Shown piece by piece: positions 1 to 64,000 of a stretch of DNA of 64,000 nt. Below the pieces are notes generated by a model, which worked only from the letters and a program-made list of their open reading frames with translations, was not told the DNA's origin and made no database searches. Source of the DNA: Chrysophaeum taylorii (Eukaryota > Sar > Pelagophyceae > Pelagomonadales > Pelagomonadaceae); the NCBI GenBank assembly GCA_029834535.1, contig JAQMWT010000404.1, positions 62,001 through 126,000 on the forward strand, given 5' to 3'. Within the stretch, counting starts at the first letter, position 1, and each line of letters starts with the position of its first letter. The position numbers were made by a program, and so were the translations under genes.

Positions 1-2
1 AG

Positions 3-1465
3 CCCCCGCGCCCGCCGCCGCCCCTCCAGCCGCCGCCGACGTCCCCGCGACCCGACTCGCCCCAGACCTCCCCCGCGCGCAGCATCCCCAGACAACAACC
101 GCCGCCGCCGCCGCCGCCGACGACAAGGCCTAGCTTCGACTCAGACGACGCCACCACCACCACCACCACCACCGATTCTGACCCGCCCCCCATGCCCGCC
201 AACAACGCGCTTGATCCGCCGCCGATGCAGAACCGCCGGAGCTTCCGGTCCGACGCCACCGATGTTGGCGCCGGGGGCGGCCAATCCCCAAAGCCCGCCA
301 ACAAGGCGGCGGTTGTTCCGCCGCCAATGCCGCACCGCTGGAGCTTTAAGGCCGACACCACCGATGTTGGCGCCAGCGGCGGCCAACCTCCCAAGTCCAC
401 CGACAACGCGGTTGACCCGCCGCCGATGCCGCACCGCCGGAGCTTCAGGTCCGACACCACCGATGTTGGCGCCGCCGCCGGCCAATCCCCAAAGCCCGCC
501 AACAAGGCGGTTTTTCCGTCGCCGATGCCGCACCACCGCTGGAGCTTCAGGTCCGACACCTCCGATGTTGGCGCCAGCGGCGGCCAATCCCCAAAGCCCG
601 CCGCCAACAAGGCGGTTGTTCCGCCGCCGATGCCGAACCGCCGGAGCTTTAAGGCCGACACCACAGATGTTGGCGCCAGCGGCGGCCAATCCCCAAAGCC
701 CGCCGCCAACAAGGCGGTTGCTCCGCCGCCGATGCCAAACCGTCGGAGCTTCAGGTCCGACACCACCGATGTTGGCGCCAGCGACGGCCAACCTCGCAAG
801 TCCCCCGACAACGCGGTTGTTCCGCCGCCGATGCCGCACCGCCGCAGCTTCAAGGCCGACACCGCTGATGTTGGCGCCGGCGGCGGCCAATCTCCCAAGC
901 CCACCGACAACGCGCTTCACAAGCCGCCGCCGCCGCCGCCGCCGATGCCGCAGTGCCGAAGCTTCGTGGCCGACAACACGGACCCTGGCGGCGGCGTTGG
1001 CAGCCCTCACCCCAAGCCCGCCAACAACACGCTCCAAAAGCCACCACCACCCCCCCCCCCTCGCTGCCGCCGTGATACTCCAGGAAGTCCCGGTGCTAAG
1101 GTCTACGGCTCTCTACCTCGGCCCGAGTATCCATACGAGGTTCGTCGCGCCGTCGTGCATCACGAGCCGCGGCCCACCAGGTGCTCCTCTCGCCGGGACC
1201 GTTCCCGGACGATGTAAACGACACAGAGTGCGTCGTTTGTGATGATCGTGTTCAATGAACACGACGCCGAATCGTCAGGCGCGAGCTGTACCTCTCGGAC
1301 CACCAGTTCAAAAGCCTCTTGGGGTGCACCAAAGTCGAGTGGGCGAAAGTGCCGCGATGGAAAAGGGTGCATCCACCGTGTTGTAGTTGTTGATGTCAGA
1401 GCATGCGTGAGACTCGCTCTGTGCCGGCGCAGGACGCCAAGAAGAAGGAGCTCGACCTTTTCTAG
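3..1465 (+). CDS. Villin-headpiece actin-binding protein with proline-rich tandem repeats (5' partial, four exons)
   Basis: Probable actin-filament-binding protein. The frame is open from base 3, so the start lies upstream of the window. Exon 1 (3-1139) encodes about eight imperfect repeats of roughly 35-40 residues with the core PPPMPHRRSFRSDTTDVGA, plus polyproline runs that could bind SH3, WW or profilin-type partners. A complete villin headpiece appears only after splicing exons 3-1139, 1181-1227, 1279-1366 and 1433-1465. These give PEYPYEV, PFPDDVNDTE, ELYLSDHQFKSLLG, KVPRWKR and the terminal DAKKKELDLF followed by TAG, which is the canonical headpiece order and ending. The three introns are 41, 51 and 66 bp, all GT-AG. 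Without splicing, frame 3 would stop at 1217 with an unrelated tail, so the spliced model is preferred. What lies N-terminal of the repeats is unknown. Confidence 0.8.
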
Positions 1466-1721
1466 GGCAGGCGGGTGTGCGTGCGTGCGTCCACCCCTCC
1501 TCGAAAAAGAATCTTAAAACCCCGCTCACTACTTGATATCCCCTTGTTGAAGGAAGGTTTTTTTTTTCCCGAAAAAAAGAAGGGGAGAGGGTGCGTCACC
1601 CAAACTGACCAGGGCCCTATCCAACATTGTGTTTTCTCGCCGACACTACTGTTTGTGCCACACTGTTGCTTGCTGTTGAGCCGGGGAGCGTCGATCGGGT
1701 TTTCCTCTCCCCGGCGCCATA
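1466..1721. other. Intergenic region upstream of the PKG gene
   Basis: About 255 bp between the headpiece gene and the kinase. It holds a T-rich run followed by an A-rich run near 1558-1580 and pyrimidine-rich stretches before the kinase ATG. I see no gene and no recognisable core promoter motif. Confidence 0.5.
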
Positions 1722-3992
1722 ATGAAGTTCTTCAAGACGAAACGGAATGCGATCAAGACGACGGTGGATGAAGATTTCTCCAAGGTGGTGGTGCCTAAGT
1801 CGCCCGAGGAGGAGGCGCACCTGCGCACGATATTGCAGGAGAACTACATGTTTGAGGGTCTGGAGGCTTCGCAGCTAACCAAAGTGATCGAGGTGATGAA
1901 GCCCATCGCGTACGCCGAGGGCCAGGACGTGATCGTCGAGGGCGGCGAGGGGAAGATGTTGTACGTGATGACCAAGGGGCACTGCCAAGCGATCGTGGGC
2001 GGCAAGGTCGTCGCCGAGTACGCGGGGACAGGCATCTTTGGGGAGCTCGCGCTCATCTACAACGCGCCGCGCGCCGCGACGGTCCGGGCCACCATGCTCT
2101 CGGAGCTGTACTCGTTGGACGTCAACAGTTTCCGGCACGTGTTGAGCGAGCAGGCGAGCGCGAGGGAGAACGAGTACCGGGAGTGCCTGCTCAAGGTCCC
2201 TCTGCTCAAGACGCTCGACGCTAAGAAGTTGACAACATTGGTCAAGTCGCTCGAGAAGGTCAAGTTCTTGGAGGGGGAGACGATCATCACGCAGGGCGCC
2301 GCGGGCGACGCGTTCTACGTCATCGAGGACGGGGAAGTGACCGTGACGCGGCGCAAGGATGACGCGACGCTCGAGGAGTTGGCCGTGCTCAAGGCGCCCG
2401 ATTACTTTGGGGAGATGGCGTTGCTGGACAATTCGCCGCGACACGCGACGGTGGTCGCGAAGAGCCCCGTCGTCGTGTGCCTCACGTTGTCGCGGGCCAT
2501 GTTTACCAAGCTCCTGGGGCCCTTGAAGTCGCTGTTGCAGGCGCACGCGTGCTTTCACGTCTTGAGGTCGATCGACCTTTTCAAGCCTCTCACCGACGCC
2601 GAGTGCGACTCGCTCGTGAGTGCGATGGAGACCGAAAAGTTCAAGGCGGGCGCGACCATCTTCAAGGAGGGCAAGAAGGGTACCAAGTTTTACGTGATCC
2701 AGACGGGGTCGGCCAAGATCGAGCGCGACGGCCAAGCGTTGGGGGTCCTCGGGACGAACGACTACTTTGGGGAAGCGGCGCTCATCAACCACACCCCGCA
2801 CGTTGCGACCATCGCGGCCGTCGACGACGTCGCGTGCTACACGCTCGACCGCAAGAAGTTTGAGAAACTCCTGATGCACACGGCCGGGACCGCCGAGAAG
2901 TTTGAAAAGGAGATGAAGCGACGCGAGGCGCTCATGGTGGCCCAAACCAGCGGCAGCGGCAGCGGCCCGCCTGGCTCCACCGACAACAACGCGCCGGCGC
3001 TCAAAGACTTGAAGTACGTGCGCATGCTGGGCCAGGGGACCTTCGGCCGCGTCAAGCTCATGGTCCATCACACCAACGGGGACGTCTACACGTTGAAGTG
3101 CATGTCCAAGTCGCAAATCATCGAACAACAGCAAGAAAAGAACGTCATCAACGAGCGCGATCTTCTCTTCGAGTGCTCGTCGACGTTCGTGCTCACGTTG
3201 TTCGCGACGTACCAGTCACCGGACGAATTGATGTTGTTGATGGAGCTCATCCAAGGCGGGGAACTATGGACATACATATACGAAAAGCGCGACTTGTTGC
3301 CGCGGACGCGCCTTGGCGGCTTCACCGACGACACGTCGCGCTTCTACGCGGGCTGCGTCGCGTCGGCCCTCCAATACGTTCACAACAAAGGCGTCGCTTA
3401 CCGCGATTTAAAACCGGAAAATCTCTTGATGGACGCGCAGGGCTTTATCAAGATCATCGACTTTGGCTTCGCCAAAAAAATACCGTACCTCAAGAAGGGG
3501 AAGCAGATGGTTCAGACGTTCACGTTGTGCGGCACGCCAGAGTACATCGCCCCAGAGATCTTGCTCTCCAAGGGCCACGACAAGGCCGTCGACTGCTGGG
3601 CCCTCGGATGTCTTATGTACGAACTTCTCACGGGGGCGACCCCCTTTTGCTACGACGACCAGCAACAAATCTTCCGCGCTATTGTTCAAGTCAACAAGAC
3701 GCTCGTTTTCCCCAAGGGATTTCCCGCCGAGGCCGAGACCCTCGTCCGCGGTATGTTGGTCGCCAACCCCGCCAAGCGCCTCGGCAACATGAAGGATGGC
3801 CTCAACGCTGTCGTCAATTCGGGTTTCTTTTCCACTTTCGACTGGGAGCAGCTCAACTCCAGGGCGTTGAAGCCGCCGTACCACCCGCCGGTCAAGGACA
3901 GCAAGGACGCCTCAAACATCGACCAAATGGAGGAAACTGGCGAAAAAATCCCGAAATTCCGCGGCAATCAAGACGTCTTCAAGAATTTCTAA
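1722..3992 (+). CDS. cGMP-dependent protein kinase (AGC family) with three cyclic-nucleotide-binding domains
   Basis: Serine/threonine kinase activated by cyclic nucleotide, 756 residues, one uninterrupted exon. Three cyclic-nucleotide-binding domains occupy about residues 40-400, with phosphate-binding cassettes FGELALIYNAPRAATV (about 106), FGEMALLDNSPRHATV (about 229) and FGEAALINHTPHVATI (about 349). The kinase domain follows from about 430: glycine loop GQGTFGRV, TLKC lysine, YRDLKPEN catalytic loop (about 559), DFG (about 580) and activation segment TFTLCGTPEYIAPE. It ends with an AGC tail, KIPKFRGNQDVFKNF. In the third cassette the arginine of the usual PRxA motif is histidine, so that site may not bind nucleotide in the usual way (inference). 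Three binding domains is more than the two of animal PKG and recalls protist PKGs, which carry extra domains. All kinase catalytic residues are present. Confidence 0.93.
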   Translation: MKFFKTKRNAIKTTVDEDFSKVVVPKSPEEEAHLRTILQENYMFEGLEASQLTKVIEVMKPIAYAEGQDVIVEGGEGKMLYVMTKGHCQAIVGGKVVAEYAGTGIFGELALIYNAPRAATVRATMLSELYSLDVNSFRHVLSEQASARENEYRECLLKVPLLKTLDAKKLTTLVKSLEKVKFLEGETIITQGAAGDAFYVIEDGEVTVTRRKDDATLEELAVLKAPDYFGEMALLDNSPRHATVVAKSPVVVCLTLSRAMFTKLLGPLKSLLQAHACFHVLRSIDLFKPLTDAECDSLVSAMETEKFKAGATIFKEGKKGTKFYVIQTGSAKIERDGQALGVLGTNDYFGEAALINHTPHVATIAAVDDVACYTLDRKKFEKLLMHTAGTAEKFEKEMKRREALMVAQTSGSGSGPPGSTDNNAPALKDLKYVRMLGQGTFGRVKLMVHHTNGDVYTLKCMSKSQIIEQQQEKNVINERDLLFECSSTFVLTLFATYQSPDELMLLMELIQGGELWTYIYEKRDLLPRTRLGGFTDDTSRFYAGCVASALQYVHNKGVAYRDLKPENLLMDAQGFIKIIDFGFAKKIPYLKKGKQMVQTFTLCGTPEYIAPEILLSKGHDKAVDCWALGCLMYELLTGATPFCYDDQQQIFRAIVQVNKTLVFPKGFPAEAETLVRGMLVANPAKRLGNMKDGLNAVVNSGFFSTFDWEQLNSRALKPPYHPPVKDSKDASNIDQMEETGEKIPKFRGNQDVFKNF

Positions 3993-4971
3993 GTTCGTTG
4001 CCCCCTCACACCAAGGGCAGGCGGCGTGTCTGCTCGTACTTTCCTCGTCAGCTTTTTATATATCATGCTTCCTTCTCACTTTCCTCCTCTCTTACGATGA
4101 ATTCCGCCTCGGCGCGTCTCCGTCTTTTTTTCTTATGCGTCATCGAGCGGCCGTTGTTTTGCTTTTGCTTTTTTGTTTTGGTTTTGGTTTTGGTTTGAGA
4201 GGGGGAAGATCACGCCAGACGTTCTTCGGAGGTTTTGGGACCGTCTCTCGGTGCTCCGGACGTAAAGCAGGGCCCTGGCGCATATCGGCCGTGCGCGTGT
4301 GAGGCCGAGGTCCTCGTAGTAACCGCCGTGTCGTCACCACTTGTAAAATATCCGCAAGCGCCTTGGCGTGCGCTGGTGCATTGTAGCTCACCGCCCTTGA
4401 CATGACTGGGCCTTGTACCAACGGCCGTTTTGATACCTTCATTCCGTTCACATGTTCACATCCGCGCGCCGCTTGGCCTGCGCTTGTGCGTTGGCCAGGC
4501 GCGTCCTCGCCCGCCTCCCCCCTATCTCCGGCTGCGCCGCGCATGCGACTTTCCTTCGTTGCTTCTTATCCGATGATGCACCCTGTTGCTTTAAGCAGCG
4601 TTCTCTTTGAAATTCTGCCTCCCGGTTTTCCGAGTTAATCTCGTTCGCAAGGCCATCCAGCCTCTATAGCCACTCAAACTAGCTATGTCGAAGTCGAATT
4701 TCCCAGCGCAATCATCAACCGCGGAGGACGCGCACCTGTCCGCCTTGCCATGCGCCTCGCCGCAGACCGTCACCAACGCACCCTCGAAATGTCCTCGATG
4801 GGTGCGTCGCGACGCGCACGTGCAGACATTCTAATTGATCGGACGTGTGCGCTCGGGTAGTCGGCTCTACGTCGCAAAACCCCCATTCCACCACTCTTTC
4901 ATTTTGTCTCCTTTCCCTCTCTCCATTTGCCTCCGTTGCTTTATCTTGTCTTATTGTGCTCATCTTCTGCG
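3993..4971. other. Gene-free stretch
   Basis: Contains the 3' flank of the kinase gene, including T-rich runs and a GGTTTT repeat near 4176-4195. No reading frame here shows a recognisable domain or codon bias. It ends at the target-site duplication of a truncated retroposon. Confidence 0.5.
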
Positions 4972-5082
4972 ACCTTTCGGCGCTCCTCGTCTACAGGCCC
5001 GTGATTCCGGACTGGCTCCTGTCGGTCCGGCCTGGCTCCCATGCTCGGGAGAGGTCTGAAGTTAGTAAGTTAGTTAGTTAGT
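4972..5082 (+). mobile_element. SINE-like retroposon, 5'-truncated copy
   Basis: About 111 bp matching the 3' third of the full-length copy at 53.1-53.5 kb, ending in a GTTAG-type tail. It is flanked by the 9-bp direct repeat TCTTCTGCG (4963-4971 and 5083-5091). A truncated 5' end, a simple-repeat 3' tail and a target-site duplication together indicate insertion by target-primed reverse transcription. Confidence 0.85.
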
Positions 5083-5091
5083 TCTTCTGCG

Positions 5092-5540
5092 CCCTCATTC
5101 CCCTGCGCTTTCATCTTCGCCGTCGTTGACTTTCCTGCCGCCCGCGCAAATCCTCCCTTGTTAATTGTAGGTCACCACTCTCTTGCTTCCTGCATGCTTT
5201 CGTCATAATATTAAGACCCCGCGCAAGAGTACTCTCTGCATTCACAAAATTTTGTCGGGGTGCTAGATAGATAGCCACTGCTGATGCCTTTGGGACAATC
5301 TCTCCCCCGCACGGCTCTCCGCGCTTCCGTGCGTTTTGCATTCGGCTATAAAATATTGTTATGCCGCCGCGCTTGCTGTCCTCCCCTTTATAATTTTCGC
5401 AGTCGACTGTCCCTGTCCCTAGGTTTTTGAAGGTCGGCAGCGGGTGGGCGCGCACGGGAGTACGCAGAGCGCTCAGGGGTTCGAGGGGCTGTGGCTTTTG
5501 AAACGGCCAAAAGGGGGGTACGTGCTCGCTCCGTGGTAAG
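5092..5540. other. No gene recognised
   Basis: Contains short open frames on both strands, none with a recognisable domain. The part next to 5541 may be decayed upstream sequence of the helicase remnant that follows. Confidence 0.4.
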
Positions 5541-5999
5541 GTTTCTAGGACGGCGACAGAGTCCTTTTCTGCCAACGACGTTGACGAGGCTGGGTTGGAA
5601 AACGACGCCTCGCTCTTCCCTGTCGAGTATCTCAACTCCCTGACAATCAACGGCATGCCGCAGTACAAGCTCGCGCTCAAAGTCGGCATGCCGGTGATGT
5701 TGCTTCGCTCCCCTTCCAACTGCGCCGACGGCAGTTTCCCTTGCAGCCCGCCTTTGTCACAACGACCAACGAGAGAGCCAGGGCTAGACACTCCGCAAGG
5801 TCGGCATCCTTGCCCAAGCCTTTCTTCAGCCACGCAGCCAGCTCTAAGTGGCTCTCAGCAGCCGATTTGGCCTGCCCAAGGACATCGTCTTCTGGGTCGA
5901 CGACTCCACGCTCCCCCACACGTGCTGCGCAATACCGACAACGGCTCCCCGACGTTACTCGACACGCGCAGTGTCGTCTACCGCGAGGTCCTCGGGTAG
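5541..5999 (+). pseudogene. Pif1/Helitron-type helicase, C-terminal remnant
   Basis: Degenerate end of a Pif1-family helicase of the kind carried by Helitrons. The readable conserved stretches are FSANDVDEAG, PVEYLNSLTINGMPQYKL followed by LKVGMPVMLLR (about 5610-5712), FQLRRRQFP, LPKPFFSHA (motif VI area), FWVDDSTLPHT and the terminal TRSVVYREVLG before the stop at 5999. They lie in more than one frame, so frameshifts have broken the gene. A related remnant with the same C-terminal signature lies at 52464-53041. No Helitron terminus (CTRR with hairpin) was identified. Confidence 0.7.
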
Positions 6000-6207
6000 C
6001 CGCCCTCTCTCCCGCAGCAGAGTCGCTCGAGCGCAGAGCCCTTATGGCCGCAGCACCGACTCTTGCGTGTTTCTAATCTCCGGTCAACCCCTTCGTCGAA
6101 AGGGCGAAACGTCACGCCCAAGGAGCAGAGAAGAAGAGGCGGAGCACCCAAAGAAGGACGAGTATTCGTAAGAGGGGCAGCACGAAACTCGTGACCCTAA
6201 TAAGAAG

Positions 6208-7557
6208 ATGCTTTGGCTTCTCGCTGGGGGCGCGTTGGCCGGTGAAGAGGATTTCACGCTGCGGCACATGGAGCTGCTCTCCTCGAGTTCTGGGCTGTAC
6301 GACGTTGAGCGGCTGCCAGTGGCCGCACGATTCCGGACGTGGGCGTCGTTGAATGCGACGTGGCTGGGGATGGAGATCAGAAAGTTACCGTGCGGCGCCG
6401 ACGAGGGCGAGGTGTGTGCCGCCGCCGCGCGGCTGAACACGACTGGGCGGTCTTACACTCCCCTATTTGCCGAGCCTACGCTCGCCTTCAGGGACAACTG
6501 CGGGCAGCTCGACGGGTGGCGCTCGGTCGCCACGCGGTGCGCGCTCGGGGATTCGATCGGCAACCGGATCTCGCGATACTGGGGGTTCCGCGCCGCGGCG
6601 ATGGCAGTGGGGGCGCGGTTCGTGGTCGTGCGGTCGTGTCCGCAGCATGCTGTCGATGGCGCCGGCGCTCGGTCGACGAGCTTCGATATCCTGCGATTGC
6701 TCCCCGACGTCGCGCCGCCGCCCAAAGCGAGTTGGGGGGGCGACATCCAGAGGTGCCGGGGCTCCCACAGGGCGCGGTGGCTCGCGCCCTTCTTGCCGCC
6801 ACTCCTCAAGGAGCTCCGCCGCGCGCTCGAGCGCGAGCGACGCGAGCGGTTCGACGACGCGGCGATCGACGACGTGGCGGTTCACGTGCGCGCCGGCGAC
6901 GTCGTCGCCGGGAGCTCCAAGAACTACGGACTCTGGCGCGTCCCGTCGCTCGACGCGTACCTGCCTCAGAACGGCACGATTGGCGTCGTGACGAACCGGT
7001 TCTCGTGCGGCGCGTGCGAGCCGTGCGCCTCGCCGCGTGACAAAAAGTGCTGCGACTGCGCGTCGCGACGACTCGTCGATTTGGTCGTAGCGGAGATTAC
7101 AGCGCTCAGGCCCAACGCGACGGTTTCCCTCCGCGACGACGACACGAGCCTCGATTCCTGGATTCGACTCGCCTCGGCGAGGAGGCTCTCTGTCTGCGCG
7201 CCCTCGACGTTCTGCCTGTGGCCGACGATGGCCGCCGATCGCGGACTCATCTCCGGCGCCTTTGCTGGCGGCGGCGGCCTCTTTCCCGCCGCGCCCGACA
7301 TGCGCCGAGCGATAGGAGGGTTCGACATCGCCCCCGGAGATACCTATGTTTCCTTTCACGCCATCGCATTATCCGCGAACGGACGCGTCGCCGTGCTCAG
7401 CCAACGCGGCGGCTTCTGCTCGCCAACCCGCCTCGAGGCAAGCCTCCTCAGACACGGTGTCGTCTCCGAGGCCGCCGCCACACGCCTTCCGCCCGCTCAC
7501 CATCCACCGTGTTCGGGCGTCAGAAATAATCACCCGGGGGGCAGGCAGGCCTCTTAA
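6208..7557 (+). CDS. Secreted or Golgi glycosyltransferase-like protein with a VHVRAGD motif
   Basis: 449 residues beginning with a short hydrophobic signal (MLWLLAGGALAG). The segment VAVHVRAGD at about residue 222 resembles the HxRxGD loop that binds GDP-fucose in alpha-1,2 and related fucosyltransferases, and the later CAPSTFCLWPTMAA recalls the C-terminal conserved serine/threonine loop of that superfamily. Between them is a cysteine-rich insertion (CGACEPC ... KKCCDC). N-glycosylation sequons (NAT, NTT, NGT) fit a secretory-pathway protein. A fucosyltransferase-like fold is an inference from two motifs; the acceptor is unknown. The last residues and the stop lie in a tandem duplication (7534-7587), so the C-terminus may have been altered. 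It converges on CEP19 with 37 bp between the stop codons. Confidence 0.6.
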   Translation: MLWLLAGGALAGEEDFTLRHMELLSSSSGLYDVERLPVAARFRTWASLNATWLGMEIRKLPCGADEGEVCAAAARLNTTGRSYTPLFAEPTLAFRDNCGQLDGWRSVATRCALGDSIGNRISRYWGFRAAAMAVGARFVVVRSCPQHAVDGAGARSTSFDILRLLPDVAPPPKASWGGDIQRCRGSHRARWLAPFLPPLLKELRRALERERRERFDDAAIDDVAVHVRAGDVVAGSSKNYGLWRVPSLDAYLPQNGTIGVVTNRFSCGACEPCASPRDKKCCDCASRRLVDLVVAEITALRPNATVSLRDDDTSLDSWIRLASARRLSVCAPSTFCLWPTMAADRGLISGAFAGGGGLFPAAPDMRRAIGGFDIAPGDTYVSFHAIALSANGRVAVLSQRGGFCSPTRLEASLLRHGVVSEAAATRLPPAHHPPCSGVRNNHPGGRQAS

Positions 7558-7587
7558 TATCCGGGGGGCAGGCAGGCCTCTTAATAT
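7534..7587. repeat. 27-bp exact tandem duplication spanning a stop codon
   Basis: Two exact adjacent copies (7534-7560 and 7561-7587) beginning CCGGGGGGCAGG and ending CTCTTAATAT. The TAA stop of the upstream gene lies in the first copy. The pair fills the gap between two convergent genes. Confidence 0.95.
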
Positions 7588-7594
7588 ATGAGGT

Positions 7595-8080
7595 TCACGC
7601 GTCGTCGTCGTCGTCGTCGTCCCAGCCGCTGTCTTCGACGGCGTCCTCGAACTCCTGCTGCTTGTCGTAGACGAAGGCGTCGTCGTCCCGGCCCACGCGG
7701 TGTCGGTCGAAGTCGACGTCCATGCGGGCCTTCGCTCGCTGGAGCTGGAACTCGGAACACCTGTTGAGGTCAACGCCGTCGTCCTCCTCCTCCTCGTCGC
7801 CGCCAGGTTTGGAACAACCGTTGTGGTCGGCGTCGGATTTCATGCTCGCAAGGAGCTTTTCGACAAGCCGCTGAATCTGGCCGTGCTTGAGCTTGGTCGG
7901 GTCGAGGTAGCGGGGGTGCCTCGCAAATAGCTTGAGCGTAATCTTCTCGGGGTCCATGTCTCGTCGCACGTTTTTCAGCCGAATCGTGTAGTGCTTGAGC
8001 TCGCCAGACGCCCCGGCGTACTCGACGATGATCGTCGGGGGCGCGTACTTGACCGCGACCCTTTGGGGTTGCAGCAACAT
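7595..8080 (-). CDS. CEP19: CEP19-like centrosomal/ciliary base protein
   Basis: 161 residues, close to the roughly 160 of animal CEP19. In that family the protein sits at the mother centriole/basal body and recruits RABL2 and IFT-B for ciliary entry. The N-terminal region (YAPPTIIVEYAG ... HYTIRLKNV) and the central helix (RHPRYLDPTKLKHGQIQRLV) fit the family. The diagnostic part is the C-terminus: DLNRCSEFQLQRAKARMDV followed by DDDAFVYDKQQEFEDA, which matches the DLN..D..L...K..MD...NFVYD..VEF block of CEP19. It ends in a run of aspartates encoded by a GTC-type microsatellite. This implies a flagellated stage. It is divergent from DPH6 with a 140-bp shared upstream region. Confidence 0.85.
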   Translation of the reverse strand: MLLQPQRVAVKYAPPTIIVEYAGASGELKHYTIRLKNVRRDMDPEKITLKLFARHPRYLDPTKLKHGQIQRLVEKLLASMKSDADHNGCSKPGGDEEEEDDGVDLNRCSEFQLQRAKARMDVDFDRHRVGRDDDAFVYDKQQEFEDAVEDSGWDDDDDDDA

Positions 8081-8114
8081 CGTTCGTTCGTTCGTTCGTT
8101 CGTTCGTTCGTTCG
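8081..8114. repeat. (CGTT)n microsatellite upstream of CEP19
   Basis: About eight perfect CGTT units starting next to the CEP19 initiation codon, in its presumed 5' UTR within the shared upstream region of the CEP19/DPH6 pair. Confidence 0.95.
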
Positions 8115-8220
8115 AGCCTTCACCGCGTTCGTTGGAATAGGAGAAGAGAGGCCGTCGCTCGCTCGAGCAACGGTTCTCTTTCTATCTTTCTCGCCTAACG
8201 GTCATCACATCACCAATCAG

Positions 8221-10224
8221 ATGCGCTTTGTCGCGCTCGTCTCGGGGGGCAAAGACAGCGTGTTCTCAATCATCGAAAGCGAACGATGCGGGCACGAGCT
8301 CGTCGCGTGCGCGAACCTGTTTCCCGAAGGAGGCGAGGAGATCGATTCGTGGATGTACCAGAGCGCGGCCCACGTTGTGGTCCCGGGGATTGCCGAGTGC
8401 CTGGGAGTGCCCCTGTTTCGGCGTGCAATTCGGGGCGAGGCCAAGAGTCGCGAGCTCCAGTATGCGAGCGTCGATGGGGACGAAGTCGAGGACCTCTACG
8501 CGTTGCTGGCCGACGTAAAACAAGCTGTTCCCGCCGTCGAAGCCGCGTCGTGCGGCGCGATCCTGTCGACGTATCAACGAACGCGAGTCGAGGACGTGTG
8601 TCGTCGGCTTGGACTCAGGTCGTTAGCCTACTTGTGGCAGCGCGACCAGCGCGAGGTGTTGCGCGAGATGTGCCGGGTCCTGAGGCCGGTCATCGTCAAG
8701 ACGGCCTCGATGGGCCTCGAACCGGGCGAGCACTTAGGTCGGACGGTCGACGCCGCGCTAAGGCGCGACTTCGAGCGCTTCAACGCGTCCTTTGGCTTCC
8801 ACGAGTGCGGCGAGGGCGGCGAGTACGAGACGATTGTGGTTGATTCCGCGCGATTCTCCAAGCGCCTCGTCCTCGATCGAACCGAACGCCTAGGTCCGGC
8901 CGACGTCCCCAGAGGCTGCGGCGCCGTCGGGGTTCTCAAGGTCCTCGCCTGGCACACCGAGCCCAAGGAGGGGACATTCTTCGTCCACGACGTTGAGGAC
9001 GCATCACCGTATTGCGACGACGACGACGACGAAGAAGAAGCGCGACCGCCCGAGACGGGAGTCTCCGCGGCGCCAAAGACTCGGCGAGTCGTCGCGCTCG
9101 CGTCGCTGCCCTCCACCACCACGTCGTCGACGGTGTCGAGTTGCGCCGCGACCTCCGGATTGGTGTCGGTGTCGCTGGTGCTGCGCCGCTGCGGGGGCGA
9201 GACGGCCCGGCTCGTGGGCGACGCGCTCGAGAGCGCGCGCGCTGCTCTCGCCGCGCGCGGCGCGAGCTTTTCGGACTGCTACTACGCGCACCTGTACGTC
9301 TCCAACATGCGGGACTTCGAGGCGGCGAACGGGGCGTACGCAGCGGCCTTCGGCGCGGCGTCGTCGTCGCAGGTGCCGTCGCGCGCGTGCGTGGGTCTCG
9401 CGGGCGCGGCGGTCGCGGTCGACGTGGACGCGGTCGTCGGGAGGTCCCGGTCGGTCCTCGACGTCAAGTCGGTCTCGCGATGGGCTCCCGTGTGCATCGG
9501 CCCATACTGCCAGGCGAACGTCGTCTCGGGCGCGCTCGTCTTCGTCGCGGGTCAGATTGCGTTGGATCCTCCGACGATGCGGCTCGACGAGGCGACGGAC
9601 GACTTGGATCTGTGCCTGCGCCACGTCAACGCCGTCCTCAAAGCCTCGCCCTGCGACTCGAGCCTCGACCACGTTCTGTCGTATGTCGTCTACGTCGTAG
9701 ACGCTGCGGAGCTCGAACGCTCCGAGAGACTCCCGCGGCCCGTCGTCGCCGTCGCCGTGCCCGAGCTCCCGGCGAAGGCGCGCGTCGAGGTCCAGGTGGT
9801 CGCTGCGACGGCCGCTGCCGCGCCGCTCTTCCAGCGGCGCGACGTGACGTACGAAAGTTCCACGGGATTTGTGGACGCGTCAGTCTCGGCGGCCCCGCGG
9901 GCCGCGTGCGTCGCCGCGCTCGGCGTCGACGCGGACGCCGCCGCGCTCCTGGCCGCCTGCGTCCATATTCTGAGGGATTCGGGCTTGCGCTACGAGCACT
10001 GGACCCGCCTCCGCGTCTTCGTGAGATGGCGGGACCGCGACGCCTGGGACGCGAAAATTCGGTCGGGCCTCGCCTCCCTCGTGCCCGAACGCTCGCGACT
10101 CGCGGGCCCTGCCGTCTCCGTGGTGCCCGTAGACGCGGTCGGTGCCACCCAATGCTGCGCGCACCTCGTTGCCTGCGACCCTGATAAGCTGGATGCCGAC
10201 CTCTGGCTTCGAAGGCCGGTCTGA
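8221..10224 (+). CDS. DPH6: Diphthine-ammonia ligase with C-terminal RidA-like domains
   Basis: Catalyses the ATP-dependent last amidation of diphthamide on elongation factor 2, in the cytosol. 667 residues. The N-terminal ATP pyrophosphatase domain (about 1-230) shows the PP-loop SGGKDS at residues 8-13 and the conserved GEGGEYETIVVD near 200. Two YjgF/RidA-like domains follow (about 280-400 and 410-540), for example WAPVCIGPYCQAN and LVFVAGQIALDP. The same architecture is known for yeast and plant Dph6, whereas animal DPH6 often lacks the tail. A DDDDDEEE linker separates the parts. The ATG at 8221 is chosen because MRFVALVSGGKDS starts the domain directly. Confidence 0.93.
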   Translation: MRFVALVSGGKDSVFSIIESERCGHELVACANLFPEGGEEIDSWMYQSAAHVVVPGIAECLGVPLFRRAIRGEAKSRELQYASVDGDEVEDLYALLADVKQAVPAVEAASCGAILSTYQRTRVEDVCRRLGLRSLAYLWQRDQREVLREMCRVLRPVIVKTASMGLEPGEHLGRTVDAALRRDFERFNASFGFHECGEGGEYETIVVDSARFSKRLVLDRTERLGPADVPRGCGAVGVLKVLAWHTEPKEGTFFVHDVEDASPYCDDDDDEEEARPPETGVSAAPKTRRVVALASLPSTTTSSTVSSCAATSGLVSVSLVLRRCGGETARLVGDALESARAALAARGASFSDCYYAHLYVSNMRDFEAANGAYAAAFGAASSSQVPSRACVGLAGAAVAVDVDAVVGRSRSVLDVKSVSRWAPVCIGPYCQANVVSGALVFVAGQIALDPPTMRLDEATDDLDLCLRHVNAVLKASPCDSSLDHVLSYVVYVVDAAELERSERLPRPVVAVAVPELPAKARVEVQVVAATAAAAPLFQRRDVTYESSTGFVDASVSAAPRAACVAALGVDADAAALLAACVHILRDSGLRYEHWTRLRVFVRWRDRDAWDAKIRSGLASLVPERSRLAGPAVSVVPVDAVGATQCCAHLVACDPDKLDADLWLRRPV

Positions 10225-10267
10225 ATGAATCAATGAATCAAAAAGGAATGAAGGAATGAATGAATGA
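10224..10267. repeat. (AATG/AATC)n microsatellite
   Basis: Imperfect GAATGAATCAATG-type repeats starting in the stop codon of DPH6. The same simple repeat fills an intron at 13.86-13.92 kb. Confidence 0.9.
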
Positions 10268-10371
10268 GTATATGCGACCACGTGGGTTCGGTTGATGAGA
10301 GAGATGTCGTAGCACAATGTGGGACGCGTGTAACTAGTATTGGAACATCATCATCATCATTGCACAAAGAG

Positions 10372-12417
10372 ATGAAGCGGACGCGGTCGACGACGGCGTC
10401 CTCGACGGAGGTGGTGACGATCGAAGAGAGCTTGGGAGAGGCCGTGCGGATGCTGTCGTCGATGCCAATCGAAGAGGAGGAGGTCGTTCCAGAGGATGAT
10501 GACGTGGACGAGGTGGAGGCTCGGTCGCGGGTGTTGCGGGCGTGGGCGAGCGAGGAGCACCTGGCTCTCGGGGACGAGACCGAGTTCCAGAAGCGGTTCG
10601 AAACCGTCGAGCAGATCGGGCGCGGGGCGTTCAGCGTGGTGAGGCTATGTCGGGACGCTTCGAGCGGCGAAGAGGTCGCGGTCAAGTCGATCGACATGCG
10701 GCCGTTGCGGCTGCGGAGCGACTTTTCGCCGCGGCGGCTGCTGCGCGAAGCCACCATCCTGTCGCGGCTCGATCACCCGAACATTGTCGCGTTCAAGGGG
10801 TGCTACGAGGGGCCCGAGTGCCTGCGTCTCGTGATGGAGCGGCTCGCGGGGCGCGAGTTGTTCCAGGTCATCCTCGAACGAGAGGCCCTCGACGAGCCCG
10901 CGGCAAAGGTGGTGCTCCGGCAACTAGCGAGCGCCCTCGCTTACCTCCACGCGCGACGCATCGTCCACCGCGACGTTAAACCGGAGAACGTGTTCGTGCT
11001 CGACGACGACGAGCAGTCGCCGACGGTCAAGCTGATCGACTTTGGGCTGTCGAAAGTTGTCGACAATTCGACCGAGCTCGAGGAGGACTTCCACCTCGAA
11101 GCATCGGTGGCCAAGACGTTCGTCGGGACCCCGTGCTACTTGGCGCCCGAAATCGAGCAGATCCACCGCGGAGCGGCGACCAAGAGGTTCTACGGCGTCG
11201 AGGTCGACGCGTGGTCGCTCGGTGCCGTTTTGTACGTGATGCTCGTCGCGCGCTTTCCCGAGTTCGACCGGTCCCACGGGCGACAGCAAGTGAAAACAGA
11301 CGCCCCCTACTGGTCCAAGATCTCGCCCGAGGCCAAGCATTTGGTCTCGCGGCTCATGACCTACGAAGCGTCCAAGCGACTCGCGTGCCGCGACGCCCTC
11401 GACCACTCGTGGTTGGGCGGCGGCCACCAAATCGCATCGTCCCCCGCGGCTCTCGTGGCCCCACCCCCGGCGGCCCTGACGGCCCGGGGGTCCTCGTTCG
11501 AAGTCGAGAGCCTTCTCGATCTTCAGCAGACGATCGCCGTCTGCCTCAACAACGCGCGCTCGACCTACGGCCACGACCCTGAGATCTCCGCCACAATCCG
11601 CAAGTGCGTCGTGATGTGCCGCGCGCAGTTCCTCGAAAACACAAAACTCCTCAAGCACATCGAGCACACGGCCTCCTCTGTCCTCGACATCCACGACGAC
11701 CTCGAACTCGCCGTCGATACGGGCCAGCTCGCCCTCGCCCACGACCTCCTTAGATCCGTCAGAACTTGGGTCACAAACCTCCGCGTCGCCGTCACGGCGG
11801 TCCAGGCGGGCAACAAGGACCAGATAATGCACCTCCACGCGGCCATCTCGCAGGTCGAACGCACCAGGCCCCTCCTCAAACCACCCGACGACGACGACGT
11901 CGTCGACGACGATTCCGAGCCGAGACCCGTCGACCCCATCGGCCTCTGCGAGGACGCAGACATGGTCCACGGCCCCCTCCACAAGTTCGCCCAAGACACC
12001 GACCGCCCCTGCGTCGCCTACGCCTGCGCCGCCGTGCGACACCGCCTCCACCGCCAACCAGCTGCTAATCGGGCCGCGCCAAGCGCCCGATCCGGCTGCG
12101 AGCTCTTCCGCACCGCCCTCGATCACCTCGAGCGCGTCGACGTCGTCCTCGAGCGCCTCGCCCTCCTCTGGGGCAACACAGAGGTCATCTTCGACCTCAT
12201 CATACAAAAATCTGAACACATCGACAAGTTCGTCGACTACACCGCCGAACCAAAACTTGCCGATCGCTTCCGCCACCGCCTCCACGACTACAAACGATTC
12301 TGGCTCCAGGTCCACGACACGTCCAGAACACACCTCGCCAACTCCCGAAACCCACTCCCAGCCGACAATCCTCCCATCGCCGACATGCTCCCCTCCTCTC
12401 TCATCGCCTACTCCTAA
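10372..12417 (+). CDS. CAMK-like serine/threonine protein kinase with a long helical C-terminus
   Basis: 681 residues from the ATG at 10372. An in-frame ATG at 10264 would add 36 low-complexity residues next to a microsatellite and is less likely. The kinase domain spans about residues 75-345: GRGAFSVV glycine loop, VAVKSIDM lysine, HRDVKPENV catalytic loop (about 198), KLIDFGLSK, activation segment TFVGTPCYLAPE and SLGAVLYVMLVARFP. The activation loop and the APE-to-W spacing resemble CAMK-group kinases such as Chk2/RCK. The roughly 300 C-terminal residues are mostly helical with no domain I recognise; no EF-hands or FHA domain are visible. It is preceded by an acidic N-terminus (EEEEVVPEDDDVDEVE). 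Catalytic residues are intact. Target and pathway are unknown. Confidence 0.88.
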   Translation: MKRTRSTTASSTEVVTIEESLGEAVRMLSSMPIEEEEVVPEDDDVDEVEARSRVLRAWASEEHLALGDETEFQKRFETVEQIGRGAFSVVRLCRDASSGEEVAVKSIDMRPLRLRSDFSPRRLLREATILSRLDHPNIVAFKGCYEGPECLRLVMERLAGRELFQVILEREALDEPAAKVVLRQLASALAYLHARRIVHRDVKPENVFVLDDDEQSPTVKLIDFGLSKVVDNSTELEEDFHLEASVAKTFVGTPCYLAPEIEQIHRGAATKRFYGVEVDAWSLGAVLYVMLVARFPEFDRSHGRQQVKTDAPYWSKISPEAKHLVSRLMTYEASKRLACRDALDHSWLGGGHQIASSPAALVAPPPAALTARGSSFEVESLLDLQQTIAVCLNNARSTYGHDPEISATIRKCVVMCRAQFLENTKLLKHIEHTASSVLDIHDDLELAVDTGQLALAHDLLRSVRTWVTNLRVAVTAVQAGNKDQIMHLHAAISQVERTRPLLKPPDDDDVVDDDSEPRPVDPIGLCEDADMVHGPLHKFAQDTDRPCVAYACAAVRHRLHRQPAANRAAPSARSGCELFRTALDHLERVDVVLERLALLWGNTEVIFDLIIQKSEHIDKFVDYTAEPKLADRFRHRLHDYKRFWLQVHDTSRTHLANSRNPLPADNPPIADMLPSSLIAYS

Positions 12418-13260
12418 TTTTTACGGACGGGAGGACCCTCGGTCTCCTCCTCGTTGCTTCCTGTGGTGGTGCTGGTGCTGGTGGTGGTGCTGGTGGTGGT
12501 GGTGGTTCTTTCTCACTCCGCGTGCTGATAGACCGATAATTCAGAGATCAATCGATCCCGCAAAAAAAAAAACAAACAAAGCCCACAGTTTTCTCTGGCT
12601 GTGCCGGCCGGACGCATTATCTATGATGATGATGCTGCTGCTGCTGATATCGCGTTTCTGGGGTGCCTGCACCATCCATGTGCACCGGTCGCAGATGTTT
12701 GAACTCTCATAATGCACCATTCGCATCCACGCGGAATACCAGTGGCAGCACCAGAGGGATGAGGCTCGGATGAAGCTTCTCAGGACGCGCGTTAAAGAGG
12801 CGGCGGATCCTAATACAAGCCGTCTCTGTCTAACAATTGAGGCAAAAAAAAATTATAATGTGGGATATCATTGACATGATGTCGTGAATGCGGGCAAATG
12901 AGTGGGCCCACACAGCCGCGTAATAAACTGCCCTCGGAGTCGCTTGCTTTGGCAAGCGCGGACGTCCTCGCCACTTCTTTTTTTAACGTGAAGCCTGTGA
13001 GTAATAATAATTGGCCTTTGTTGAATGGAATGGGTACAAGTTCTTCCTGCTGCGCGGCGACCAAGCGCTTGGTTGTGTAGTACAGAAAATTACCTCCAAG
13101 CTAGCGTGGGATGTGACCCACAACAAAAAACTCTCTGGTCAGTTCATTCATAACCAGGGCCGCAATCCTTTGTCGCGACACTGCGCGCGTACCAATGTAT
13201 ACATATTGTTAGTCCAGGGAGTTGGTGAGAAAGGCAAGGCGAACTTTGCGTGGATGGCCG
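12418..13260. other. Gene-free stretch with a GGT-rich microsatellite
   Basis: Includes a (GGTGGTGCT)-type low-complexity tract at about 12464-12512 and an A-run near 12562. Short open frames at 12810-13460 lack recognisable features. The right part is probably the 3' flank of the minus-strand gene that follows. Confidence 0.5.
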
Positions 13261-15246
13261 TCAAGGATCGATGTCAACGCAAGCGACTCCCGCCGAGGCA
13301 ATCATCGCGTCGACCTCGGCGTCGTCTGGGGTGTGTTGAGGACTTTGCTGGTGGCAGCCGTCGGTTCGCCCGAAAAGACCTCCGCGAAAAAGCCGGTGAG
13401 ATCATCACCCATATGGTCAATGGAGATATCCTGCACAACGAAACGAATCTGCACTGACGGTGGGTCCTCGCACGTACGAAATGAACGCGCTTCGTCACAC
13501 AGTCCAGTCGATCAGTTTGTCGTGTCGTGGTTTCTTGCGCTTGGCACACGCAATCGTGACGGCAAAGTCGGGCGTGGTCACACCTGGTGGCGAGTAATAT
13601 TGGGATTGAGACGTGGCGGGACTCACTGATCGAGTCGAGGGCCCTGCCCGTGAGCAACTCCCCCGTGTTTGACGCCGTGACGACGACGTCTTTCGCAGTG
13701 TAGGCGACGCTCTTTTCAAAGATGCGCCGACCCTCCACAAAGACTTTGGCAAATGAAAGCCTGTTGTGAGCGCGCTCATTGAGACGCGAATCGAAGCCGC
13801 ACGGGAGCGCGGCCTGAAAAACTACGTCCTTCGTCTTGTTTATGATGGCAAACCTGCGAAGAATGAATGAGTGAATGAATGAATGAATGAGTGAATGAAT
13901 GAATGAATGAATGAATGAATGATTGCGGTTCTGCTCGAAATCGAACAGAATTACCCGCTCAGCCAGTGCGTCGCTTGCTTTGGAGGGCTTCCGAGGCCTT
14001 TCGCAAGCAGTTCGTATTTAGGGCCCCAAGTAGCGAGGTCCAGGTGATGGGCAGCCACATATCGAGTGTGCCAAATGGTGTTTCGATGTGCGGGTCGCCA
14101 TGATTCGCGTGACCGACACCAACCGTGACGATAGCCGTGAGATCGCCCATATCTTGTACGAAGTCATCTGCGGTCGCGATCCCATTGGTAATAGTCAGAA
14201 TCTTGTACGCAAAGCCGTCGAATCCCGAAAAGCACCTGTCCGGCGTGAAGGTGATCGTATTGTCGGCGTTGCTGACGACCTCGCCATTCAAGGGCTCTTC
14301 AATAATTTCAACTCCAGCGACAACGGTATCGCGAGGGAGTTTCGCGAGATCGTCATTATCATGGATGTTGATTTTGACGGGCGTACTTCGTTCTGTGGTT
14401 ACCTCGTCGTCGAAGGCGACGCGAGTTGTCGTAGATGGCGAGGACGTGGGTTCAGGGATTGGAAATGGCGAAGGTGGTGGCGAGGGCTGCGACGACGGGC
14501 CGACTGTGGGCAGATTCAGGCCTTCGGTGGTATCAAAGCTCGACGGTTAGTCAGCATGCCCGTGGGCTGGCATGTGAAGATGGTCGGCCCAAACTCGGGG
14601 GAAATGGCCGCCCCAGACTCATACAAACGCCGATTTCGAACCGCATCCGATCCGGATCCACATCACTTGCTGATCCATCAACGGGATACCATCCATCGAT
14701 GGGATAGCCATCCCATCCTGGATACCCATCAACGGGAGGATACTCCTGAAATGGAGGAAGAGGATTCTGCACTTCGTTGGCACCCCCCTCGGCCAAGTTC
14801 CCGAGTTGCCACGATATCTCGTTAGGAAAAAACCCTCGTGTGACGGTGATAGCGTACGACCCGGGTACGTCGCAATGTATGCACACGGCCTGCGTTTCTT
14901 TTGAGCCAGAGGGCAGCGTGCCTCGCTCTACCTCGCAACTCGGACACGCTGCGTTTCCGATCGCGAAGCACCCCCGTTCCAGCCGTCACCCCACGAGTCA
15001 TACTTTTTATTAAAGTCGACCAAGATACCAGTGCAAGACGACTCGTCGGAGAAGGTCGTCTCGCAGTCACCCGTCGTGTAATAGTAGTAGTTGTTGTTTT
15101 CCTTTCCCATGGGCGGCGGCGGAAGGCCGCTTTCGTCTCCAGTAGAAACTGTTCATAATCTGGATTCGACGACACTGCGACTCGCCGACGACGCACGAGG
15201 CGTTGACGAACACGGCGACGAGCGTCAAGATCCGCGACTTCGTCAT
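13261..15246 (-). CDS. Secreted multi-domain protein: YDSWGDGWNG domain, cadherin-like repeat, GDPH segment (multi-exon, several frame breaks)
   Basis: Starts with a signal peptide (MTKSRILTLVAVFVNASC, ATG at 15246). The segments that follow on the minus strand keep a consistent order but change frame: CETTFSDESSC with YDSWGDGWNG (about 15060-14980); CFAIGNAACPSC, then VCIHCDVPGSYAITVT and PNEISWQLGN (to about 14800); a proline/tyrosine-rich linker; a cadherin-like tandem repeat (VAFDDEVTTERSTPVKINI to FTPDRCFSGFDGFAYKI, about 14420-14195); then HGDPHIETPFGTLDMWLP (about 14110). More exons are readable: one at about 13842-13630 (ALPCGFDSRLNE, VFVEGRRIFEKSVAY), then PDFAVTIACAKRKK after a GTGAGT...CAG intron, then IRFVVQDISIDHMGDDLTGF. 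Some shifts are introns; the one at the GGGGG run after WNGG looks like a 1-nt deletion. The exact exon map and the end are uncertain, and the gene may be decaying. Confidence 0.5.
13857..13923. repeat. (GAATGAAT)n microsatellite inside an intron
   Basis: About 65 bp of GAAT/GAGT repeats. On the minus strand it lies just before the TTCTTCGCAG acceptor of the exon beginning FAIINKTKDVV, so it occupies an intron of the secreted-protein gene. Confidence 0.85.
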
Positions 15247-15318
15247 CGAAATGGCAAAATATGAGAACTCTGGAAAGTTCCGCGCACGTCGGTACATACA
15301 GAGTAAAAGGAGTGTGAA

Positions 15319-15375
15319 GTTTGCAACCTCTAAAATTTGATCAACGGAAATTCTCACGAAGTTTGAACTCTGAGT
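15319..15375. promoter_or_regulatory. AAGTTTG motif group upstream of the secreted-protein gene
   Basis: Three AAGTTTG/AATTTGATCA motifs lie 70-130 bp upstream of the minus-strand ATG at 15246. They belong to the TGAYCAAACTT motif family that forms larger clusters at 26.7, 58.1 and 60.3 kb. A regulatory role is inference. Confidence 0.3.
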
Positions 15376-15810
15376 GTAGAGGTTTCTGTAGTGCAGTGGT
15401 GAAAAAGTCACTGAAGAACCATCCCGCCTCACCGTGTGAGTGTGGCATGTAAGAGTTCAGGGAACAGGTTAGTTCCCTTAGCCTCAGCACACGACAGACG
15501 GCACGTGGAATCACACCTAGTTTTATATGTAAGACTACGTACCTTACGAGACGCACTAATCCACATTGAGGAGTGTGAGCTCAACTCAGCGGCGCGAAAG
15601 GGAAGGAGAATGGTAAGGGAGAGATGTCGTTCTCAACGGCAGCGTGCCCCGAGTGCGCGTCACTGCCGCCGCGCACTCTCTGTTGGCATGTGCTGCTTTT
15701 CCTACAACATTTTCTTCTTTGCCTAGTGCGTGCGAGGGAGCGAACGACTGAGGTCCGTGGGCGCAGAGGCTGAAGGCGATTCTTGGCGGACAAGCCCTTG
15801 CCTACCTGCA

Positions 15811-16951
15811 TCAGCGCGAGGATGAGTCGGAGCGTGAAGGTGACTCGGGTGACTCGGTGCGTGAAGATACTTCGGATGAGTCGAAGCGTGAAGGTGACTC
15901 GGGTGAGTCGGTGCGTGAAGATACCTCGGATGAGTCGGTGGATGAAGGTGACTTGGGTGAGTCGGTGCGTGAAGATGATTTGGTCTGTCCAACCTGGGTG
16001 AGGGACTCTCCAACTAACTAACATACTTCAGACCTCTCCCGAGCAAAGGAGCATAGAGCGTGGGAGCCAGGCCGGACCGACAGGAGCCAGTCCAGAACGA
16101 CGGGTCTGTAGACGAGGGGCGCTGAAAGGTGGGTCGGCGGAGAGTGATCATCAGGCTTGTGGCCATGCGACGCGGACCGCGATGTGACTGACAACCAACT
16201 CGTCGATAACCTTCCGTCTGCGCCCCCCGGCCATACCCCGTCCCACTGCGAACGTTCCGGGTGCCAACAGGCCCGCCCGGGAGGCGAACAGGTGCCAACC
16301 TACGCCGGGAGGGCGGATACCCTCGCAAGGCTCAGGATTCATGAGGCACCGTCCTCCATCGCAACCATGCGGTCGGCGATCAGGGTAAGAACTGTCCAGC
16401 CTGGGTGAAGAACAGGGTCACGAGACCTCCAACCACAGCCGCCAGCATGTAAGCCCCTTGATGACCACCTCGGTTGCGATGACGTCGACCGTCGACTTGA
16501 GAGACGACAAGTCGGTCGATATCATGTCGATTTTCGTCCCGAGAGACGAGATCTCCATGGACAAATTCGAATTCGTGTTCGACACGTTCTCGGTTCAGAC
16601 ACCGATCCTGCAAGCGCCAAGAAGGGCAGCCACGCCGAGTAAGAATACGGCCGGTCCAAGGAGTAGGAATACGGCCGGTCCAAGAAAGTCTTCGCCAACG
16701 GGTCGCTGCGGCGGTGGGTCAGGAGGGCGGACCAGATCACACCCCCCGAGTGAGGGCTCATCGCCCGCAAGCGATCGGAGGGCCGGAGCGCGGCGCTCAC
16801 AGCCCGGGCGAGCGAGAGCGTCGCTCGCACGAACCGCCACGCCGGCACGTGGGAGGACGAAAGCCGTTCCCGACCCGGCGAAGAGCACGAGGAGCGTGCG
16901 TGTCAAGTGGTGACATCTTCCTCGGTGCTCCCAGCGTCCACGCGATGCCAT
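15811..16951 (-). pseudogene. Plastid-type targeted membrane protein gene interrupted by a SINE-like insertion
   Basis: ATG at 16951 gives a signal segment (HLTRTLLVLFAGSGTAFVLP) whose AF motif resembles secondary-plastid transit signals, then FLGPAVFLLLGPAVFLLG, encoded by a 24-bp tandem duplication. Downstream, one frame encodes a coiled coil (MEISSLGTKIDMISTDLSS, LKSTVDVIATEVVIKG) and the next frame a membrane segment (AYMLAAVVGGLVTLFFTQ), so a one-base shift separates them. The frame then enters retroposon sequence and stops (QFLP, TGA at about 16384). Beyond the insertion the same frame resumes at 16001 as LTQVGQTKSSSRTDSPKS, continuing as serine-rich tandem repeats to TGA at 15811-15813. 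The pre-insertion protein probably had this tail. Function unknown. Confidence 0.45.
16012..16390 (-). mobile_element. SINE-like retroposon, near full-length copy
   Basis: About 380 bp on the minus strand running from CTTACCCTGATCGCC to a TTAG-type tail at 16012-16020. It matches the copies at 23.4 and 53.1 kb along its length. Related flanks, CTGTCCAACCTGGGTGA at 15985 and CTGTCCAGCCTGGGTGA at 16392, suggest a diverged target-site duplication inside coding sequence. Confidence 0.8.
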
Positions 16952-17087
16952 CGCAACACAAGGTTGAGTAGAAGGGACGGGGCGGGGACGGTGCGGTTCG
17001 GGCACAGGGGGGGGAAAAAGTGAAACATTTTTTTTTCTCTTAGCATGTACCAGCTGCCCATTGAAAACATTTAAAGCGGTGTCCACT
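16952..17087. promoter_or_regulatory. Short divergent upstream region
   Basis: Only about 136 bp separate the minus-strand ATG at 16951 from the plus-strand ATG at 17088. The interval contains a G-run and a T-run (17029-17037). A shared promoter is inferred from spacing; no core element is recognised. Confidence 0.4.
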
Positions 17088-18794
17088 ATGCATCTGTCGC
17101 TTTCCATGCGTGTGTGCCTCGTTTTGGCGGCCGCCGCCGCCTTCTTGGCGCCTGTTCACAACAACCCTCGGACGATTTTGAGGGCGGAACTTTTGACGCA
17201 GCAGAGGGTCCCGCCCGAACAGCTGTTGCGGCGCGCCACCGTCGCCGAAGATGCAGGTCGCACCCGCGAAGCTGTGCGGCTTCTCGAGTATATGACGTCG
17301 ATCGCGCCGCGGTTCGACGCGCGGGCCTGGGCCAAGCTGAGCCGGCTGCGGCGACTCAAAGGCGACGTCGTGGGGGCGCGCGTCGCTCTGTCCCGGGGTG
17401 TGCGGTGGCTTCCCACGAGCAGCGAGCTGTGGCGCAAACACGCCGAGCTCGCAAAGGCTTCGGGGGAGCTCGACGTTGCCGCGAGGTCATTTGCGCGGGC
17501 CACTGGGTGCGCCGACGCGAGACCGGCTGCGTGGGACGCGTGGTCTCGACTCGAAACACGGCGCGGTGACCGGCGCCTCGGAATGCGCGTTGCTGTCCGC
17601 GGCCTCGACGCGTTAGGCGTGTGGCGCAATGCCACGGCATTCCAGACGCTCCCGCCCAGCGCTAAAAAGGGAGCGTGCCGGCTATTTCACGCCCTCGCGA
17701 TAGCCTCGGGCGGCGGGCCCGCCACTCTCAAGATTCTCGAGCGAGGCTTGCGTTGCGACCCCGACTTTCCCTCGCTCAACCACGCGATGGGCGTCGAGCT
17801 CTGGCGGACGCTCGGCGATGCACACAAGGCGAGGCACTTCTTGCGTCGCGCGGCAGTGCTCGAGCACCCAGAGGCGCTCCTGAGTCTCGCGAGGTTGGAA
17901 GAGACGGACCACCGGACGCAGGAGGCCCGGGCAGCCTACATAGCGGCGTGCGCCAATCCTAGCGCGACGATCGCAACGTGGCGCTCCTGGGCACGCTTCG
18001 AGTGCCGCGATGTCGCTAGAGCGAGGGCGGTCTTCCGCGAGGCGGCGGTCCGTTTCCCGAATGATGTCGAGGTGTTCGTGCAGTGGTCCCGCGCCGAGAC
18101 GGACTTGTCCTACGCGCGCCAGGTCCTCCACTTCGCGCTCCGCCGCAGGCCGCACGTCCGCTTGTACCATGCACTTGGCGATTTGGAAGCGACAAGAGCC
18201 CGCGAGCAGCACGACGATGTCAATGCGCAGCTCAGAGCTCTCCATGCGGCTCGGCGCGCTTTTTACCGAGGGGCAAAAATATCCAACGGCGGTCTTGACC
18301 TAGTCGATCTCCTTCACTCGTGGGCCCACTGCGAATGGGCCATCTCCTTTCGCCGCCAGACAACAAACAATCATACCACCCGCCTCCTCGTCTGGGCCTT
18401 CAACCTCGCGACAACCCACCAAGACCACTACCGCCAGGCTTTTGTCTTGGCGGCGCGAGCCAACTTTGAGCGATTTCAACTTACGGACCCGAGGACAGCT
18501 GCTGCTCTTGCCGCGAGAACGATCGGGATGGGCGTCGACGACCCTCACATTCTTGCGACCGCTTGGAATGTTCTCGCTCACACGGCACCGACTCCACAAC
18601 TCAGACAACGAGCTCTCGAGAACGCCAGAACCAAAGACTACGACTTTGAGCCCGAATCCCCCCCTTTTCCGCGTTCTGTTTCTTCACACCCCGCTCCTCC
18701 TCCTCCTCCTCCTCCTGGCCACCCTCTCAAGCGACAATGGGCCTCCCCCCCGCCGCTCATTCACATTCGCTTCGGCTGCACTCACCTCCCCTGA
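17088..18794 (+). CDS. HAT/TPR-repeat organellar RNA-processing-like protein
   Basis: About 568 residues from the ATG at 17088; an in-frame ATG at 17061 would add nine residues. The N-terminus MHLSLSMRVCLVLAAAAAFLAP is a signal peptide ending in an AFLAP motif, as expected for import into a secondary plastid. The rest is about ten helical half-TPR/TPR units, with recognisable HAT signatures such as WAKLSRLRRLKGDVVGAR, WRKHAELAKASGELDVAARS, WRSWARFECRDVARARAVF and VQWSRAETDLSYARQVL. In plants and green algae this repeat type occurs in HCF107/MBB1, which bind and protect plastid mRNAs; a similar role here is inference. The C-terminal 60 residues turn proline-rich and low in complexity, so the last exon boundary may be misread. 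Confidence 0.72.
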   Translation: MHLSLSMRVCLVLAAAAAFLAPVHNNPRTILRAELLTQQRVPPEQLLRRATVAEDAGRTREAVRLLEYMTSIAPRFDARAWAKLSRLRRLKGDVVGARVALSRGVRWLPTSSELWRKHAELAKASGELDVAARSFARATGCADARPAAWDAWSRLETRRGDRRLGMRVAVRGLDALGVWRNATAFQTLPPSAKKGACRLFHALAIASGGGPATLKILERGLRCDPDFPSLNHAMGVELWRTLGDAHKARHFLRRAAVLEHPEALLSLARLEETDHRTQEARAAYIAACANPSATIATWRSWARFECRDVARARAVFREAAVRFPNDVEVFVQWSRAETDLSYARQVLHFALRRRPHVRLYHALGDLEATRAREQHDDVNAQLRALHAARRAFYRGAKISNGGLDLVDLLHSWAHCEWAISFRRQTTNNHTTRLLVWAFNLATTHQDHYRQAFVLAARANFERFQLTDPRTAAALAARTIGMGVDDPHILATAWNVLAHTAPTPQLRQRALENARTKDYDFEPESPPFPRSVSSHPAPPPPPPPGHPLKRQWASPPPLIHIRFGCTHLP

Positions 18795-19029
18795 ACACAA
18801 GTCACTAGACCTCAACCACGTTGTAAACCTCCGGCTCATGGCCGTAAACCTGACTTATTCGTGGCCGGGCCAGTCGGTCTTCTGAAGCTGCCGGGCTGCT
18901 ACGCTGAGACGTCGACGTGCGGCGGAGATGTCATTGGTGCCCCATGGCTCAAGACGAGGCTGTTTTAAGGTGAGTTCGTTGCCTTAACGCGTTGCAAAAA
19001 AATTCCCTCAAACTGGGTTTGCAATGTCT
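18795..19029. other. No gene recognised
   Basis: 3' flank of the HAT-repeat gene up to the LINE-like fragment. No feature seen. Confidence 0.4.
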
Positions 19030-19330
19030 CTTGCTAAAGGGGTTTTGACAGGCCGACTGCTAAGAGGGGGGGGGGGCGTGTGAGTGCTTGATGGTTTTGG
19101 TGCGTTGTGTTGGGGCATGAAGGATGTGCCTGAATGTCGTAGATGGGTAACCGAGTCGGGGTCATCGCCGAGCCGCGGGGCAGGCGAAGAGAGGACGGGC
19201 CCCGCCCGTAGGTCGTACGCATGCTGCCGCCGGACGTGTGTGCGACGAAGTGTGACGCCCTGCTGGGAGCGGGCGGCCTGGGTGGGGCTGCCCGAGGCGG
19301 CAACATGGCTAAGGGGGTTATGGAAATTCC
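19030..19330 (-). mobile_element. LINE-like retroelement, 3' end fragment
   Basis: Shares about 270 bp with 51692-51965, including the protein end HVAASGSPTQAARSQQ, VTLRRTHVRRQHAYDLRA and GPVLSSPAPRLGDDPD. It is followed by the same 3' untranslated sequence ending CCCCCTCTTAGCAGTCG on the minus strand. The copy is truncated just upstream. The element type is inferred from the longer copy. Confidence 0.65.
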
Positions 19331-20129
19331 GTATCCTGCCCATGGGGCACTGACGTCATGACTGGGCCGTTGGGCCTTGTGGACGGATTGTCAAGCGCAG
19401 AGTCACTAGCTCGCTCCGAGCACGAAACGACGTCCTTCAGAGCATTCTTGACGCATTTCATCATGGAACCACCGCCTCACTCCCCACTCCTGACGATGCT
19501 TCGCAACTTCATACTCTCCGTTGCTCCACCCATTACATGCCCCCACCCTCTTCAGGGCCCAGGTTTTCGCGACCGGCCGCAGGGAGCATGCATAGCGTTC
19601 ATAGAAAAATAAAGAGAAAAAGTAAAGAATATTTTTTCCGTTGAAACTTTTGTTGTCCGTTAAACTCGCCAGTTGTGAGTTCCGTGTGGAGTCGTACAAT
19701 TAGAGGCAACACCCACACGCCCTAGCAAACAATAAACTTACACCTCTCATGTCATACCACACGCACTTCGCAGTGACCTCAGGCCACTGCCGTCGATCAA
19801 AGACGAAATACCTGCAAACAATAAATCTTCACACACTCTCTCACATGGTACGTCAAAAACAAAAACAACGATGACCTGCTACCGTGCCACATGTTCATGA
19901 GTCAAGGAGCAACGTGAACAATGTTCACAAACCACGATTCACACGTATTGTTCCTATGTTACAACTTCAACACCTCTCACCTCAACGCGCCCCATCGTCT
20001 CTCCTGACTGCGTCATGACACGTACGTGCGAACGACATTCGCGCTAACCAAAACCGAAGCCTCGTTCGAGGGGGCGTTTAGCGATTCTTACCTCAACTCT
20101 TACCCTGCACATAGGAACCCTACACTGGG

Positions 20130-20205
20130 GTATGTATAGCCCCGGGCACTCGCACACACCAGGACCGGCATTCCTACCCTCGCCTTTTGGTTATGGGCCC
20201 TTTAA
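20130..20205. repeat. Direct repeat, copy 1
   Basis: A segment beginning GTATGTATAGCCCCGGGCAC and continuing through ACACCAGGACCGGCATTCC and CTACCCTCGCCTTTTG recurs nearly unchanged 380 bp downstream. Origin unknown. Confidence 0.8.
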
Positions 20206-20507
20206 AGCGCTCGAGGTGGTTCGCGCGCTCGAATCCGCCCCACCGCTGCGCCGTAAGGAGTGTGTGAGTGTCTGCAAAGCTGCGAAGCAGTTGCCGTCGC
20301 CAACTGCTGGTGGAGCCCCATCGTCTAGCACACACACTAGACCCCCCTCATCTGGGCGCTCTCGCCTACCAGGACCGGATGTTCATCTCCGACGCAGATG
20401 TTCATCTTAAGCAGATGGCGTCGTCGTCTGCTGGGTCCCCACCGTCTCGCATACATGCTTGACTCGCTCCAGATGTTCACGTTTCACTATGATGGGAAAG
20501 CACAGGG

Positions 20508-20572
20508 GTACACATAGCCCCGGGCACTCGCACACACCAGGACCGGCATTCCTACCCTCACCTTTTGCCCTA
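20508..20572. repeat. Direct repeat, copy 2
   Basis: Second copy of the segment at 20130-20205 (TACACATAGCCCCGGGCACT onward), differing at a few positions. Confidence 0.8.
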
Positions 20573-22244
20573 CCCTTTATTCTCCTTCTTTCATTTTCCT
20601 TATCCTCTACTTTCCGAGTACTTGGCCGTTCGAAATGAACACGGAGGCAATCGTGCTCCCTTTTGAACCAACCACAATCCATCGTGGAAGAATATATTTC
20701 CCCGAATCCTGTCCTAAGACAGGTCCTGAATTCCAAAATCTTCGCGTACTAACTCCACGCGCCTGACTATGCACGAGCAGGAAACACTGAACCTTCTTTT
20801 CTTGAGATTGCTCTCTCATCGAGCTCACGAAAGGAAGACACACCAAAAACGCGCACTTGGAGACAACTTATCATCTTCTTGGCTTCGCACGTAGTTCTAC
20901 GACTCCCCTGTCGTACATGTCACGGGTTCTGCTCCTCAAGGCGCCTACCATCCTCAACAACATTTTTTCCCGGCCCCTGCCTGAAACCACACCTACTCCT
21001 GTGTCCTTTTATGCTACGATCCTCGAAACTAACCAACCTTCTAACATATTCTTAACAAAAGCAACCTTCAAGTCAAACACGCTTGCTAACAGGAGGTATA
21101 CACACTGATGGCAGTCTCTTTGTCACTACCAGGCCTAACAACTACCCTTCACAAATTAACTTCCTTTGGAGAAACGCACACTCTCAATTCCTTCGACGAA
21201 TCCGATGACAAGTCCGTCTACTTGGAGCCTTTCGCCGGTTACCTTCGGCTTATCCGAGCTCATCATGATATTAAAGTCAAAACTGTAACTCAAAGTTAAA
21301 AAATCTTCCTGTTGTTGAAGAATCAATGTCTAAATGTCAATTTGCTTACCTAGATGTTTGTCATATGATATTGATTGCGACACCTTCACTTTTCAAGACA
21401 AAAATTTTGCACTTGACAACCACCGTTTGTAGAAAAACCTCGATAATTCGGGGTGTCTCAAAGTGAGCAACGAGAAGAAGGATTCCAAGATACACTCCAT
21501 GTATGCTCCCACGCCAACTATTCGTGGTTTCGCGAGCATGATTGTCCATGATCCTCGCAATGACTATGACATTTTACGACCCGAACTTATACGGGCTATC
21601 AACTTCGTGAAGACACAAGAATCCTTCTTGCTGTCCCTTCCTCCTGACCTATGCCGTGATAATCAGCAGGACACTTACTGCTGGTACTTATCAGCAGCAC
21701 ACTTACTGCTAGTACTTGGAATGTCTTTTATTCTAACATCTGTCGTATAGTAGTCTCTGACATGAAAATCCTCTTGTTGTCTCCGACTTTCAACCATGAT
21801 CACCCTCGTCGTCTCAAGAAGTACTCTTCTACCTTCCTTGCGGTGGAATACCCACAGCGGTATGACCAATGCTCTCTTATCACCGTTCGTCAATCCTTCA
21901 CGAGTAATATCGTGAAAAGGCAGCTCATCACCGATGTCAATAACTCCACTATTCCCCCGTCTATCGAAGTCGCACTTGCAGTGTCTGCTGACGACCATGC
22001 TGACGACGAGGATCTACCACAACTAAATCCACGCAGTGAACTCAAGTTCGACGCCCGTCGCCTTAAGCACATCCCTGCGGCTCCGAAATCGCAAAGACTA
22101 TCCGCACGGCACTGTCGAGTATCATAACGCCAAACATCGAGAAAACCGCTTTCGTCGGATATATCATTGTCCGACGATGTCGCTCGCAAGGCCGCTGCTA
22201 ACATTGTTCGCCCGGCATAGCTGCATCTCTCTCCCGGACTAACG

Positions 22245-22980
22245 AGTTTTTTGCGCGGATTGTATTCTTCATGACAAGAAACACCGCCATCATCACTTCA
22301 ACCCGCACAAATCCTCTTTCGAACAAAGTCACCAACCAGGTGAAGTATTGGCTTGTGACGGTGGCTAAGTTTACCTAAGATCTCAATGGGAACAATCCGC
22401 ACCCATCATCATGCTTAAAGAGCTTCTCTCCAAGTATTTTTTTTGGCGTATTTTCCCAGAACCACCAATGCAACTGAGTTCTGCCTAGCTCTCGACTTTT
22501 CTTGTAATTTTTGCCGCCCTCGGCTTCACGTAAAAGCTTTTTATTGGTGCATTCAATCTGCACTTGTCTTAGCACATCACCTCGCCACATCGGGAATAAC
22601 GCCGATTCAACTTGGTCGCCATTCTCCACACTTGCATGTCTTCCATCACGAAATCGAAGCGGCAAATGGATTCATCGCCTCCGCAGCCTCTACTCGCTTT
22701 CGAAACATTTTATATTTGCAACACGAAGGGCCTTGTATCACTGATCCTGCACTACACTTCCCGTGGGCCGTCATACATGCCGTTCAGAGTTACAACATCC
22801 ATCCGAGTGCCTCTCTCGAACGCATTCACCGGAATATCTGCAGTCCGCAGCAATTCCTTTATAAGCAGATTGAAACCGCACAAATCGACTTCCTAAAGAT
22901 ATTTGCGTCTGAGTGCTACAACTTGTATCTCCTACTGGAACCTCATGAACACCACAAGATGGAATCGTGTCGCGGACTTT
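22245..22980 (+). pseudogene. Copia integrase remnant
   Basis: One frame near 22245-22365 reads FCADCILHDKKHRHHH ... QSHQPGEVLACDGG, a Cys/His cluster followed by the first catalytic aspartate. The equivalent segment at 43.07-43.19 kb reads FCVDCTIIK ... PGEAWACDGG. From 22443 the frame contains an NGFIASAAS-type stretch and PWAVIHAVQSYN, the conserved C-terminal part of copia integrases. Frameshifts and stops interrupt it. Confidence 0.65.
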
Positions 22981-23403
22981 AGATTTATCTCTGCTGTTCT
23001 AACGCCAAATTCCCTAGCCCCTCCAATAGCCGATCACCACGCAGGCGTCGTCCTCAATCATAAAAATGGTCGACTCCGCGTCTCCTCCAAGTTCTATCTC
23101 GCATACATGATCAACCGCACTACACTGGACCAGAAGTTCCATCTCCGGCCTCAGATCGCTCTGCCCAGTTCGATATCACCCCATCGAGTGACAACGCCGA
23201 TGATGATTTTCTGCAGAGGGAGACTCACACTCAGAGGGAGAATCCTTCACACGTGCCCCAGCTCCTGCATCCGCCCATTCTCCAGCTCTTGCAGCAGCTA
23301 AGGCCACTACTTCTGCTCCACTACTACATCTTCAACGCCCACCACGCCCGCACCAAATGTCCCTGACACAACCATGTCACCGCCTTATGTCCTCCCAGTC
23401 TAC

Positions 23404-23757
23404 TAACTAACTGACTTCAGACCTCTCCCGAGCATGGGAGCCAGGCCGGGCCGACAGGAGCCAGTCCGGAATCACGGGCCTGTAGACGAGGAACGCCGAA
23501 AGGTCGGTAGGCGGAGAGTGACCATCAAGCTTGTCGCCATGCGACGAGGAGACCGCGATGTGACTGACAACCAACTCGTCGATAACCTTCCGTCTTCGCC
23601 CCCCGGCCATACCCCGTCCCACTGCGAACGTTCCGGCTGCCAACCGGCCCGCCCGGGAGGCGAATAGGTGCCAACCTACGCCGGGAGGACGGATGCCCTC
23701 GCAAGGCTCAGGATTCATGAGGCACCGTCCTCCATCGCAACCGCAGTCGGCGATCAG
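23404..23757 (-). mobile_element. SINE-like retroposon inserted in the decayed copia element
   Basis: 354 bp on the minus strand, same subfamily as the copies at 16.0 and 53.1 kb, with a CTAACTAACT tail at its low-coordinate end. Flanked by the direct repeat GTCTAC (23398-23403 and 23758-23763). It starts a few bases inside the family 5' end (CTGATCGCCGACTGC). Confidence 0.88.
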
Positions 23758-24059
23758 GTCTACAAGGACCTCTTTGCCTCAGATTACTTGGAACTTCAAC
23801 CCGGACCTCGCCGCCCCAACCATCGCAAGGCCACAACCATGGCTGCCGTTCAGGCTCGTCTCAGTGCCTCTATTGTTGGCGCCTAAACCACTGGCGGCAA
23901 GCTCCACGACTTCCGCTACGACCTACTTCACAACCTCCTAAGCTTTCACTCACCCACCCTCTCCTCCGTGCATTAGACCGGCAGCATATGGCTTGGCGAC
24001 AGCCGCGTCCGGGAAGACTAACGCCGCCGGCGAACACCTCGAGCTCGCTTAGTCTTTCG

Positions 24060-24620
24060 GGGTTTCTTAGCCTCACTTGGCGCCGACTTTAACGGGACCT
24101 TCAATCCCATGGCTACCTTAACAGCCATAAAAATCATCCTTGCCATAGCTGAATATAAGAAACTACCCGTGTACCAACCCGCAACCCGACCCAAAAGCCT
24201 TTTGCAGCGAGCATTGACACTTATGTCTTTGTTCAGCTTCCCGATGGCATTAAACTTCTTTACCCCGAAGATTAGAAACACCACGGCCGTCGACTCGCTA
24301 AGATCCTGAAATCTCTGTATGGATAATAACGTCAATCCCCGTTCCCCGTTTGACCGCGCCTTATGGAACAAAGAGATTCACAAAACTTTCCACAAACTGA
24401 GTTACAAAAGACTTCATTCCGATACGTGCTTGTACACAAAGTGGCCTCTCACGTCTGTTTCCATTATTGCTCCCTCTCCGTGGACGACATTGGAGTCGTT
24501 TCCAACGACGACGACCTCCTCGAGAAACTGTAGCTCGCTCTCAAGGAGCCTTACGCGGGATAGCCCGTGGTTTTTCACACAACTCGCGGTGCTTTTCAGC
24601 TCGAAGGACACCATCACCAT
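24060..24620 (+). pseudogene. Copia reverse transcriptase remnant
   Basis: Readable in alternating frames: TFNPMATLTAIKIILAIAE, TYVFVQLPDGIKLLYPED, KILKSLYG, WNKEIHKTFHKLSYKRLHS, DTCLYTK, then SVDDIGVVSNDDDLLEKL, which carries the VDD of the catalytic YVDD box. The order matches copia RT. Multiple frameshifts make it non-functional. Confidence 0.8.
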
Positions 24621-25000
24621 CTGCGCCTTCTTGTCCCCCAGGCAAGACACTCGCCGCGCCTCCTGATAGCGCTGCTCAGACGAATCTACTATCGTTGGAA
24701 CTCTGATATGGCCGTGGACATTGGCGATCTGCTGGCAATGTGTCGTAGCTGGCACGACAAATGGTTCGTCGAGGAGGCTAAGGAGATGACAGCGTTCTGA
24801 CGGAACGACCAGGCCCATACCTTCTTTGTCTCGTCGAGTGACTTCGAACCGACCCCAGAGAAAGTTCTATATTCTCCACGACGCAAGCATGTCGCCCGAC
24901 AAACTTCATGACGCTGGTGATGACAACGACATCGGTCCATCCGAAGACAGCGAGCTGTGGCGCACGATTTTGCCTCCTGCTCTGCGATGGCTTGCCAATG

Positions 25001-25587
25001 TCTAGATGTCTAGGGGTCGATGATTCTGACGACGCGCGTGTCTACCGAAGAGGAATGCACCATCTTTTGCGACAACTGCCGCCGCTTCTTCAAGAACTCG
25101 ACGGGTGCGAACGCCCATGCTCGCTTGACTTCCCGCTTTCGCCGAGTGGAGGGGGACTCACGTCGCGGGCCTCGAGCTTCCGAAGACTTATTCTTCAGGC
25201 ACCTTGAGAAAGACGGCCATTCTCCTGCGGCAGTATCACAAGGAGCACCTGCGTGTGATCAACATCGCCGAATATTACGAGGTCAGCGCCAGACGCGATG
25301 TCGACGATCCGTGATGAAAGCGTACTCTCGAGAGGTACTCCTCCGCGCATATCCCCGCGAGCCGTGGTGCGACGGGGCGATACCTTCCGCGAACCAACTG
25401 CACCTGTGTCTCTCATTTGGAAACAGGTTGCCCTTGAGTCAGCGTCCAACCCACTCGCTTTCAATTTCGACGACCCAGTTCCGGCGCCTTCGACCCAACT
25501 GCTCCGGGCCCCATCAACCAAGCACCTCGGTGCCCGCAGACGGCAGACGGCAAAACTCCTCATTCCAGAGTCTCAAGTCACCACAGA
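25001..25587. other. Possible coding debris, not assigned
   Basis: Short stretches such as HKEHLRVINIAEYYEVSARR (about 25230-25290) look protein-like but are bounded by stops. No domain recognised. It may be the tail of the decayed copia copy or an unrelated pseudogene. Confidence 0.3.
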
Positions 25588-25942
25588 GTGTAGGCCAGCC
25601 CAGAGCATGGGGCGCATGCTAATCCCAACGCCTGCACGTGCGGGATCAGAATCACAAAGCGTTCAGACGAGAGGCGTAGAAAGGAGCGTCGGCGGAGAAT
25701 GATCATCAGTCTTTTCGCCATACGTCGCGGAGAACGCGATGTGATTGATAACCAGCTCGTCGTTAACTTTTCGTTCTGCGTTCCTCGGCGATACTCCGTT
25801 CCACTGCGAACGTCCCGGCTTCTAACTGGCCCGCCCGGGATGCGATTATGTGCCAACCTACGCCGGTAGGACGGATGCCCTCGCAAGGCACAGGATTCAA
25901 AAGGAACCGTCCTCCATCGCAACCATGCACTTGGGGATCAGT
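25588..25942 (-). mobile_element. SINE-like retroposon, divergent subfamily
   Basis: About 355 bp clearly alignable to the copies at 23.4 and 16.0 kb, but with many substitutions and a different 3' terminus (GCCCCATGCTCTGGGCTGG, then CCTACA). The copy at 61.85 kb shares this terminus. No clear target-site duplication was found, which fits an older insertion. Confidence 0.75.
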
Positions 25943-26221
25943 CCACGCACCTTTGATCGACATCGCGGTCGAGGCTTCGCCAACCTAAATTAACCTCCCA
26001 AACCACTGAACGCCCTGCGCGCACGTCCCCACCCTCTTATAAGCTGAGCAGTCGACCTTTGAAAACTCAGACTAATCCGAGGCTTATCCCTTGCCAGCCC
26101 AACGGGCGGTCTTCTTTGAACACGCGCAAGGACCTGAGATGCCGACGTTGCTGTCGTTTGAAAAAGAGCGACCATGTCGCCGTCGGCAAGCATGGCAACC
26201 GGGTCGCGAAATTCACGGCCA

Positions 26222-26450
26222 CATTCTGCCTTGTAGACAGCAGTGTCCACCTCGAGTGATACCTAAATTGGGGTGTCAGCTTCCGTGCCAGCTTTCCTTG
26301 TTACACAAGCGTTGTGTTTAAGCCCAACTGCTAGCCGCGTTCTGCCTCGTAGACCGCAGTGACTTAGGCACTGACTACCTCGAGAGATACCTATATTGGG
26401 GTCTCAGCTTCCATGTTACACAGGTGTTGTGTGTCGGGCCAACTGCGAGG
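26222..26450. repeat. Imperfect tandem duplication of about 110 bp
   Basis: Two diverged copies, each starting TTCTGCCT(T/C)GTAGAC and containing ACCT(A)ATTGGGGT.TCAGCTTCC, then TTACACA, GTTGTGT and ending CCAACTGC. Unit boundaries are about 26222-26330 and 26338-26450. Confidence 0.7.
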
Positions 26451-26714
26451 TTCACGACACTGCATCCTCGCGCTTTCGACTTCGAGCATTGGCTTGGGCG
26501 GGACAGAGATAACGAGTCGCGTGGTGGTGCTGAAGGCAAAAGAACGCCCTTCGCCCGCCCCTTACCTCCGGTTCGTCATTGAAAAGTCGGTCTGGACTAG
26601 GGCAGGACCGATAGCGACGCGCCGGGTGGCGTTGAAGATCACAAAGTTCCCTTCGTTGCTGTTGTCTTCTTTTTTAACAAGCATTCGGCTGTAGAGGTCT
26701 CTGCCACAAAGTCA

Positions 26715-26972
26715 GCGCCAAGTTTGATCAATGATTGTGGAAGTTTGACGCGTTGTAAAGAATTTGACCAAACTTCGTATAATAAAATGAGCAAACTACA
26801 ACGGTGTTGTGATCAAACTTTAAAGCAAATTGAGATTGATCAAACTCTTATTACAGTAATTGATTACACCTTCCTTTATTATTGAAATGATCATTAACAT
26901 GCTTTTCCACAAGCCTACACCAATTTTGACCAAACTTCCAAGAAAACGATCAAACTTCTTGCTCAAACTTGA
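26715..26972. promoter_or_regulatory. Cluster of TGAYCAAACTT motifs
   Basis: About nine copies of TGATCAAACTT or TGACCAAACTT, including near-matches, in both orientations within 260 bp of A/T-rich sequence, at irregular spacing. A similar cluster lies at 60250-60512. Function unknown; binding-site array or decayed repeat are both possible. Confidence 0.55.
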
Positions 26973-27567
26973 CCTATCCCCAAGAAAAATGCAGCGCGTC
27001 AATGGAACTTTCTTCGATGCGAGATGTTCGTTTGCCTTTTCAGGAATCGTTGACTTATTACAATTAATAAGAAGCATGGGGAACACTTGCGCCCAACCGC
27101 CGCAGCGCGATCTCGAGCCAGTCGAATGCAAGTTTTGCAGATGCGACCACGAGTTTTGCTTGCTGGCTTTGGGTTAGCCCGTACCAAGGCGATCTTCGCC
27201 GTAGGCAACACTGCTCGCGCGCAACAACCTAACCAGTGGTATGCCCGATGGAAGAGAATACGCCGATCACACGCAAAGCACTGCAAGTCTAGTGGCCAAG
27301 GTTGGAGGTTCTTTCTTCCCGAATCTTGTAAAGTGCTCAGCACCGCATCACCCCAGATACACATACCGGAAATGATGATCCGCCACGAGACGTCTTAGAC
27401 ACCGACGCGGTTGCCTTGGCCAGAGCCGAGCTGGCAGCTCCCAACCGCGTGGAGCTCGCGCGGCTGGATCTCCCGCGCCTTCCGTAAAACGGACGCAGGG
27501 TTGGCGCGACCCCGTTTACACTAGGAGTGCTCGTGGCATCATCTTGCCAACGACGGCTGATTATTTG

Positions 27568-28470
27568 TCAGTCGAGGCCGGCGGCCGCGGAGAGGAGCAT
27601 TTTGCGCGCTCTGCGATATTGGACGGCGAGGCGGAGACGGGGATCGAGGTCTCGTCTTTGGAGGAGGTCGTTGTCGGCGGCGAGGGAGGTGGGCGCGGCG
27701 GCGAGGCAGGCGACGCACTCCTGCTGGAGCGAGGCATCGTCGACTGGGATTTGGCCCCAGGAGACAGTTCGGCGAGTGTCCGGGAGAATAGTGGCGTCGG
27801 CTTTGTTGGGTTCGGGGATGAAAGCGTAGTGCAGGAGCCATAGGGCGTTGGAGCGGGGGCCGTAGTCGAGCGTAATCTCTTCGCCGCGCCGCACGCCGCG
27901 CGGTCCGGCGACGAGGCAAATGTCGCCGTCGTCGGTCGCGTAATAGCCTCCGCCCTCGTCGTGGTTGGCCAGATCGAGGAGAGGAACGAGAGCGAGATCC
28001 GAACCTAGCCGGATTGTCCTCGAGCAAACGAGATCGAGCGCATCTAGGAAACATTGGGGGTCGAGACCCTCGCCGTGGCGAGCGAGCTGCTCGTGCCTCC
28101 AGAAGAAAACTGTGTCGATCTCAGCCTCGAATCGAGGATCCTGCAATGCTTCGAGGACGTCGTCGGGCCAGTCGCCCCTCGCCGGCGTTGGCGGTGGCGC
28201 GGGCAGACCCAGCGGTTTGTCCGACGCAACCACGCGTGCAGCGAGGCGCCCAGCCCAGTGGTCCCTCGCCTTCTCGGGTTCCACCATCGCAAGCTCCCGC
28301 GGCACGCGTATCGCGACTTCGTCCGGGCCGATGTCTTCTGTCGCTAAGAGACCGCGCCCATGAGGCGTCGAGCCCACGGCGCACCGTCGCATGCCCCTCG
28401 CCCCATCAAACCGGTGCACCACGCTCTCCTGCTGCACCGCACCCACCAGAACTCCCACAACGGCAATCAT
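27568..28470 (-). CDS. SET-domain lysine/histidine methyltransferase (SETD3/Rubisco-LSMT type)
   Basis: About 300 residues from the ATG at 28470 (MIAVVGVLVGAVQQES). An in-frame ATG at 28539 would prepend a basic low-complexity stretch. The protein has the split SET fold of the SETD3/LSMT class: GRGLLATEDIGPDEVAIRV at the N-terminus, a helical insert, then VPLLDLANHDEGGGYYATDD with the NH motif, GEEITLDYGPRSNALWLLHY (the DYG...N..LL..Y block) and a short C-terminal helical part. Members of this class methylate Rubisco, aldolase or actin; the substrate cannot be told from sequence. The hydrophobic N-terminus might be a targeting signal. It is last in a run of four same-strand genes. Confidence 0.85.
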   Translation of the reverse strand: MIAVVGVLVGAVQQESVVHRFDGARGMRRCAVGSTPHGRGLLATEDIGPDEVAIRVPRELAMVEPEKARDHWAGRLAARVVASDKPLGLPAPPPTPARGDWPDDVLEALQDPRFEAEIDTVFFWRHEQLARHGEGLDPQCFLDALDLVCSRTIRLGSDLALVPLLDLANHDEGGGYYATDDGDICLVAGPRGVRRGEEITLDYGPRSNALWLLHYAFIPEPNKADATILPDTRRTVSWGQIPVDDASLQQECVACLAAAPTSLAADNDLLQRRDLDPRLRLAVQYRRARKMLLSAAAGLD

Positions 28471-28638
28471 CCTATCATATCGACGACGCCGTTTGGAATT
28501 TTTTTTACCGGTCCGTTGATTCCACGCGCGCGCACGCACGCACGCTCTCTAGGGGTCTGCTACACTTTGAACACGACGACTGACACGACTCGTGGGGGTG
28601 GATGTGGATGTGATTATTGTCAAAGTACTCAGGAATCC

Positions 28639-29041
28639 TAACCTAACATCAGACCTCTCCCTAGCATATGGGAGCCAGGCCGGACCGGTAGAAGCCGGTA
28701 CGGAATCACAGAGGAAAATCACGCAGTTGGGGCAGAGGCGAGGGACGAGGACGGGCTTGTTGATGGTGGACCGCCACTGCGCGCGGTCTTGTGCGAGGTC
28801 GTGCAAAAGCGTCGTAGGCCGCGGACGTGTTGGTCCACGAACAATCGACCTGTCCGTCGAGTTTTGCCCAACCGAGCGAACCCCATCCCAGCGCGGACTT
28901 TTTTTCCGTGTGCTAACCGGCCAGCCAGCCCGGAAGGCGAGCAGGCACCGTCTCACTCCGGGACGGCCGGGGCCGCCGCAGGGAGCAAGCAAGCGCGTTA
29001 GGCAGGCGCCGTCCTCCATCGCAACCAACGGTTAGCGATCG
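28639..29041 (-). mobile_element. SINE-like retroposon (second subfamily) inserted at a stop codon
   Basis: 403 bp on the minus strand, from CGATCGCTAACCGTTGG to a TAACCTAAC-type tail. It shares both ends with the 53.1-kb copy, but the middle (for example GTGGACCGCCACTGCGCGCG) is shared only with the 48.0 and 58.8-kb copies. Flanked by CAGGAATCC at 28630-28638 and 29042-29050. The insertion falls inside the stop codon of the neighbouring gene. Confidence 0.9.
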
Positions 29042-30663
29042 CAGGAATCCAAGCCATCCTTATGGTGGTCGATGTCGCACTCGAACTCGCCCTGGAGGTC
29101 GAGGAGGGCGCGGTCGAGGTCGGCGGATATTTTGGACATGGTGCGCATCAATCTTGCCGTCTTGCCGCCGGCGACGGATATTCGTCGGAAGACCGAGGCG
29201 CGCGAGAGGGTATAGTTGGTGGTGGTGGTACCAGGCGCGTGGGGTGCTAGGTTGTTGTCGATGGGGCGGCCGGTGTCGATGTCGATTCCAGCGTCCTCAT
29301 CTCGGTTGACGTCGGGCGAGTTGTAGTCGCCCTCGGCGGCGGCGGCGCCGAGAAAAAAGGCGTTGGTAATGCCGAGGTCGGCGGAAGAGTTTGCGTGGAA
29401 GGGAAAGGCCGTGTTGCAGCGGAGGTTGGGCAGGTAGAGGAAGGCGAGCGAAGCGTGCGCGGCAAAGGCGAGGGCGAGGTCCGAGGCGAGGATAAAAATT
29501 TGGCGTCGGTTGTCGTCGACCGCGAGGCCGACGAGGACCAGGAGAGGCTTGGCGATGAGCCAGAGCGTAAAAATGGCGTTGAATTTGCGGTAGAATCTGA
29601 TTTTTGATCTGTAGTTTCGGGCGGTCGTGCGGGCGGCGTGCCAGAACCAGAGGACGGCGGCCGCGCGGAGCGAGACGAGGACGACGCCGGGGGGCGACTC
29701 GTAGTGGGAGGCTGTCTTGGCGGGGTCGAAGACGTAGAAGCGCCAGAGTTCGAGGGAAAGGGTGGTCCACGTCAGGGCGGTCACGTAGGCGGCGACGCGG
29801 ACGCGGCCGTTGATGCTCAGCTTGCGACGCACGATCGTCCAGCCTTTGGCGAGCAAGACGACGAGAAGGACGAGGAGCAAATCGGCCGCGTGCCACAAAA
29901 AGGTGGCCGTGTTGCGGCACGCCGGGGCACCCTCGCCGTCGGCCGCGAAGGTCGCGTAGTGGACGGCTGCGAAGACGCAGCCGGCGAGCTGGACCCAGAC
30001 CGACCAGCAGAGCATCGCGACCGTGTGGTGGAACTTGCGGCGTCGTCGGAGGCGCGCTCGGAGAAGGGTACAGAGAGCCCCGAGCACCCCGTAGGCCCCC
30101 AGAAAGGTGAGGGTCGTGGGCAGGGCGCCCGTCTCGTCGGCGCTGAACTCGCGGGTCTGGGGATCGTTGCCGTTCGTGAGGTGGAGATCGTAGTCCAGGA
30201 CGAGGGGTCCCTGGCAAAACCCCGAACACTCGGCGTCGCAGTTGGAGAAGGCGATGAAGACCCACACGTTGGTGCTGACGTCGATCTTGACCTTGCCCGA
30301 CGCCGTCGTTTCGCCGTCGGACGTCGAGACGCGGCGCACGAAGCCGCCCTTGGTGCCGAGGTCGAGGCTCCGCGTCGCCTCGCGCCGCTTCTTCGAGCAC
30401 GTTCCGTCGCTCGTGTAGAGGTCAACCCACTTATCGAACCCGTCGTAGTACAACAGCATCTCGGGGGACGCGCCGACAGGAAATGTGACACGGAAGTCGA
30501 GAAGACCGTACTTGCGCGACGTCTCGTGGGCGTCGAGGTTCTTGGGAGTCGGCACGAAGCAGAACCGCTCCACAAACACCCATGGCTCCAGCGTGTCGAG
30601 CGACCCGTCCTTTACCCGCAACCCCCCAGCGAATCCCACCACCACCACCAGCGGCAACAGCAT
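29032..30663 (-). CDS. TMEM145/GPR180-like seven-transmembrane protein with a lumenal ectodomain
   Basis: 543 residues from the ATG at 30663 (MLLPLVVVVGFAGGLRVKDG); the long upstream extension is low-complexity and rejected. A signal peptide is followed by a beta-rich ectodomain of about 200 residues (WVFVERFCF, KYGLLDFRV, then a cysteine pair NCDAECSGFC). Seven hydrophobic segments follow from about residue 200 (TLTFLGAYGVLGALC, MLCWSVWVQLAGCVFAAVHY, LLLVLLVVLLAKGW and others), and a cytoplasmic tail. This is the layout of the GOST/GpcrRhopsn4 family that includes GPR180 and TMEM145, membrane proteins of the secretory pathway. The last three residues (CDR) and the TAA come from the retroposon inserted in the original TGA. 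The start lies about 100 bp downstream of the preceding gene's stop. Confidence 0.82.
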   Translation of the reverse strand: MLLPLVVVVGFAGGLRVKDGSLDTLEPWVFVERFCFVPTPKNLDAHETSRKYGLLDFRVTFPVGASPEMLLYYDGFDKWVDLYTSDGTCSKKRREATRSLDLGTKGGFVRRVSTSDGETTASGKVKIDVSTNVWVFIAFSNCDAECSGFCQGPLVLDYDLHLTNGNDPQTREFSADETGALPTTLTFLGAYGVLGALCTLLRARLRRRRKFHHTVAMLCWSVWVQLAGCVFAAVHYATFAADGEGAPACRNTATFLWHAADLLLVLLVVLLAKGWTIVRRKLSINGRVRVAAYVTALTWTTLSLELWRFYVFDPAKTASHYESPPGVVLVSLRAAAVLWFWHAARTTARNYRSKIRFYRKFNAIFTLWLIAKPLLVLVGLAVDDNRRQIFILASDLALAFAAHASLAFLYLPNLRCNTAFPFHANSSADLGITNAFFLGAAAAEGDYNSPDVNRDEDAGIDIDTGRPIDNNLAPHAPGTTTTNYTLSRASVFRRISVAGGKTARLMRTMSKISADLDRALLDLQGEFECDIDHHKDGLDSCDR

Positions 30664-30763
30664 TGTGGCGTTGTGAACTCTGTGTCCGTTGAGGAGGAGT
30701 CGGGCGCACGAAATGAATGAGGCCGTCATGACGACAGAGACACATTGGTGGTGGTGGTGGTGG
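30664..30763 (-). promoter_or_regulatory. Candidate location of a SECIS element (3' UTR of the SelW fusion gene)
   Basis: A eukaryotic selenoprotein needs a SECIS hairpin in its 3' UTR. The 100 bp after the stop contain one ATGA (minus strand, at 30729-30726) and a partial inverted pair CTCTGT/ACAGAG around it, but I could not fold a canonical SECIS core by eye. The element may extend into the next gene. This entry marks where to look and does not claim the element. Confidence 0.2.
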
Positions 30764-32053
30764 TCAGTTGTTTGGGGCCGCGGCACGGACGGCGTCGAGG
30801 ACTCGGCGCGTGGACTCGGGGGTCTCGCAGCGGTCGTGGCCCATGGTCTTCTTGGAATGCACAAGTTCGCCGTCGACGGTGACCTCGAAGTTGCCCGTGG
30901 GGACTGCGTCGCGGATTTCCGTCACCTTGGCGGCTGGGACCTCGGTCTCGATCGCATCCTTGAGAGCGGTCGAGAAGCGGTCGTACCCTCAGGCGCCGCA
31001 AAACTGGATGTCGACGGCGGGAGACGACGACGACGGAGCGTAGATTTCCTCGAGGTCTTTGGCCGCGTCGGCGAGGGTTGGTCTCGGTTTTTCGAGCTCG
31101 CGCCTCGCGAGGGGGGGGAGGGCGAAGGCGGCGACGTGTGCCTGGGGGTCGTAGAAGTCGAGGGCGTGTTCGGTGGCGAAGGCGGCAGCGCGGTTTTCGT
31201 CGTCGAGAGCCCGGGGATCGTCGCCGAGCGTGGCGCACGCGAGGTTCCACTGGCCGCCCGGGTAGACCGCCGAAAAGCACGAGTAGGGCATGACCACGGG
31301 AAAGCCCGCGGCCTTGAGGCCGTGGTACACCGTGCGGAAGACGCGCGGCAGGTACCAGTAGCTGCCGGCCTGGGCGACGACGGCGCCGCGCGGCCGGAGA
31401 CATCGCCGGAGGGCCTCGTAAAAGGCGGGAGCGTAGAGCTGGACCCCCGGGCCGATCGGGTCCGAAGCGTCGACAACGACGAGGTCGTACTGGGAATCGG
31501 GGCTCGCGCGCACGAATTCGCACCCGTCCGCGAAGACGACGTCGAGGCGAGCGTCGGCGTCGAGACTCGCGGGCCAGAGGGTGGGCATGAGGTCGCGAGC
31601 CGCGTCGACGACGCCCCTGTCGATGTCGACGAGTGTCACGTGTTCTACCTCGGGGTGCCGAAGGATCTCGCGCGCGACGCCGCCGTCGCCGCCGCCGACG
31701 ATCAATACCCTCAGCTCGCGTCGGGGCGCGCCGCGCCGCAGGAGGGGCACGTGGGCGAGGAACTCGTGGTACCCCGCCTCGTCGCGCTCGGCGCACTGGA
31801 GCGCGCCGTCGAGGATGAGCGCGCGGCCGAGCGACACCGTGTCCACGACGGTGATGTGCTGGAACTCGCTTCGCACGTCGCGGACGACGCCCTTGATCTC
31901 GGCCGACCACACGATGCCTCGCAGCCACGAGTCGCTCACGAACCGTCCGTCCCGCGACACCCCGCACCGTGGCACGCTGATCTCGGGGGCCACGAGCGCC
32001 GACGTGATGGTGCACCACCACGACAGTAAATGAAGGATCCCCATCCTCCTCAT
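30764..32053 (-). CDS. Spermidine synthase fused to a SelW-type selenoprotein domain (in-frame UGA)
   Basis: 429 codons if the TGA at 30989-30991 is read as selenocysteine. The N-terminus MRRMGILHLLSWWCTITSALVAP is a signal ending in a plastid-type motif. The spermidine synthase domain (about 40-310) has the aminopropyltransferase signatures GYHEFLAHVPLL, VLIVGGGDGGVAREILRH, VTLVDID, and DASDPIGPG with the catalytic aspartate. After a linker, VDIQFCGA is followed by TGA and GYDRFSTALKDAIE, then GNFEVTVDGELVHSKK and a final helix up to TGA at 30764-30766. FCGA-U-GY, the FEV..DGELVHSKK strand and the domain length match SelW (CxxU redox motif). Termination at the first TGA would leave a complete synthase. 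The start at 32053 overlaps the upstream gene's stop by four bases (ATGA); the next ATG at 32044 is equally possible. Confidence 0.87.
30989..30991 (-). other. In-frame TGA read as selenocysteine
   Basis: The codon lies exactly where SelW proteins carry selenocysteine in CxxU: TTT TGC GGC GCC TGA GGG TAC. Conserved SelW sequence continues in the same frame for another 74 codons. Other genes in the window use TGA as a stop, so this is not a code change. Confidence 0.85.
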
Positions 32054-33957
32054 GTCGCGTCCTGGAACGGAACGCACGCCAGATCGTCGTCCGACCCGGC
32101 CCCTGCACCTGCCCCTGCCCCTGCGCCTGGGGGGGCGGAGTCAGCAGGAGCCCCAGTCGCCCAGCACCACCGCCACAGGGCGAGCGCTGCAGAGACGACG
32201 AGGAGTGGCCGCCATCCCCGAGGGGAAAAGAGAGCGTCGAGCCTCGGGAGGAGAGAAAGGTGAAGGAGGTCGGAGCGGAGAAACCTGGCGAGCTTGGCCT
32301 CGAGGTCGTCGGGGGCCCCCAGAACGAGCTTGCGGAGGCGGGGAGGGTCCCGGAGGATGGCGCGCGCGAGGCGGCGGATGGCGCGGGGAAATGCGCGCTC
32401 GACGCGGCGGGTCCAGCGGTAATTCAAGGGGAGCGAGAGAAGCGCCGCGTCGGCCGCTGCCCGCGGCGAGTAAGTCGACGACGAGACCCGGTGGTACTCC
32501 TGGAGCGTCTGGCGCGCGTACTTGGCCCAGAGCGCGGCGATCGAAAAGGTGGTCTCGCCGAGGACGGCGAGGCACCGTCTGAGAGCGCCGACCGTGCGCG
32601 CGAAGAAGATGACCTCCGACGGTACTTTGGAGAAGATCGGGAGGCTCGCGGGGTCGTGTGAGAGGGCGTCCTCGATACGACGGAAGATGGCCTCGGGGAT
32701 CTCGCAGTCTTGGGCGGTCGAGTCGAAGAACTGGTACAAGAGCGCTCGCCGGGTCTCGAGGTCGGCCGCCGTCGCGGCGAACTCGTAACGGTCGGCGAGG
32801 CCGGTTCCGAGCGGGTCGTCGAGGGCCGCGGCGACTAAATCAGGGCTGCGCGCATTCAAGAGCAGCACGAGCCTCGCGAGGTGGGCGCGTTGCTCGAGGT
32901 CGAGCTCGCAGCACTGGCCCCAGTCGATGAGCGCGAGAGCGTCGCGATCGTCGAGGACCAAAACGTTGCCCGGGTGCGCGTCCGCGTGGAAGAAGCCGTC
33001 GAGAAACAAGGAGGCCCCGATCGCGTCGATCACGGCAACGAGTCGGCGCTTGACGACGAGCTCGCGGCGGCAGTGCGCATCGAACGAGGCGAGCGTCGTC
33101 CCCTCGAGAAACTGTGCCGTCAACGACGACGAGCCGCACAGCTCGACGACGGGCTGCGGGACGACGACCGCCCCGCCAAACCCCCGATTTTCGAAGATCG
33201 CGACGGCGCGCCGCATGTTCCGGAGCTCGAGGGTGAGGTCGAGCTCGCAGGGGAAATTGTTGTCGAACTCGTCGAGGATCACTTCGATCGTCTGGCGCAT
33301 TCCGAGCCCCAACAACGCGTCCACTTGCAGACACAACGATCTATGGTTCTTCAGGTCTTGGCACATGTTTCGTCGCGCGTCCTCGAACACCACCTTGATG
33401 GCGACGTCGGCGAAGGCGCCTTCGCCGGTGCGCGCCTGCCGCGGTCGCGCGAGCCGACCGCGGTGCACCTGCCCGACCGACGCCGCCGCGAGCGGCTCTT
33501 TCGAGACGTTCTCCAGAAGCTCGTCGAGGGTGGCCGAGCCCACGTCGCCCGTCAAAACCCGCTCTATCTCTTCCCAGGGCCGCGACCGCGCCTTGTCAAA
33601 CGCGAAGCGCAGCTCGCGCTCCCAAGCGCGCGGCAGCAAGCTCCCCTGGGAAACCGCGTACTGCGCGGCCTTGAGGTAGACGCCGCCGAGCTCGTCGTAC
33701 ATTCGCGCGACCAGCCGACTCGTCTCCTCGTGCTTGGTATCGAGCAGCGCGTCGCGCTTTCGCCGGTACTCCTCCTCGTCGGCCGCCTCGGATCGCACCC
33801 GCCCGAGTTCCTGGAGTGCGCGGTAGTACCGCACGAGAATCGGCACCGCGTGGCTCAACACCTTGTAGCTCCGCGTCATGTCCGAGTAGCTCGAATTCAT
33901 CGACGCGCGGACGCTCGCACTCAATGCCTCGATGTCCCACGTTGCTTCTCTTCCCAT
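32050..33957 (-). CDS. ABC1/ADCK (UbiB-family) atypical kinase
   Basis: 635 residues from the ATG at 33957 (MGREATWDIEALSAS); the open frame extends far upstream only because it is antisense to the transporter gene. In UbiB-family proteins this fold supports ubiquinone or prenylquinone metabolism in mitochondria or plastids. Visible motifs: the KxGQ region as YLKAAQYAVSQGSLLP (the glycine is alanine here), the alanine-rich loop EPLAAASVGQVHRGRL, VAIKVVF lysine, catalytic HADAHPGNVLV and metal-binding LIDWGQ. A C-terminal hydrophobic segment (WRPLLVVSAALALWRWCWA) is followed by a GAGAGAG linker and a short acidic tail. No clear targeting peptide is seen. It is first in the minus-strand gene run and divergent from the CRT-like gene. 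Confidence 0.88.
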   Translation of the reverse strand: MGREATWDIEALSASVRASMNSSYSDMTRSYKVLSHAVPILVRYYRALQELGRVRSEAADEEEYRRKRDALLDTKHEETSRLVARMYDELGGVYLKAAQYAVSQGSLLPRAWERELRFAFDKARSRPWEEIERVLTGDVGSATLDELLENVSKEPLAAASVGQVHRGRLARPRQARTGEGAFADVAIKVVFEDARRNMCQDLKNHRSLCLQVDALLGLGMRQTIEVILDEFDNNFPCELDLTLELRNMRRAVAIFENRGFGGAVVVPQPVVELCGSSSLTAQFLEGTTLASFDAHCRRELVVKRRLVAVIDAIGASLFLDGFFHADAHPGNVLVLDDRDALALIDWGQCCELDLEQRAHLARLVLLLNARSPDLVAAALDDPLGTGLADRYEFAATAADLETRRALLYQFFDSTAQDCEIPEAIFRRIEDALSHDPASLPIFSKVPSEVIFFARTVGALRRCLAVLGETTFSIAALWAKYARQTLQEYHRVSSSTYSPRAAADAALLSLPLNYRWTRRVERAFPRAIRRLARAILRDPPRLRKLVLGAPDDLEAKLARFLRSDLLHLSLLPRLDALFSPRGWRPLLVVSAALALWRWCWATGAPADSAPPGAGAGAGAGAGSDDDLACVPFQDAT

Positions 33958-34071
33958 CTCTGGCACACACACACACACACTGTGAGGAGTTTCGTCACGG
34001 CATGGAGACCGTCGTCGTGTCACCGCGTCATTAAATTGACGCGGGGTAAACAGAAAAACAAAGATCTGCGG
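33958..34071. promoter_or_regulatory. Divergent upstream region with a CA microsatellite
   Basis: 114 bp between the ATGs of the ABC1 kinase (minus) and the CRT-like transporter (plus), with a (CA)n run at about 33962-33979. A bidirectional promoter is inferred from the spacing. Confidence 0.5.
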
Positions 34072-35476
34072 ATGGTCGGGGCGGGTCGGTGGTGGCGCGA
34101 GGGTGTGGCGATCGCGACGGTCGTCTGTCTTGGCGGGCTGAACTCGATATTCTCCAAGATCCGCGCCGACCAGCTCCAGGAGTTTGACGGTCTTGCCTGC
34201 GGCGTGATGAACGCCATCGGCTACGTGGTCTTCTATTTTGCGTATGTGGCGTACGCGTACCGCACCGGGGCCATCACCCCCGAGATGATGCGGTTCATGT
34301 ACGTCGACGCTGGAGACGAGACAGCGCGGAAATCTTCGTGGAGAATATGGCGCGGCGCTCACCGGTACATCGTCGCGGGCGGCCTCGCCGACGAGGCGGG
34401 CCAGGTGTGCGGCTTTGTCGCGCAGCCCTACGTCTCTATTATCGCGAGCGCCCTTCTGTCCCAGACATCGAGCGCCTGGAATATGTGCTGGTCGGCAAGC
34501 CTTCTTGGGGCGCGCTATGTCGCGCAAGAGTTCGCGGGCGTCGGCATAGCTTTGGCCGGAGCGTCGCTCGAGGTCCTCGATATCGAGTCCGGAAACGACC
34601 GCGGCACGCGCTTCGACATGGCCCTCTTGCTTCTGGCCTCGGCGGCTGCCCCTTCGCTTTCGTTTGTATTGAAAGAAAAGTGCTTTCGATTGTGGGAGGG
34701 GGCACCCCGGCCGCTCCTCGGAGACCGAAAAGACCTCGACGTCTGGGTCGTCGCGTCCGCCGCTGCCGTCTGGTCCTTGGCGTGGGCCCCCGCCGTCACG
34801 CTCGCGACCGCCGTGATTCAGAGGCCCCACAACATGTCGGTTTCTCGCTACTTTGTCGAAACGGCCCGGTGCTTTGGCAACGACGTCGACTACGCGTCCA
34901 AGTTTATCGACGACGACGACGACGACGGGGACGCCCGCAGAGCGTGCCGCCAAGCCTGGCAGTATTGGTTGCTTTACATGGTCAACAACATCTGCTACAA
35001 CATCAGCATCTACCGTGTCGTCCGCCTCACGAGTGCCCTCACGGCCTTCGTATGCCTCAAAATAGTAGTTCCGGTCGCCGTCGTCCTCGCCGTCGCCGTC
35101 GAATGGCCCTACGTCGGCCGAGGCACCATGACCGCCACCCAGGGCATCAGCCTCGTTGTGATCCTCGTCGGCGTCGCCATCTTCCGCCACGGCTCCTACG
35201 TCAACGAGCGGCGCTTCGGAGGGCGGCGCCGACGAGAGGGGCGAGACGACGAAAATGGCGGCAGTGACTGGGTCTGCTGCTGGCCGCTCGCCGACTACAT
35301 CCTCGGCTCGGCGCGCAAACCTCTGACCCCGCCGCCGCTGCCTCCTCCTCCTGCGGCCGGGGTTCACCCGCAGCCGCGTCTTCACTTCATGGACATCGCG
35401 CGTCAGACTAGTAGTACCACTTCTCCAGCCAACCGCAGCAGCGCGGCGCGCCTGCTGGACTCTGACACCCCCGCAC

Positions 35477-35507
<31 letters not shown>

Positions 35508-35535
35508 ATTGAGAGAGCAACCTGTTGTTTCATAG
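34072..35535 (+). CDS. CRT-like (chloroquine-resistance-transporter-like) drug/metabolite transporter
   Basis: 487 residues from the ATG at 34072. About ten hydrophobic segments arranged as in the drug/metabolite transporter superfamily: VAIATVVCLGGLNSIFSKIR, NAIGYVVFYFAYVAYAY, YVSIIASALLSQTSSAWNMC, GIALAGASLEVLD, LLASAAAPSLSFVLKEK, VASAAAVWSLAWAPAVT, YMVNNICYNISIYRVVR, TAFVCLKIVVPVAVVLAVA and ISLVVILVGVAIF. NSIFSKIR and the LTSALTAFVCLKI region resemble the CRT-like group known from apicomplexan PfCRT, plant CLTs and protists, which move thiols, peptides or amino acids across vacuolar or plastid membranes. An aspartate run (DDDDDDGD) lies in a loop, and the acidic C-terminus ends in another aspartate run. 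The longer frame upstream of 34072 is antisense to the ABC1 gene. Confidence 0.72.
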
Positions 35536-35577
35536 AATACAGGGCAGGTGCGATCTACCAAATGTCGCGCCGACACC

Positions 35578-36273
35578 TTATTTGTTGCGGGGGCCGTCGA
35601 AGTTGGGTCCGCCGAGGAGAGCCGAGAGGGCGGAGCGCTCCTCGTCGGTACGCATCGCGCGCGCCTCGATCATGGCAGCGCGGTTGTCCTCGATGGTGAT
35701 GACGCGGCCAGTGCGCTTGTCCTGGACCATAAGATAGACAAATCCGTCTTTCTTGTTGGAAACTTCTGCGTACACCAAACCCTCGGCGTAGGGTCCCTTG
35801 ACGTTGAAGCGGACGCGCACGCGCTTCGAGTTGTCGGACTCTTCGTCGTACGAGGTGTTCTCGATAAAGTTCCGGCGGCCCTCGCGGTGGCCGCCATGGT
35901 CGCGGCCGTACCCCTTGAGCGGTTCGCCGTACCCCCGCCGCACCGCTTCGTCGCCTCTGACCGCGTCGAGAGCCACGTCGAAGATCCGGTTCGGCGACAT
36001 CTTCGTCGGGAGCAGCTCGCGGATGATAAAGTACGCGCACGTCCCCACGAGACCAATCGCCGCCCCCCACAGCGTCAGGTTGAACCCAACCTGCACCTTC
36101 TGCGCTGCCGTCAACGGCGCGAGCTGTGTCTCGTCGGACTCCGTCGGCGGCTCGCCCTTCTTCTCGCTCAGCCATCGCGGGTGACCCATCGCCAACGCGG
36201 GCCGGGCCTCCAGCCTGCGGACGACCGACCGCTGTCCGGCAAACAAGGTACGGACAGGCACCCGTCGCATCAT
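35578..36273 (-). CDS. TIM21: Mitochondrial import subunit TIM21
   Basis: 231 residues. Subunit of the TIM23 presequence translocase; it links TIM23 to the TOM complex and to respiratory chain complexes in the inner membrane. The N-terminus MMRRVPVRTLFAGQRSVVRR is a basic amphipathic presequence. One membrane span follows (FNLTLWGAAIGLVGTCAYFI), then the intermembrane-space domain with IFDVALDAVRGDEAVRRGYG, EPLKGYGRDHGGHREGRRNF, VRVRFNVKGPYAEGLVYAEV and ITIEDNR, all in the order seen in yeast and animal Tim21. Length agrees with the family. It is convergent with the CRT-like gene, with 42 bp between stops. Confidence 0.93.
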   Translation of the reverse strand: MMRRVPVRTLFAGQRSVVRRLEARPALAMGHPRWLSEKKGEPPTESDETQLAPLTAAQKVQVGFNLTLWGAAIGLVGTCAYFIIRELLPTKMSPNRIFDVALDAVRGDEAVRRGYGEPLKGYGRDHGGHREGRRNFIENTSYDEESDNSKRVRVRFNVKGPYAEGLVYAEVSNKKDGFVYLMVQDKRTGRVITIEDNRAAMIEARAMRTDEERSALSALLGGPNFDGPRNK

Positions 36274-36370
36274 TTCGTCTTCGCCGGGATCGATCCTAAC
36301 AAATCGCTAGCCCTTTACTTCATTATATTAGTCTAACCCTCTCTCACCGAACGGTCCGGAGAACGCGACG

Positions 36371-37181
36371 ATGGCGACGACGACGACGACGGTTGTTGCG
36401 AAGAGCGAAGAGAAGGAAAAGGTGCTGTGGCCCGCCGACGGAATCCCCCGCATAGGTAACGCGGACGAATTCGATCACATCACGTTCGACTTCGAGGCGT
36501 ACGTCGAAGAGTTGCTACCCCAGCTCAACGCCCCTGGTCCGCACTGGAGTGCGGAAGCGCGGAAGGCCGCGGTCGAAGCGGCGGCGGCCTCGGCTCCACC
36601 TGGCATGTGAGTACCGAATCCCCTAGATCGCGTCGTGACGATTGCGCAGGTCGATCCAGAAGCTCGAGGAGAAGTACCGAACGGTCGTCTGCCGACACTG
36701 GCTCCGCGGATTGTGCATGAAAGGCGAGCAGTGCGAGTTTCTGCACCAGTACGACACCGATCGGATGCCCGTGTGTCGGTGGGGGACCTCGTGCCAGATT
36801 CCAGATTGTCCCTACCGACACGTCGCCGAAGACGACAAACCCCAGTGCGTCTTCTACCAGCAGGGTTTTTGCATCCACGGCCTCCTCTGCAAGTACAGAC
36901 ACGTCAAGCAACCCCCCGAGAAGAGACCAAAAATCGCCGATTTTAGCCTCGGCATCGCCCAAAAGTCCCGCCAGGCCGACGGTGCCCCTCAAAACGCTCG
37001 AAATCCTCCGAACGAGTACTACAAAATCGCCCTCTGCAAGCACCACATGCTCGGGGGTATGTGCCCCTTTGGCGACGAATGCCACTTTGCCCACGGCTCC
37101 CACGAACTTCGACCCTTCCGCGGCCGCGGCGGTGGCCGCCAGCAGCAGCAACAGCAGCTGCAGCAGCAGCAGCAGCAGTAG
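36371..37181 (+). CDS. CPSF30/Yth1-type CCCH zinc-finger polyadenylation factor (two exons)
   Basis: Component of the cleavage and polyadenylation complex that recognises the poly(A) signal. Two exons, 36371-36606 and 36650-37181, joined across a 43-bp GT-AG intron (GTGAGTACC ... TTGCGCAG) to read PPGMSIQKLEEKYR. Four CCCH fingers are visible: CRHWLRGLCMKGEQCEFLH, CRWGTSCQIPDCPYRH, CVFYQQGFCIHGLLCKYRH, and a more distal CKHHMLGGMCPFGDECHFAH. The first three match the CPSF30 order and wording (VVCRHWLRGLC, CEFLHQYD). The C-terminus is a GRGGG/polyglutamine tail; the zinc knuckle of animal CPSF30 is missing. Without splicing, exon 1 stops at 36610. The start lies about 97 bp from the divergent TIM21 ATG. 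Confidence 0.9.
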
Positions 37182-37452
37182 AACCTATATATGCGTAACT
37201 AACTATTATCCTGCACGTCCGTCCGAGGGCTCATTACAAACTTTAACTATTTATATACTTGTTTATCTGAATGGTTTCCTGTCCCGCGGGGCTCCCGCGC
37301 AAGTCCCGGTAATCCAAAGTAGGACTATCATTCGGCGCCGGGGAGTAGGAGCGCGGGCGTCTATCATGAGGAGGAAGAAGAAGGGCACCATGGTTGTCGT
37401 CTGAGCTATTCGGTGATCCGGGGGAAATTTATTTATTATTACTCCAGAGAGC
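37182..37452. other. 3' flank of CPSF30 and left flank of the LTR element
   Basis: Base composition changes from GC-rich to AT-rich across this interval. No gene recognised. I could not identify a convincing short target-site duplication matching the right flank of the element. Confidence 0.5.
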
Positions 37453-37840
37453 TACACTATTATATGTACGACACTGGAACTTCTCACTCCTTTCACACCT
37501 TCCACAAGAGGGTTTTCTCTCCGTAATACGCCTTTCCCTCGTTCCTTCCTTACCCCTTCCGCCAATATATCTCAGATTATGAAGAATTAGATCTGAAGCT
37601 CTTTTCCAACATGGGGTAGGCCTCCAGGTGCGTACCGTCGGGTACGGGGTTGTCTGTTTAATTAACGGAGGCTTCATCCTCATTGTCAGTGTGAACGCTT
37701 CGTTGGGACCTAATGTCCTTAAGGAGTTAGGGCCTAAATCCCTACCTTGTGTAGTAACATGTGACAAGCGGAATGGTCTGTACACGCCTAAGATTGCACG
37801 CAGTCTCTACCATGTACCCGGAGAGGGTCAAATCTCTCCA
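37453..37840 (+). repeat. 5' LTR of the copia element
   Basis: 388 bp, starting TACACTATTATATGTACGAC and ending in the hairpin GGAGAGGGTCAAATCTCTCC plus A. It aligns along its whole length with 48704-49091; the left 150 bp are more diverged than the rest. The 3' boundary is fixed by the adjacent primer-binding site. Confidence 0.88.
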
Positions 37841-37854
37841 GGTTATGGGCCCAG
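37841..37854 (+). other. Primer-binding site for a half initiator tRNA-Met
   Basis: GGTTATGGGCCCAG directly follows the LTR. It is complementary to the conserved anticodon stem-loop of initiator tRNA-Met (CTGGGCCCATAACC), not to the tRNA 3' end. Drosophila copia and yeast Ty5 use this internal or half-tRNA priming, which supports the copia classification. Confidence 0.85.
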
Positions 37855-38274
37855 ATGCGTAGGTGTGTCAGCCCAACTGTGTTGTGCGTATAATGGAGTG
37901 ATCAGTTTGTGCCTGATTACGAGTACAATGCGACAATGTGTTTGGCGGTGGTCTACTGTACATATCTGTTGTGTGACGATATTTGACCACCAGTTAATTT
38001 GGTTTGTGGCCGAGTTGGGTCGGCCACTGGTCATATGCACTCGCATAGCCAATAAAATTATAATTTTTTCCTACACAAGCCGCGGAAACTTGTACGGGTT
38101 TTTCCTCCTATTCCCCAACAAAAGACTGACTGCTCGAGAATTAATCCATTCTTCAGTCTCAGGTCATCCTGTTTTTAAATAGCATGTTGATTTTGTTTGG
38201 TCTTGTAAATAAATCCACGCTTAAAATAGCGTACTGTACATAGAACCCGCACTCGAGAAACCCTTCATTCTTAT

Positions 38275-39057
38275 GTGTCGAATATGTCTATCAATCCTAT
38301 AACCTATTCCTTAATAAGTCACAATCATGTCAAAACAAAATCCAATATCCGCTACGGATATATCTACAAACAAGAACAAATCCTCGTTGATAAAATGAAC
38401 GCAGGGTTGCGTTTCCAAGATAATTCAACCAAGGTGAGCTTGCAAATTGAGGTGCTTCGCAGGCATATGACAAGTCCATATGTGGACGCGTTATTCTGCT
38501 TCGATTCATATGAAGCTTACACCCGGAATGCTCCGGAGTATAATCAACTTCTTGAACAAGAAGTTGATATCATCTTCGCTCAATGGAAAGCTGAACAAGT
38601 AAACGATTTAAACTTGCCTGATGAAGATGCCCTGCCAGATCATTTTAAAACTTGGCACGTCAATTCATCACATCAACTAACAGTTGATGTCCGTAATAAT
38701 CTCGAACGACTTTATTACCAAGAGTCATACAATCTCGTTCGTCCCGAATTAAATGAGGATGTTAAACGTGTCCTCAATCTATTAGATACCCGATTCCCTA
38801 AATCAATTGTGTATGATTCTTCTCTAACTAATATATCCTTTACAGGTCTCTCTAATACCGACAGGATCAAACACTGCGAAACTTATGCTGGTTTCTTGTA
38901 CACATTCTTTAACCTGGAGTCCCAGGAAAAGCCCGCTCTCGCTATGTGGCCTCAACTAAAGAAAGTTTGTGCAGTTACTGCACATCCCAATAAATTACGT
39001 GCTGTAATGCTTTTAGCCTATCATTACTATGGACGTGTCTTGTACAGATGTAACTGA
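38275..39057 (+). CDS. Intact ORF in the gag position of the copia element
   Basis: 260 residues, uninterrupted, 434 bp downstream of the 5' LTR. Mostly helical (for example LQIEVLRRHMTSPYVDALF, YNQLLEQEVDIIFAQWKAEQ, DRIKHCETYAGFLYTFFNLE). No CCHC zinc knuckle and no protease motif are visible. Position and helical character suggest the capsid part of Gag, but there is no sequence motif to prove it. The frame is clean while pol is full of stops, which is unusual for a dead element. The ATG at 38275 has downstream alternatives, for example at 38284. Confidence 0.5.
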   Translation: MSNMSINPITYSLISHNHVKTKSNIRYGYIYKQEQILVDKMNAGLRFQDNSTKVSLQIEVLRRHMTSPYVDALFCFDSYEAYTRNAPEYNQLLEQEVDIIFAQWKAEQVNDLNLPDEDALPDHFKTWHVNSSHQLTVDVRNNLERLYYQESYNLVRPELNEDVKRVLNLLDTRFPKSIVYDSSLTNISFTGLSNTDRIKHCETYAGFLYTFFNLESQEKPALAMWPQLKKVCAVTAHPNKLRAVMLLAYHYYGRVLYRCN

Positions 39058-42000
39058 GCTTAAATCTCAGTTTAATCGAATGTCTCTAAATGTTAATTAA
39101 TGCCCATGTATTTGTCGAATCCTTGCCTTCCATCTCAGGCAGCAATTAAATAATGACGAAGCATCAATCCATTTAATAACTCCATAATCCTCTTAAAGCT
39201 CACGGGAGATCTACCGTCTATTGCTAATCCCTCGGATCACGACGCTATTCTCAATCTTTATTGGAATGGTGTAAACTCTACGACATCTTAACAACATCGA
39301 GTCACGATCCCATTGTTAAAGCTAGTTGATCCTAACGACGTTCGTCCGTTGGAGTTCTTGTCAAAGATACAAAAACAAAGTTTTCTCTAACCGACGCTTG
39401 ATAAACCCGCTTTGATCCCATCCCTGGTACTACCGCTACCAAGCCACTAAGGTATTATTGATGGATACTATTCATCAATCCCACGACCTCTAAACAACGC
39501 ACTCGTTGTTAGCTACTGTAGCTGGACAGTCTGGCTTCAACGCTCAAGCTTCGTAATGCAAAAGACAAAGCATCGACAATTCTACCTCGTGACGTCGTAC
39601 TATCGTCCACCTTCAAATTATAACGTCAAAGGTACCAGCTTCGATCGTCCTGTCTACTCACCTTCCTCTAACCGTAATGCACGCCTATATGTCTCTTATG
39701 GACCGGGCTTTATCAAGTTGATCGTCTTCGCCACCTGTTTGGTAAATTACAGGAAGCAATCCCCCCTCTACCGACTCTAAAATGGTACAGGGGGAAATGG
39801 CTTACTGAGTACCCTCTGGACAAACCGCTTCTCAAGCTTGACAGTCCTTAGATCCTGACGAAGCCACCCAAGTTCATCTCTACTTATCTTGTTGATACTA
39901 TGTCCAATACCATATCAACCTCTTAGGCCGATAAGAAAACTTTGTTTCAGAAGGAACATATCAAACTGAAACATCTGCTCCTGAAGCGCCCCCCAGTGAT
40001 GGAGCAGAGGGGGACTGCTGATACGGAGAAATGTTCCACACTTTTCTGTCCATTAAAGATGATGAAATCGATAACATCCCTCAGCCGCTATTGCAGCACA
40101 TAAATGCCTCAAATGCTATCGTTCGTCGTCAAGCTCGGGAAACTTCCTCGCACTCTGAGCTCCCAGTAATCTACCCAATGAAGATAATGAAGATGCACAG
40201 ATCCTGTGTTGCTACCAAAACAAACATTGTTTTACACTCGTCGTGCCTTCCGAACAAACGCTTATGACACGCCGTGTTTGGTCAAAGCTCAACACATGCC
40301 TGTTATAACAATGCTTAAACTGTACAACGAGCAATTTGCTGCTAATGACTACGCAGGATATGCGTTGACGCCAAGCAAACGTAATTAACTTTAAACGTTA
40401 TGCTGATCCTATCCACATCGTAAAGCTACCCGAGTCCTTATCACCTGCTATCCAGACTGCTACGGATACGCAGAGAATCACACATGCTATGATTATAAGG
40501 ACCGTCATTCCCGCTCTCCCAAAGCATCCAAATGAGATATGTAAAGCTAGACGTTGCGCTTTTTACCCAAGCAAAACGACCATAACGATCCGATCTGCGC
40601 CATCATCAGCGCGACTCAATGGGGAGAAGATAAATTGGTATACATCTTATGGAGTTGAATTTAAAGGACAATCATCTATCCAGAGTAAAATTGATGATAA
40701 TGTCAAGATTACTTTGTTTAGACTAAAACCTGTTGCCAACTCTACCACTATTCACAACAAGCAAAAGCGCGTAAATGGAACTTCGCTCACTACAGTTCAG
40801 ACTATGTGCTTTTAATGAACAACGCGAAATGCTCAACTATATTCCACCCTCATGGAACGCGTAATTTACGTCCATGGCTTAAAACCATCCTGGAGTCCAT
40901 GCATTCGCAGCTGCCTTACATACGCAGCATTTTCCACCTCCTGTATGACGCAAGGTTACCACACGTTTGCTTCATACAGTAACTTCACTCCTAGCCCACG
41001 AAACCTACTGTAACTCTACTTTGCTCTGGGATGTCCACTCCTGCATTCTTGGCTTGCGCTTCTAATGACTTGCAAATCAACATCAACGTTAAAGTTCTTG
41101 TTGAGAGCGACGACAATATCACGCACATGCACGAACACGTTTTGGTAATTCCATCGGTTTTCCCATCCCTACCTAAGTTTCTTACATATCTCCATCGAGC
41201 ATCGGACGTTGAACGTGCACGATATTACACCGATATAGTGGAATTGACATCACCATGCACAAATCGCAACATAATCAATGGGAGATCCATTTCCACCTTG
41301 CGTGATATGGATTTCCTTCTTTGTTCTGCTCTAAGTGTACTTGCTTTTAAAGCCGCTTGTTCTTTTCATGGAAATGACACCACCACACTCCGCATCGTAT
41401 GAAGACATATACGTTGTTGCTAATCTCATATCTCAACGATGCACTATACGGTGGATATATGTGACCGATTTCATGCTATCTATGTGGAGATTATCAAGCC
41501 AGAGAAAGATGGATCCTCGTTGCACGTAAATATAACACCGGCCCTCTTGATCTGCTTTCATGGCCTAAACAGTCACTTCTTTCTGGACATTGCAGACCAC
41601 GCTCATCAGTCGCAAGTTAATAGTCGACGAACCTTGGACGCAGGTCTTTCCTGACATACCATTCGTGTCCACAAACCTAAACCTTTTCAGTCGTACAGGA
41701 TCCGTGCGCTTAACTGTGACTGAGCTTGAAACCTTAACTGCTGTTCTTTCTGCACTCTAATAAAACAGTCGAACATCCCAGTCAAGATGAAATGGAGGCA
41801 TTTTAACTTTCGCCTGGGATTCTTGATAATTCAAGAAAACCACTTGCTTGCATGAGATCCCTATTGAACTCAAAGCTTTTGTGCTCCTCATAATATTATG
41901 GGACGCTTATTCCTAAATCCATCACATTCCTGTGTCCTTTCGTATTACAACTATCGAATCTAACCAACCATCTCACAGGTTATTTTAAATAACTCTCACT

Positions 42001-43070
42001 CATCCATCATTTACATCACTGAAGACATACGGATAAAACATTTCTAAATTCCTCTTCTAAATACCAGGCACATATAAATGCTTATAAACCCATCTTCCTA
42101 AACATGATGCCGGAATCGATAAGACTGCTTCTTCGAATCTGTTATTGGTTTTCTTTGGCTTTGCTGTTGCCACCATCATAATAATGAAAATCAAGACGCG
42201 TCGTTTAGTACAAGCACTGGTCACCTATACTTCTCCTGTATTTCACGATTTTTTTGTCTTCTACCCTCAGGAAAATCGTCTCGAATTTATAGATAAAATG
42301 TTTGCTTTAAGTGACATGCTATTTGTCCCAAAGCATATTTGGGCTTTATTACACGAGCGATAGGAAGATGGGTGCCAAAGTTCATCCTATATACACCTAC
42401 TCCTACCATTCGTGGATTTGCTAATATGCTCGTACGATCGACTCGATCGCATCCGACACTACCAACTCGCGAATTGGCACGCGCCAATAACTTCACAGCG
42501 CACCAATCAATTTTCTTCTTGTCTGTCCTGACCTATGCTGTGATATAATCGCGAATGCTATTCCAGCTGAACATATCATATAATTTATAAACATTTGTGT
42601 CAGCTTGTTCATGACTTGCGTAAATTAACGCTATCACCATCGTTTGACCCTGATCGCGCTTCTAACCAAAACTATAGGTCAACCTTTCACATATATTCCC
42701 AACAGATATCCTTATTATTACACCAGAGTTCCATTACAATGTTCTACATCACCAATAAAAACTCTGTGATAATCCTGCTTCTAACCACGAACCCTTCATT
42801 TCCTCTATTCAGTGCCATGTCTTCCTCTCTAACACCTCATCCGCAGACGCATCATCCTCTACTAAAGAAAACAAATCTTATAACGCCAAGACAGCTCCAT
42901 GAGAAGCATGCGCCCTTCGATAAGAGTCCATGCCAGAGGCACCCTTGCATTTCGAGATGCGCAACAACGAGCCACCATTTTCACAACATCCACCATTCTA
43001 GTGATTCTCAAGCCATAAAGCTGTTCAGGTTATTGCCAGTCCTGGACACCACCATCTGACGTACCCTACC
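39058..43070 (+). pseudogene. Degenerate interior of the copia element (gag end, protease region, unassigned)
   Basis: Roughly 4 kb of AT-rich, stop-rich sequence. The longest protein-like stretch begins at 41031 (HMHEHVLVIPSVFPSLPKFL, ISTLRDMDFLLCSALSVLA) and continues in a second frame to 41654; I do not recognise it. From 41.9 kb the sequence matches the older copia copy, for example PVSF..TTIESNQPS (41937) and YTPTPTIRGFANMLV (42390). No D(S/T)G protease motif was found. The length exceeds what a typical copia gag-protease region needs, so another insertion may be hidden here. Confidence 0.5.
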
Positions 43071-44300
43071 GTTCTGTGTGGATTGTACGATCATAAAAAA
43101 CGCTTTCCTCATCCACATCACCTTACCAAGCAACCATCATTCGAATTTTCAACCTGGTGAAGCCTGGGCATGTGACGGTGGTTGCGCTATCCGTTCTCTG
43201 AATGGATCCTTTCGACGCCATCATTGTTTTTCAATGTCTCATTCTAAATTTTGTTAGTGTACTTTTGTCGCCACTAACTCCAGCGAATTTTGTAACGCCC
43301 TTGAGTTTGTCCGCAATTTTTGCTCTACTTATGTTCATGTACAACTCAAACAAATCTATTGTGATTCCTTTAAACCCTATTTATTCCAGTACAATGCAAA
43401 CCCCTTTTGTGTGGGCCACGTATGCGTTCCCCTCCGCGTCCCCCCTATCATGTCTTTAATCATGAAGTCGAAGCCGCTGTTGGTCACATAGCCACTGCTG
43501 CGTCTCACGACTCCGGCATATGTTATGTATCCTATAAAGGTCACCCCTAACAGATCCGGCACCACACTACCCGTGGGCTGTTATACATGCCATCCAATCG
43601 CGCATCTCCTCCCACGTTTCCCTCGACATTTACATAAAGTCCTAAGCCCCCACAAGTTTTGTTAGATCAATGTAATGTTCCCCAACAACTACCTCAAACC
43701 TTTGGTTCTGTTTGTTATCTGCATTTGGAACCTAACGAATTTCATAAATATGAACCCTGATGTCGTCCCACATCTACTATGTGGTGCTAACGTTAAACCC
43801 TTTAATAACACACCATGTAATCATTAATATTTGCCGATGTTGTCCTTAATCCTGAAAACGGTCGTCCGTGTTTCTCTAAACTGACTTTTCCTCATCTTAT
43901 TTCTAAATTCCTCCTGATTATGAACAGCATCCACCTCCTGCACCTTCACCCGACATCCCTTCTCTGTTCAGCACCCCATGATGCGGCGCAGAGGGGGAAT
44001 GCCATGCCTACGACACTGACCATGAGAGGGGACTCTTCTTCTCATTTCCATGCTCCCTCTCCTGCTCCCGCATGTGCTCCAGCTGCTTCTGCACCCGCTA
44101 CTTCCGCCACCCACCTACATCTGACGTGTCTTCCAACACTTTGCCACTTTACCATCTTATCGGTCTTCTATTCCCGGATGTCCTCCTGTCTCACCTGTGG
44201 TCCTCATCACCCTCAGCCTGTCGAAAACCATCCAGCGATGTTCTTACTGCGATTGCTCGCTACTGTTGCTGCTTATAAACAAGCCGGTGGTGCGCTTGCC
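43071..44300 (+). pseudogene. Copia integrase remnant
   Basis: Begins with FCVDCTIIK ... NFQPGEAWACDGG in one frame (43071-43188), matching FCADCILHDKK ... PGEVLACDGG of the older copy: zinc-binding cysteines followed by the first catalytic aspartate. Then SLNGSFDAIIVF and further scattered similarity to the older copy through 43.9 kb (NPENGR at about 43850). From 43920 a proline/serine-rich linker follows, as in the other copy. Several stops. Confidence 0.6.
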
Positions 44301-45002
44301 GACTTCAAGACACTTCCCAAGCAGTACATAACTTCTGCGACCCCACCCTCACCCTTCATCTTGCTCATGGCATCCACTGGACGGCCTATACCTCCAGAGG
44401 GGAATTTACACCATCCCTTCATCACCATGTGCACAAGCGATCTCACAGTCCTCTTCAGTCGTGTCATAGGCTCATAGTCACCATCGCCTGATGCTCTCAT
44501 GTTCACCTGCGACGACGTCAACCTTGCAGACTTTCACTTCCTCAGCTCTCGTTCATTTAATTTCTGAACATGCTCACGCCAGTTCCTCCTGCTCAATATG
44601 CTATGCTTTGTTCACGCCCTCACCCATTTTGATCATAATGACGCTTTATGGTGCCTCCGAGCCTCATCCTCCGCCATCGAAGACTATATCACCGTGCAAC
44701 GCATTACATTGAGGCCCACCTTGGTGATGCCTTCGCCGTTGTTCAAATCTGTCGAAGATCCCGATCACGCTCATCTGCACGATAATGTCGCTTTACGCAA
44801 TTACTCATCTGACACGACTCATGACCCCAGCACGGTTGGTTCGACGAATACAAGATTCAAGCCTTATCAAAATTGATGAATATGAGTTGAACTGCCTCAA
44901 ACGTTCTCAGACGCTGATCGCGCTTATGTTGCTGCCATCTCCAAGAGATTTTGATATTGTTAAGTTTGGCTGTTAAACTAGCGCTGCCAATGGTCAACTC
45001 AA

Positions 45003-46181
45003 AGCCTATTGACACCCGCCTCGTCTCTACGTATAAAACCAACGCTGCTGGTCAGTACATTAAACATAAAGCACGCCTGGTCCTACGAGGATTCTTTTAG
45101 CCTCTGGGCACCGATTTTTTCAACAACATTCAGCCCTATGGCACAGCTTACTGGCATCCGTTGTGTTCTGGCGCTAGCTCATCTGCGACTTCCTGTCTAC
45201 CATGTCGACGTCCCAACGCTTTTGTTCAAGCTCCCATCGATTCTCATGTCTATGTCAAACTGCCACAAGGCAATTACCTTCGATCCTGAAGATACTAAAT
45301 ACCAAGGCCGTCGTCTCCCAAAGCTACTTAAATCTCTGCGGACATGTCAGAGCCCTGCCTTTGGAATCAAACCATAAACGGCTTCTTTGATCTATTAGCT
45401 ATACACGATTTCGAACAGACACGCATTTACGCTAAAGTCCAAGCTGACGCTACTTCTAATTTGCACGCTCTCAGTAGACGACGTCGTCGCCATTGCACTT
45501 CAAACTCTACGTCGAGTTCCAGCAAGCCCTGAAAGGAATACCAGTCGACACCTTCGAGGAAGTCCCACTCTCCTAGGCATGCATAACGCGTACAACTGAT
45601 GGTTCTATATCACTGGACTGTCAGGCTAAACTTGATGCATTGTTCGAAGAGTACCCCATTTTAATGCAGTTACGTCCCACTTCCACACCGATGTCACCAT
45701 CAGCCACGTATAAAACTGGAGAGCCATCTTCTGATATGGACAAGTTCATCCTTCACACCTTCTCCACTCTACTCGGCAAGCTCACGTTTGTCCAATTGGC
45801 CTGTCGCCCCGATCTATCACAAAGTCTTAGTCGTTGCTCTCGAGGAATGCATAATCCAGCATTTCTACATGTTCAAGTACTAACAGGAACGCTCCGCTAC
45901 TTGCGCAAGCCCGAAAATCGCAATCTTCGCCTCTGGTACTACTCTGGCTCTTCCTCTCTAATGGACCATCTTCGACTTCTTATCGGTAATCGTACTGACA
46001 TGGCCACCATGTTGGATTACACTAAAGAACAAGTACACGCTGGTTCCGTATTCGCGACTATGTACAGTTAAAACGTATACGTTTACATCATGTTGCCGGT
46101 ACCCAAAATATCGCCGATGGATTTACTAAACCCTTTGGAGCTCCGCTCTTCAGCAGTTACTCGGCTTATAACAACCCATAG
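45003..46181 (+). pseudogene. Copia reverse transcriptase-RNase H remnant
   Basis: Fragments in order: RLVSTYKTNAAGQYIKHKAR and LVLRGF (45018-45100), MAQLTGIRCVLALAHLRLPV (45137), NAFVQAPIDSHVYVKLPQG, CLWNQTINGFFDLLAIHDFE, SVDDVVAIALQTLRRVP (the VDD box, about 45474), the connection segment LGKLTFVQLACRPDLSQSLS (45770) with TLRYLRKPENRNLRLWYYSG, and the RNase H end LHHVAGTQNIADGFTKPFG (46080). This is the canonical copia RT/RNase H layout. The catalytic core of RNase H is missing between about 46040 and 46050: sequence jumps from KEQVHAG to the C-terminal part, so there is a deletion relative to copy B (49.09-49.83 kb). Confidence 0.82.
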
Positions 46182-46314
46182 CTCAGGAAGATGGTTAATC
46201 CTTACCCTTCATTATGTCCGAAATGACTTTAAACTAACCCTGCTATGTAAAGGAATACTGGCTCGCTAAAATGTGAAATGCAATGAAAGATGTGATGTGG
46301 ATATTCCTTTTACG

Positions 46315-48576
46315 ATGAATCCCACTAAAAACAAAGATGCTGCGAGCCGGCGCCATTCTACCCTGAACCGTGGTCGTGGTGGTGCACCGTCACTATCCCC
46401 ACCTTTTAATGCCCTAACTCCAAGCGTTGCACCGACTAGTTCCCCTAATCGGACGCATCAAACCTATTTGTCGGTGGCTCAAGGACATCAATCTACGCCC
46501 GTTGCGCCTAAGGCACCCAAGGCAACTGTCCAACAACCGTCTAAATCGCAAACATCAAAGTCTGAGTATTTCCTGCTTAAACATTGCAAATTTGACGCAC
46601 TTGCGATGATGTCAGGGAATATATCCGCCCTTGGTGCATCCCCGCCGAACTTTCTCATCCCTCAGCACAAGGATCCTCAGTGTTGGCTTAAGTCTTTGCA
46701 GCAGCTGCGTACCGAAGCACAACAGACAGAATCTGTGGACAACGTCCAATATCTTAGTTCATTGCTGTGCGTCAAAGCAAAGCGCATTCGGAATGCCCCC
46801 GCTATATCACCCAATGAAGGTATTCGCTTTCACCGCTTTCCACCCATTAAAGGGGTTGTCAAAGTACATGTGGCGTGTACAAAGTGTTACAATAAAACTG
46901 ACATGCCGGGTACACCCCTTGTGCTAATCATCTGTACTGAAGATGAGCTTAAAACTGACAGGATTCGCCAAATTATTGAGGATCATCTCGCGTCTGAGCT
47001 ACATGTATCGCACTGCTTCGATGTACCGCGCTCTTTCTTTCTGTTGATTTGCGTGATGTGTAACTTGTCGAACCATGGGATAGCGCTAATTCGCAACAAT
47101 CAGCATCCCTTCCAACTCTCTTGTTATAATGATCCAGCTGCCCACATAAGAGCCATAATCCTCCGTCTTGGAAAGTCCATTGCTATTAACAGGCTGCTCA
47201 TAGAGGCAATCATGCAGTCTGCAACATCCCTTAACGTTGATGCTTCTAAAAGCACCGTCAACCCTGACGCTAATACCATGCTCTTACTGCAGCTGCCCTT
47301 CATTTCGAGTGTAAATCTTGAAATTCTTGTAGCAGCTTGGTCTTTGTTGCAATCTGTGGAAGATAAAAACCTGCGTAGTTACCAATCCTGAGGAGTTACT
47401 TAACGTGCTCATCGAACGCTTTGTTAAAGATGTTTCTCATCAACTTGACGCAACTTCTTCCGAGACGGTACCGCCAATGCTGCACTACTTTCGCCAACTT
47501 CCACCTAATCAACAATTAGCATTTAAAAACGTGTTAATCCAAGTTGGCTACCCATCCCATATCATTGATACCTTCTCTAATAATACCTCTTCTGAAGATG
47601 TGTCACCAGCGCCGATCGATAATCCACCCGCTGAGCCCACGCCAGATAAAGCTAACGACAATATGGCTGAATCCTTACACCAATTAAAAGAAGAGATTCG
47701 GTCTTTATCTCTACGTCTCACTAACACCGAACAGCAATTGATGGCACGAGAACATCAACTATCGCTTGCTCTAACTTCTCTCACACAGATGCAAGAAACC
47801 TACGAAACTCTTAATACCCAAGTGACCGAGAACATCAAACATGTTTCCTTGTTAGATAACATTTTGTCAAGTCTTTAAATGCATCAGAACACCATAATCC
47901 CGACCTCTGCTGTATTTGTCCATATCATTTCTCGGTCGCTTATCTCGTCTATTGGACAGCTCCCTCCAGATACGTATAATGAGGCACAGCGAGTTCTAAT
48001 CGACGCAGCTCATACCTAACTAACTAACTTCGGACCTCTCCCGGGCATGGGAGCCAGGCTGGGCCGGCAGTAGCCGGTCCAGGATCACAGAGCAAAAATC
48101 ACACAGCTGGGGTAGAGGCGAGGGATGAAAAGCCGTTGATGGCGGACCGCCACTGCGCGCGGTCTTGTGCGAGGTCGTGCCACGAGTTGAAGGGGATGTC
48201 GCATTTCCGGAGTGCCTTGGCGAGCGACCTCCCGTACGTCATCTGCGGAGCCCCCGGTGGGCGCTCATACCTCAACACACATATGTCTGATGCACATGAT
48301 CGCGTTATTCCTGCATTGGATCTACACGCTCTTACACCAGATGCTGCTACGTCTTTCCTTTCGTCTGTTATGTCAACCTTGGCCACCTTGAGTGATGCAA
48401 TGACTACGCACAATACCAACACTGCGAACGACCTATCCTCCGATGATCATAATTCGTCTTCTCCAGAGTAAAAGGAACTGGACGATAATAGCGAGGATGA
48501 ATTGGACCACACATCTGATGTTGTGGATACCGATACTGCTTCTTTGCGCAACATCACAACACGCTCGACGTCATAA
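46315..48576 (+). pseudogene. Third ORF of the copia element, copy A (broken)
   Basis: Homologous along its length to the intact ORF at 49944. Starts MNPTKNKDAASRR. A one-base insertion in an A-run near 47365-47370 shifts the frame, a nonsense change (TAA where copy B has CAG) stops it at 47876-47878, a SINE-like copy interrupts it at 48016-48262, and another TAA lies at 48469-48471. Without these lesions the frame continues as KELDDNSEDELDHTSD to RSTS at 48576, giving an original length of about 670 codons with an acidic tail. That tail is missing from copy B. Neither copy has a signal peptide or membrane span. No known family recognised. Confidence 0.7.
48016..48262 (-). mobile_element. SINE-like retroposon inside the copia third ORF
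   Basis: 247 bp, minus strand, second subfamily (shares GGACCGCCACTGCGCGCGGT with the 28.6 and 58.8-kb copies), 5'-truncated, CTAACTAACTAAC tail at its low end. Flanked by GCTCATAC at 48008-48015 and 48263-48270. The reading frame of the host ORF resumes beyond it, which confirms the insertion. Confidence 0.92.
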
Positions 48577-48684
48577 TTAATTTGTCCAGTTCTGTTGTTG
48601 TTTGTTCTACTGCTCACTGTTCTCATATATATTGCACAACTTCCGCTTCAAGAACGTCTGAAATGCATAAACCGTTTTCACACG

Positions 48685-48703
48685 TTGAGGGGGCCCAGAA
48701 AGA
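48685..48703 (+). other. Polypurine tract
   Basis: GAGGGGGCCCAGAAAGA-type purine-rich stretch immediately before the 3' LTR, the expected primer for plus-strand DNA synthesis. Interrupted by CCC, so slightly atypical. Confidence 0.6.
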
Positions 48704-49091
48704 TACACTATTATGTGTGCGACACTGGAACATTTCACACCTATCCCTACACGAGGGGTTTCTCTACGTAATACGGCTTTCCCTCGTTCCTTCCTTCCTT
48801 ACCCTTCCGCAATTATATTTTCATGACTATGAAGAACCCAGTCTGAAGCTCTTTTCCAACATGGAGTAGGCCTCCAGGTGCGTACCGTCAGGTACGGAGT
48901 TTTCTGTTTAATTAACAGGGGCATCGTTCCTCGTTGTCAGTGTAAACGCTTCTATGGGACCTAACGTCCGTAAGGAGTTAGGGCTTAAATCCCTACCTTG
49001 TGTAGTAGCATGTGGCAAGCGGAATGGTCTGTACACGCCTAAGACTGCACGCAGTCTCTACCATGTATCCGGAGAGGGTCAAATCTCTCCA
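48704..49091 (+). repeat. 3' LTR of the copia element (or LTR of the second copy)
   Basis: 388 bp aligning with the 5' LTR and ending in the same GGAGAG...CTCTCC hairpin plus A. It is followed at once by GCCCGAAAATCGCAATC, internal pol sequence that in copy A occurs at about 45909. No primer-binding site is present after this LTR. Confidence 0.85.
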
Positions 49092-49828
49092 GCCCGAAAA
49101 TCGCAATCTTCGACTCTGGTACTACTCTGGCTCTTCCGCACTAATGGACCATCTTAGACTTCTCATCGGCAATCGCGCTGATATGGCAACCATGTTGGAT
49201 TACACTAAAGAACAAGTCAATTCAGGTGACTTTGATCCATTGGTCGCGTTCGTTGATGCCGATAACGGGCGCGTGCGCCCTCTTATGAACAAGACCGCAA
49301 GTCTACAACCGGTTACGCCATCCTTTTGTTCGGTTCTCTCATCACTTGGAAATCCAAACTACAGCCTATCAAAGCTACTTCTACGCATGAGAGTGAACTT
49401 ATTGCCCTTAATATGTGTGCCGATGATGTGGTCTGGTTACGCAAATTGTTAACGGAAATGGCATTCGCTATAAACCCACAATACTATCTTCGTCAACCTC
49501 CAGGGAAAGATTTGTTACTAGATTATGATGCTCATGACAACCCTCTCCCATCGGACACGTCGTTCATACGTAACAGTCCTATACTTGGGGATTCTGCTTC
49601 TGCTATCCAGCTATCCAATAATCCCGCAGTGCGACTAAGGCCAAAGCTATCAGCACACGCTGGTCCCGTATTCCGGACTACGTACAGTTAAAACGTATAC
49701 GTCTACATCATGTTTCCTGCACTCAAAACTTCGCTGACGGATTCACTAAACCCTTCGGATTTCCACTCTTCAGCAGATTCCGCACGTTACTTGGCTTACA
49801 ACAACCCCTAGCTCAGCAAGATGGTTGA
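49092..49828 (+). pseudogene. Copia RNase H remnant, copy B
   Basis: From PENRNLRLWYYSGSSALMDH in one frame (with FVDADNGRVRP, 49240) through a frameshift near 49297 to KSTTGYAILLFGSLITWKSK, then STHESELIALNMCADDVVWL (catalytic glutamate region), ILGDSASAIQLSNNP, and after another shift DYVQLKRIRLHHVSCTQNFA, DGFTKPFG and LGLQQP. All are canonical copia RNase H blocks. Broken by at least two frameshifts. It begins exactly at the end of the LTR, so everything upstream in this copy is missing. Confidence 0.82.
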
Positions 49829-49943
49829 CCCTTACCCTTCACTATGTCCGAAATGACGTTAAACTAATCCTCATATACAACGGAACCGTGGCTCGCTAAA
49901 ATGTGAAATGAAATGAAATACGCAATGCGGGGATCTCTCTAAC

Positions 49944-51623
49944 ATGAACCCCACCAAAAACAAGGATGCTGCGAGCCGACGTTATTCTGCACTGAACCGT
50001 GGCCGCGGTGGCGTGTCATCATTATCCCTCCCTTTTAATGCTTTAAATCCAGGCGTTGCTCCAACCAGTTCTCCTGATCGGAAACATCAGACATACCTTT
50101 CGGTTGCTCAAGGAAATCAGTCCACGCCCGTGACTCCTAAGTCAACTGTCCAACAACAAACTAAACCGCATGCGGCAAAGTCCGAGTACTTCCTGCTCAA
50201 GCATTGTAAATTTGATGCAATGGCGATGATGTCAGGGATCGTTCTCTCACTTGGCACCCAGTCACCGAACTTTCTACTACCACCACCTAAAGATCCTCAA
50301 TGTTGGCATCAGTCCATTAAACAGCTGCTTACGGAAGCACAACAAACAAATTGTGTTGACAATCTCCAGTTCTCGAGTTCATTGCTATGTTTAAAGGAAA
50401 AGCGCATCCGGAACGCCCCTAACATACCGCCCAACGAAGGTATTCGCTTTCATCGATACCCACCCATTAAAGGGGTTGTCAAAGTACATGTGGCGTGTAC
50501 CAGGTGCTATAATAAAACCAATATGCCGGGTACACCCCTCGTACTCGTTATATTCACTGAAGATGAGCTTAAAACGGACAAAATTACTAAAATCATCGAA
50601 GATCATCTCGCGTCTGAACGACACGCCTCGCATTGTTTTGACGTACCGCGTCCCTTCTTTCTGTTGATTTGTGTCATGTGCAACCTGTCACTGCACGGGA
50701 CAGCGTTAATTCGCAATAATCAACAATCTTTTCATCTTTCGTGTTATCATGATCCAGCTGCACACATGAGAGCTATCATTCTCCGCCTTGGAAAGTCCAT
50801 TGCTATCAACAAGCTGCTCAAAGAGGCGCTCATGAACTGTATCGCGAGTCATAACGTCGGTGCTTCTAAAATCATCATTAACCCTGACGACAATGCTCCT
50901 CTCTTGTTACAGCTGCCTTATATCTCGAATGTCAATCTTGAGATTCTTGTAGCGGCTTGGTCATTACTACAGTCTGTTGAGGATAAAACATGTGTAGTGA
51001 CCAATCCTGATGAGCTACTTAATGTGCTCATTGAACGCTTCGTTAATGATGTCTCTCACCAACTTAACGCGACTTCCACCGAGAGGGCACCGCCAATGGT
51101 TAATTACTTTCGTCAACTTTCACCCGAGCACCAATCTTCTTTTAAAAACGTGTTAGTCCAGGTTGGCTATCCCTCCGCTATAATTGATGCCTTTTCAGAT
51201 AATACATTATCTGAAGGTGTAACACCAGCACCAGTCGAAACTCCATCCACTGAGTCCACGCCAGACATATCTAATGACAATGTGGTTGAATCTTTACGCC
51301 AGTTAAAAGGCGAGACTCAGTCTTTATACTCACGTCTCACTAACAGTGAACAGCAATTGATGGCACGAGATCAACAGCTATCGGTTGCGCTAAAGAACTT
51401 AACCCAGGTACAAGAAGCTTACGACAACCTAAATGCTCAAGTAACCGAGAATATTAAACATGTCGCGCTCTTGGATAACATACTATCAAGCCTCCAGATG
51501 CATCAAGATAATGTAATACCAACCTTAGCTGTCTTTGTCCACATAATTTCACGATCGCCCATTCTAACACTACTAATCGACAGATGTTTGTCTGTCTGTT
51601 TGTCTTTAAATGTCGACTGCTAA
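49944..51623 (+). CDS. Third ORF of the copia element, copy B (intact frame, unknown protein)
   Basis: 559 residues without interruption. Upstream spacing and sequence (AAATGTGAAATG motif, about 115 bp from the RNase H end) are conserved with copy A. N-terminus basic and disordered (MNPTKNKDAASRR, NRGRGG); central region of about 300 residues with conserved cysteines (HVACTRCYNKTNMPGTPLV, LLICVMCNLSLHGTALI); C-terminal coiled coil (SLRQLKGETQSLYSRLTNSE, QLSVALKNLTQVQEAYDNLN). No signal peptide, membrane span or RT/protease motif, so an envelope role is not supported. Nucleic-acid binding or a structural function is possible. The last about 20 codons run into a GTCT microsatellite where the original 3' end was lost. 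Confidence 0.65.
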   Translation: MNPTKNKDAASRRYSALNRGRGGVSSLSLPFNALNPGVAPTSSPDRKHQTYLSVAQGNQSTPVTPKSTVQQQTKPHAAKSEYFLLKHCKFDAMAMMSGIVLSLGTQSPNFLLPPPKDPQCWHQSIKQLLTEAQQTNCVDNLQFSSSLLCLKEKRIRNAPNIPPNEGIRFHRYPPIKGVVKVHVACTRCYNKTNMPGTPLVLVIFTEDELKTDKITKIIEDHLASERHASHCFDVPRPFFLLICVMCNLSLHGTALIRNNQQSFHLSCYHDPAAHMRAIILRLGKSIAINKLLKEALMNCIASHNVGASKIIINPDDNAPLLLQLPYISNVNLEILVAAWSLLQSVEDKTCVVTNPDELLNVLIERFVNDVSHQLNATSTERAPPMVNYFRQLSPEHQSSFKNVLVQVGYPSAIIDAFSDNTLSEGVTPAPVETPSTESTPDISNDNVVESLRQLKGETQSLYSRLTNSEQQLMARDQQLSVALKNLTQVQEAYDNLNAQVTENIKHVALLDNILSSLQMHQDNVIPTLAVFVHIISRSPILTLLIDRCLSVCLSLNVDC

Positions 51624-51735
51624 GAGGGGGGTGTGTGTGGGGAGCATGAAGGGTGAAACAAACAGACAGGGTCTGTCTGTTTGTCTTTAAATGTCGACTG
51701 CTAAGAGGGGGTGTGTGTGTGTGGGGAGCATGAAG
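51577..51735. repeat. Tandem duplication at the junction of copia and LINE-like sequence
   Basis: A segment with GTCTGTCTGTTTGTC, TTTAAATGTCGACTGC, TAAGAGGGGG and GGGGAGCATGAAGG occurs twice in direct order (about 51590-51650 and 51672-51735), separated by CAAACAGACAGGGTC. Confidence 0.8.
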
Positions 51736-52455
51736 GATGTGGGTGGGTTTGTGGGGTATGTGGGATGTGCCTGACGGGCGGAGATAAGTACGCGGGACCT
51801 AGTCGGGGTCATCGCCGAGACGTGGGGCAGGCGAAGAGAGGACGGGCCCCGCCCGTAGGTTGTACGCATGCTGCCGCCGGACGTATGTGCGACGAAGGGT
51901 GACGTCCTGCTGGGATCGGGCGGCCTGGGCGGGGTTCCCCGAGGCGGCGACATGGGTGAGGGCGGTGAGGGCACAGCGAGCCCGGCCTAATGCGTTGGCG
52001 ATCCCCCACTCACGGTAGATGCGGCGAGTTTGGGCCGCCTTTGCCTCTGTGAAGTTGGCGCAGCCGCTTGACACCCAGGTTCGCGCAGCGATGCGCTCTG
52101 CGCATGTTTGGGCGAGAGCGTGGCACGCCGCGCTGGCCTCACCGAAGGCACCAAAGACGAGGCCGGCGACGGTGCCGTAGCTACGTAGCCGCTGTTCGAC
52201 AGGGCCCAAGAAGCCAGGCGGTGGTGCTGTACCCGGCTGGGGGATGATGGCGTCGATGCCGCGGGCGTGAGCGAGGTATTCGGAGTGGACTTGCGCTGCG
52301 CGCCGATCGACAGGCGACGGGTGGGAGGGATGGAGGGCGTGGGCGGTGTACAACGAACCCCAAGCGAGGGTTTTGATGTCGTAGAGTTGCTCCTTGTTGT
52401 CGAGCGTGGTGAGGATGTCTGGGACGACTAAGGTAAGGATCAGGTAGGCGCACGA
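51692..52455 (-). mobile_element. LINE-like retroelement C-terminal fragment
   Basis: Minus strand. An open frame from about 52455 to 51799 encodes VVPDILTTLDNKEQLYDIKT, LAWGSLYTAHALHPSH, VDRRAAQVHSEYLAHARGID, FLGPVEQRLRSYGTVAGLV, FGAFGEASAACHALAQTC, and the end shared with the 19-kb copy (TLRRTYVRRQHAYNLRAG). PD...YDIKT resembles a PD-(D/E)xK nuclease core (tentative). I associate this C-terminal module with reverse-transcriptase proteins of protist retroelements, from memory and without a search. The RT itself is not present: the frame starts at the junction with helicase sequence. The 3' UTR runs to about 51610. Confidence 0.55.
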
Positions 52456-52463
52456 GCCAGACT

Positions 52464-53041
52464 GTGATCCTCCAAGCCGTCTACGGCGACCTCGCAGACT
52501 GTTTCCACGACCCGCGGCGGCTCTTTCAGCGCGCCATTCTCACGCCCCGTCGAAACGATGTTGTCGATGCTGACAACGCGCGCATGACCGCGGCCTTTTT
52601 TTCCCGGAGACGAGGCGTCGGAGTTCTTTTCGGCCGACTAGGTTGGGTCGGAAGACGACGCCTCGCTCTCAAGAGTTGAGTTTTGAACTCCCTGACAACC
52701 AACGGCATGCTGACTTTGATCGCGAGCTTAAAGTCTTCGCAACCTCGACCCGTCGCACGGCCACTGCAACGGTACCAGATACATGATCGATCGTGTCGTT
52801 GTCACCGAGGCTCCTCCAACCTGTATCCCTTAAGGCCCGCCGACGCAAAACGATCACCAAGAGCCAGGGCCAGACGCCCCGCGAGGTCGGCGTCCTTTTG
52901 GCGAAGCCCGTCTTCTGCCACGTCCAGCTCTACGTGGCTCTCTGTCGATCGGCAAGCCCGAGGATATCCTCTTCTGGGTCGACGACTCCACCCTACCCCA
53001 CACGTGCTGCGCAATACCGATAAGCCCCCTCCCGGCGTCTA
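52464..53041 (+). pseudogene. Pif1/Helitron-type helicase remnant, second copy
   Basis: More of the helicase is readable here than at 5.5 kb: ILQAVYGDLADCFHDPRRLF, QRAILTPRRNDVVDADNARM, FFPGDEASEFFSAD, NSLTTNGM, HCNGTRYMIDRVVVTEAP, TITKSQGQTPREVGVLLAKP, VFCHVQLYVALCRSASP and FWVDDSTLPHT. This is the standard C-terminal helicase core of Pif1 as carried by Helitrons (motifs V and VI). Frameshifts and a deletion around LKVGAPV break it. It is truncated at 52464 where it abuts the LINE-like fragment. Confidence 0.78.
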
Positions 53042-53055
53042 AACGCGCACTATAG

Positions 53056-53570
53056 GTTAACTTACTGGGACCAGGTGAACTTACTGGAACCAGGAGAACT
53101 TAGTGTGGTACCCTTACCCTGATCGCCGACTGCGGTTGCGATGGAGGACGGTGCCTCATGAATCCTGAGCCTTGCGAGGGCATCCGCCCTCCCGGCGTAG
53201 GTTGGCACCTATTCGCCTCCCGGGCGGGCCGGTTGGCAGCCGGAACGTTCGCAGTGGGACGGGGTATGGCCGGGGGGCGAAGACGGAAGGTTATCGACGA
53301 GTGGGTTGTCAGTCATATCGCGGTCTCCTCGTCGCATGGCGACAAGCTTGATGGTCACTCTCCGCCGACCGACCTTTCGGCGCTCCTCGTCTACAGGCCC
53401 GTGATTCCGGACTGGCTCCTGTCGGTCCGGCCTGGCTCCCATGCTCGGGAGAGGTCTGAAGTTAGTTAGTTAGTTAGTTAGTGGGGTTAGAGATTGGGAC
53501 TAGGTGAACTTAGTGACCAGGTGAACTTACTGAGACCAAGTGTGAACTTACTGGAGCTTTTAGAGTAAAC
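53056..53570. repeat. Minisatellite (ACCAGGTGAACTTACTGG) split by a SINE-like insertion
   Basis: Two to three units of about 19 bp lie at 53056-53110 and three more at 53495-53570. The SINE-like copy at 53111-53482 sits between them, so the array was probably continuous before the insertion. Confidence 0.65.
53111..53482 (+). mobile_element. SINE-like retroposon, full-length reference copy
   Basis: About 370 bp from CTTACCCTGATCGCCGACTG to a (GTTA)5-type tail. Best-preserved copy of subfamily 1 (with 16.0 and 23.4 kb). The 3' 110 bp equal the truncated copy at 4972. I could not identify convincing pol III A and B boxes in its 5' half, so the source RNA is unknown. Confidence 0.85.
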
Positions 53571-53688
53571 CCAAAGCTTAGCGGCGTGTGCGGATCAAAG
53601 CAGCTTAGATTGGCGGGGGTGAGAGCGACGAGCTCAAAGGAGAGTGGGGTGAGTGGGTGTGGGTTTACGCCAAACTTACTGTACCGGC

Positions 53689-53709
53689 GGAGAGGGTCAA
53701 ATCTCTCCA
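53689..53709. repeat. Isolated copy of the LTR terminal hairpin
   Basis: GGAGAGGGTCAAATCTCTCC plus A, identical to the last 21 bp of both copia LTRs, with unrelated sequence on either side. It lies about 100 bp upstream of the SAP/PPR gene start. Confidence 0.7.
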
Positions 53710-53804
53710 ATTACCCGGGGCCGTGAACCCTAGTTGAACGAACTCAACGGTCACGTTGGCGACCGACCGAAAGTGCGTGTGCGCCAACAGCAAGATCCTC
53801 GGCG

Positions 53805-55401
53805 ATGAGGCGGCTGTGGGTGCTCGCTGTGGTTCCGGTATGGAGTCTGGTGGGGCCGCCGGTGACTTACCGTTGTCGTCTTGTCACCGTCGGGCTGACG
53901 GCAGAGGCCGTCGAGGAGCTGAGCTATCGCGAGCTCCAGGCTGAGTGCAAGGAACGCGGGCTGCGAGCGACCGGCAAAGCGGTCGAACTCAGGGAGCGGC
54001 TCGTCTTAGCCTTGGCGCGCGACGCGGGCGGCGACACGGCGAGCGATGACGCCGAACCCAGCGATGACATGTTGGCGTCGTTGCTCGCCGCGGGGGTTCT
54101 GACCGAAAACAACGACGACGTTATCTTGGCATCGCTGCTCGGGGACGACGAAGATTCGAGTAGCGCACCCGAGCCAAAAGACGACGACGATATCTTGGTG
54201 TCGCTACTCGGGGGCGACAAAGAGTCGAGGAGCGCGACCCAGCAACAGACCAAAGACGTCGACATCCTGGCGGCGCTAGGGGGCGACGACGCGTCGAGCG
54301 GCGAGACCTCGGAGCCCAAAGACGACGATATCTTGGCGTCGCTGCTCGGGGACGTCGACGACGAAAACTCAAGCGGCGGCGCGACCCAGAAGCCCAAAGA
54401 CGACGACGCGTTTGTGTCTCTGGTCCGGGACGACGACGACGACGACGACGACCGCGTCGCGAGCGGGGTGTTCGTCGCCGAGGGAGATGGCGAGGCGGTG
54501 GATTACGCGTACTCGTCTTCTTCCTCGCTGGCCGACGAGGTCTTTGGGAGGAGCGATCGGGGACCAGAAACGGATTTGGCGCGCGAGAGGCTCCAGCTCG
54601 CAGCCAAGTCCGAGGCCCGGCACGAGATGGTGATGGAGTCCTGGGTCGCGTTGTGCGAAACGTTGTTCCGGGCGCGCGAGGAGCTCAAGGTCGAAGACGG
54701 GCTGCTGGTGCTTCAGGCGTGCGCGCGGCTCGGCGCGCCCGAGGCGGCCGAGCGGGTGCTCAAAGACATCGAGCTGATGCGCGGGCCGGCGAGCGTCGAC
54801 GAGTGGAAGGTCGTGTTCCAGGTCTACTCGAGAGTCAAGCGGTCGGACGAAGCCGACGCCCTCGCGGCGGGCGCCTTCAAGCGAGGCGTGTTCCCCAAGT
54901 CTCCCGACGGTGCGCTGTGCCGGGCGATGCTCAAGGCGACGGTGTCTTCCAAGTCGTGGCGTCGGGCGGTCGCACTGTTGCGCGAGATGGAAACGCGGGA
55001 CGACGTCTACGTCGGACACGTCGACTGGGCGTTCGCGCTGTTCGCGGCTCAGCGGCGGTGCGTCGACCACGGGCGCTTGGGCTTTCAGAGGTTCTGCAAG
55101 CGCGCGCGGTACGCGAATCGTCGCGGCAGCGACGACGAGCGCAAGCAACTCCTCGAGGAGCTCGAGGTCGATCCGAACGTGGTCGTCCCCGCCGCCGACG
55201 CCAACGCGCCCTTCGAGATTTTGAAGGAGATGGAGTCCTTCGGCCACGTCCCGAGTTCGAGAGCGCTGCTGGCCGTGGCCTCGGCGGCCAATCACGCGGC
55301 GCGGCCCGACCTCGCCCTCGAAGTTCTCAAGACCATCACCGACCGGTTCCCGCTCGACGACGTCCTAGGAGGAGCAGCCCGGAAAGTCGACGACGCGGCG
55401 C

Positions 55402-55433
<32 letters not shown>

Positions 55434-57002
55434 GAAGGCCCGGCGGCGGCGGCGGCGGGAGTCACGGTTCGAGAAGAGGAGAACGTGGGGTTCTTGCGTC
55501 AGCGCGCATACACGAACGCGCTGGGCGCGCTGAAACGCGCGGCGTTGGTGCTGTGGGAGGCCGCGCCGCCGCGCGGGGAGGACTCGTTGTTCGTGCGGGT
55601 GCGGCGACGGCAGCTCGCCGAGACGGCGGTGACGGCGGTCGAGCGCATGATCGAGGCGGGGGACGCGAGCGACGAGGACATGACCGAGCAGGCGTTCGTC
55701 CTCGGGGCAGCGACGTGCGCGCGGTGCCTCGACCCCGAGAACGCCGCCGCGGTGCTGACGACGTCGAAGAGGCGCGCGGCGCGGCACGCGACGGCGCGAT
55801 GGCCGTCGATTCGCGTCTACAACGCGGTGCTGTCGGCGTACGAGATCGCGGGCCGAACGGACGACGCCGAGCGGCTCCTGAGCGACATCGACCCGAGGAC
55901 GTACGACCAAGGGACGTACAACGTGTGCTTGAAGGTGTGCGCCAAGAGAGGCGACTACCGGAGAGCGCAGGAGGTCATCAACGAAATGTCGAGCCCGGGG
56001 TCGGCCGTGCGGCCGGACGTCATATCCTACACGACGGCCATCCTCGCGTGTTGCCCCAGCAAGCCCGGCGGCCGGAAAAAGGTCAAGCCGAACGACGCGC
56101 GCAGAGTCAAGTGCGCGCTCCGCATCCTCGACCAGGCGCTGGCAGCGAACTGCGTCAACGACGTCACGCTTCGCACGACCGTCCGCGCGTGCGTCGGCGT
56201 GCCCTCGGACCCGCCGCCCTCGGATGCCGACGCCGAGCACGTCGTCGCCGTCTTCGATCGCTTGCGACGACGCGGGATGAGCCCCCCCGATTTGGACAGC
56301 CAGACGCGCGCGCGCATCGCGGATGCGGTTAGAGCGGGTCCCTCCCCTCGCGGCCCGCTCGATTCCAGGGACTTCCGGGCCACCAAGCAGGTGTTCGCCT
56401 ACGTCTGGGACGAGGACTACGACTCGTTGAGGGGGGGGGGCTTTCGGAGTAGAGGCTTTGAAGGTAGCGACGGAGGTACCAGTCGCAGGTTTCGCCGCGG
56501 CGACGCGACCGACGGCGGCCGGTTTCGCGGCGGGGAAAACGAAAGACGAGGAGGCGCGAACGCCCGCTTCAACCGCGATTTTCTGGAAGATCGGACGATC
56601 GGATCCTTTTTTGGCGACGGCGGCAACAGACGCCCCTTCTATAGCAACCGCGACGGGAACGCGCGCTACAATAATCGCCCGACGAAATCCTACGATCGGG
56701 GCGACAACAGAGGCGACCGCAAGAACAGGAGGCCATACGACGCCGACGAAAACGACGCCAGCAGATTGGGCGGAAGAGGCTCCTCCAACAGTCGGTACGG
56801 CGGGCGAGGATACGACAACTATGACACTCGGAACGGCGGCAGGCGCCAACCTCGATCAATCGATGGCGAAGACGACGAGCTCTCGGCGTTCGTGTCGGGC
56901 CTCGGATCCTCTCCCGGAGACTCTTCGGGGGAGAACGACGACGACGACGACCCGTTCGGTCTCTTTACCGAGATCTTTGGCGAATCGACGGCGGGTCAAT
57001 GA
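53805..57002 (+). CDS. SAP-domain pentatricopeptide-repeat protein with an RGG-rich tail
   Basis: 1065 residues, one exon. The N-terminal hydrophobic segment MRRLWVLAVVPVWSLVGPP may be an organelle or secretory signal. A SAP-type helix-extended-helix follows (LSYRELQAECKERGLRATGK, then AVELRERL, about 39-72), a DNA/RNA-binding motif. Residues about 80-240 are acidic tandem repeats of DDDILASLLG. Helical PPR-like repeats span about 270-850, the clearest being RVYNAVLSAYEIAGRTDDAE, TYNVCLKVCAKRGDYRRAQE and VISYTTAILACC. The C-terminal 200 residues are rich in RGG, GGR and NYD (GGFRSRGFEGSDGG, RGYDNYDTRNGGRR), typical of low-complexity RNA-binding tails. A polyglutamine run (CAA repeats) interrupts the middle. 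Organellar RNA processing is the likely role, by family analogy. The ATG at 53805 is used; conserved sequence starts near residue 38. Confidence 0.82.
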
Positions 57003-57224
57003 GATCGATCCCCTCGCACTGGACGACGTCGAGTTGATCCACCTCGTCGACGGATTGATTCTTCGCGAGACTCCGACGCAAAGTTCTGCAACCGCTCTTC
57101 TTTGATGCTTGCCACCTCTTCTTTCCCTAGGATGATGTGATTTCTGGCTAGGTCTCTCTCTATCACCCGCGCCGCCGCGTGTCTTATTCTCGGTGGGCCT
57201 TATATGGCGACGTATGGTATACTT

Positions 57225-58040
57225 CTAAATAGAAGGAGAAGAATAGGCGGCGCTTCTCCGTGCGGAGAGTTGGGCAGTAAGAAGAGCGAGGGAGTCTGGG
57301 GGCGTATATGCTCGGAGAGCCCCCGTCCGAGTTCGGTAGTGTCGCTGGGGCGGCGGCGTCGCGGCGGCCGCGGCGTAGACGGCGCGCACGACGCGCTTAA
57401 ATTCGCTGTCGGGAATCGACAACAGGCGGCTGCTGTTGTCCTCGGCTGCGTGCGCGAGAAAAGCAACAAACAGCAGCGACCCGAAGAGCGCGAGCATCAC
57501 GTGGGGCCTATTGCGCGCGAACGCGAGCCAGTCGTCGCGCCACTCGGGAAGCGTTCGAAAGACATTTTTGGCGACGGCGAGGCCGAGGGCGCCCGAGCCA
57601 TAGCTGAGGAGAATTTGGTGCGGGAATCGCGAGGCGGCGGCAAGGCGCGAGAAGCCAACGGCGAGCGCGAACGCGGCGGCCGCTACTCGTAAGATTAGAG
57701 TTTTTGCGATCGGAAGAACGACGACGACGACCATGTAGGACTCGATCGAAGGGAGGCCGTAGTTCGCCAAGCCGCGGTTTGCGAGCTGTCGGAGGCGCGG
57801 GTCGTAGTCGACCGGCCTCTTGGCGGCGAGGAGAGCGCGCGCCACGAGCGCAGCGCCGAGGTTTATTGCGCAGACGGCGCCGTAACGGAACCCCAACGAG
57901 TACGCGCCCCACCCAAAGGCTGCCCATGTGAGGACAGTGATGTCGCGCCTTGGATCGTTCGAGACGACGAAGCGCAGCGGGGACGTCGCTGCGCTCGTGC
58001 GAAACCATCGCACGACTTGGAGCTCGAGCCGACGAAGCAT
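57225..58040 (-). CDS. PAP2-like membrane phosphatase-fold protein with altered catalytic motifs
   Basis: 271 residues with about five hydrophobic segments (ITVLTWAAFGWGAYSLGF, AVCAINLGAALVARALLA, YMVVVVVLPIAKTLILRVA, HVMLALFGSLLFVAFLAHA). The order AKRPVDYD, then YGLPSIESYMVVVV, then SRLAAASRFPHQILLSYGSG follows the three motifs of PAP2 lipid phosphatases (KxxxxxxRP, PSGH, SRxxxxxHxxxD). In motif 2 the GH is replaced by IE, and the motif 3 spacing to the histidine is longer, so catalysis is doubtful. The start MLRRLELQVVRWFRTSAATS resembles a mitochondrial presequence (inference). The substrate is unknown. Confidence 0.55.
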   Translation of the reverse strand: MLRRLELQVVRWFRTSAATSPLRFVVSNDPRRDITVLTWAAFGWGAYSLGFRYGAVCAINLGAALVARALLAAKRPVDYDPRLRQLANRGLANYGLPSIESYMVVVVVLPIAKTLILRVAAAAFALAVGFSRLAAASRFPHQILLSYGSGALGLAVAKNVFRTLPEWRDDWLAFARNRPHVMLALFGSLLFVAFLAHAAEDNSSRLLSIPDSEFKRVVRAVYAAAAATPPPQRHYRTRTGALRAYTPPDSLALLTAQLSARRSAAYSSPSI

Positions 58041-58043
58041 CGT

Positions 58044-58190
58044 TATTATTAGGGAAAAGTCAAGTTTCCAACCACCATATATGTTTGGTCACCGTAAACC
58101 CTCAACAAGTTTGGTCACTTAAGTTTAGTCAATCCGTATCTTGGCTGACTAAACTTGTACTCTTAGAGAGCAAACATACTGTTCGCTGAC
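58044..58190. promoter_or_regulatory. AAGTTTGGTCA motif group upstream of the PAP2-like gene
   Basis: Four or five copies of TGTTTGGTCA, AAGTTTGGTCA or AAGTTTAGTCA, and the reverse GACTAAACTT, lie just upstream of the minus-strand ATG at 58040. Same motif family as the clusters at 26.7 and 60.3 kb. Confidence 0.45.
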
Positions 58191-58791
58191 AAAACAAGGC
58201 CCGCCGTGATCAAGCTTTCAGCGGTTCTGTGTGTCGCACTGAGACTCCGGAGCGTCCTTCGACTTCGAAACGAACACGGTATCGATGCGGGTTTCGTCGC
58301 TCAGGTCGAGCGGGAGCGTGGTGGTAACACGCCGACGTCGGTTGACCACGACGCCGAGAAAGAAAACAAGAAGTCGCGTGCCCAGACGAAGGTAAACGAC
58401 TATGAGAGATCGCCGAGTACGCTGTCGCAGCTCAGAGCGCGCAAATGCGAGGCTCCACTTTACTCGATCTAACCAAGATGCCAAGTTCAGCATGTGTGTT
58501 CTCGAGGCCGACTTGCAGCAGATGATGTTCGACACGGGCGCCAAGTTGATGGCATGTACAACATGGTCTACAGCGCGACAGCGCTGTCGTTCAAGAGCTA
58601 TATGCAAGATGCAGCCTTTATGTGCGTGCTGGTCGTTGTGATGTGCAAGTAGACAATACCGTCACGTGTGCTAAAAGGCACACCTGCTCCGAACCTGCTT
58701 GCCGACAAAGATCCAGCTATCGCGCGAAGCACTTCTGCGAGGCCGTGTCGGTCCTCATCAAGGGCTTTATGGAGGGCAAGTCAGGCGGCTC
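58191..58791. other. Unassigned sequence with a protein-like stretch
   Basis: A plus-strand frame reads KHFCEAVSVLIKGFMEGKSG before it is interrupted by the SINE-like insertion at 58792, and continues as GGSSRHMRLIDICNNVIR after it (59093 onward). It may be an exon of a broken gene or element. Another stretch at 58495-58560 (LEADLQQMMFDTGAKLMACT) is also protein-like. No domain recognised. Confidence 0.3.
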
Positions 58792-59080
58792 GGTGACCGG
58801 TTAGCACCCGGAAAGTCCGCGCTGGGATGGGGTTCGCTCGGTTGGGCAGAGCGCGACGGACAGGTCGATTGTTCGTGGACCAACACGTCCGCGGCCTGCG
58901 ACGCTTTTGCACGACCTCGCACAAGACCGCGCAGTGGCGGTCCACCATCAACAAGTCCGTCCTCGTCCCTCGCCTCTGCCCCAACTGCGTGATTTTCCTC
59001 CGTGATTCCGTACCGGCTCCTGCCGCTCCGGCCTGGCTCCCATGCTCGGGAGAGGTCTGAAGTTAGTTAGTTAGTTAGTC
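58792..59080 (+). mobile_element. SINE-like retroposon (second subfamily)
   Basis: 289 bp, plus strand, 5'-truncated, with a (GTTA)n tail. Flanked by the 13-bp direct repeat AGTCAGGCGGCTC at 58779-58791 and 59081-59093, the longest exact target-site duplication of the family here. Confidence 0.93.
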
Positions 59081-59093
59081 AGTCAGGCGGCTC

Positions 59094-59599
59094 TTCTCGG
59101 CATATGCGTTTGATAGACATCTGCAACAATGTCATCCGCTAAAGGCACGAGATGACGAACCGGGATTGTTCGCTGTAGTCTGTCATAAACATCGAACTAA
59201 TAAGGCGCATCCGAATAATCTTGGGTGACGAAACAGCGTGGTATCAGCGTTGTCTTACGCAGACCTTGTTTGTGGATGTTGTTCTGTGAGTATTCGCATG
59301 TTGATGCGTGTGTATGGGCAAACTTGGTGGCTTTCAATTTGGTGTGATCAAATTTCGAACAATCACATCAAACTTGTCATATTATAGACTCGTACTGATG
59401 ACTGGGTTAGAATTACAGGGTTGGTGTCAGCGATCTTCCAGAGCGAGGCTGTCGACGTCTTGACATCCCTTCGCGCCGCAGCTTGTATTTGCCGACTTTC
59501 TCGTACAGTGTTCGACGGTGCAGCAGCAGCGGGAGATCTTGCGGCAGGGAGGGGTTGTCGAGATGCGCGAGGAGGAGGATGATAAGGAGGTGTTCAATT
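59094..59599. other. No gene recognised
   Basis: Three loose copies of the CAAACTT motif lie at about 59317-59385. Otherwise nothing is recognised. Confidence 0.4.
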
Positions 59600-60110
59600 A
59601 CGGTCGTGCGAGTTGTTTATGCTGGCGTAACGGCACGTGCTCGCGTTGCCGTCGCATGATCAAGCTGGACAGCTAACTCCGGATCGGGTACGCGACGATG
59701 AGGAACTCCTGAACGTGGTCCTGTACGGCCCCGCACAAGTGTGTGACTACAATGTTTGGGTGCTCCTGGGGCGGTGCTCGCGCAGTTTCTCGAGGTCGTC
59801 GAGTTTCGCGTTCTCGACCCCGAGTCGATTATCAAAGACGCGCTCCCTCTCGAGTTTTGGGATGCAGAATGGGGTGATCCGTCTCACGCAGACCATGTAA
59901 GTCTGGTGTCCGATGTCCGCTTGTTGTTGAAGAATGACGCACGACCACGGCAACACCACCGTGGTGAGTCGCGGTTTGGCTGGCTTCTACGAACGATGGA
60001 AGGTACGAGAATGGGCCCAGCTTAAATACGCCAAGCCGTGGGAATCTGCTCTCGGGGCCGCGCGTCGCTACCCGCTCTCCTTGCGTATCGCCGCGCTGTC
60101 TTAGGATGGA
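59600..60110 (+). other. Possible exons of an unknown protein
   Basis: A plus-strand frame reads GAPGAVLAQFLEVVEFRVLD, PESIIKDALPLEFWDAEWGD and PSHADH to about 59896, then GTAAGT. After about 70 bp another frame reads VVSRGLAGFYERWKVREWAQ, LKYAKPWESALGAARRYPLS and LRIAALS, to a stop at 60104. The GTAAGT donor suggests a short intron; the acceptor is not fixed. No initiation codon is assigned and the family is not recognised. Confidence 0.35.
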
Positions 60111-60249
60111 CCTCCTTCTAAGGCGGTCATAGGGGGGTGCCCATGCCGCGCGTGTAACGCGACGGTAGATTCTGCGTGGCTGCAGCACCTAGCTCTCGTT
60201 TTTAAAGCATTTTCGCACCAAAAGCGCTCACGCGCCCCCTTGAAAAGCC

Positions 60250-60512
60250 CTCTTAAGTTTGATTTTAAAAGCCGAAGTTTGGTCAATACTGTGGAAGTTT
60301 GAGGAGTAGTGATCAAACTTGTTGACCAAACTTACAAGGAAATTAATCAAACTTTAAGGGTTGATTGATCAAACTTAATGCAACTTCGTAGTGACCAAAC
60401 TCAACTGACCAAACTTCTATGGAAAGTGACCACACATGTGAATTTTTCCTTAATCCTGCATCAAAATCGAGCAAACATGAAAGAAATTCACCAAACTTTT
60501 TGACCAAACTTG
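60250..60512. promoter_or_regulatory. Dense cluster of TGAYCAAACTT motifs
   Basis: About twelve copies or near-copies of TGATCAAACTT and TGACCAAACTT in both orientations within 260 bp, about 300-570 bp upstream of the next gene. The longest unit is TTTGACCAAACTTGACC (60498), almost the same as a unit at 26922. Spacing is irregular, so this is not a simple tandem array. Confidence 0.55.
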
Positions 60513-60821
60513 ACCGATCCCTTATTATTATTATTACGAAATCGTTACGTTACAACAGCAACGCCGCAAAACGTCACTCCACGTGGTTGTTGCGCCGTTG
60601 ACGCGTTCGTTCGACTCTTCTGTTTTAAACCTTACCCTAAACTCGCCGAAAATGACCACCTCCTCAAGTGTGTTTAGCGACAAAAGATATACTCACCGGA
60701 CACGCACTACCTTTTCTAAATTGAAGTGTTGGCTTTTTGTTGCTGAGGTGTCAAGCTCGACGACGCCGGACGCTACCAACGCCAGGAACGATTCGAAGGA
60801 GGACATCGAGAGGAGAAGAGC

Positions 60822-61301
60822 ATGGCGACTCCCCTTCGTGCTGCCTTGGTCGTCGTCGTCGTGACCCTTCTCCAGCTCTCGCCCTCAGCGGCCTTGGTCG
60901 CGCAGCAGCTGCAATCCAAGTTGCCGTTGAGCCGACACGTCAGCACGCCGTCCGTGAGGCGTTGGGCCCCGCGTGCGATGCTCCCCGGGGACACCAAGAA
61001 GGACGGGAGGCGTCTCGGGCCTGCGCATCTCGCCTCGCCCGCCTCGATGTTTGTCGAGAGTCAATTTTCCTCGCCCATTTCTTCTCCGGCGGGCCTGCTC
61101 CACCCCGCGACAATGGGCCAGATTGTCCACCACCACGGCTCTTCCCAAATTTTTCAGGATGATCCGGCGATGGCAGCCTTTTTGCGCGACTTCACCTCCT
61201 ACGGTCCGATGATGGCGATGAAACACCTATCGAACAGCCACGTCACCGACCAGCTGGTCACCATGCTGGCGGAGATTCACCCCCCGGCGAGATTTATCTA
61301 G
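60822..61301 (+). CDS. Small protein with an N-terminal signal, unknown function
   Basis: 159 residues. The first 25 (MATPLRAALVVVVVTLLQLS, then PSAALVAQ) form a signal peptide; the following serine/arginine-rich stretch could be a plastid transit peptide. The C-terminal half is more conserved-looking (AMAAFLRDFTSYGPMMAMKH, VTDQLVTMLAEIHP), with a methionine-rich helix. No known family recognised. GC content and codon use match neighbouring host genes. Confidence 0.5.
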   Translation: MATPLRAALVVVVVTLLQLSPSAALVAQQLQSKLPLSRHVSTPSVRRWAPRAMLPGDTKKDGRRLGPAHLASPASMFVESQFSSPISSPAGLLHPATMGQIVHHHGSSQIFQDDPAMAAFLRDFTSYGPMMAMKHLSNSHVTDQLVTMLAEIHPPARFI

Positions 61302-61849
61302 GGTGTTTTCCACCACCGCGCCCCACGACCGACTTTATATCTCCTCCCGCTCAGAATGACCTACCCGGTCTGATTGTCAATGCTCGCGGCATGCGGCATT
61401 GGCGACTAACGCCACCACCACCACCGCCACCACCACCACCACCACGCTATGTTTGTGTTGTACTCTCCTTGGCACTGCCCATTGGTAGCGTGCCAAGAGG
61501 TCTTCCGCCGCGGAGACTCCGACTCCGATACAATGAGTGCTTCTCAGAAGACACTTAAGTTCTCGAAGCCTCGGTCTTGATACCATTACATAATAATTGA
61601 TGTGCGCACCTTGGTACCTTCTGAAAGCGTACTTGAAAGCACGATACTTCGAGTGGGGAAGTGGCAACAAGGTTAATTTATCGTCATCATGATTAGAGTG
61701 GTACAAAACAAATAAAAACCTCGAGCTGGAAAGATGGAATTTGGACGTAGGATATCAGAGGCCGTGGTGGTGTCGAATTTGAGCCAAACACTATAGCTAG
61801 CTAGTAAGACCCGTTCTCCACCTGACCACCACCGACTTGTGGCATCAAG
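61302..61849. other. Gene-free stretch with a CCA microsatellite
   Basis: A (CCA)n run lies at about 61410-61446. The rest shows no recognisable gene on either strand. It ends in the sequence ACTTGTGGCATCAAG that flanks the next retroposon. Confidence 0.5.
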
Positions 61850-62078
61850 CAAACGAAATATAGGCCAGCCCGGCGTATGGGGCACATAGGCTAATAATCC
61901 TGGCGCCGCGACGAAAGGCGAGTCGGCGGAGAGTGATCATCAGGCTTATCGCCATGCGACGCGGAGAATTCGGTGTGACCGGCGACCACAACTCGTCGCC
62001 ACCTTTTCCATCTGAGCCCCCCGGCCATTCCCCGTCCTACTGTGAACGTTCCGGCTACCAACCGGTAGCAAAGGAACA
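61850..62078 (-). mobile_element. SINE-like retroposon, divergent subfamily, 5'-truncated
   Basis: About 230 bp, minus strand, sharing the GCCCCAT...GGGCTGGCCTA 3' end with the 25.6-kb copy. Imperfect flanking repeat ACTTGTGGCATCAAG (61834-61848) and ACTTTGTGGCATTAAG (about 62079-62095) looks like a diverged target-site duplication. Confidence 0.75.
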
Positions 62079-62220
62079 TACTTTGTGGCATTAAGACTTA
62101 TTGACTCCTAGTCCGGCCAGTCGTTGTTGAACAAGTGGTCCCAGTCTGTCTGTCAGGGATACAGCTGACGTCACGTAAGGGTAAAGTATCCGAAATAAGA
62201 GAGGGAAGGAGCTCGCGACG

Positions 62221-63790
62221 ATGACGACTAACGTGCTGAACATCCGCGTGCGGACGCTGGACCAGCGGTCGCACGACTTGAGTGTGGCGTCGGACATCGA
62301 GATTAGGAGTCTAAAGGAGACGATCCACGGGCTGACGGAAGTGCCCGGGGACCGTCAGCGGCTAATATACCGCGGGCGTGTCATGGCCGACGGCGCCCGG
62401 TTGTGCGAGTACAGCGTGGAGGACGGGCACACGATCCATATGATCGCGAGGCCGGCGAGCACCGAGACCCGGAGTCCGGCGGCGGCGGCGGCGGCGGCGT
62501 CGGCGTCGGAAGAGGCTCCGGCGGGGGCGCGACGGCTGCTCGCGGGCGCTTTGGACCTCGACGCGGCGCGGCTCGTGTCGGACGCGCTGGGTCTGGGTCG
62601 CATCGCGACGCCGGCGGGGGCGCGGGGTCCGCGGGCCGCGGGGCGTTCCGGTGCGGTCCCGCCGAGGGCGCAGGGGGGTCCCGAGTCGCTCGAGCACGTG
62701 CGGCAGGGACTCCTGACGGTCCACACGCTGCTGTCGACGATGGAGGAGCCCGAGAGGCTGACGGCGAACGCGCGCGGGCGCGCGCGGAGCGAAGAAAAGG
62801 AGGAGGAGGAGGCGGTGGTGCGGACGCCGACCTTTTACGTCGGGCAGTGGGTCGACGTCGAGGACACGGTCCACCAATGGCTGGAGGCGACGGTGATGCG
62901 CGTGCGCGCGCGCCGCATGCTCGTCCACTACAACGGTTGGCCGACGCGGTGGGACGAGTGGCTCGACTTCGACTCGCGGCGCGTGGCGCCCTTCCGCACG
63001 CGCACCCTCCACTCCCATCACTCCCCCCACGCGAGCCCCTCCCCCTTGACCTCGGTCGACGACGCGCCCGCGACGGCGTGGGCGCGAGCGACGACGGCGC
63101 GGACCGAGTCTTCGCGCGCGCGTCGCGCGACGACGGCGCCCCCCCCCGCCCGCCCGCGCCGCCGCGCCGCGCGCCGCGACCTCTCGCTCTCGGCGGGCGA
63201 GCGCTCGCGCGACCCCGACGGCCGCGCGGCGGCCGCCTCGCGCGATGCGAGGGCCGCCGCCGCCGCTGCGGCGGCCGCTCGCGCCGCGCAGCGCGCCGCC
63301 CAGGCCCCCGGGCCGGCGACCTCGACGTCGTCGACGGGGCAGCAGCACCCGCGGCGGCGGAGCCGGAGCCACGTCGCGCGCCGGTGCCGCGGCGAGGACG
63401 CGCGCGTCGCCGTCAACGAGACGCGTCGCGCCCTCGACCGCGTCGCGCCCCTCGTCGACTGCCTCGCGGACCTCGCGCGCGACGAACTCCTCGCGAGCGT
63501 CCGTCCGCGAGTGCCTCCCGACGAGACCGTCCCCGGGGACGCCGCCGCTGCCGCCCCCGACGACGACGACGCCGCTGCGCTGCCCTGGGACTGGCCGCCG
63601 CCGCCGGCGGTCGTCCAGCGCCGGGAGCCCGACGATGATTGCGCGCGCGCCGCGCGACGCGCGCGACGCGAGCAACTCCGGCGCGTCGCGCGCGACGCGG
63701 CGCCGCTCTTCGACCGCGTCGGCCGCGTGCTCTCGGACCTCGCGCCCCACGTCGCCGAGCTCGCCCACGTTCCCTGGTCCGAGTCGGAGA

Positions 63791-63826
<36 letters not shown>

Positions 63827-64000
63827 CCGCCGTGCCCGCGCGATCGCCCGCCCCGGCCGAGCAGCCGCCGGCCGTCTCCTCGGAAGAGTCGCCCGCGCCG
63901 CCGGGCGAGGAGGAGGAGGAGGATGAGGAGGTCCCGCCCCTCGTGACCGACGCGGCGGACTCGGCGCCCGACGAGTCGGTGTCGTCGGCCGCGCCCGCGC
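62221..64000 (+). CDS. Ubiquitin-like domain protein with a Tudor-knot/chromo-barrel-like domain (3' partial)
   Basis: Open frame from the ATG at 62221 to the window end, at least 593 codons. Residues 1-80 are a ubiquitin-like fold: LNIRVRTLDQRSHDLSV, IRSLKETIHGLTEVPGDRQR, LIYRGRVMADGARLCEYSVE, DGHTIHMIAR, the layout of the N-terminal domain of ubiquilin and BAG6-type shuttle factors. Residues about 203-258 (FYVGQWVDVEDTVHQWLEAT, LVHYNGWPTRWDEWLDFDS, RVAPFRTRT) match the Tudor-knot/chromo-barrel type found in chromatin readers. The rest is low-complexity and alanine/arginine-rich, then acidic, with helical stretches. The combination suggests a ubiquitin-pathway adaptor with a reader domain (inference). 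Initiation at 62221 is supported by the domain start. Confidence 0.75.

Follow-up and report, generated by a model that had tools for sequence, protein, structure and literature searches.

Selenoprotein W (SELENOW; PF10262, CXXU_selWTH) is free-standing, whereas at the locus described here a SelW domain follows an aminopropyltransferase at its C-terminal end, with about eight linker residues between the two. The CxxU motif, the domain length, GNFEVT, HSK and the match to the solved structure 2npb are common to both. Similarly, the spermidine synthases (PF01564, PRK00811) have the same whole domain and invariant residues as the fusion, but the closest of them end after LEEIYS or an equivalent, whereas the fusion carries a selenoprotein domain. 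Brown-algal synthases with a C-terminal HAD-like domain (P0006 and P0008, 51–55% identity) are extended at the same end; their extension is of HAD type (PF12710), in contrast to the SelW of the fusion.

As reported in the accessible part of a survey of 137 algae, the selenoprotein fusions in this group are three: SELENOM-pVHL in Aureococcus, and SELENOM-ShKT and GST-MSRA in Emiliania (PMC7539508). Like the spermidine synthase–SelW (SpdSyn-SelW) fusion, these join a selenoprotein domain to another domain, with different partners. That part of the survey names no SELENOW fusion, and its main text mentions neither polyamines nor spermidine. Other selenoprotein fusions are described in the accessible part of a marine metagenome survey (PMC2398784). 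In our literature searches, spermidine synthase and selenoprotein W were co-mentioned solely in the enzyme-name lists of a review, and spermidine synthase with both selenocysteine (Sec) and UGA gave no fusion among the papers listed, as judged by titles. As far as searched, the SpdSyn-SelW fusion has no described precedent, although one could be buried, for example in supplements. The first-pass annotation of this DNA had likewise known of no fusion between SelW and polyamine synthesis, and none was found in the literature or proteins searched.

The window, that is, the whole 64,000-nt stretch of Chrysophaeum taylorii DNA under analysis, is part of a 70.8 Mb assembly of 697 contigs (G000), which the genome-wide searches covered. 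On its minus strand, a single 429-codon frame runs from position 32053 to 30764, with one internal UGA at codon 355 and a terminal UGA stop (30764–30766). Codons 1–346 (31016–32053) contain the spermidine synthase domain with an N-terminal extension, and codons 347–429 (30767–31015) contain the SelW (Rdx/CXXU) domain, 74 of them after the UGA. The internal UGA (30989–30991) occupies the second redox position of CxxU (FCGAUG), as placed by the reading frame and by a TGA at the same column in the genome's own SelW. The synthase part, FCGA-UGA-GYDRF and the 74 further codons are all in frame; the first-pass annotation had described this frame, UGA and codon count correctly. The synthase has a GC3 of 0.884, the codons beyond the UGA one of 0.851, and overall GC is 0.563 over the 103 nt after the fusion, the start codon of the next gene included.

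The surrounding genes are densely packed on the same strand. Upstream lies an ABC1-kinase frame (32050–35520, minus strand; E 3.4e-37), whose TGA overlaps the synthase ATG by 4 nt (ATGA, 32050–32053); such a stop/start overlap is unusual for a eukaryote. A long plus-strand frame with a CRT-like transporter domain (32881–35532; E 2.2e-15) overlaps this kinase frame in the opposite direction, and the matched domains of the two frames do not overlap each other. Downstream, a TMEM145/GPR180-like gene (29035–30663, minus strand; PF10192, E 4.6e-39) has its start codon at 30663–30661, about 100 nt past the fusion stop, so a selenocysteine insertion (SECIS) element without coding overlap must fit within about 100 nt. 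Such density, including the 4-nt overlap and the proximity of the next gene, would suit two genes, with SelW adjacent to the synthase but expressed from its own transcript, its start being unseen or supplied by an exon further upstream. However, the synthase runs into the SelW part without a stop or a break in frame at the junction, and Met is absent from residue 255 up to the UGA, which leaves the SelW part without its own start codon; we consider a pair of abutting genes very unlikely. Being fused and lacking its own start, this part is termed a SelW domain rather than a SelW protein.

Based on profile searches with the fusion protein (P0001, with Cys in place of Sec and one extra last residue), both halves of the frame belong to known families. 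Pfam matched Spermine_synth at residues 93–274 (E 5.3e-44) and the tetramerisation domain Spermine_synt_N (E 4.6e-8), both over cut-off. Among NCBIfam models, the polyamine aminopropyltransferase PRK00811 scored 266.6 bits, over its cut-off of 260, and speE (TIGR00417) scored 228.1 bits, under its own cut-off of 249.55. The best solved synthase relative is PDB 1iy9 (E 3.7e-52). Moreover, in a 12-row alignment of this protein and 11 relatives, the invariant residues of the synthases are kept, such as GGGDGG and D195xSDPxGPG. Collectively, these matches and the homologues predict that codons 1–346 are a whole aminopropyltransferase, most simply a spermidine synthase.

For the C-terminal part, Pfam Rdx (PF10262) matched residues 347–408 (E 2.7e-11; 44 bits against a cut-off of 22.6), CXXU_selWTH scored 48.3 bits, over its cut-off of 34.2, and the solved SelW 2npb matched residues 346–426 (E 3e-8), the match spanning the UGA. 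CGAUGY, GNFEVT, HSK and GHDR are all kept. The earlier proposal that the tail is SelW from CxxU to the C-terminus agrees with all three matches. The domain fits the family profile and has a CxxU with UGA, but it is not a free-standing protein of about 90 residues. As judged by the E-values, chance is excluded as the source of the domain matches on either side.

An AlphaFold2 (AF2) model was built from the 12 synthase rows with no SelW rows. Confidence in ten-residue blocks is 84–98 over residues 51–330, except for 71 at 261–270; it falls below 50 at residues 341–358 and is 43–68 in the blocks of the SelW part. The SelW part is folded as helix-strand-strand-strand-helix, which is the expected SelW order after its first strand. 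The model does not show the relative placement of the synthase and SelW domains. The N-terminal extension ends in SALVAP, which we take to resemble a heterokont plastid signal; the first-pass annotation had named the plastid as a possible location on this ground. The hydrophobicity of this N-terminus is unremarkable, with a Kyte-Doolittle maximum of 1.49 over 11 residues; maxima are 1.54–3.31 in P0002–P0006, P0008 and P0017, and 1.40–1.54 in P0012 and P0019, which are synthases without such an extension.

The same genome encodes a tRNA-Sec (60 bits, over cut-off), SepSecS and SelD. Besides the fusion, there are 10 recognisable UGA selenoprotein genes, named here from family and from the motif around the UGA: SelW, SelT, SelH, two GPx, three Sep15/SelM, MsrA and a deiodinase-like gene. 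A UGA lies inside the matched domain in 4/6 Rdx loci (the fusion counted), 2/3 GPx, 3/3 Sep15/SelM, 2/7 MsrA (one kept), 1/1 deiodinase-like and 0/3 AhpC-TSA_2. The MsrA-like locus L033 was kept out of the Sec set, its match containing both TGA and TAG in stops that look intron-like by eye. Reassignment of UGA to sense was not adopted, since SelT, Sep15 and the fusion itself all end at a UGA. The free-standing SelW lies on contig C389 (L007:3595–4070, gene at 3595–3867); its C-terminal codons and the start of its 3′ UTR are tandemly repeated just downstream, which gives two CATGAC motifs, at offsets 26 and 157.

A SECIS-like element follows the fusion at 30678–30740 on the minus strand. Its core comprises CATGAC (30730–30725), a GGC/GCC stem (30724–30722 and 30705–30703) and CGAC (30702–30699), and a possible lower stem, CTCTGT (30739–30734) with ACAGAG (30683–30678), was read by eye only. 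Counted from the first base of the stop codon, CATGAC is at offset 36 and is the sole RTGA in the 700 nt after the stop. The same CATGAC occurs in nine of the ten other Sec genes of the genome (3′ sequences from L012, L013, L016, L022, L023, L025, L026, L027, L032 and L041): it was present in all nine first collected, at offsets 26, 28, 32, 33, 38, 42, 47, 48 and 71, and the deiodinase-like gene, added after this pattern was noted, shows AATGAC at offset 58, together with UGAA and a stem of 5 bp. By comparison, in 15 Sec-less genes the 160 nt that follow the first in-frame stop downstream of the match contain no CATGAC, a count that ignores introns and may include stops that are not real ones. 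A background set of 256,718 bases from elsewhere in this genome, with both strands and some overlapping loci included, contains 30 copies of CATGAC, of which 6 have a stem of 3 bp or more that ends in NGA. The chance of CATGAC within the observed offset range is 0.0055, and 0.0011 with the stem of at least 3 bp and NGA.

The structural features of the element are less distinct. Under a strict rule, in which a contiguous stem directly follows AUGAC, the stem is at least 3 bp in seven of the ten Sec genes, 2 bp in SelT and GPx2, 0 or 1 bp in SelW, and 3 bp in the fusion. When the ten cores are folded by themselves, the 22-nt core of the fusion has the weakest energy, −2.0 kcal/mol (z 0.16); z is similar in GPx1 (0.11) and SelM1 (0.21). 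Furthermore, none of ten 97-nt segments stands out from its shuffles (z −1.78 to 1.08; fusion 0.13). In a MAFFT alignment the SECIS cores were out of register, as seen for SelH.

According to the accessible part of a published description, SECIS elements follow NTGA-AA/CC-GA, with 10–13 and 15–39 nt between the parts (PMC2375036). We ran this rule with spacings loosened to 8–15 and 10–39 nt on ten genes, the deiodinase-like one left out. The CATGAC of SelW, GPx2, SelM1, Sep15, SelM2 and MsrA passed, the apical motif of these six being CC in five and AA in one; SelT passed via another ATGA only. Even with loosened spacings, no AA/CC was found at the canonical place in the fusion, SelH or GPx1, and with the published spacings, the CATGAC of SelW and Sep15 alone passed. 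Rfam SECIS_1 gave no match at gathering score in the window, none up to E 10 in 30400–31010, and none genome-wide (133 of 648 first-look candidates scored). The model also misses the ten Sec genes of this genome, so its silence at the fusion says little. The genome has a SECIS style of its own, with a CATGAC (once AATGAC) core 26–71 nt from the stop, which Rfam SECIS_1 misses. Much of the genome's own SECIS set departs from the textbook form; for the fusion, the core motif and its place are strong but the structure is not. Where the first-pass annotation had expected a SECIS in 30560–30763, the SECIS-like CATGAC...CGAC does lie inside that interval, but Rfam SECIS_1 finds none there.

To assess the codons beyond the UGA, we compared them with the free-standing SelW of the same genome on C389. 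Of 70 residues, 46 are identical, with dN 0.284, dS 0.610 and a ratio of 0.466, against 0.864 and 2.077 in the two wrong frames; the stretch before the UGA, eight codons, is too short for a codon comparison. The part after the UGA is conserved, and the estimated constraint relative to the genome's own SelW is only moderate at this dN/dS. By eye, loss of the UGA through splicing seems unlikely, since conserved SelW residues cross the UGA without a gap. The fusion is a single copy in one assembly, as would be expected of an assembly or sequencing artefact that joins the synthase to SelW. However, the junction lies within an open frame, GC3 is even on its two sides, and CxxU is intact across the UGA; moreover, with just 62% identity to the other SelW of the genome, the fused domain is no misplaced copy of that gene. 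Such an artefact is scarcely credible.

A SelW tree was computed from 21 rows, 19 of 41 matches plus the two of this genome, with P0130 and P0142, two of the 21 relatives retrieved, dropped as near-duplicates of P0122 and P0141. The fused domain groups with P0124 (93/68) and adjoins the genome's own SelW (82/90), but the rows are short and it is in no starred set, so the tree was used for its short end branch alone: 0.16 for the fused domain, against 0.49 for both the own SelW and P0124. Seven of the 19 SelW relatives have W at the Sec position (CGGWGY), which probably reflects gene calling under code 4, with the UGA translated as W. The contig of P0124 (2271 nt) is equal in length to none of the contigs of the 120 listed synthase homologues, a faint hint that its SelW is free-standing.

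Other fusions were sought from both sides. PF10262 was absent from the precomputed domains of the best 120 listed of 367 synthase homologues, and no SelW was found in the 14 homologue sequences inspected, of which P0042 and P0044 are truncated within the synthase domain and uninformative. The three closest synthases (72, 69 and 62% identity) have their C-termini at LEEIYSG, LAEIYS and DIYSDPNEN, whereas the fusion continues with APSSSSPAVDIQF; these relatives are gene models, in which a fusion could go unseen because of an intron or the end of a contig. With the SelW part as query, 75 candidates among proteins 0.55 to 1.75 times its length gave none at E 0.01, a weak search because gene models usually stop at UGA. 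An IMG/VR scan returned 13 pattern stretches and no relative. Within the data searched, the fusion is known from this genome alone. The first-pass annotation had proposed a search for it across stramenopile synthases; the closest synthases in the protein collection lack SelW, which gives no support to a fusion shared across stramenopiles.

Among the 120 listed of 367 homologues, the nearest named synthases come from Discosporangium, Choristocarpus, Scytosiphon, Hapterophycus and Ectocarpus, which are brown algae, with Chrysoparadoxa lower. A HAD-like domain (PF12710) is present in the synthases P0006, P0008, P0009, P0010 and P0011, four of the five with brown-algal names; in P0006 and P0008 it is at the C-terminal end, a different extension in the same place as SelW. 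Myxococcota-named relatives (P0022 and P0037, 52–53% identity) rank below the algal ones, and the algal synthase gene may have a bacterial origin. Two further aminopropyltransferase genes occur in the assembly, at C366:133097–133903 (L002) and C533:46332–47252 (L004, L005), and neither locus has an Rdx match.

These comparisons also bear on a decayed 3′ end, in which the synthase would stop at the UGA and the SelW-like remainder would be a captured copy that is no longer translated. The occurrence in one genome only, with relatives at 62–72% ending without SelW, the weak upper stem of the SECIS and the dN/dS of 0.466 between the fused and own SelW all fit such a fragment. However, its 74 codons are still open with CGAUGY, GNFEVT, HSK and GHDR kept, the end branch is short (0.16), GC3 remains 0.851, and CATGAC is in place at offset 36. 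We therefore regard a dead fragment as improbable.

Collectively, the gene very probably encodes a Sec-containing SpdSyn-SelW fusion, a two-domain selenoprotein, as the first-pass annotation had proposed. This reading is preferred because of the open frame, the homology on both sides, the conservation after the UGA, the Sec machinery genes, the other selenoproteins of the genome and the CATGAC core that the element shares with them. From these features we infer that Sec is inserted at UGA-355 and that one transcript covers the synthase and SelW parts. Translation would yield the whole spermidine synthase first. Under the direction of the AUGAC...CGAC SECIS, which lies about 260 nt further on within a short 3′ UTR, the Sec machinery could then insert Sec at UGA-355, and the ribosome would run on into the SelW domain to give 429 residues; termination at the UGA would instead give a plain 354-residue synthase. 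Either product would be a whole synthase, and since read-through and termination both leave it intact, a failed Sec insertion would be cheap. Through the short linker, each long subunit would carry a CxxU thioredoxin-like domain, in a synthase family with a tetramerisation domain.

As to function, a tethered redox role and delivery of SelW to the compartment of the synthase seem likeliest, and no result separates them. Redox coupling of the SelW domain to synthase activity is possible but on balance doubtful. Somewhat less likely still is a selenium-gated bifunctional enzyme, in which a fraction of the subunits would gain a CxxU domain when selenium is available and only plain synthase would be made when it is not; the tethered domain might then sense or repair the synthase, or bring SelW into its compartment.

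The function of SelW is poorly defined. A physical fusion would hint directly at a partner, in this case one from polyamine and S-adenosylmethionine (SAM) metabolism, and such hints are rare. In the accessible part of a Plasmodium study, thioredoxin-family proteins trapped SAM synthetase, ornithine aminotransferase and SAH hydrolase, and its authors proposed redox control of polyamine synthesis; spermidine synthase is not named among the targets there (PMC2660430). If true, the selenium-gated reading would link polyamine synthesis to selenium supply by one codon, and the arrangement would offer a testable selenium switch.
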